25,329 nt of DNA, from positions 1-25,329 of IMG/VR virus record IMGVR_UViG_3300025151_000273; one strand, written 5' to 3'. Positions 1 through 25,329 of the stretch are shown here, piece by piece; the stretch's first letter is position 1; the number at the start of each line of letters is the position of its first letter. A model generated the notes under the pieces. That model was not told where the DNA came from. It saw only the letters and a program-made list of their open reading frames with translations, and did not search any database. Source of the DNA: a virus. The translations under genes were made by a program, and so were the position numbers.

Positions 1-91
1 TGAGGGTTTGGATGGTCCGAGCGAGGATGACTTGCAGGAGCATGATCCGACGTTGGCGGACGTGATTAAGTTCTTGGATCAGTTGAATTAA
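1..91 (+). CDS. C-terminal end of an unknown acidic protein (5' partial)
   Basis: An open frame enters from the left edge (first full codon at 2) and stops with TAA at 89-91. Only 29 residues are visible, ending in ADVIKFLDQLN. The fragment is acidic and ends in a likely amphipathic helix. Its position just before the packaging genes is all that can be said. It is separated from the next gene by a terminator, so it probably closes the preceding transcription unit. Confidence 0.55.
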   Translation, partial: EGLDGPSEDDLQEHDPTLADVIKFLDQLN

Positions 92-104
92 AACGGTTTA
101 TAAG

Positions 105-117
105 TGTCAGCGTGTCA
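105..117. promoter_or_regulatory. Tandem GTGTCA half-sites (dispersed motif, intergenic copy)
   Basis: TGTCAGCGTGTCA: two direct TGTCA half-sites, 14 bases after the stop of the first gene. Near-identical arrangements occur in the gaps at 10928-10940 and 17675-17687. Function is unknown. A regulator or promoter-associated site is an inference from the recurrence in gene gaps. Confidence 0.35.
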
Positions 118-131
118 TGTAGGTTATTGGT

Positions 132-188
132 GGGAGCTGGTGGCTGGCATGCGTGGGGGCGCTAAGGGGTTGCTGCCAGCTCCTTTTT
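132..188 (+). terminator. Rho-independent terminator upstream of the packaging genes
   Basis: GGAGCTGGTGGC at 133-144 pairs with GCTGCCAGCTCC at 172-183. The stem is 12 base pairs with two G-T pairs, and the outer eight pairs are perfect. Five T residues follow at 184-188. The loop is long (27 bases) and G-rich. It ends the transcript of the gene stopping at 91 and lies just before the Shine-Dalgarno sequence of the next gene, so downstream genes need read-through or a promoter in this gap. Confidence 0.7.
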
Positions 189-201
189 CATTTTCGGAGC
201 G

Positions 202-564
202 ATGTATATGTCACTTGAGTCGATCATTCAGCAAGAGTCGGATTCGTTAGCAGGGAAGATTGTGGATTTGCGGCGGTTCGTTCAGTCTTCTGACTTTGCG
301 CGGGTGAATGCTGTGCAGCGTAAGCAGTTGCCGGCATTGTTGCGTGCGATGTTGGAGCAGCAGAATTGCTTGCGTCTTTTGCAGGAGGACTTTTCCCCGC
401 CTGTTACGGAGGAGGATGCGAACGCTGAGTTGTGGGAAGAGCTAGCCGTTGATCCTGAAGGCGAGGATGAAGATGCCGACGTGGATGACGAAACGCTTGA
501 CGATCAGGCTGACGCAGCTTTGGATCGATTGGACGAGATGAAAAGTGAGTTCGAGGATCTTTAG
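202..564 (+). CDS. Small acidic phage protein, helical N-terminus
   Basis: 120 residues. The first 65 form two likely helices around RRFVQSSDFARVNAVQRKQL and LLRAMLEQQNCLRLL. This helix-helix pattern resembles small phage proteins annotated as crAss001_48-related, which is a recollection of the pattern and not a search result. The C-terminal 50 residues are almost wholly acidic (EDEDADVDDETLDD), as in DNA mimics or unstructured tails. GGAGC at 196-200 sits close to the ATG at 202. An ATG two codons later (208) would give a better spacing and a protein starting MSLESI. It opens the packaging block behind a terminator. Specific function is unknown. Confidence 0.7.
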   Translation: MYMSLESIIQQESDSLAGKIVDLRRFVQSSDFARVNAVQRKQLPALLRAMLEQQNCLRLLQEDFSPPVTEEDANAELWEELAVDPEGEDEDADVDDETLDDQADAALDRLDEMKSEFEDL

Positions 565-591
565 TTTTCGCGTAAGCAATGGAGTGTACGG

Positions 592-873
592 ATGCGAGAC
601 GCGGTGGTTCCGCTTGGTGGTCGTGACTGGAATATCCGTTTTGTAAGAAGAAAGGACTTGCCTTCTGCGCGTTACATGGGTCTTTGTAATCGCGAAAGCT
701 TGGAGTTGCTAATTTACAAGCGACTGCCGGAGTTTGACTTGTTAGACACTCTTATTCACGAGTGTCGTCATGCCCAGAATCGTGTTCTTTTCGAGGCTGA
801 GGAGTTTATTGACGAGACGAGTACCGAGTTGGCTAGAGCGATTCTGAAGACAAGGGTTTTGCAAGATGGCTAA
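592..873 (+). CDS. Small HExxH zinc-metallopeptidase-like protein (mini-zincin)
   Basis: 93 residues. The core is LLDTLIHECRHAQ, where H56-E57-C58-R59-H60 matches the HExxH zinc-binding and catalytic motif of zincins. A downstream DETSTELARAIL helix supplies E75 or E79 as a plausible third ligand. An N-terminal beta part (RDWNIRFVRR) precedes it. Small zincins of this build are known in many phages, but their substrates are not established. GGAG at 581-584 sets the ATG at 592. Its last eight bases overlap the start of the phosphoesterase gene (ATGGCTAA), so the two are probably co-translated. Proteolytic activity is inferred from the motif only; a structural zinc-binding role is the alternative. 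Confidence 0.72.
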   Translation: MRDAVVPLGGRDWNIRFVRRKDLPSARYMGLCNRESLELLIYKRLPEFDLLDTLIHECRHAQNRVLFEAEEFIDETSTELARAILKTRVLQDG

Positions 874-1852
874 AACCAAGCGGTTTTTGAGGGCAGAGCA
901 GTTATGCAAACAGTTTCCTGACGCTGACACGAGGACACTAGCTAGGCGACTTGCGAAGGAGTTTAAGTGTACGGTTGAGCAAGCGAGAGGGACATTGCGT
1001 CTTGTTCGGGGTCAGCGTGGGAAGGCACAGCGGAAGTCTGCGACAGTGCCGCGAAAGGCAGGTAAGGCTGGTACGAAGCCGAAGTTGCCGCCAAGTAAGA
1101 CAGAGGGCTGGGAGCCGTTTGAGCTTGATGCTGGCAGGACGCTGAGTCTTAGTGATATTCACATTCCTTATCACGAGACGAAGGCAGTTGAGGCTGCTGT
1201 CACATGGGCTCGCCGCCGGAAGCCTGACACTGTTTTGCTCAATGGCGATACGCTGGACTTTTACACGATTAGCAGGTGGATTAAAGATCCTCGCAAGCGG
1301 GACTTCAAAGCTGAGTTGGAAGCGGGGGTTGAGTTTCTTCAGTGGATTCGGGGCAAGTTTCCAGATTCGCGGATTGTGTTTAAGATCGGCAATCACGAGG
1401 ATCGCTGGGACCATTGGTTGTGGAATCATGCGCCGGAGATATGCGAGTTGCCGCAAGTTCAGTTGGACGCGATGTTGCAGCTAGAGAATGTGGGTATAGA
1501 GCTCGTGGGAGACGGCCGGCCGGTGAAAGCCGGTAACTTGCCAATTTTCCACGGGCATGAGTTGCCTAAGGGGCTGACTAATCCGGTCAACATGGCGAGG
1601 GGAGCGTTTCTTCGAATGCTCGATACGGTTTTGGTTGGTCATGGCCATAGAAGCTCGAGCCATACTGAGCCGAACTGGACGCACCAAGAGGTTACGACGT
1701 GGTCACAAGGATGCCTCTGTAGTTTGCATCCTGAATATGCTCGCATCAACAAATGGAACCACGGATTCGCCTTTGTGGAGCATGAGTCGTCGGGTGAGTT
1801 TGATTTGCAGAATTTGCGTATTAGCAAGGAAGGCAGGGTAAGAGCGTCGTAG
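866..1852 (+). CDS. Calcineurin-like metallophosphoesterase with N-terminal helix-turn-helix
   Basis: 328 residues. Residues 8-50 form a three-helix DNA-binding-like segment (LARRLAKEFKCTVEQARGTL). A basic, Lys/Arg/Pro-rich linker spans about 48-78. The catalytic domain runs from 90 to 320 with the full metal set: D97-I-H99, G127-D128, G175-N176-H177-E-D, H229-G-H231 and G258-H259-G-H261. These are the two-metal ligands of the calcineurin superfamily, whose members cleave phosphomonoesters or phosphodiesters, some of them on nucleic acid. Phages often carry this HTH-phosphoesterase fusion next to the terminase. I see no separate small terminase subunit here, so the HTH could bring a nuclease or end-processing activity to packaging DNA; that is inference. 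The start is set by the ATG overlapping the zincin stop. Confidence 0.88.
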   Translation: MAKTKRFLRAEQLCKQFPDADTRTLARRLAKEFKCTVEQARGTLRLVRGQRGKAQRKSATVPRKAGKAGTKPKLPPSKTEGWEPFELDAGRTLSLSDIHIPYHETKAVEAAVTWARRRKPDTVLLNGDTLDFYTISRWIKDPRKRDFKAELEAGVEFLQWIRGKFPDSRIVFKIGNHEDRWDHWLWNHAPEICELPQVQLDAMLQLENVGIELVGDGRPVKAGNLPIFHGHELPKGLTNPVNMARGAFLRMLDTVLVGHGHRSSSHTEPNWTHQEVTTWSQGCLCSLHPEYARINKWNHGFAFVEHESSGEFDLQNLRISKEGRVRAS

Positions 1853-1861
1853 GGTGCGTAG

Positions 1862-3859
1862 GTGTCACGGCGTCAGTCAATGTTTGAGCACTATCACCGC
1901 GTTCCGTTGGATCTCAAAGAGAACCTTCTGTATCGCGTAGAACTTCGGAAGGCTGCGGTTCAGTCTGCTTGGAACCGCAGCTGTTTGATGAAAGCCTGCA
2001 AGGACGATCCCCTTTTCTTTTTCCTTGCGTTCTGCTGGCTGTTTGAGCCTCGTCCCCGACTGCTCGATAGTGGGGAGCGTGCGCCGATGTACTTCCCGTT
2101 TTTGGTGTGGCCACATCAAGCTGACGCGGTGAAGGAGATGTATATCGATCGCAACACTGGGAAGCCTGCACTTGGTTTTCAGGATGTTGTAGTTGAGAAG
2201 TCTCGCGGTGAGGGCATGTCATGGATGGGCATTTTGTTTGCGATGCACAGTTGGTTGTTTGAGCCTTATTCCAAGGTGGGCTTGGTATCTCGTACTGAGG
2301 ACATGGCAGACGATCCAGAGAACAGTGACAGTTTGTTTTGGAAGATTGATTGGGAGATGGGGATGCTCCCGCTATGGATGACTGGCAAAAGGGATCGGGA
2401 TTGGAAGCGGGTGATTGCTCGTCACACGCTGACGAATAAGCGAAACGAGTCTGTGATTGCTGCTGCTGCCGCTACTGGCGATGTGTTTCGTGGTGGTCGA
2501 GCGACATGGCTGTTGATGGACGAATTTGCGTTTTTCAAGAAGGGCGAAGATGTTGACGCTTTGAACAGTAGTCATGGTGTCACTAATTCGCGTTTGTTTG
2601 TGTCGACGGTCAATGGTCAGCACAACGAGTATCACAGGATTGCCAACGATCCGTCTGGCTACAAGGTTGTGATTGATTGGAAGCAGAACGTGTCGCGTAA
2701 TCGCGGGCTATACACGTTTGTGGATGGTCTTCCGAAGGCTGTCGATCCAGAGCGGAATCCTTTGGATGCTGAATATGATCCGCCGACCGATAAGATCATT
2801 GATTTGTTTAGTTCGCTTCGGCGCAAGGGCTACAACCTTGAGAGTGGTGAGCGTTCGCCTTGGTACGATCAGGAGTGTGACCGTGTGGGGATGACTCCGA
2901 AGCGTATTGCTCAGGAGCTCGATCGGGACTATTCGGGATCTGAGTCGGTTGTTTTTGGTTACGACTTTAAGGTAGCGGCAAAGAGGAACGTTGCTCGTCC
3001 GACACATACGGGGCGGTTTACAAAGATAGAGAACACGACCAGTGGTGAGCTTCAGTTAGAGGCCAAGTGGGATTCGGTGCGTGGCGGCGATACGGACCTT
3101 TGGGTTCCGCTTGATACTTATGGCCGTCCGCCGAGGGGGAGTTACGTTATTGGTGCTGACGTAGCGACAGGACTTGGCGGGACGCACACTTCGAACAGTA
3201 CGCTTGTAGCGTTCAATTCTGACACTCGGGAGCAGGTGTTGGGGTTTGCATCGAGCGTGATAGAGCCATCGGATTTTGCGGACTTGGCGACTGGGATTGC
3301 TTGGTGGTTTCATGGTGCCTATCTAGCGTGGGAGCAGAACGGGCCTGGAGCTGCGTTTACCAAGAGGATGATCCGCATTGGTTATGGGAATGTATTTCGT
3401 CGCAAGTCGCTAGATCGCAGGGGCAGGTCGGCACAAAAGCAGCTTGGTTGGTGGACAGACGACAAGTCTAAGCCGGTGATGTTTGACGAAATATCATTGG
3501 CGATTCGAGAAGGCCGAGTGATTTTGAAATGCGAAAAGCTGGTTCAGGAGTGCGGCCAGTATTTGTATGACGCGCAGGGGCGTATTGTTCACGGGGCGGT
3601 TGGCAGCTCGGATGACAATGCGTCAGGAGGCAAGGCCCACGGCGACCGCGTGATTGCGGCTGGGGTAGCGATGCAGGCTTTGCTTGATCGGCCGAGCTCG
3701 ATTATCACGGCGGTTGATCGCGAACCTATGGCTGAGCCGCCGATGGACACGATGGCGTATCGAATGGCAAACAACATGTACGAGGACTACGAAGAGCAAC
3801 GAGACGGCGATTGCTGGCAGGGTTCTGTATTGGGAGAGGTGCGTGGTCGATATAGATGA
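1862..3859 (+). CDS. terL: Terminase large subunit (packaging ATPase and nuclease)
   Basis: 665 residues; the motor that drives DNA into the procapsid and cuts it. The N-terminal ATPase has a deviant Walker A, KSRGEGMSW at 113-121, Walker B LLMDEF with D220-E221, and a coupling motif around FVSTVNG (S248-T249). The C-terminal RNase H-like nuclease has D433 in VIGADVATG, E491 in WEQNGPG and D595 in KAHGDRVIAA, the usual acidic triad. Length suits the family. The only workable start is GTG at 1862, with a weak upstream GGGTG; an in-frame ATG at 1880 lacks a ribosome site. The gene ends inside the next one, a 17-base overlap. Codons are strikingly TTG- and GGT-rich compared with genes after 4236. 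Confidence 0.95.
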   Translation: MSRRQSMFEHYHRVPLDLKENLLYRVELRKAAVQSAWNRSCLMKACKDDPLFFFLAFCWLFEPRPRLLDSGERAPMYFPFLVWPHQADAVKEMYIDRNTGKPALGFQDVVVEKSRGEGMSWMGILFAMHSWLFEPYSKVGLVSRTEDMADDPENSDSLFWKIDWEMGMLPLWMTGKRDRDWKRVIARHTLTNKRNESVIAAAAATGDVFRGGRATWLLMDEFAFFKKGEDVDALNSSHGVTNSRLFVSTVNGQHNEYHRIANDPSGYKVVIDWKQNVSRNRGLYTFVDGLPKAVDPERNPLDAEYDPPTDKIIDLFSSLRRKGYNLESGERSPWYDQECDRVGMTPKRIAQELDRDYSGSESVVFGYDFKVAAKRNVARPTHTGRFTKIENTTSGELQLEAKWDSVRGGDTDLWVPLDTYGRPPRGSYVIGADVATGLGGTHTSNSTLVAFNSDTREQVLGFASSVIEPSDFADLATGIAWWFHGAYLAWEQNGPGAAFTKRMIRIGYGNVFRRKSLDRRGRSAQKQLGWWTDDKSKPVMFDEISLAIREGRVILKCEKLVQECGQYLYDAQGRIVHGAVGSSDDNASGGKAHGDRVIAAGVAMQALLDRPSSIITAVDREPMAEPPMDTMAYRMANNMYEDYEEQRDGDCWQGSVLGEVRGRYR

Positions 3860-4223
3860 GCCGTACTGGGTTTGCAATGAAAAGGTGTTTTCTATCTGGA
3901 TGCCGGGTGAGGAGAGCCCCTATTTGTCGCGTCATCTTGCTGAGCCGGTGCGGCGTGTTCTTGGGTTTATCGCACATCCAAATCTTAGCATTCGGGGCAA
4001 GGCGGATTGCTGTGGGCTGATTCCAGGGGAATTTATCGCTTTGAACCGTATGCTATACGCTAGTGACATCGCGACAGTTAGGCGCTGCTTGCAATTCGGT
4101 CTTCCTCCTTCAGCATCCGTCGAGCTTTGCGAGCCCGTCCGATGCTTCAAGTGCGGCAGTAGGATTGAAAGATTGCCATGCGTGGGCTGCTGGGATGGTT
4201 CCGACGATGACCCATATGTTTAA
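3843..4223 (+). CDS. Small protein with C-terminal CxxC/CxxC zinc-ribbon-like knuckle
   Basis: 126 residues if started at GTG 3843, which has GGGAGAG at 3832-3838 just upstream. The open frame extends further back into the terminase gene, but that part is Arg/Trp-rich shadow sequence. The body (about 5-95) is unrecognised. The C-terminus has C101-F-K-C104 and C113-V-G-C116, spaced like a small zinc ribbon, then an acidic tail. Such a knuckle could bind zinc and contact nucleic acid or the terminase, but no function is known. It overlaps the terminase stop by 17 bases, which points to translational coupling. Confidence 0.65.
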   Translation: MVDIDEPYWVCNEKVFSIWMPGEESPYLSRHLAEPVRRVLGFIAHPNLSIRGKADCCGLIPGEFIALNRMLYASDIATVRRCLQFGLPPSASVELCEPVRCFKCGSRIERLPCVGCWDGSDDDPYV

Positions 4224-4235
4224 GCGAGAATCCAA

Positions 4236-6092
4236 ATGAGCCATTACTCTGAACAACCTGATAGTGCTGTTATGTCAGGAGAAGACTCAATGGCACCGGT
4301 TACAGGCAAGGCCCAGCGTCAACGGTCAGCGGAGAACGGGCCAGACTTTCATCGCTTTGCTACAGCGGTTCAAAGATCGTATCAAACGCTGGAGAACTAT
4401 CGGGAGCTCAACAGAAAGCTAGTCGCGGCTTACGCAGGGACGCACTACAACGACTCGAGCAACGATCCCAATCGTTATGTAAATCTGATCCAGCAGGCAG
4501 TCGAAGCCTACCAGATGAATTTAGCGGCTAGTCGTCCGCGCGTGATGGTCAGCAGTTACATTTTGCGTTACAGAGCATTTGCTAGGTTTTTCGAGCATGC
4601 AATGAATCAGCTCATCGGCGAGATCGGGCTGGAAGAAACGTTGTCGCAGTGGGTGCAGGACGCTTTCTTTTGCGTTGGGATTGTCAAAACACACTTGGCC
4701 AATGCGGGGATGATTGAGATAGAGGCTGATCGGTGGATGGACCCTGGGCGTCCGTTTGCCTCGAACATTGCACTTGATGACTTTGTTTATGACGTGAAAG
4801 CAAACAAGTGGTCGGAGGTGCGTTATGCCGGTGACATGTATTCGCTGAGTTACGAAAACGCTTTGGAAGTTTTCGGTGACAAGATCAAGCCATTTAACCC
4901 GCGTGCTCGTGCTACAGATGATGCCGATCGTGTTGACACGATGTCACGGGGGACGGATACCGATCGTGACGAGTATCAGGACATGATCGACTTGGCGGAC
5001 ATATGGCTACCTGAGGAAGGGGTAATCAAGACGTTCGTGGTTCACTCGCGTCGGCAATTCCAGATTCACTACGGTGAGCCGATCGCTGTGGAGGAGTGGA
5101 CGGGCAACGAGCATGGGCCGTATCACCTTCTCGGTTTAGGCGATGTGTCAGAAAACATCATGCCGAGTTCGCCAGCGTCTAACCTTCAAATGCTTGATAC
5201 GTTAGTCAACGACATGTGGCGAAAGGCATCTAAGCAAGCACGTCGCCAGAAGACTGTCACGACGTACACGAATGCTGGTGCGGGAGCAGCTAAGAAAGTT
5301 CGCTTGGCTGACGATGGCGACATGATAAACGTGACCGATCCGTCCGACGTAAACGTGATGCAGTTTGGCGGCGTGGACGCTGGAAGTTACTCGTTTCTCA
5401 TTGGTGCTCAAGAAAGCTTCGATCGAATGGCCGGCAACCTGTCGGCTATGGCTGGTTTGGGCGCTCAAACGGGGACAGTTGGCCAGGACCAGATGATCAA
5501 TAACGCGGTGTCGAGCAAGATGGACACGATGCGGAACAAAGTCGTTGCAGCTACCAACCGCTTGATAAAGGCTTTAGGCGTCATGCTGTGGCAAGATGAG
5601 TTCATGGAGATGTCGCTTCAAATCCCGATCGAGGGAACTGACATTGTTCCTTCGGACATGTGGAGGCCGGGAGATCGGGAAGGCAAGTTCTTAGATTACA
5701 ACTTTGAGGTCGATGTTTTTTCGATGGCTTACCAGTCGCCAGGGAAGAAGCTGGAAGCGATTAACAGTGTGGTGCAGAACGTGTTTATTCCGATGATGCC
5801 GTTCTTGCAGCAGCAGGGCGGCGCGATTGACATGTTTGAGCTGGCCAAGACTTACTCAAAACTGATGAATTTGCCTGAGCTGAATCACATCATTCAGTTC
5901 CAAGGCATACCCGCAAGTGACATGATGTCACAAAAGCCGGTCGCAGAAATCCCGCGAAAGGCTCCTACAAGTACGAGGAACTACGTGCGGACCAACGTAT
6001 CGGCGGCTGATCGCAATCCAATGGGCGAGTCGGCCAAGATGATGAACCAAGCCGCGATGGCTGGAGCACAAACCCCAGGAGGTATGACGTAG
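4236..6092 (+). CDS. Portal (head-tail connector) protein
   Basis: 618 residues from ATG 4236. An in-frame ATG at 4290, preceded by AGGAG at 4278-4282, has a much better ribosome site and would give 600 residues; I favour it but list the longer frame. The portal is the dodecameric ring through which DNA enters and leaves the capsid. Assignment rests on position (after terminase, before scaffold and capsid), size, and portal-like features: an N-terminal helical region, a beta-rich wing (about 150-300), and a long helical segment with SNLQMLDTLVNDMWRKASKQ and AVSSKMDTMRNKVVAATNRLIK, followed by a Met/Gln-rich C-terminal tail. It shares its last base with the next start. It contains a copy of the dispersed palindrome at 4934-4946. 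Confidence 0.83.
   Translation: MSHYSEQPDSAVMSGEDSMAPVTGKAQRQRSAENGPDFHRFATAVQRSYQTLENYRELNRKLVAAYAGTHYNDSSNDPNRYVNLIQQAVEAYQMNLAASRPRVMVSSYILRYRAFARFFEHAMNQLIGEIGLEETLSQWVQDAFFCVGIVKTHLANAGMIEIEADRWMDPGRPFASNIALDDFVYDVKANKWSEVRYAGDMYSLSYENALEVFGDKIKPFNPRARATDDADRVDTMSRGTDTDRDEYQDMIDLADIWLPEEGVIKTFVVHSRRQFQIHYGEPIAVEEWTGNEHGPYHLLGLGDVSENIMPSSPASNLQMLDTLVNDMWRKASKQARRQKTVTTYTNAGAGAAKKVRLADDGDMINVTDPSDVNVMQFGGVDAGSYSFLIGAQESFDRMAGNLSAMAGLGAQTGTVGQDQMINNAVSSKMDTMRNKVVAATNRLIKALGVMLWQDEFMEMSLQIPIEGTDIVPSDMWRPGDREGKFLDYNFEVDVFSMAYQSPGKKLEAINSVVQNVFIPMMPFLQQQGGAIDMFELAKTYSKLMNLPELNHIIQFQGIPASDMMSQKPVAEIPRKAPTSTRNYVRTNVSAADRNPMGESAKMMNQAAMAGAQTPGGMT
4934..4946. promoter_or_regulatory. TGACACGATGTCA palindrome inside the portal gene
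   Basis: Perfect TGACA/TGTCA inverted half-sites around a three-base centre, within codons for V-D-T-M-S. It is one of the dispersed 13-base sites discussed under findings. Function is inferred only from recurrence. Confidence 0.3.
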
Positions 6093-6562
6093 TGGCAGAG
6101 TACAAGACAGATGACGGCGAGATTATCGTTGTGCCAGCGGAACAAGCTTTCGAGGCCGGGGCTTTTTACGAGCTGCCTGATGGTCGCCTTGCTCGCAGGG
6201 TAAACATCGGATCTGTAAAGAGGTCTAAGAGCACAGAAAAGCTAATTCAGAGGCCCGAACCTTCCGACAATCTTGGCTTCACTGAGCTAGAGTTAGCCGA
6301 GAAAAAAGCTGACGCAGAAAAGTATCGGGACGAACATCGAGGCATCGAGTTTAAGCCAGATCCAGATGAGCCATCGTTTTACCAAGTGCATTTCGCCGAT
6401 CACGCTGCAAAGAAGCGGTACATGAAACATCGCAAAGTTGTTGATCGCAGTTCGAAAAACGGAAGCGGGGCCATGTTGAGTCCTGCGCAAATTGGAGCGG
6501 CTCAAGCCTTGGTTAGACGAATCCACGGCACGGGCCAGAACTTAGTGACGGAGCAAGAATAA
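6092..6562 (+). CDS. Hypothetical small protein between portal and scaffold
   Basis: 156 residues, not recognised. The start is GTG 6092, overlapping the portal stop by one base, with a strong AGGAGG at 6077-6082. The N-terminus (1-45) looks beta-rich (GEIIVVPAEQAFEAGAFYELPDGRLARRV), the middle (70-95) is a charged helix (ELELAEKKADAEKYRDEH), and the C-terminus is basic and helical (AAKKRYMKHRKVV, then AQALVRRIHGTG). The stop overlaps the scaffold start (TAATG). Position suggests a role in head assembly, for instance as a portal or scaffold partner, but nothing in the sequence shows it. Confidence 0.7.
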   Translation: MAEYKTDDGEIIVVPAEQAFEAGAFYELPDGRLARRVNIGSVKRSKSTEKLIQRPEPSDNLGFTELELAEKKADAEKYRDEHRGIEFKPDPDEPSFYQVHFADHAAKKRYMKHRKVVDRSSKNGSGAMLSPAQIGAAQALVRRIHGTGQNLVTEQE

Positions 6563-7623
6563 TGGCAACGACCATACAACTCACAGCAGCCCAGAAGAAA
6601 TTTGCCAGAGAAGTGTCTGGCCGGACGGACATTGCCCCAGTCCAAGAGGATCTTGCTGACGACGGCGGCAGCTTTGATGATGCGTACGACGATGCTGGCG
6701 ATGACGTAGGTTCCATTGACACTTCATTCGATGAGGACGACCGCGACTATTACGAGAAAGTGCGGGATGGCGACATTGAATCTGCATCGTCTTCTTCGGA
6801 CACAGGTGACACGGCGGCACAAGCCGATGAGAAGCCAGACACCTCTTGGATCACTGATGAAGCTAAGGAATTTGGGGCGTCGTACAACCTCGACGAAAAG
6901 GCTGTAGCTGAATTCGGCAGCATGGAAGAGCTAGAGCGGTTTGGCCGAGCGGTTGATCTGGCAATCCGCCAGCGTGCGCCAGTATCGCAGGAACCGAAGA
7001 GTGAGGCTCCGGCTACTGACACAGAGTCAACAAGCAAAAGCCTAAACACTTTTGAGCCGTTCGACATCGAGGCAATGAAAGCGGAAACAGAAAACCCTTA
7101 CGACGAGTTTTCGATCCGCATGGCTGAGGTCCACAACGCTAACCTCGAGAGGATGGCAAAGGACCAGAAGGCTGCTGATGAAAAAGCTGCTCAGGCCGAA
7201 GTGATGAAGTTTGAGCAACACTTGGACGGTTTGGATAAGACCCTGTTCGGCACTGCGGTCAAAGACGGCTCTCTTGTTGACTTGAACCCATCGTTTGCAG
7301 CAAACCGTAGGGCAGTCTACGAGAACATGCTGTTGATCAAAGACAGCCTGCCTGAGGGACAGTCAATTCCAGAGAACGCTTTGATTCAACGAGCAGTGCG
7401 AGCTACCTTTGGTGAAGTAGGCCGCAAGGCTGACCCGGTTAAGGTTGAAAAGCAGTCTCGGAAACGTCGACCGGCACGTGGTGCTAACCGTGGGCAGAAC
7501 GCTGGTGCGCAGCCTTCGCGTACACGTTACGACAACGGCGAAGACGAGGTAAAAGCAATCGCCAACAGCCCCAAAATTAAAGCTTTGTGGAACCGCATGC
7601 AGCGAGAGAACGGCATGGAATAG
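6562..7623 (+). CDS. Probable capsid scaffolding protein
   Basis: 353 residues. The first 135 are low-complexity and acidic (runs such as DDAYDDAGDDVGSIDTSFDEDD). A helical, charged middle follows at about 165-240 (NANLERMAKDQKAADEKAAQAE, likely coiled coil). A strongly basic patch (KQSRKRRPARGANRGQ) comes before a final helix, SPKIKALWNRMQRENG. An acidic flexible protein ending in a basic helical capsid-binding tail, directly before the major capsid gene, is the usual make-up of a scaffold; scaffolds template the procapsid and then leave. Start ATG 6562 overlaps the previous stop. No protease motif is seen in it. Confidence 0.68.
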   Translation: MATTIQLTAAQKKFAREVSGRTDIAPVQEDLADDGGSFDDAYDDAGDDVGSIDTSFDEDDRDYYEKVRDGDIESASSSSDTGDTAAQADEKPDTSWITDEAKEFGASYNLDEKAVAEFGSMEELERFGRAVDLAIRQRAPVSQEPKSEAPATDTESTSKSLNTFEPFDIEAMKAETENPYDEFSIRMAEVHNANLERMAKDQKAADEKAAQAEVMKFEQHLDGLDKTLFGTAVKDGSLVDLNPSFAANRRAVYENMLLIKDSLPEGQSIPENALIQRAVRATFGEVGRKADPVKVEKQSRKRRPARGANRGQNAGAQPSRTRYDNGEDEVKAIANSPKIKALWNRMQRENGME

Positions 7624-7762
7624 CCTGTCTCAAAAATTCGTGGTTGAGAGTTCATACCAAAATCGCGAAATTGACGAAATATGGTGCGGGTGACGCAATG
7701 TCATCCGCATCAGCAAAACGCTCTTTCCTAGATCAAGCAAACTAGCCAAGGGCAAGCGAGAC
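7624..7762 (+). promoter_or_regulatory. Leader of the major capsid gene with a conserved-type hairpin
   Basis: This 139-base gap is one of the longest in the window. It holds GCGGGTGAC (7686-7694) and GTCATCCGC (7700-7708), a nine-pair stem with one G-T pair and the five-base loop GCAAT; a flanking T-A pair can extend it. No U-run follows, so it is not a classical terminator. The core TGACGCAATGTCA (7691-7703) is a variant of the dispersed motif and of the gap hairpins at 10918-10933 and 17664-17681. It may be an operator, part of a late promoter, or an RNA-processing or mRNA-stabilising hairpin for the highly expressed capsid gene. I see no clear -35/-10 pair. Confidence 0.45.
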
Positions 7763-8803
7763 ATGCTCACTCCAGACCAAGTACACGACTTCGTGACTAA
7801 CACGCTGTCGGAATTTAAGAGAAACCGCTGGACCGATATTTCACTTGAGTTTCAAGACTACATCGCGTCATCCCTGATTACCGAGAAGGCGGTTCAGGAG
7901 CAGGGCGGTCCAGATATTAGCTTCAGGCTAAAGACACGAAATACTGGCACAGCCCGAAACACTGGCTTGTTTGCTCAAGACTACGCCAAGGCTGTCGACC
8001 TGACGATTCCTGCGTCTGTGGGTTGGACAAAGCAAACCGTCAACTGGATCTATGATGTTGACGAGGATCTGTTTCAGCGTGGCAAGAACGAGATCATCAG
8101 CGTTCTCGCAGCCCGCGAACATGCCGCCATGTCGGACATGGCCGAGCTGAACGAAGAAAACCTTTGGGGTGCTCCTAGCAGCTCAGACGACAAAGCCCCA
8201 ATGGGCATTCCGTTCTGGTTGCAAAAAGATCCAACCACGACTCCCGAAGGTGGCTTTAACGGAGGCAATCCGGCAGGTTTCGCTGCTGGAGCGGCCAATG
8301 TTGACTCTACCAAACACAAGCGATGGCGGAACTGGACCGCGGGATACACCCAGGTGTCCACCAAGGACTTGGTTAAGAAGATCAAGCGTTCGCTTCGCAA
8401 ATGTCACTTCAAGAATCCAGCTAAGCATCCAGAGCTTGGCTACGGCAATGCTCCTATGTGGTGCATGTACTCGGTCCTTGAAGTGCTTGAAGAGCTGGAA
8501 GCTTTGGCTGAAAGTCGCAATGACAATCTCGGCAAAGACGTTGCTCGCTACATGAACGAGGTTGTCGTTGGTGGCGTTCCCGTGAAGTGGGTTCCAATCC
8601 TTGATGACGACACGACCGAGCCGATTTACGGTGTGAACTGGCAGGTGTTCCGTCCGTTTGTGAAGACTGGATGCAACATGCGTCGGTCACAGCCGATGCC
8701 AGCGCCCGGCAACACGCAGCATACGGTGAAGGCCATCCATTACGACACTTGGATGAACTACATCTGCTACAACCGTCGCGCCACCTTCGTTATCTCCAAG
8801 TAA
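7763..8803 (+). CDS. Major capsid protein
   Basis: 346 residues. The sequence fits a capsid family that I recall from planctomycete and marine phages: the stretches SFRLKTRNTGTARNTGLFAQD, NEENLWGAP, RNWTAGYTQVSTKDLVKK, SRNDNLGKDVARYMNEVVVGGVPVKWVPILDDDTTEPIYGVNW and YICYNRRATFVI occur in that order. An HK97-type fold is expected for the family but cannot be read directly from the sequence. Position right after the scaffold and the size agree. The ATG at 7763 has only a weak upstream GCGAG. The long leader and the short unstructured spacing on both sides set it apart from the overlapping genes upstream, as expected for separately regulated high expression. Confidence 0.85.
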   Translation: MLTPDQVHDFVTNTLSEFKRNRWTDISLEFQDYIASSLITEKAVQEQGGPDISFRLKTRNTGTARNTGLFAQDYAKAVDLTIPASVGWTKQTVNWIYDVDEDLFQRGKNEIISVLAAREHAAMSDMAELNEENLWGAPSSSDDKAPMGIPFWLQKDPTTTPEGGFNGGNPAGFAAGAANVDSTKHKRWRNWTAGYTQVSTKDLVKKIKRSLRKCHFKNPAKHPELGYGNAPMWCMYSVLEVLEELEALAESRNDNLGKDVARYMNEVVVGGVPVKWVPILDDDTTEPIYGVNWQVFRPFVKTGCNMRRSQPMPAPGNTQHTVKAIHYDTWMNYICYNRRATFVISK

Positions 8804-8811
8804 TCCGCAAC

Positions 8812-8824
8812 TGACACGGTGACA
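8812..8824. promoter_or_regulatory. TGACACGGTGACA site downstream of the capsid gene
   Basis: Intergenic copy of the dispersed motif, nine bases after the capsid stop. It is identical over 13 bases to 17370-17382, which lies inside the third adaptor-like module. Confidence 0.35.
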
Positions 8825-8862
8825 CTTTCCCCGTTTTAATTTCTGTCTAACGAGAAAAAGCC

Positions 8863-9714
8863 ATGTTTGAATCTTTACTAATGGGGCCCTTAGCCAGTCA
8901 GCGGGGAAAAAAGCTTTCCGGCGAACTTTGGTCCCGACTTGTCGACAAGAACTTGTCTCCCGACGGTTCTGGTCCTGGGGCGTCTCACGAAGACGATTTT
9001 TCCTCAGTGCCTAACTGTGTGGCGACAACTGCGGCTGGGCAAATCCAACCGGACAAAGGTGGGTTTGCTTACATCGAGGCTGATGCAACGCCTGGGGCGG
9101 TTCGCGCTTCTTCGACGGAGCCAAGCGTCATGGAGCTGTTGACGTCCACGGATGCTGCGGACGGCGACAACCACGACACCATTCTGATCACTGGCGGTAA
9201 CGTCGGTGTGATCGGTGCAGCAGCGGACAGCCTTCTGATTTTTGAGGCTCGAGTTTCTTTGCCAAGCGTCACTGATGGCAATGGAAGCCGTTTTGTTGGC
9301 ATGGTGGCTCCTGGGCGAGCACAGGCCAATGGCGTGATTTTGGATTCAAGTGGCCATGCTTTGGCGGACACCAATCTGATTGGTTTCTTTGTCAGCGAGG
9401 ATGACAACGACAAGGTTAAGTTTGTCTACCGAGCTGCGGGTCAGGCGGCGGTTGAAGTTTTGTCAGTAGACGGTCTGGCTGCTGACACCTACTACAACTT
9501 GGGATTTGTTTTCGATCCGAAAGCCAAGGCCAGTGAGCGATTGAAGATTTTCGTCGACAACGACGAGCAATCGACCTACGTGACGGCAAGTGACATCGCG
9601 TCAGCGGCATTCCCGACTTCGAAGTTGGCGGCTTGTGCAGCTGTTAAGGCGTCGGCCAACAACGATCCGCAGAGCATGAAGCTGGATCTGTGGGCTGCTT
9701 ATCAAGGCGGTTAA
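8863..9714 (+). CDS. Beta-rich jelly-roll-like virion protein (possible capsid decoration)
   Basis: 283 residues, Asp/Ala/Gly-rich. Residues 125-275 show an alternation of strands typical of LamG or concanavalin-like sandwiches: DSLLIFEARVSLPSV, RFVGMVAPG, KVKFVYRAAGQAAVEVLSV, TYYNLGFVFDPK, RLKIFVDNDEQSTYV and a closing MKLDLWAAYQ. The N-terminal 45 residues are a separate helical segment. Position immediately after the major capsid gene, with an upstream ACGAGAAAAA ribosome site, suggests a head decoration protein or fibre; a lectin-like fold would fit sugar binding on the capsid surface. This is fold-level inference, and no family could be named with certainty. Confidence 0.62.
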   Translation: MFESLLMGPLASQRGKKLSGELWSRLVDKNLSPDGSGPGASHEDDFSSVPNCVATTAAGQIQPDKGGFAYIEADATPGAVRASSTEPSVMELLTSTDAADGDNHDTILITGGNVGVIGAAADSLLIFEARVSLPSVTDGNGSRFVGMVAPGRAQANGVILDSSGHALADTNLIGFFVSEDDNDKVKFVYRAAGQAAVEVLSVDGLAADTYYNLGFVFDPKAKASERLKIFVDNDEQSTYVTASDIASAAFPTSKLAACAAVKASANNDPQSMKLDLWAAYQGG

Positions 9715-9756
9715 TCTTCGCTAAATAAATATTCGGCCGCTCCGTGGCTTGAATCG

Positions 9757-9803
9757 AAATGGGCTGCTACTTTAAGCTTGATCGGGTAGCAGTCCATTTT
9801 TTT
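9757..9803 (+). terminator. Strong Rho-independent terminator after the head genes
   Basis: AAATGGGCTGCTAC (9757-9770) pairs with GTAGCAGTCCATTT (9786-9799) over 14 positions with a single G-T pair. The loop is 15 bases, and seven T residues run from 9797 to 9803. It closes the head operon after the jelly-roll-like gene. The remaining gap to the next ATG at 9826 holds only GGAGCG as a ribosome site. The design (long stem, long loop, U-run, then a GGAGCG ribosome site) mirrors the terminator at 132-188. Confidence 0.88.
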
Positions 9804-9825
9804 ATGCACAGACGGAGCGATAGTA

Positions 9826-10578
9826 ATGCCGAGAGAGATGGTTGAACAAGACGAGGAGATGATTCAGGACATTCTGCGGGTCAACGTCGTTCCTGATGAC
9901 ATTCGAACAGAATACTTCATTCGAATGCGGATCATTCACCGTTACAACGCCGGTGGTCCGATGGGCATCGATTCCATTGTTGCAATGCTCAGGTATCTAA
10001 ATTACCAGCCGCCACAAGAGCAGCTGATTGATGAAAGGGGCAAAGTCAACTGGCGTCAGGTTCCAGATGGAACACCTCTTGAGCTGCGAATTGGCAGGGA
10101 GTGGGAGCGACGTGGGACGTTCGCCGGCAAAAGCGATGGCGGGATGCTTGCTGTTGAGATTGATGGACATGTTGACGAAATCTACGAGCATCAGGTGCGT
10201 TTGCCGGATGACGTTGATCTGTCTGATGACGCAAGTGACATCATGGCAGATGATGAAGAAGAAGAGGAAAGTGGCAACCCGCGTTTTGCCGACCGAGAGC
10301 CCTCCGATCAGGAGCTAAATGCGCAGAACGAAGTTGAAGCAGAGCTCGAAGTTGGCGACATTGGTAGCGATGATGAGCTTGACGAAAGCGACGTTCCTCA
10401 AGAGGACAAAAAGTTCAATTGGGGGCATGTGAAGAAAGGCGAGTCGGTTTGGTACATCCACGAAGGTAAGAAGGTGGATGCCGTTTTCGTCTGCAACATA
10501 AAGCCCGAACAAGCCAAGATCATCATCGATGGTGAAGACGACGAGATCGTCGTAAAACGATCGGATCTCAGGTACTAA
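9826..10578 (+). CDS. Acidic protein with two copies of a small beta module
   Basis: 250 residues, no recognised family. The N-terminus (1-70) is helical (DEEMIQDILRVNVVPDDIR, then IDSIVAMLRYLNY). Two segments look duplicated: 74-126 (VNWRQVPDGTPLEL...VEIDGHVDEIYEHQVRL) and 197-249 (FNWGHVKKGESVWY...IIIDGEDDEIVVKRSDLR). They share NW, a Gly at the first turn, a central strand pair and IDGxxDEI. The predicted strand pattern suits a small SH3-like barrel. A roughly 70-residue very acidic linker (DDEEEEESG) separates them. It lies just behind a strong terminator and before the adaptor genes. A head-tail or internal virion role is possible but not shown. Confidence 0.68.
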   Translation: MPREMVEQDEEMIQDILRVNVVPDDIRTEYFIRMRIIHRYNAGGPMGIDSIVAMLRYLNYQPPQEQLIDERGKVNWRQVPDGTPLELRIGREWERRGTFAGKSDGGMLAVEIDGHVDEIYEHQVRLPDDVDLSDDASDIMADDEEEEESGNPRFADREPSDQELNAQNEVEAELEVGDIGSDDELDESDVPQEDKKFNWGHVKKGESVWYIHEGKKVDAVFVCNIKPEQAKIIIDGEDDEIVVKRSDLRY

Positions 10579-10591
10579 CGCAGGTGACAGC

Positions 10592-10906
10592 ATGGCACTA
10601 GAAAAAGACAACAAGCTAATCATCACGAGTAACAGTTTCGATGGTTATCTGCGTCTCAACCAAGTCCCGCACAAGGTCTTTGTGTTCTATGGTGCCGGCG
10701 CGGCGGGAACATTGACATTTAAGAATGGCGACAAGGCGGATGAGATGATTGACATCCCAACGCCGAGCCCGACCGATCCCACTACATTCCAGGCCACAAC
10801 TACTGCCAGTAAGGTGTTTGATCTTACAGGCGGTGGATTCTTTGGTATCGACGCTAGTGGTGTGTCAGGCACGATCACTGTGACTGTTACCGAGCTGCTT
10901 CCGTAA
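10592..10906 (+). CDS. Small all-beta phage protein
   Basis: 104 residues, nearly all beta-like strands with Gly/Thr turns (VFVFYGAGAAGTLTFKNGD, FQATTTASKVFDLTGGGFFGI) and a C-terminal strand ITVTVTELLP. No Cys, no helix and no membrane span. Start ATG 10592 is set by AGGTGA at 10582-10587. The 16-base segment 10582-10597 (AGGTGACAGCATGGCA) is almost identical to the start region of the small beta protein at 17731. Small beta proteins at this place in phage genomes are often decoration or head-completion proteins. Function unknown. Confidence 0.68.
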   Translation: MALEKDNKLIITSNSFDGYLRLNQVPHKVFVFYGAGAAGTLTFKNGDKADEMIDIPTPSPTDPTTFQATTTASKVFDLTGGGFFGIDASGVSGTITVTVTELLP

Positions 10907-10917
10907 CTCGTATCTAA

Positions 10918-10940
10918 GTGACGCAGTTGTCACAGTGTCA
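10918..10940. promoter_or_regulatory. Gap hairpin plus GTGTCA half-site before the membrane-protein gene
   Basis: GTGAC (10918-10922) and GTCAC (10929-10933) flank the loop GCAGTT, followed at once by AGTGTCA (10934-10940). The layout TGACGCAG-N-TGTCA plus a second GTGTCA is repeated at 17664-17687. It overlaps or abuts the start region of the next gene, so a bound protein or the hairpin could affect its expression. Confidence 0.4.
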
Positions 10941-10958
10941 GTAGGAGAGATGCAAGCT

Positions 10959-11297
10959 ATGGGCGTAAGTGAGGCTGCTGGGAATCCACGTGCGGTACAG
11001 ACTAAAAAGTTGCTAACGGGTGAAACGCCAATCAGGACTAACATCGGGGCAATAGCCGCGGTGGTAATAGTGTTAGCCAGCGGAATGTGGTCCTACATTA
11101 GCCTCAACTTTTCTGTGTCAGCGAACTCCGAGCGTATAAGCGAGGTGCTCGCAACTTTGGACGAGCATCAGGTAAAGCTGAATAGTAATGATGTGCAGCT
11201 CGCAGAGATCAGGACTCAGCTGAGTCATATTGAGGAGCTCGTATTAGAGATACGGGCGTCTCTCAAAGATACCAAGTCCGGTGTCGCAAAGGATTAG
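10959..11297 (+). CDS. Single-pass membrane protein with extracytoplasmic coiled coil (spanin- or holin-like candidate)
   Basis: 112 residues from ATG 10959, chosen because AGGAG (10943-10947) lies 11 bases upstream. ATG 10950 (two-base spacing) and GTG 10935 (no site, inside a GTGTCA repeat) are in frame and possible. Residues 28-50 (NIGAIAAVVIVLASGMWSYISL) form one hydrophobic span. The N-terminus is basic (RAVQTKK, R26), so N-inside is likely. Residues 58-104 form a heptad-like charged helix (LDEHQVKLNSNDVQLAEIRTQLSHIEELVLEIRASL). An N-terminal span plus periplasmic coiled coil is the build of inner-membrane spanins (Rz type); a holin or a virion membrane protein are alternatives. No lipoprotein partner or endolysin is in the window. 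Confidence 0.62.
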   Translation: MGVSEAAGNPRAVQTKKLLTGETPIRTNIGAIAAVVIVLASGMWSYISLNFSVSANSERISEVLATLDEHQVKLNSNDVQLAEIRTQLSHIEELVLEIRASLKDTKSGVAKD

Positions 11298-11306
11298 GCC
11301 AAGCTA

Positions 11307-11960
11307 ATGAAGATCACGTACGACGAGCTGCAAAGGAGCATCGGTCGGCATCTTGGTTGGGATCGAAATCCAAGCAACTGGTCGGCCGACGAAATAACTG
11401 ACGCGGCTGACATTATCAAAAGCGGTACTCACGGTTTCTATTGGCCGACGCTGGAAGGAATCCCGCCTCATAAGTGGTCGTTTTTGTGCGTCACTGACAC
11501 GGTGGCAATCACCGATGTGGCAACACTGCCGGACGCATTCATTCGGCTTGTGTCAAGTTTTACGCTCGCAAGTGACGAGCGTGTTGTTTTGCGAAAGGTG
11601 ACAGAGGAGCAGTTGCGGCGTCTGAAGGCTTCCGACGTGCGATCCGGCGAACCGCTTTATTTTGCTGTCCGGCCAAAGCAAGGTGAACAGCGGTACGAGC
11701 TACTTTTACATCCTGTTGCAAATAGTCCTGTGACACTTGCGTATCAATACGAGTTTGAGCCCGAAGAGCTTAGTACGTCGAATACTGAGCACGAAGGATC
11801 GGCGGCTAATAGTCAGGCGCTTCGATACTCTTGTCTTTTCCAAGCCGATCAAATGCTGAACCCAGAAGTGCAGAGTCAGTTTGAGGACAAGTATCGTCAG
11901 GCAATGCTGGCAGCGATTGCAAAGGATCAGGAGATTTACGGTGCAGATCAGAGCAGCTGA
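11307..11960 (+). CDS. Head-tail adaptor-like protein, first module
   Basis: 217 residues. The order of landmarks is an N-terminal helix pair (LGWDRNPSNW at 16-25), HKWSFL at 55-60, a short strand pair ending TLPDAF (73-78), TEEQLRRL (99-106), the strand LYFAVRP, then YELLLHPV (130-137), LAYQYEFEPEEL and a C-terminal helical region that includes FEDKYRQAMLAAIAKDQEIYG. This helix-beta-helix layout, with position between capsid and tail genes, suits ring-forming adaptor proteins (T7 gp11 or P22 gp4 type role) that join portal and tail. The same landmarks recur in the next adaptor-like gene pair and in the gene at 16492. Start ATG 11307 lies nine bases after the previous stop. Its C-terminus overlaps the next gene's start. 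Confidence 0.65.
   Translation: MKITYDELQRSIGRHLGWDRNPSNWSADEITDAADIIKSGTHGFYWPTLEGIPPHKWSFLCVTDTVAITDVATLPDAFIRLVSSFTLASDERVVLRKVTEEQLRRLKASDVRSGEPLYFAVRPKQGEQRYELLLHPVANSPVTLAYQYEFEPEELSTSNTEHEGSAANSQALRYSCLFQADQMLNPEVQSQFEDKYRQAMLAAIAKDQEIYGADQSS
11495..11507. promoter_or_regulatory. TGACACGGTGGCA site inside adaptor module 1
   Basis: One-base variant of the dispersed motif, in codons for T-D-T-V-A. In the protein it precedes the TLPDAF strand, unlike the copies in modules 2 and 3, which sit after the YP(I)P strand. Confidence 0.3.
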
Positions 11961-12363
11961 AAATGAAGAGTATGGCTCATATCTTTGGCTAATGCGTGAG
12001 GTTGGGTCGCGGCTTGGCCTAGATCCTAATCCTTCACTGTGGGACCACTCGCAATACTGGCGCATCGACTCCATTGTGCAATCTGGCTATCAGCAGTTTT
12101 GCCATCCGCCTGCGGTAGAGGACAAGACAGATGACGCGATGGCAGTATCCGATGAAGAAGTAAAGGACATTCGCAAACGTGCTCCACATTCGTGGTCGTG
12201 GCTAAATCGAATCGCAACAATCGAAACCGCCGACGGCCGAGCTGTTTATGACTTACCTAGCGATTTTTCGGGCGGAACAGGTGATTTGGTTGCAGAGGGA
12301 CGCCAGGGCCGTTTGCCAATTGTGGCGGAAGAGCAGCTCCGCGTGCTAATCAATCAGTCTTAG
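11941..12363 (+). CDS. Adaptor-like protein module 2, N-terminal half (appears truncated)
   Basis: 140 residues from GTG 11941, chosen because AGGAG (11929-11933) sits seven bases upstream; the frame runs further back but only through shadow sequence. It overlaps the previous gene by 20 bases. Landmarks follow adaptor module 1: LGLDPNPSLW (25-34), HSWSWL (83-88), YDLPSDF (103-109) and AEEQLRVL (129-136). It then stops at INQS, where module 1 continues with the RP strand, YELLLHPV and C-terminal helices. Those missing pieces are found, in order, at the start of the gene at 16492. So this looks like the front half of an adaptor gene cut by a 4.1 kb insertion; independent folding of a half protein or reassembly from two chains are possible. 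A naturally short protein is the alternative. Confidence 0.68.
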   Translation: MQIRAAENEEYGSYLWLMREVGSRLGLDPNPSLWDHSQYWRIDSIVQSGYQQFCHPPAVEDKTDDAMAVSDEEVKDIRKRAPHSWSWLNRIATIETADGRAVYDLPSDFSGGTGDLVAEGRQGRLPIVAEEQLRVLINQS

Positions 12364-12388
12364 TTTTTTCCAATAAAGAAGTGAACAA

Positions 12389-12994
12389 ATGATTGACTAC
12401 TTAAGCCACGTACAGCCCCTAGAAGCACAAGGGCTTTCCGATGCAGAAATTGCATACAGCATTGCTAATCAGACCGCATTACCGATGCCGTGTGCTGACT
12501 CCAAGATTGTGCTCGAAGAGAATGGTCTAGTTGTAGAAGATCCCGTAACAGGTCAACGATCTGGATCATTGATCGACCATTATGTCGCGATGACAGATGC
12601 AACCTTAAAACAACTAACAGGCTGGTACATTTCCCACGTGTTTGGACGTGGAGAAAGCATCCTTTCTGACACCTACCCTAGAAGCTCTCAAGTAGCTCAA
12701 GTCATGGCAGATTTGCCGGCAGAAATGCAAGCCGCTGCTGATGCACTAATAGCATTAGGTGGTGGTAAGCCTTATGCGGGAACAGTCGAAGCAGATGTTG
12801 TTGCTTGTCGCGACGAGTACAACACGCAGCAGGCTGAGAAAGAAGCAGAGCGAGCGCTTTACGATGCGGTCGGCGATTTGGAAGGGCGATATATAGCGCA
12901 ATACAATTCGCAAATTGCACCACTAATTGATTCGCTAAATACGAACTCAGCGGACTGGGTAGCAGCTATTCAGCAGATGGCTTTGGAGTTTTAG
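12389..12994 (+). CDS. Small helical protein at the head of the tailspike cassette
   Basis: 201 residues. Mostly helical, with a dense charged helix near the C-terminus (RDEYNTQQAEKEAERALYDAVGDLEGRY). The segment ALIALGGGKPYAGTVEADVVACRDEY resembles, from memory, a family of small phage proteins found beside tail-fibre genes; the link is weak. It could be a fibre chaperone or a collar/baseplate piece. A six-T run (12364-12369) lies just upstream, and AAGAAGTG at 12376-12383 is a plausible ribosome site. Leucine codons TTA and CTA are common here, unlike in the packaging genes, as in the other genes of this block. Confidence 0.6.
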   Translation: MIDYLSHVQPLEAQGLSDAEIAYSIANQTALPMPCADSKIVLEENGLVVEDPVTGQRSGSLIDHYVAMTDATLKQLTGWYISHVFGRGESILSDTYPRSSQVAQVMADLPAEMQAAADALIALGGGKPYAGTVEADVVACRDEYNTQQAEKEAERALYDAVGDLEGRYIAQYNSQIAPLIDSLNTNSADWVAAIQQMALEF

Positions 12995-12997
12995 CGC

Positions 12998-14104
12998 ATG
13001 AGTGGGCCGGCAGCAAACGTCAAGAATGTTTACATAGATCAATCCATTGGATCGGGTGGCACTGGAACCAGTGTCAACGATCCGTATGGAGATTTTGAAT
13101 CGGCGTTAGCAGCAGAAACGGCGCAAACAAACGGTACGCAATTCAATATCAAGTCTGGAACAGTTATCAATTTAACTGCGGAAATTTCAGGTCAGCTAAA
13201 CGGAGGTTCTTGGGGAACTAACAACAGCGACTCTGCTCCAGTCATTTTTCGCGGATATAACGCCGCAGCAAACGACGGCGGAAAATTTGAGATTGTCGCA
13301 GCAACAAATACGTCTTGCTGGGGTAGCCAATCGATGAACTATGTTTCGTTTGTCGACGGTTACATGAGAGACTCGGGAACTGCATCTATCATCAACGGCA
13401 ACGATTATTTGCAGTTTCACAATATGGAGTTTTCTGGTTCATCCTCCCAGTGGGGAGTGCTGGCAGATAATTATGCGATCTTCAACAACGTACATGTGCA
13501 TGGGATGACAGGCACTTACGGGATTGGATCACTAACTGGCCCTAAATACTACAACTGTTTTTTAGACGCTTGCAGCGTTTACGGATATATCGGTTCGTCC
13601 TTCGATCATTGCATTTTTTACAACTCTGGCACGGCAATAAGTATTCCTACCGGTGGAGTCTCTCTCGCTGTGATGAATTGCTCGTTCTACGGTTCTACGA
13701 ACGCTGGAGGAGGAGCAGCTATTTACGCTCCGGCACGAAGGTCGCATGGAGGCGTCATCAAAAACAGTGTGTTCGAGCGGTACAATTACGTTCTCAGGGA
13801 AACTGACGGCAATACGCTTCCTGCGATCCTCGCTGGTATTACCTACCACGACTGCCCAGGAGGGCTGACACATACTCATGCAAACATTAGCACTTTAATT
13901 GAGTCGGTGGGAGCTTCACCGTTCGCTAAATCGGGTCTTGCGACGTTTGCAAATAGAGCAAATTACTTCGAACTTACTAACGCTGGGAATGCCCAAACTG
14001 GCGGATATAGTCCCTACGGAACTAGCTGGTATCGTGGAGCAGTACCATTCGTTAATACAGTGAGTGGATCAGGGTCTTACACCGCTCACCCACTGATAGG
14101 ATAG
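12998..14104 (+). CDS. Right-handed beta-helix tailspike-like protein
   Basis: 368 residues. The N-terminal NVYIDQSIGSGGTGTSVNDPYGDFESALAA is the usual opening of pectin-lyase-like beta-helix proteins. Short strand-turn rungs with stacked Asn/Cys/Phe follow: YLQFHNMEFSGSS, YAIFNNVHVHGMT, PKYYNCFLDACSV, SSFDHCIFYNSG, LAVMNCSFYGST and GVIKNSVFERYN, about one rung per 20-25 residues from 120 to 265. The C-terminus (300-368) is a separate beta part ending in WYRGAVPFVNTV. Such proteins bind and often cleave surface polysaccharides during adsorption. I cannot point to catalytic residues. It is three bases after the previous stop and three before the next start, so the cassette is translated as a unit. 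Confidence 0.75.
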   Translation: MSGPAANVKNVYIDQSIGSGGTGTSVNDPYGDFESALAAETAQTNGTQFNIKSGTVINLTAEISGQLNGGSWGTNNSDSAPVIFRGYNAAANDGGKFEIVAATNTSCWGSQSMNYVSFVDGYMRDSGTASIINGNDYLQFHNMEFSGSSSQWGVLADNYAIFNNVHVHGMTGTYGIGSLTGPKYYNCFLDACSVYGYIGSSFDHCIFYNSGTAISIPTGGVSLAVMNCSFYGSTNAGGGAAIYAPARRSHGGVIKNSVFERYNYVLRETDGNTLPAILAGITYHDCPGGLTHTHANISTLIESVGASPFAKSGLATFANRANYFELTNAGNAQTGGYSPYGTSWYRGAVPFVNTVSGSGSYTAHPLIG

Positions 14105-14107
14105 AGA

Positions 14108-15187
14108 ATGGCATTTCAAAGACTCTTGCAGCCGTATTGGTATCCTGGCTATTTGCTGAACTCAGGGTCTGTCACTAATGAGATGAACCTGAACGCAGCA
14201 AATTTAGCTGTGGCGTATGCGTGGGGAACTGGTGTAGGCAAAGCTGGCAATCTTTCGAAGATTCATTTTGATGTTAGAACTTTAGCATCCGCAGGCGATA
14301 TTGAAGTTTCAGTAGAGACATTGAACGCTACAACGGGAGAGCCTACCGGAACGCTTATTTCTACCGGAGCGTCGGTCACTGTGGGTCTGACTGCTGCACA
14401 AAATGAGATAGCAACATTAGGCACAGCAGCAGTAATCCCGAACACAAACACTCCGTTCGCTGTAGTGTTCCGCAATCCCGCCACAGGGTTTGCAAGCTGG
14501 ACCGAAAGCTCTCTTGGCAATGGAGGTGCTTACACAGTGAACTGGGAGTACAACGGGTCATCTTGGTCATTAGGCGCTAGAGGGGGAAAATGCACGCTTG
14601 AATTTGACGATGGCGACAAAGTGTATCCGACAGTAGGGTACACCAATTACAGCGGAGGCACTTCACCGTTTAATAGCACCGACTCGCCAAACGAATACGC
14701 GGCACTTTGGAACCTGCCGTTCGGATGCAAAATTGCAGGATTTGTCACTAGAACTTTCGGTGGAAGCCTCTACCCAGGAACCGGAGAGTTTGGCTTTCTT
14801 GATAGTAGTGGCGCTTTGATTGGCTCAGCAAGTACACTCACATTTAGCACGTTCAAGAACGGTTCGAGTCTGCCAATCTTTTTCAACAACGAAATTGAAC
14901 TAAGTGCCGGTGAAGACTACCGGTCGTATTGCAAAGCAACTTCCACATCAGACATTCGACAATACATCGGTGTACATGAGAATGCTGAAGACCGACTTCA
15001 ACGACACTCTGGCCTACAACCACAATTGCAATCAAGGACAAACGGCGGAGCATGGTCGGACGTCTCTAATTCGGTTATGGCTCACTCGCTAATTATCACC
15101 GAGCTGAGTGACGATGCGAGCTTGCTGAGCGGCGGCACTTCAAGCGTGGGTACTTCGTCGCAACAACATCCTTTAGTCCACAGGTAG
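14108..15187 (+). CDS. Beta-sandwich tail appendage protein
   Basis: 359 residues, all-beta. Two sandwich-like halves seem present. Residues 35-145 include LSKIHFDVRTLASAGDIEVSVETLNATTGEPTGTLIS and TPFAVVFRN. Residues 150-330 open with WSLGARGGKCTLEFDDGD and include CKIAGFVTRTF, GEFGFLDSSG and IELSAGEDYRSYC. The pattern (strand, Gly turn, AVVF, GGAW) resembles carbohydrate-binding or fibre-tip domains of phages. The C-terminal 25 residues are Ser/Gly-rich and end QQHPLVHR. It follows the beta-helix gene by three bases and probably works with it in host-surface binding. Specific receptor unknown. Confidence 0.65.
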   Translation: MAFQRLLQPYWYPGYLLNSGSVTNEMNLNAANLAVAYAWGTGVGKAGNLSKIHFDVRTLASAGDIEVSVETLNATTGEPTGTLISTGASVTVGLTAAQNEIATLGTAAVIPNTNTPFAVVFRNPATGFASWTESSLGNGGAYTVNWEYNGSSWSLGARGGKCTLEFDDGDKVYPTVGYTNYSGGTSPFNSTDSPNEYAALWNLPFGCKIAGFVTRTFGGSLYPGTGEFGFLDSSGALIGSASTLTFSTFKNGSSLPIFFNNEIELSAGEDYRSYCKATSTSDIRQYIGVHENAEDRLQRHSGLQPQLQSRTNGGAWSDVSNSVMAHSLIITELSDDASLLSGGTSSVGTSSQQHPLVHR

Positions 15188-15196
15188 CAGAACGCG

Positions 15197-16489
15197 ATGG
15201 CACTTGAACAAACAATGTTCGTCGGAGACGACCCTGAGATTTTGGTAGATGTTATCGAAAACGGACAGCATGTCGCAGCGTCAATAGACACTACCACTAC
15301 ACGAGTAGATGGGTTCTCAACCGCGCCCCAGGTCACGCCGCTCGGCACAGGCAACTATAGGGTTAGTTTCCCTTCGTTGTCACCTGCGCCAGCTGAAGGG
15401 GACGTACTGTTCGTAAAAGTGAACGGCAGCGTTACTGGCAGCAGCACTACATGGACGGAGGCCATTTATAAATTGAAGGTTGTGCCTGTCGTTGAGGCAA
15501 AGATCGACACTGTTGACACCGAGGTAGGACAGATCAAGGCGCAGACGGATCAGCTCAGTTTTAGCGGTGGAAATGTGAATGCCAACGCCGTGACTGGTGG
15601 GACCGATCCGGCCTCGATTTATACATACTTCACTGCCTCGAGCAGGCAAGACACCTTCAAGGCAGATGTTAGTGCATTAGCTACTGCCGCGAGCATCGCA
15701 GCCTTAAACGACTTTGATCCATCGAGTGATACAGTTGCAAATGTGACGACTGTTTCGGCCGTTACAAACGCAGTGACTACCGACACAGCAAGTCGCGATG
15801 CGTCAAAAGCGGATGTGTCGGGGCTGGCAACTCAATCTTCTGTCGATACTGTTGACACCGAAGTGGGCCTGATCAAGTCGCAGACTGACCAACTTAGATT
15901 TACCGTTAGCAATCAGGTGGACGCCAATGCTTTGACTGGCGGAAGTGATGCGACCGCTGCTAACCAGACCGATATTGTCAATCACCTAACAGACATTAAA
16001 GGTGCAGGCTGGGCTGCTGCGGACAATCTTGCAGAACTTTCTGAAGTAACTAACAAGCTAGATTCAACACTTGTTGCTGACGGTCTTGTTTGGCAATTTA
16101 CGGTGAATGCACTAGAGAACGCTCCGAGTGCAGGAGGTGGAGGATTAGGAATGGAAGACTCCGTTCCTTCCCCTGGCACAGCCGGTACGGTTGGTAAAGC
16201 ATTGAGACAAGTTCTGACAAACTTAGATGCTCAAATAAGTACCGTCGGAGGTAGCGTCGGGCCAGGAGCGATAGCGGCAACTATCGAGGTAACGGTCGCT
16301 GGGCAACCTGAAGATAATGTCGCAGTTTGGATTAGCACCGATGAAGCAGGGGTAAATGTAATAGCAGGTACTCTGTACACCAAAGCAAATGGCCAAGTAA
16401 CTTTCCAACTTGATGCTGGCACGTATTATTCGTGGAAAGAAAAGGCAGGCTTGAACTTTGTGAATCCTGAGGAATTTACGGTTAGCTAG
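15197..16489 (+). CDS. Modular tail-fibre-like protein with coiled repeats and Ig-like ends
   Basis: 430 residues. Residues 1-95 form an Ig-like or beta-sandwich domain (MFVGDDPEILVDVIENGQH...YKLKVV). A shaft at 100-290 carries two copies of TVDTEVGxIKxQTDQLxF (near 104 and 217), each followed by a VxANAxTGG(T/S)D stretch. Short helical shaft segments (KADVSALATAASIAALND, KADVSGLATQSSVDTV) are typical of trimeric fibres. A Gly-rich hinge at about 312-318 precedes a C-terminal carboxypeptidase-regulatory-like beta domain (IEVTVAGQPEDNVAVWISTD...TYYSWKEKAG). GGTAGC at 15183-15188 is a weak ribosome site. It is the last gene of the cassette that interrupts adaptor module 2, two bases before 16492. 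Confidence 0.65.
   Translation: MALEQTMFVGDDPEILVDVIENGQHVAASIDTTTTRVDGFSTAPQVTPLGTGNYRVSFPSLSPAPAEGDVLFVKVNGSVTGSSTTWTEAIYKLKVVPVVEAKIDTVDTEVGQIKAQTDQLSFSGGNVNANAVTGGTDPASIYTYFTASSRQDTFKADVSALATAASIAALNDFDPSSDTVANVTTVSAVTNAVTTDTASRDASKADVSGLATQSSVDTVDTEVGLIKSQTDQLRFTVSNQVDANALTGGSDATAANQTDIVNHLTDIKGAGWAAADNLAELSEVTNKLDSTLVADGLVWQFTVNALENAPSAGGGGLGMEDSVPSPGTAGTVGKALRQVLTNLDAQISTVGGSVGPGAIAATIEVTVAGQPEDNVAVWISTDEAGVNVIAGTLYTKANGQVTFQLDAGTYYSWKEKAGLNFVNPEEFTVS
15506..15562 (+). repeat. Fibre shaft repeat, copy 1
   Basis: About 57 bases coding for DTVDTEVGQIKAQTDQLSF. Copy 2 lies 339 bases (113 codons) downstream and is similar at the DNA level. Confidence 0.65.
15845..15901 (+). repeat. Fibre shaft repeat, copy 2
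   Basis: About 57 bases coding for DTVDTEVGLIKSQTDQLRF, matching copy 1 at 15506. Differences are mostly at third codon positions, so the copies are diverged duplicates under protein-level selection. Confidence 0.65.
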
Positions 16490-16491
16490 TC

Positions 16492-17652
16492 ATGACAACG
16501 ATAACGATAACAGGTAGCCAAGCAAACGATCCGCCACGTCCAGCTACCGCTTTAGCTGAATATGGTGCAATCCGACCTAAGGAAAGTGACGGCTCTGGGG
16601 CGCAAGAGTGGGAGCTGCTTGTCTATCCAATTCCAAACGGAACTGACACGGTGTCACTACGTTATACCGTGCAGCCGCCAGAGCTGAGCAAAGAGCGTCC
16701 TTGGCCGCTAGGTGGGACACATCATGCCGAAACGCTTTTGCAGTCGTGTCTAGCTGTTGCGGAAGCTCGAGAGCGACCAGGGGAGACTAGCGATCGTCAG
16801 TTGTTTATGCAGCGTCTAGCTGCATCGATCGAGCAAGACAAAAAATCTGCTCCGTCGGATCTTACGACTTGGAATAAGCCGAAGGATGATCTTGCCCGTT
16901 TGAAGGGACAGGTCGGGCTTTACGCAGGATACGGTCAAAACGCTTTAGCTTGGACCTCGACGCAAATCGAACTCGTCGACGAGATCGTTCGACAGGGCGT
17001 GAATCGTGTTCTCGTTCCTGCTCCTCTGCCAGGGAGAGCGGACATTCACAAGTGGAGCTTTCTATCGCCGTTAGCGACGCTGCCTCTACGGGAGGGCGTT
17101 TCGGAATACGACCTTCCACAGGACTTTGGTGGCTTTGCTGAGGAACGGATGTGGTATGAGCCAGAAGATAATGTAGTTTGGCCGGATATTGAGATCACAG
17201 GTGAGTACGAGGTTCGGAGGAATTTGCAGCAGTACGTTTCGGGTTCTGGCTATCCGCGGCTTGCAGGCTACGGACAAAAAGCAGATTCCGAGTCGGGCTA
17301 TCAAATCGTGCTTTGGCCAATCCCATCGCGTGCTTACACGCTCAACTATCGCTACAACGTGAAAGCTAGTGACACGGTGACATTTCTTCATGGTGGCGAC
17401 ATTCACTTTGATGTTTACCTTGAAGCTTGTCGCGCAGAAGCGGACATACTGCTAAAGAAGAAGCAGCGACGGCATGAGGAAAGATTTCTTACGAAGCTGC
17501 ATAACGCTATTCGCTACGATCAGCAGCTTATTAACCCTGGCAACCTTGGTTACAACCGAGACGCATCTAGCCGGTTGACAGAGGGGAATAGCAAGCGGTT
17601 GGGCTGGGTGCAGGATGCAGTCGATTATGAGGGGTACACAGACTTCCAATAG
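16492..17652 (+). CDS. Adaptor-like protein: C-terminal half of module 2 fused to complete module 3
   Basis: 386 residues. Residues 1-9 (MTTITITGS) look like a new leader. Residues 10-120 carry the pieces missing from the gene at 11941: YGAIRPKES, WELLVYPIPNG, VSLRYTVQPPELS and a helical tail (HHAETLLQSCLAVAEARERP...FMQRLAASIEQDKK). Residues 130-386 form another full module: HKWSFL (186-191), YDLPQDF (206-212), YQIVLWPIP (270-278), LNYRYNV and C-terminal helices (FDVYLEACRAEADILLKKKQRR). There is no clear ribosome site before the ATG, and its start is two bases after the previous stop, so translation may be coupled. The likely role is in the head-tail connector. Alternatively the whole protein is a native two-domain adaptor and the similarity to its distant neighbour is ordinary paralogy. 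Confidence 0.68.
   Translation: MTTITITGSQANDPPRPATALAEYGAIRPKESDGSGAQEWELLVYPIPNGTDTVSLRYTVQPPELSKERPWPLGGTHHAETLLQSCLAVAEARERPGETSDRQLFMQRLAASIEQDKKSAPSDLTTWNKPKDDLARLKGQVGLYAGYGQNALAWTSTQIELVDEIVRQGVNRVLVPAPLPGRADIHKWSFLSPLATLPLREGVSEYDLPQDFGGFAEERMWYEPEDNVVWPDIEITGEYEVRRNLQQYVSGSGYPRLAGYGQKADSESGYQIVLWPIPSRAYTLNYRYNVKASDTVTFLHGGDIHFDVYLEACRAEADILLKKKQRRHEERFLTKLHNAIRYDQQLINPGNLGYNRDASSRLTEGNSKRLGWVQDAVDYEGYTDFQ
16644..16656. promoter_or_regulatory. TGACACGGTGTCA palindrome inside adaptor module 2 (C-half)
   Basis: Perfect TGACAC/GTGTCA inverted repeat around a single G, in codons for T-D-T-V-S. It is the most symmetric copy of the dispersed motif together with 23864-23876. Confidence 0.35.
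17370..17382. promoter_or_regulatory. TGACACGGTGACA site inside adaptor module 3
   Basis: Same 13 bases as the intergenic site 8812-8824, in codons for S-D-T-V-T. Position in the protein differs from modules 1 and 2. Confidence 0.3.
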
Positions 17653-17663
17653 TCGAGTTCTTG

Positions 17664-17687
17664 GATGACGCAGGTGTCATCGTGTCA
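17664..17687. promoter_or_regulatory. Gap hairpin plus GTGTCA half-site before the small beta-protein gene
   Basis: GATGAC (17664-17669) pairs with GTCATC (17676-17681) across the loop GCAGGT, followed by GTGTCA (17682-17687). The layout equals that at 10918-10940, and the first part resembles the capsid leader hairpin at 7686-7708. All three sit in gaps before genes for abundant or stand-alone virion or membrane proteins. A shared regulator site or RNA element is an inference. Confidence 0.4.
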
Positions 17688-17730
17688 TTAGAATCACTTG
17701 AAACTGGCCTACAACCAATCAGGTGACATC

Positions 17731-18090
17731 ATGGCAAATGAATTGACGATCGGGGCATCACTCAAGTTTTCTAAGGGCGGTGTCGAAGCTGACGTTCGTG
17801 GCACTGGAATTCAACTGGACGTTGCTGGTTCAAAGAAAACTGAATTGACACAAACGGTAGGCACCGCAGAGGAGCCGCTTCTACTTGGTGACATTGCGGC
17901 ACCGGGGTACTGTTTGATGAAAAATCTTAGTTCCGTCAATCCTGTTCACATTCGCCCTGGGACTGGCGAAAACAATCTTATCACTGTTCGTGCTGGCGGG
18001 ATCGCACTGTTTCAACTTGCCGCGACTGCCCCTTACATCATTGCGGACACAGCAGCAGTAGACGTTGAGCTCACCATCATCGAGGCATAG
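17731..18090 (+). CDS. Small beta-rich phage structural protein
   Basis: 119 residues from ATG 17731, chosen over an in-frame ATG at 17698 because AGGTGA (17721-17726) lies just upstream. The sequence (MANELTIGASLKFSKGG...QTVGTAEEPLLLGDI...GYCLMKNLSSVNPVHIRPGTG...VRAGGIALFQL...VDVELTIIEA) matches a small beta protein that I recall as common in phages and prophages. The GY-x-x-x-KNL pattern and the closing ELTIIEA strand are characteristic. Its role is not established. It is all-beta, soluble, and lies between the adaptor and the nozzle-like gene, which fits a tail or decoration component. Its leader shares 15 of 16 bases with that of the gene at 10592. Confidence 0.72.
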   Translation: MANELTIGASLKFSKGGVEADVRGTGIQLDVAGSKKTELTQTVGTAEEPLLLGDIAAPGYCLMKNLSSVNPVHIRPGTGENNLITVRAGGIALFQLAATAPYIIADTAAVDVELTIIEA

Positions 18091-18092
18091 GC

Positions 18093-19658
18093 ATGTCGAC
18101 TCAGGCCATTGAGTTGCCGTTTCCGCTTGGTGGTGTTCAACGGAGATCGGCTAATAGAAGGCTGAGCAATGAATCGCCGCCACATACCGCATGGGCAGTC
18201 AATGTTCGTGCTGAGGGAACGCTTGATCGAAGGCTTCGGGGCGGAAGTCGGCCGGGTTTAACGAAGTTCACTAACACGGACTACGGTACGACCATCGCTG
18301 ACATTGTTTCGGTAACAACAGGTAGCGAGAATGGCACGTCAGATTTGCTGGTCGTGTTAGCGGATTCCGTTCTGAATGTCACAGAGAACGGGACCAATAG
18401 TACGCCGGTAGCATATCTCACAACTCCTAGTGGCGATCGACTGCTGACTCCTGGCGGTGATTTGTTAGTAGCAAGCACTGCCACAGCGCCACCAAACGGG
18501 TTTCTGATTGTCGGCCAACAGAAGGTTTATGCCGTCACGTCAACGGCGATAGTGGAGTTCGATCCGAAGACGGGCAACACAAATAATTTGGTGGCATCAC
18601 AAGGCACTTTACCTGTTGGGATGACCTTTGGAGCGATCTACCGTAATAGGATGATTTTGAGCGGACAGGACAATGCGATCTATGCTTCGCGGCTTGGCGA
18701 TTACACCGATTGGGATTTTGGAGCTCATTACGAGGATGGAGCTCGAGCTACTGCTTTCCAGCTGGCATTGGCCAACGAGGCTGGCGATAAGGTAACAGCA
18801 GTTATCAGTCACAAGGATGACTATCTCATTTGTGCGACTCGCCGAAGCTTGTGGATTGTCCAGGGTGATCCTGTGACTGGCAGATTAGAGAGGATCTCAC
18901 AGAATGTTGGCATCATCAGCGCAAAGGCTTGGGTGAAGACAGACGACACCATTTTCTTCCTGAGTGAGGAAGGGCCGTATCGAATGCAATCCAACGGATC
19001 AGCTCTTGAGGCTGTCGGACAGCAAAGTGTTCCCGACGAGCTTAGGGGCATCGATACTAGCACAACAGCCGTCACGCTCGACTACGACTTCGATCGAAAC
19101 GCTTTTCACATTTACCTGCGAACTGCGGCTGGTAGCGATACTCATTGGTTGTTTGAGCAATCGTCACAGGGTTTCTGGCCGATGCAGCTGCCGGATCAAA
19201 TGTCACCACTGGCATCGTGTCAGCACCAGGGAAAGCTGTTGCTTGCCGGCGGCGATGGTTTCATTCGGACGGCTGAAGGTACGGATGATGATGGGACCGC
19301 GATAGAAAGTCATGTTTTGTTGGGTCCGGTCAAACTTGGCTCATTAGACTTCTACGGGCTTGTGAACTACCTGCATGGAATCCTTGGTGAGGACAGCGGT
19401 GAGGTTACTTGGTACTTAATCGTGGGCGACTCAGCCGACGAGGCCACAGATAATGGCAAAGCGGCGATTGAACTTGCGCAGTCTGGTGGCGACTTCTCGA
19501 GTTATGTCAAAGCTTCAGGGACTTGGCAGGCGAATCGCTCAACAACGGTTCGGCCGAGAGTGAGGGGCATGTGGGCAGTGCTTTGGCTTGAGTCTTCTAA
19601 CCAGTGGGCTTTAGAAGGCGTCACAGCTCAGGTTTCAACAGCAGGCAGATGGAGATAG
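18093..19658 (+). CDS. Tail nozzle / DNA-stabilisation-like beta protein
   Basis: 521 residues. An N-terminal arm (LPFPLGGVQRRSANRRLSNESPPHTAWAVNVRAEGTLDRRLRGGSRPG) leads into a beta-propeller-like body with repeats such as GFLIVGQQKVYAV, MTFGAIYRNRMILSGQDNAIYASRLGDYTDWDFG, VTAVISHKDDYLICATRRSLWIVQG and TIFFLSEEGPYRM. Phage proteins with this string of strands are typically tail nozzle or DNA-stabilisation proteins (T7 gp12 or P22 gp10 roles). The C-terminus (about 415-521) is a separate beta-sandwich. It sits after the adaptors and before the fibres, as expected for a short-tailed phage. Start ATG 18093 is two bases after the previous stop with only a weak GAGG upstream. No catalytic motif is seen. 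Confidence 0.7.
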   Translation: MSTQAIELPFPLGGVQRRSANRRLSNESPPHTAWAVNVRAEGTLDRRLRGGSRPGLTKFTNTDYGTTIADIVSVTTGSENGTSDLLVVLADSVLNVTENGTNSTPVAYLTTPSGDRLLTPGGDLLVASTATAPPNGFLIVGQQKVYAVTSTAIVEFDPKTGNTNNLVASQGTLPVGMTFGAIYRNRMILSGQDNAIYASRLGDYTDWDFGAHYEDGARATAFQLALANEAGDKVTAVISHKDDYLICATRRSLWIVQGDPVTGRLERISQNVGIISAKAWVKTDDTIFFLSEEGPYRMQSNGSALEAVGQQSVPDELRGIDTSTTAVTLDYDFDRNAFHIYLRTAAGSDTHWLFEQSSQGFWPMQLPDQMSPLASCQHQGKLLLAGGDGFIRTAEGTDDDGTAIESHVLLGPVKLGSLDFYGLVNYLHGILGEDSGEVTWYLIVGDSADEATDNGKAAIELAQSGGDFSSYVKASGTWQANRSTTVRPRVRGMWAVLWLESSNQWALEGVTAQVSTAGRWR

Positions 19659-19660
19659 CA

Positions 19661-21661
19661 ATGGCAGACATCCCTTGGGCAACTTGGGTTGCGGGTTTAG
19701 CTTTGGATAGTGCTGATGGTGCCGAACGCATTCCTGTCCTTGAAAGCACAACTCCTGCGCACTTCACTACTGACACATTGTCAGCTTATGTAATTGGCCA
19801 GCTAACTGGTTCAGCTGTAGTCACGCCGACCGTCGGCGATGCTTTGATCGTGGAGCGTGGTGGCACAGCCGGTACGTTTGATCTGAATGCGTTGTCTGAT
19901 TACGTCATTGGCTATAGCTTCACAGCAGCCGCCAATGGCGCTCCAGCACAGGCTAGCGATAGCTTGATTGTCGACCGGAGTGGCACAAAGTATGAGCTGG
20001 CTCTAAGTGACATTGTGACGCTTGCGAATGCAGACGTATTAGACCTGACGAGTCTCACAACAGGCACTCCGGGCGCGAGTGATCTGATTTTGTACGGAAG
20101 CGGGACCAGTCCCAGAGCGATCACGCTAACGAACTTCGAATCGCAAGTATTCACAGACTTTGCGACCTACGTTGATGGTTTAAGCGAAGTCACAACAACG
20201 ACCGCTAATGACAAGTATTTTGTATTGCAGGGTGGCACTGCAAAGTTTGTCGACTCCGACACGCTGTCAGCGTTTTTCAATGTCACTAATGGCGATGTTC
20301 TTGGGCCAATTGCGAGCACGGAAAACAACGTGCCACAGTGGGACGCGGCAAACAAAACGCTTAAAGAAGGGTTGAGTCTTGTCACGACTGTGCGGACGGT
20401 AGCCGGTGGCGCCGCAGACACATCTTTGGCGACGGAGCAAGCTGTTGCTGAGTTAGCAGAAGCTCTTCCGATTACAGGTTTGGACATCGACGGTGGCACA
20501 GACATTGGTGCAGCTCTGGTAGACAGCGATTTGATTATCGTTGACGACGGGGCTGGTGGAACCAACCGCAAAAGTGCTTTGAGTCGGGTTTGGACATACG
20601 CGCTCACTAAGCTTATTGCCGTTACGGATGTCTCTACGCATGGCTGGGTCGTCGATGAAGACGCGATGACGTCGGATTCTGCTACGAAGGTGCCAACTCA
20701 GCAGAGCGTGAAAGCCTACGTCGACTCTCAAGCAGTGTACGACGGCGATATTGCTGACTTGGACATTGACGGGGCAACGGACATTGCCGCTGACTTAGCC
20801 GATAACGATCTAATCATTGTCGACGATGGAGCAAGCGGTGCAAATCGCAGGAGCTCTTTCAGCCGCGTCTGGAGCTACATTCTTGCCAAGATCGTGGCGG
20901 TTGCCGATGTTTCTGCATATGGCTGGGTGCTGGACGAAGATAACTTTGCTTCGGATTCTGCCACGAAGGTGCCAACGCAGCAAAGTGTGAAAGCTTACGT
21001 CGACAGTGTTGCAGGCACGCAAAACAATCTTGCAGCAAGTGCAGATCCAACTGCTACGAACGATACCACTCAAGGTTATTCAGTCGGTTCTACATGGGTG
21101 AATACGACATCAGATACAGCGTTTATCTGTGTCGATGCCACTGCGAGTGCAGCTATCTGGACTTCGACGACGGCGGCTGCGGCCGGATGGGATGGCGATG
21201 TTAACGATGTCGATTTCGCAACTGGATCAGATATTGGGGCGGATCTCGCTGACACAGATCAGGTTGTCGTTGGTGATAACAGCGACTCGAACAACGCAAA
21301 GCGGTCTGCAATGTCGCGAGTGCGAAGCTATGTGAACAAGGTTCAAACGGCTTCCTATGCTGCAAATCAAACGCTAACAGCGGCAGAATGCAACGGATAT
21401 GTCGTTTATGTGACGGGAGCGGCGACAATCACGCTTCCGCCCGTAGCTGACGGAATGTCAGTAACGATTCTGACAATTGGCAACGTGGCGGTAAGTGTCG
21501 ATCCAAACGCTTCGGACTTGATCTACCTCGATGGTGTTGCACTTGATGACGGTGACAAGATTACTAACGGAAGCGCTTCGGGCGACATGGCCGTTTTGAC
21601 TTACCACTCGTCGGTTGGCTGGTACGCCGCGACTAATGGGTGGACAGATGGAGGCGCGTAA
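19661..21661 (+). CDS. Repeat-rich tail fibre protein
   Basis: 666 residues from ATG 19661, set by GGAGA at 19651-19655; the frame is open further back but only inside the previous gene. Residues 25-200 hold shorter repeats built on (S/D)DSLIVxRxGT...LSD. Residues 274-460 hold two long repeats of about 93 residues (LDIDGxTDI...DLIIVDDGAxGxNR...SRVWxY...GWVxDED...SDSATKVPTQQSVKAYVDS), with a third partial copy near 517 (VDFATGSDIGADLADTDQVVVGD). SATKVPTQQSVKAYVDS is a familiar phage fibre segment. The C-terminal 110 residues form a beta tip (TITLPPVADGMSVTILTIGN). The stop overlaps the next start (TAATG). The likely role is as a trimeric fibre for host binding. Confidence 0.8.
   Translation: MADIPWATWVAGLALDSADGAERIPVLESTTPAHFTTDTLSAYVIGQLTGSAVVTPTVGDALIVERGGTAGTFDLNALSDYVIGYSFTAAANGAPAQASDSLIVDRSGTKYELALSDIVTLANADVLDLTSLTTGTPGASDLILYGSGTSPRAITLTNFESQVFTDFATYVDGLSEVTTTTANDKYFVLQGGTAKFVDSDTLSAFFNVTNGDVLGPIASTENNVPQWDAANKTLKEGLSLVTTVRTVAGGAADTSLATEQAVAELAEALPITGLDIDGGTDIGAALVDSDLIIVDDGAGGTNRKSALSRVWTYALTKLIAVTDVSTHGWVVDEDAMTSDSATKVPTQQSVKAYVDSQAVYDGDIADLDIDGATDIAADLADNDLIIVDDGASGANRRSSFSRVWSYILAKIVAVADVSAYGWVLDEDNFASDSATKVPTQQSVKAYVDSVAGTQNNLAASADPTATNDTTQGYSVGSTWVNTTSDTAFICVDATASAAIWTSTTAAAAGWDGDVNDVDFATGSDIGADLADTDQVVVGDNSDSNNAKRSAMSRVRSYVNKVQTASYAANQTLTAAECNGYVVYVTGAATITLPPVADGMSVTILTIGNVAVSVDPNASDLIYLDGVALDDGDKITNGSASGDMAVLTYHSSVGWYAATNGWTDGGA
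19771..19783. promoter_or_regulatory. TGACACATTGTCA palindrome inside the tail fibre gene
   Basis: Perfect TGACA/TGTCA half-sites around CAT, in codons T-D-T-L-S. A similar CGACACGCTGTCA occurs at 20257-20269 in the same gene, where both encode DTLSA within fibre repeats, so protein constraint could explain this pair. Confidence 0.2.
20480..20758 (+). repeat. Fibre 93-codon repeat, copy 1
   Basis: 279 bases coding for LDIDGGTDIGAAL...KVPTQQSVKAYVDSQAVYDGDIAD. It matches copy 2 closely in DNA as well as protein; the stretch ending ACGAAGGTGCCAAC is nearly identical. Confidence 0.75.
20759..21016 (+). repeat. Fibre 93-codon repeat, copy 2
   Basis: Codes for LDIDGATDIAADL...KVPTQQSVKAYVDSVAG. 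A partial third copy follows at 21209-21340. Such tandem copies can recombine to lengthen or shorten the fibre. Confidence 0.75.
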
Positions 21662-22479
21662 TGTTGCATCATCACTTGGCGGCGGTCGCAAGGAAGAAGG
21701 CTAGCAGTGGAGACGGCAAGTATCTCTACGTTGGCGAATACGACGGTGACATTCTCAAGTATGACATGACAGACATAGATGACTTGAGTACGGCAAGCTA
21801 CGCCGAAAAAACAAGCGCATCGTCTTCAGGTCTTACTGGTGTTTATGTTGATCCGACAGGAACAAAGGTTTCTACGGCATGGGATACAGGCTCGTCTAGT
21901 AGCAATCGCCAGCGAACGTACACGATGTCAGCACACAATCTATCCACTTTGTCCTTTAGTACATCATGGAGCATTGTTTCTGAGCAAAACTTGAGGGGTA
22001 TTTTTTATGGGGACAACGGCAATAAGGTTTTTATGTGCGGGGACGATAGAGACCGAGTTAGTAGCTGGGCAACGGGCTCAGCTTATGGCCTTTTTACTGG
22101 ATCACAGTCCTTTTTCGACACAAGCTCTCAGGTGATTAGCCATTCGAGTCTTTGCTTCAACACATCAGGAACCAAGATGTATGTTGGCGATGATTCCTCA
22201 ACTAGCGGCGACATTATTTACCAGTACACGCTCAGCTCTGCATGGGACATCACGACGACTTCGTACGACTCTAAGACGCTAGCCGCAACGAATCCAACGG
22301 GGCTCTGGATCAATGCCAATGGCACCAAGCTGTTTGTCATCAATGGTGACACTAGCGTAATCACCCGCTACACGCTCAGCACTCCATATGATGTTTCTAC
22401 TGGATCTGCGGACGCGAACACACTCAATCTGTCATCCAATACTGCAAGTACACCTTATGGGCTTTGCTTCGTTGGGTAG
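21661..22479 (+). CDS. Beta-propeller-like tail appendage
   Basis: 272 residues from ATG 21661, which overlaps the fibre stop and has GGAGG at 21650-21654. The body is a run of blades with the pattern GTKxYV(G/N)D...I.(Q/R)YTLS(S/T).(W/Y)D(I/V)(S/T)T: SGDGKYLYVGEYDGDILKYDM, DPTGTKVSTAWD, GNKVFMCGDDRDRVSSW, SGTKMYVGDDSSTSGDIIYQYTLSSAWDITT and NGTKLFVINGDTSVITRYTLSTPYDVST. Roughly six blades of about 40-45 residues are visible. Such repeats occur in phage tail proteins, where they may bind host sugars or proteins. A short His cluster (HHH) follows the start Met. Confidence 0.72.
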   Translation: MLHHHLAAVARKKASSGDGKYLYVGEYDGDILKYDMTDIDDLSTASYAEKTSASSSGLTGVYVDPTGTKVSTAWDTGSSSSNRQRTYTMSAHNLSTLSFSTSWSIVSEQNLRGIFYGDNGNKVFMCGDDRDRVSSWATGSAYGLFTGSQSFFDTSSQVISHSSLCFNTSGTKMYVGDDSSTSGDIIYQYTLSSAWDITTTSYDSKTLAATNPTGLWINANGTKLFVINGDTSVITRYTLSTPYDVSTGSADANTLNLSSNTASTPYGLCFVG

Positions 22480-22519
22480 CAGAGGCTACTGACATCATAT
22501 CAATAGATTTGAGGGAAAA

Positions 22520-23437
22520 ATGTCAGACATCAATCCAGAATTTCAAGACATAACGCCTGCGAATAAATCCATCCCAACGATGGAGAATTGGTATCTGGCG
22601 AACGTCGTGTCGGGTATCGAAGAGGAGGCACTTCCTTGGATGCTTGCGCAAGGCTGGGAAGTGTTGTCGACGTATGAAAGTGGAAGCAGTGCGGCCACGG
22701 CTGTTACCAAGTACAACTTGCGCCGGACGACGATCCAAAACTGGAACGTATTGCAAGAGCTTTTACAGGACTTTACCGAGTCTTACAACGAAGGTCGTGA
22801 TGCCAACGACAAGCGGTACGAAGATGTTGTGCGGATCTGGACTGAAATGCTCGATAAGTCACAGACGCATTTAACTGAAGCCAAGACGGAGCTCGACAAC
22901 CGAGTCACTGTTTACCTTGCCACTCTCGACGAGCTGGAGACGGACTACAAAGCGCAATTCAGCGAGATACAGTCTGATTTAACAGGGCTCACAGCTTCGC
23001 TTAACGCGGATCGAACTCGCGTGAACGAAGCGTTTGACGCGCAGCAATCGCAAAGTGATCAAAGCTTGGTAGATCGTGGGCTGTATTCCTCGGCACTCAC
23101 ATCTGGAATCAACGCAGGTATTGAAGAGCGGCGGCAGGTCGCACTGACGGAAGTTTCAGAGCGTGAGCAACGGCTGTTGGCAGACATCACGCTACGGAAG
23201 AACGAAATCTACCTAGCATCGTTGAGGATGCGAGTTGGCATTATCGACTCGCAGATGGGGCTGACAAATCGTCAACAGGATTTTCTTGCATACCAGCTCA
23301 ATGAGCGAAATCGCATTCTGACTGGCTTGTTTGGGTTCGTCGAACGTCGAACGGACAGCTACCCAGATCTTGGTTCACTCGCGCAGCTCACAGCTTCCCT
23401 AGCCGAAACAGGGGCAGCTACTTGGCAATCTGCTTAG
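22520..23437 (+). CDS. Large coiled-coil virion protein (internal or tail)
   Basis: 305 residues, mostly alpha-helical. After an N-terminal NWYLANVVSG segment the chain holds long charged helices at about 70-260 (YEDVVRIWTEMLDKSQTHLTEAKTELDNRV, LETDYKAQFSEIQSDLTGLTASLNADRTRVNEAF, LTEVSEREQRLLADITLRKNEIYLASLRMR). GAGGGAAAAA before ATG 22520 is a good ribosome site. Long helical proteins after the fibre genes in short-tailed phages are often internal core or ejection proteins. It has no membrane span or enzyme motif. Exact role unknown. Confidence 0.65.
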   Translation: MSDINPEFQDITPANKSIPTMENWYLANVVSGIEEEALPWMLAQGWEVLSTYESGSSAATAVTKYNLRRTTIQNWNVLQELLQDFTESYNEGRDANDKRYEDVVRIWTEMLDKSQTHLTEAKTELDNRVTVYLATLDELETDYKAQFSEIQSDLTGLTASLNADRTRVNEAFDAQQSQSDQSLVDRGLYSSALTSGINAGIEERRQVALTEVSEREQRLLADITLRKNEIYLASLRMRVGIIDSQMGLTNRQQDFLAYQLNERNRILTGLFGFVERRTDSYPDLGSLAQLTASLAETGAATWQSA

Positions 23438-23447
23438 GGAGGTATCG

Positions 23448-23996
23448 ATGGGTATCGACACAGGCGGGAATTCTCTCGGGCCGCCGTTTCCACGGCGACG
23501 AGTAAAACGCGGAGCCTATAAGGGGTTTAGGAATCCTCCACCCTTCAATCCGCTAACAGGGAAGTACGAGCCGCTTGCGGACGAGGCAAGTGTTGGTCGC
23601 ATTGCATTTTTCACTCTCGTCGAAGAATTCGATGACTACCTCGTTTGCGAAGGATTTGATCCACTTGCTGGAGAACAGATCACTGCGGCAGTTGCAAAGC
23701 CTTTTCTTTTGCAGCGTTCGCCTTTTGACGGTAAGTCAGTTGACTTCAACGGTCTGGTGGTGAACTACGTCTACTCGGAAGCAGGAGTAAGGCAGGCTTC
23801 GGGGCAGGTGTCGGGAACTTACGTCGCTGAAACACAGGCGATTACTCCCGACTACTTTGTTGGTGACACTGTGTCAGTAGCTAGAGTGCAAATTGGGCAG
23901 GGGAACGATAGCACAGGCTATACAGATGCCGACGGTCTACCTATCGAATGGGCTGACCTAAATGTGGGTGCAAGAACTTGGGCCGTTGTGGAGTAG
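23448..23996 (+). CDS. Hypothetical phage protein, beta-rich C-terminus
   Basis: 182 residues. The start ATG 23448 has a strong AGGGAGG (23436-23442). The N-terminal 45 residues are basic and Pro/Gly-rich (GPPFPRRRVKRGAYKGFRNPPPFNPLTG), likely unstructured. A conserved-looking core follows: YLVCEGFDPL, VAKPFLLQRSPFDGKSVDFNGLVVNYVY, a Q-rich linker and AITPDYFVGDTVSVARV. I recall similar small proteins in phage tail regions, sometimes labelled tail or baseplate, without an assigned role. The C-terminus overlaps the start region of the next gene. The palindrome at 23864-23876 lies in codons G-D-T-V-S. Confidence 0.6.
   Translation: MGIDTGGNSLGPPFPRRRVKRGAYKGFRNPPPFNPLTGKYEPLADEASVGRIAFFTLVEEFDDYLVCEGFDPLAGEQITAAVAKPFLLQRSPFDGKSVDFNGLVVNYVYSEAGVRQASGQVSGTYVAETQAITPDYFVGDTVSVARVQIGQGNDSTGYTDADGLPIEWADLNVGARTWAVVE
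23864..23876. promoter_or_regulatory. TGACACTGTGTCA palindrome in the 23448 gene
   Basis: Perfect TGACAC/GTGTCA inverted repeat around T. The right half with flank, GTGTCAGTAG, is identical to the intergenic stretch 10935-10944. Confidence 0.35.
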
Positions 23997-24000
23997 TTCG

Positions 24001-25002
24001 TTGACACTCAATCGCTCGTTGATTCGATCAAACCTGGGGGCTGTCCTTAGGTCGCCTCTAGCAGCCCTGGGAGATCTTGGGGCGTACAGCCTGAGACTAG
24101 AGAATTACACAGAGGGCGAAGATGTTATTGATAGTGGTGGCTCCGTGCAGATCGCGTTCGAGCTGGAATCTCTGCGTAATGGTGCAACATATGTAAGCTC
24201 CAATCCAGATGATCGCATTGAATTAGAGTTTGAATATAACGACGAACCGACAAATGCGTCCTTTGCATCGCAGCTTGGTACAACGATTTTTGTAGATGCC
24301 AATCTATATGAGCCGATTGTTGTCACGCTCCCCGATGTGGCTTTTAGCAGCTTAGGAGTCGCAGACTTATTTCGGGTCAGAGCTCGGTTTAAGGAGAGGC
24401 AGGCTGACGTTGTAATTAGTCCCACTCGTGTTGATTGGAGACGAACTGATTACATCACGATCAATTCGCTCTCTATGTCTCCTAATCAAAGCCAATGGAC
24501 TTTCCTAGATCCTTTTGGAACTACTCATGCAGTAACAGCTACTCAGCAGCCAATAGTCAAAATCACGGGTAGTCGACAGATACTCCCTCTTGGTCAAAGA
24601 CGGATTTCACCTCATGATCCCCCCGGCTCCCACTATTATGCCGCTTTGCAAAGAGCGGACGCGATTCGCGCTGGAAGCCCTGTTATCGCTTTTGATTTAA
24701 CAGCTCAATTGTCTGTGGAAAAAGATTTTGACGGGCCAGAAGTTGAGTTCAGTTCCTCTACAAACAGTGGTACGTATTCCGCAGGTAACGGAAAGTATGA
24801 AAATTTAGTTGTTAGGTGGAACGTGGACACTCAAGAAACTGGAACGAGCCTATGGTCTCTTCCTGAGTCTCGAGTAGAAACTTTCAGTCACAGCGGCCAA
24901 GTTAATGGAGCAGGTCTCACGAGATTCGGCTGGACATTGCTTTCAGGAAGCGGCACTTACAATATCTCTGTGACACTAGAGTCGCTGTACGAAGAAATAT
25001 AA
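24001..25002 (+). CDS. Hypothetical beta-rich virion protein
   Basis: 333 residues if started at TTG 24001, with GGAG (23990-23993) seven bases upstream and the previous stop at 23996. The frame is also open from ATG 23962 inside the previous gene (346 residues) but without a ribosome site. No family recognised. The chain is mainly beta (VQIAFELESLRNG, IELEFEYNDEP, ITINSLSMSPNQSQWTFLDPFG). It has a proline-rich loop with HDPPGSHYYAALQ at about 200-215 and a C-terminal sandwich-like part. Codons are more A/T-rich than in neighbours, resembling the cassette at 12389-16489. Position suggests a tail or capsid fibre component. Confidence 0.6.
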   Translation: MTLNRSLIRSNLGAVLRSPLAALGDLGAYSLRLENYTEGEDVIDSGGSVQIAFELESLRNGATYVSSNPDDRIELEFEYNDEPTNASFASQLGTTIFVDANLYEPIVVTLPDVAFSSLGVADLFRVRARFKERQADVVISPTRVDWRRTDYITINSLSMSPNQSQWTFLDPFGTTHAVTATQQPIVKITGSRQILPLGQRRISPHDPPGSHYYAALQRADAIRAGSPVIAFDLTAQLSVEKDFDGPEVEFSSSTNSGTYSAGNGKYENLVVRWNVDTQETGTSLWSLPESRVETFSHSGQVNGAGLTRFGWTLLSGSGTYNISVTLESLYEEI

Positions 25003-25014
25003 GGGGATACCCCA

Positions 25015-25329
25015 ATGGCAATCACAATCGCTCACAACGCTAGCCCTGGCATGCTAGGTGGGGCAAACTTTGCCTCGAACATCAGTAGTGCTACTCGTCG
25101 CAGTGGCCAAGCTACTGCCGAAGCTTTGCAGCGACAGCGACAGATAGAGCAACGCCAAAAGTCTTTGGAGCTTGCTGCGAATAATGCTCAATTCAATCAA
25201 GCTCTTTCGATGTACGATCGCTACAGGCAGGAGGCTCGTGGGCGAACTGCTGACATGGTGGCAGCTCAGGATCGGGAAGATCGCATTAAGCAGCAGGAGT
25301 TTGAAAATCGCTATCGGATTGGCAGGGAA
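25015..25329 (+). CDS. Start of a helical, Gln/Arg-rich virion protein (3' partial)
   Basis: ATG 25015 opens a frame with no stop through the right edge; 105 residues are visible. The first 25 are Ala/Gly/Ser-rich (MAITIAHNASPGMLGGANFASN), then a long charged helix follows (ATAEALQRQRQIEQRQKSLELAANNAQFNQALSMYDRYRQEARGRTADM). It is probably a large internal virion or ejection protein, as these commonly follow the tail genes. The Shine-Dalgarno GGGG (25003-25006) is followed by ATA and CCCC (25010-25013), so a four-pair hairpin could mask it. Confidence 0.65.
   Translation, partial: MAITIAHNASPGMLGGANFASNISSATRRSGQATAEALQRQRQIEQRQKSLELAANNAQFNQALSMYDRYRQEARGRTADMVAAQDREDRIKQQEFENRYRIGRE

Follow-up and report, generated by a model that had tools for sequence, protein, structure and literature searches.

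A probable host-recognition cassette inside a tandem tail-ring adaptor gene of an uncultured tailed phage

Among phage proteins, tail-ring adaptors belong to the core and are under strong constraint. Genes for host recognition move as a block that leaves the remainder of the tail unchanged; modular exchange of receptor-binding genes was reportedly described in a study of receptor-binding proteins of Klebsiella phages, and to our knowledge such exchange is generally seen within or between fibre genes. The locus studied here shares with those phages what appear to be host-recognition genes behaving as a movable module, but in this case the module sits within a different structural gene, both parts of which are kept.

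Two described ring systems serve for comparison. In SU10 the beta domain of the adaptor docks the long fibres (PMC9509320). SU10 gp11 (PDB 7z47) and the adaptors reported here have in common a helix bundle with a beta dock (fold match of a modelled intact relative, TM 0.56 by target length), and in both genomes the adaptor lies between portal and nozzle genes with fibre genes nearby. SU10, however, has one intact single-module adaptor, whereas the window (the whole stretch of 25,329 nucleotides that was analysed) has three modules, two of them fused and one cut by a fibre cassette. Multiple ring paralogues are known in crAss001, some of them docking points for fibre hubs (PMC10172136; PDB 7qoj). 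The crAss001 proteins R1-R5 resemble our group in that a number of paralogous ring modules share one fold, but they are encoded by separate intact genes, whereas in the window group the modules are tandem-fused and sometimes split. In the open-access literature searched, mostly at the level of titles and abstracts, no description of a phage ring adaptor interrupted by genes for receptor binding came to light.

A tandem adaptor gene cut in its second module

The window is a 25.3 kb linear record of an uncultured virus of bacteria and carries a tailed-phage structural region, in which a terminase-like gene (1862-3859), a capsid gene (7763-8803), the adaptors (from 11307) and a nozzle-like gene (18093) are followed by fibre-like genes (Table 1). 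The product of the nozzle-like gene matches PHROGs annotated as head closure Hc3, tail and internal virion protein, and is probably the nozzle or tail tubular B-like protein expected beside the adaptors. Judged from the genes alone, this order agrees with a dodecameric ring between portal and nozzle, as for SU10_adaptor proteins. Adjoining the terminase-like gene, at 592-1852, are genes for a weakly metallopeptidase-like protein (DUF6782) and a calcineurin-like phosphoesterase.

The adaptor region showed no resemblance to the named phage collection, either by DNA or by two adaptor proteins, and single window proteins used as search queries (adaptor halves, terminase, portal) brought no relatives. 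Relatives were reached through the window capsid, whose homologues define the group, and an alignment of module 2 second halves used as query yielded 46 adaptor loci; relatives and their loci are designated below by L numbers. A contig binned as a Phycisphaerales MAG (L097, DLFY01000336.1) carries a phage region with a single-module adaptor and is probably a binned phage contig.

Table 1. Features of the adaptor region in the window
Feature	Position (strand)	Length	Remarks and basis
Adaptor module 1	11307..11960 (+)		Intact SU10/T7-type tail-ring protein; starts MKITYDEL, without leader
Adaptor module 2, first half	11941..12363 (+)		Ends EEQLRVLINQS, then stop; intact-relative profile
Cassette gene 1 (cas1)	12389..12994 (+)	201 aa	Homologues in relatives
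Cassette gene 2	12998..14104 (+)	368 aa	Spike-like repetitive protein
Cassette gene 3	14108..15187 (+)	359 aa	No known domain
Cassette gene 4 (casZ)	15197..16489 (+)		Fibre-like
Cassette-borne restart (probable)	16492..16518 (+)		Leader MTTITITGS; leaders in L003/L051
Adaptor module 2, second half	16519..16884 (+)		Remaining dock strands and two bundle helices
Adaptor module 3	16885..17652 (+)		Same chain as module 2 second half; PF24175, HMM map
Probable nozzle / tail tubular B-like protein	18093..19658 (+)		PHROG matches, E 3e-5 to 5e-8

Three paralogous adaptor modules are present in the window. An earlier, sequence-only reading of this DNA had taken the gene at 11307 for an intact adaptor-like unit, and the genes ending at 12363 and starting at 16492 for the two halves of a second one. 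Module 1 (product of 11307-11957) indeed matched Pfam SU10_adaptor (PF24175) with 45.1 bits (E 2e-11, cut-off 27). The halves were examined by the profile-HMM comparison that this reading had proposed, done blind: the profile was built from four intact relatives alone (tandem adaptors of 512-535 aa, in keeping with the unsplit gene of about 520 codons that had been predicted), with no window sequence. The product of 11941-12360 matched profile positions 3-134 (E 1.8e-40, 138 bits) and the product of 16492-17649 matched positions 139-511 (E 7.9e-115, 383 bits), compared with 4.4 bits for the best shuffled copy among those returning a score; module 1 matched the same profile with E 3.6e-26. The two halves abut on the profile with neither gap nor overlap, and because their matches are complementary in this way they represent a single gene, divided by 4.1 kb of DNA that holds four genes. 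Module 2 of the tandem adaptor gene has thus been cut without loss.

The junction had also been placed correctly: the last residue before the TAG stop (12361-12363) is Ser 12358-12360, and in the 16492 gene it is codon 10 that encodes Gln 16519. The first half has a GTG start with AGGAG seven bases upstream, and comprises two bundle helices and the initial part of the beta 'dock' domain. The 16492 gene does hold the missing second half, but the earlier reading needs correcting here, as the 386-aa product also includes the whole of module 3. This product scored 48.9 bits against PF24175, above the cut-off of 27, over residues 154-341, and the first half alone scored 16.2 bits, under the cut-off.

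An AF2 model of the intact relative L003 (pLDDT 77.8) has in each module a beta domain with a pair of bundle helices before it and another pair after it, that is, the helix bundle with inserted beta dock domain of SU10_adaptor proteins. The best PDB matches of the model in Foldseek were ring proteins of Pa223, VP1, A4, crAss001, GP4 and SU10. Across all split adaptors there are two cut sites in module 2 and one in module 3, and in L003 numbering they fall in predicted loops at 138-145 (window and L005), about 117-121 (L016) and 417-428 (module 3). Two of these loops are inside the beta domain and one is at the domain exit. The beta-domain cut sites would correspond to the fibre-docking domain of SU10, matched as a whole domain rather than as a loop.

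The cassette and the leader that follows it

The cassette between the adaptor halves is about 4.1 kb long and consists of four genes, cas1 to casZ, as had been read from the sequence; the different codon choice noted at that time is also evident, with TTA/CTA leucine codons commoner in the cassette (31/92 versus 62/392, p = 2e-4). The further claim that at least three of the genes are of receptor-binding type stands in part. The C-terminal prealbumin/Ig-like domain of casZ (16262-16486), which marks the right end of the cassette, speaks for it, but none of the four genes has a Pfam or PHROG match at E < 0.05. For want of such matches the receptor-binding role rests on position and on the fibre-like casZ end, and the cassette probably holds host-recognition genes.

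No known domain was found in cas1 (Pfam, PHROG). Its homologues open the cassette in L003 and in L019, L023, L027 and L028, and since a cas1-based search also brought phages in which adaptors of this kind were not detected, it is probably a general cassette gene. Two adjacent cas1 copies occur at L044 (4852-5289 and 5675-6250), on a contig without detected adaptors of this kind. The positional counterpart of cassette gene 2 is a 365-aa protein in L051, with a weak N-terminal match (E 7e-4), and the fibre region of L005 holds a Pfam Beta_helix protein. The end of casZ is 59% identical over 69 aa to the end of the L003 cassette, and an aligned set of such ends matches Pfam SpaA/Big_1/CarboxypepD_reg-like families; against named phages casZ gave no significant match. 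The casZ gene also contains a 71-base direct repeat (15504-15574 and 15843-15913, 79% identical; TVDTEVGxIKxQTDQL), as in a fibre stalk.

Two bases past the casZ stop, the ATG at 16492 opens the leader MTTITITGS. In L003 and L051 the same casZ end is followed by module 1 with the leader MTTVNGTVASASAS (MTTVNGT...), and this leader is missing from module 1 of L052 (which starts MSSLKITYDEL) and of the window. Because the leader follows casZ in the former and is missing in the latter, the restart and leader on the second half most likely came from the cassette. Through the alignment of casZ ends we reached further phages, whose next gene after casZ opens with a similar Thr/Gly-rich leader. In several of these the next gene is of another adaptor family, and altogether similar leaders after casZ precede SU10-type, PHROG 442/40 and 477 head-tail adaptors. 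The p value of this association (p < 1e-4) is descriptive, as the statistic was designed after the leaders were seen. The idea that the leader completes the casZ domain by donating a strand was not supported by an AF2 model of L051 read through the stop, in which the casZ domain was well folded and the leader mostly had pLDDT < 50.

Intact, split and empty relatives

Modules 2 and 3 are intact within one gene in L003 and L051 (512-513 aa), and also in L052 and L022. A related cassette lies directly before module 1 in L003 and L051, a site that is empty, with no cassette, in L052. In L005 module 2 is cut at the same loop as in the window, with other cassette content, and its first half is fused in frame to a spike-like protein. 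In L016 module 2 is cut in the neighbouring loop, with overlapping stop and start and no insert, possibly the scar of a lost cassette. The record of L016 (L057, 9498-9863 and 9860-11146) shows a stop/start overlap of ATGATG and about 20 extra residues. Module 3 carries a lectin or fibre cassette in L019, L023, L024, L068, L069, L083 and near-copies, including lectin-like proteins of 1502 aa (L019) and 791 aa (L083).

The search for the cassette at other sites in related phages, suggested by the sequence-only reading, was thus productive, before module 1 and inside module 3. Its proposal that the cassette moved into the adaptor gene gains support from the intact relatives, the seamless join, these other sites and the empty site of L052; that insertion is recurrent and that the leader most likely derives from the cassette had both escaped it. 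Similar cassettes before or inside the same adaptor genes point to repeated rearrangement of the host-recognition machinery rather than a one-off error.

Other fusions were seen among the relatives. At L077 74-2620 (L022) and L034 10078-11361 (L025), an adaptor module carries fibre or Ig-like domains as an in-frame N-terminal fusion. Tandem-fused adaptors, each made of three to five modules and 794-1313 aa long, are found at L072 (4983-8033), L085 (7532-11473) and L090 (8006-10390); the parts of the open-access literature searched held no description of three to five modules fused in one chain.

In the adaptor tree the module-3-split cases form one clade, while the module-2-split cases branch as a ladder, within which the intact L003 group is nested. 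At least three changes of state are needed, and the tree fits either several module-2 splits or a single one that was later reversed in the L003 group. The nesting of L003, L051 and L052 would also suit an ancestral two-gene state, from which the L003-like genes arose by later fusion. We consider this improbable, as an adaptor module normally consists of a single chain, as seen in SU10, the intact module 1, module 3 and single-module relatives. Moreover, the linker ..xGxPxYxA across the cut is common to intact L003, L022, module 1 and the module-3-split clade, and re-fusion of MTTITITGS... would not restore it.

Both halves in the window are conserved, keeping 27/32 (first) and 29/31 (second) conserved positions. 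Their identity to L003 (47% and 52%) is not below that of intact module 1 (40%) or module 3 (43-46%), and is similar to that of the portal part (52%). In the module-3-split clade dN/dS between L019 and L023 is 0.047 for one part and 0.008 for the other. Given this conservation decay is unlikely, and we attach an equally small probability to the view that module 2 was inactivated by the cassette, the first half being a decaying remnant and the downstream protein working alone. The sub-threshold Pfam score of the first half would fit that view, but its frame is undamaged, its start signal is good, it is no less similar to L003 than the intact modules are, and the two-part state persists in L005 and throughout the module-3 clade with dN/dS < 0.05. 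As both halves keep their conserved positions, the best reading is that the two fragments may still assemble together, as had been suggested from the sequence.

An assembly chimera of two phages joined at 12363 and 16492 is very unlikely. The split of the window is known from a single contig and the codon use of the cassette is somewhat different, but the same kind of split occurs on an independent contig from another metagenome (L005), the module-3 version in several more, and the cassette end and its leader are arranged as in L003/L051. Rejoining of the protein by splicing (intron, intein) or ribosomal bypassing, which conserved and complementary halves would also allow, is most improbable, since a comparison of 11200-17800 with Rfam (E up to 1) gave neither an intron nor any other RNA family, the second half begins at a start codon of its own with a leader missing from intact homologues, and the bypass gaps known to us are far shorter than this stretch of 4.1 kb and its four complete genes.

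A proposed course of events and its meaning

We therefore favour, with good though not full confidence, the insertion of a cas1 to casZ receptor-binding cassette into the second module of the tandem tail-ring (adaptor) gene, with both halves kept and co-folding. The insertion point would lie where the gene encodes a loop of the beta domain, which in SU10 docks fibres. The right end of the cassette most likely supplies the start codon and leader, and the second half is read from there as a separate protein. The two chains would co-fold into one ring subunit, like a natural case of protein-fragment complementation, the second half would stay covalently joined to module 3, and the cassette products may hang on the ring and contact the host. 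The DNA would most likely have moved by recombination between related phages, at a site where function tolerates it. There was no transposase, integrase or endonuclease among the Pfam/PHROG matches of the four cassette genes, and flanking repeats or a target duplication were not seen, as the cassette flanks share no repeat of 8 bases or longer.

More speculatively, and with considerable doubt on our side, the casZ domain, the coupled start and the Thr/Gly leader might form a portable fibre-attachment unit that tags whichever tail-ring or head-tail adaptor gene comes next with an N-terminal docking peptide; inside an adaptor gene, such a unit would divide the ring protein in a way that places the tag in the fibre dock. 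The link between casZ and the leader can be used to search uncultured phages for fibre genes.

Despite the strong constraint on adaptors, they have been cut in separate lineages, in predicted loops, with both parts kept. Phage adaptors would then be a natural case of split structural proteins, pointing to tolerant cut sites, and would suggest a way in which host-range genes are swapped with no need for new attachment parts.
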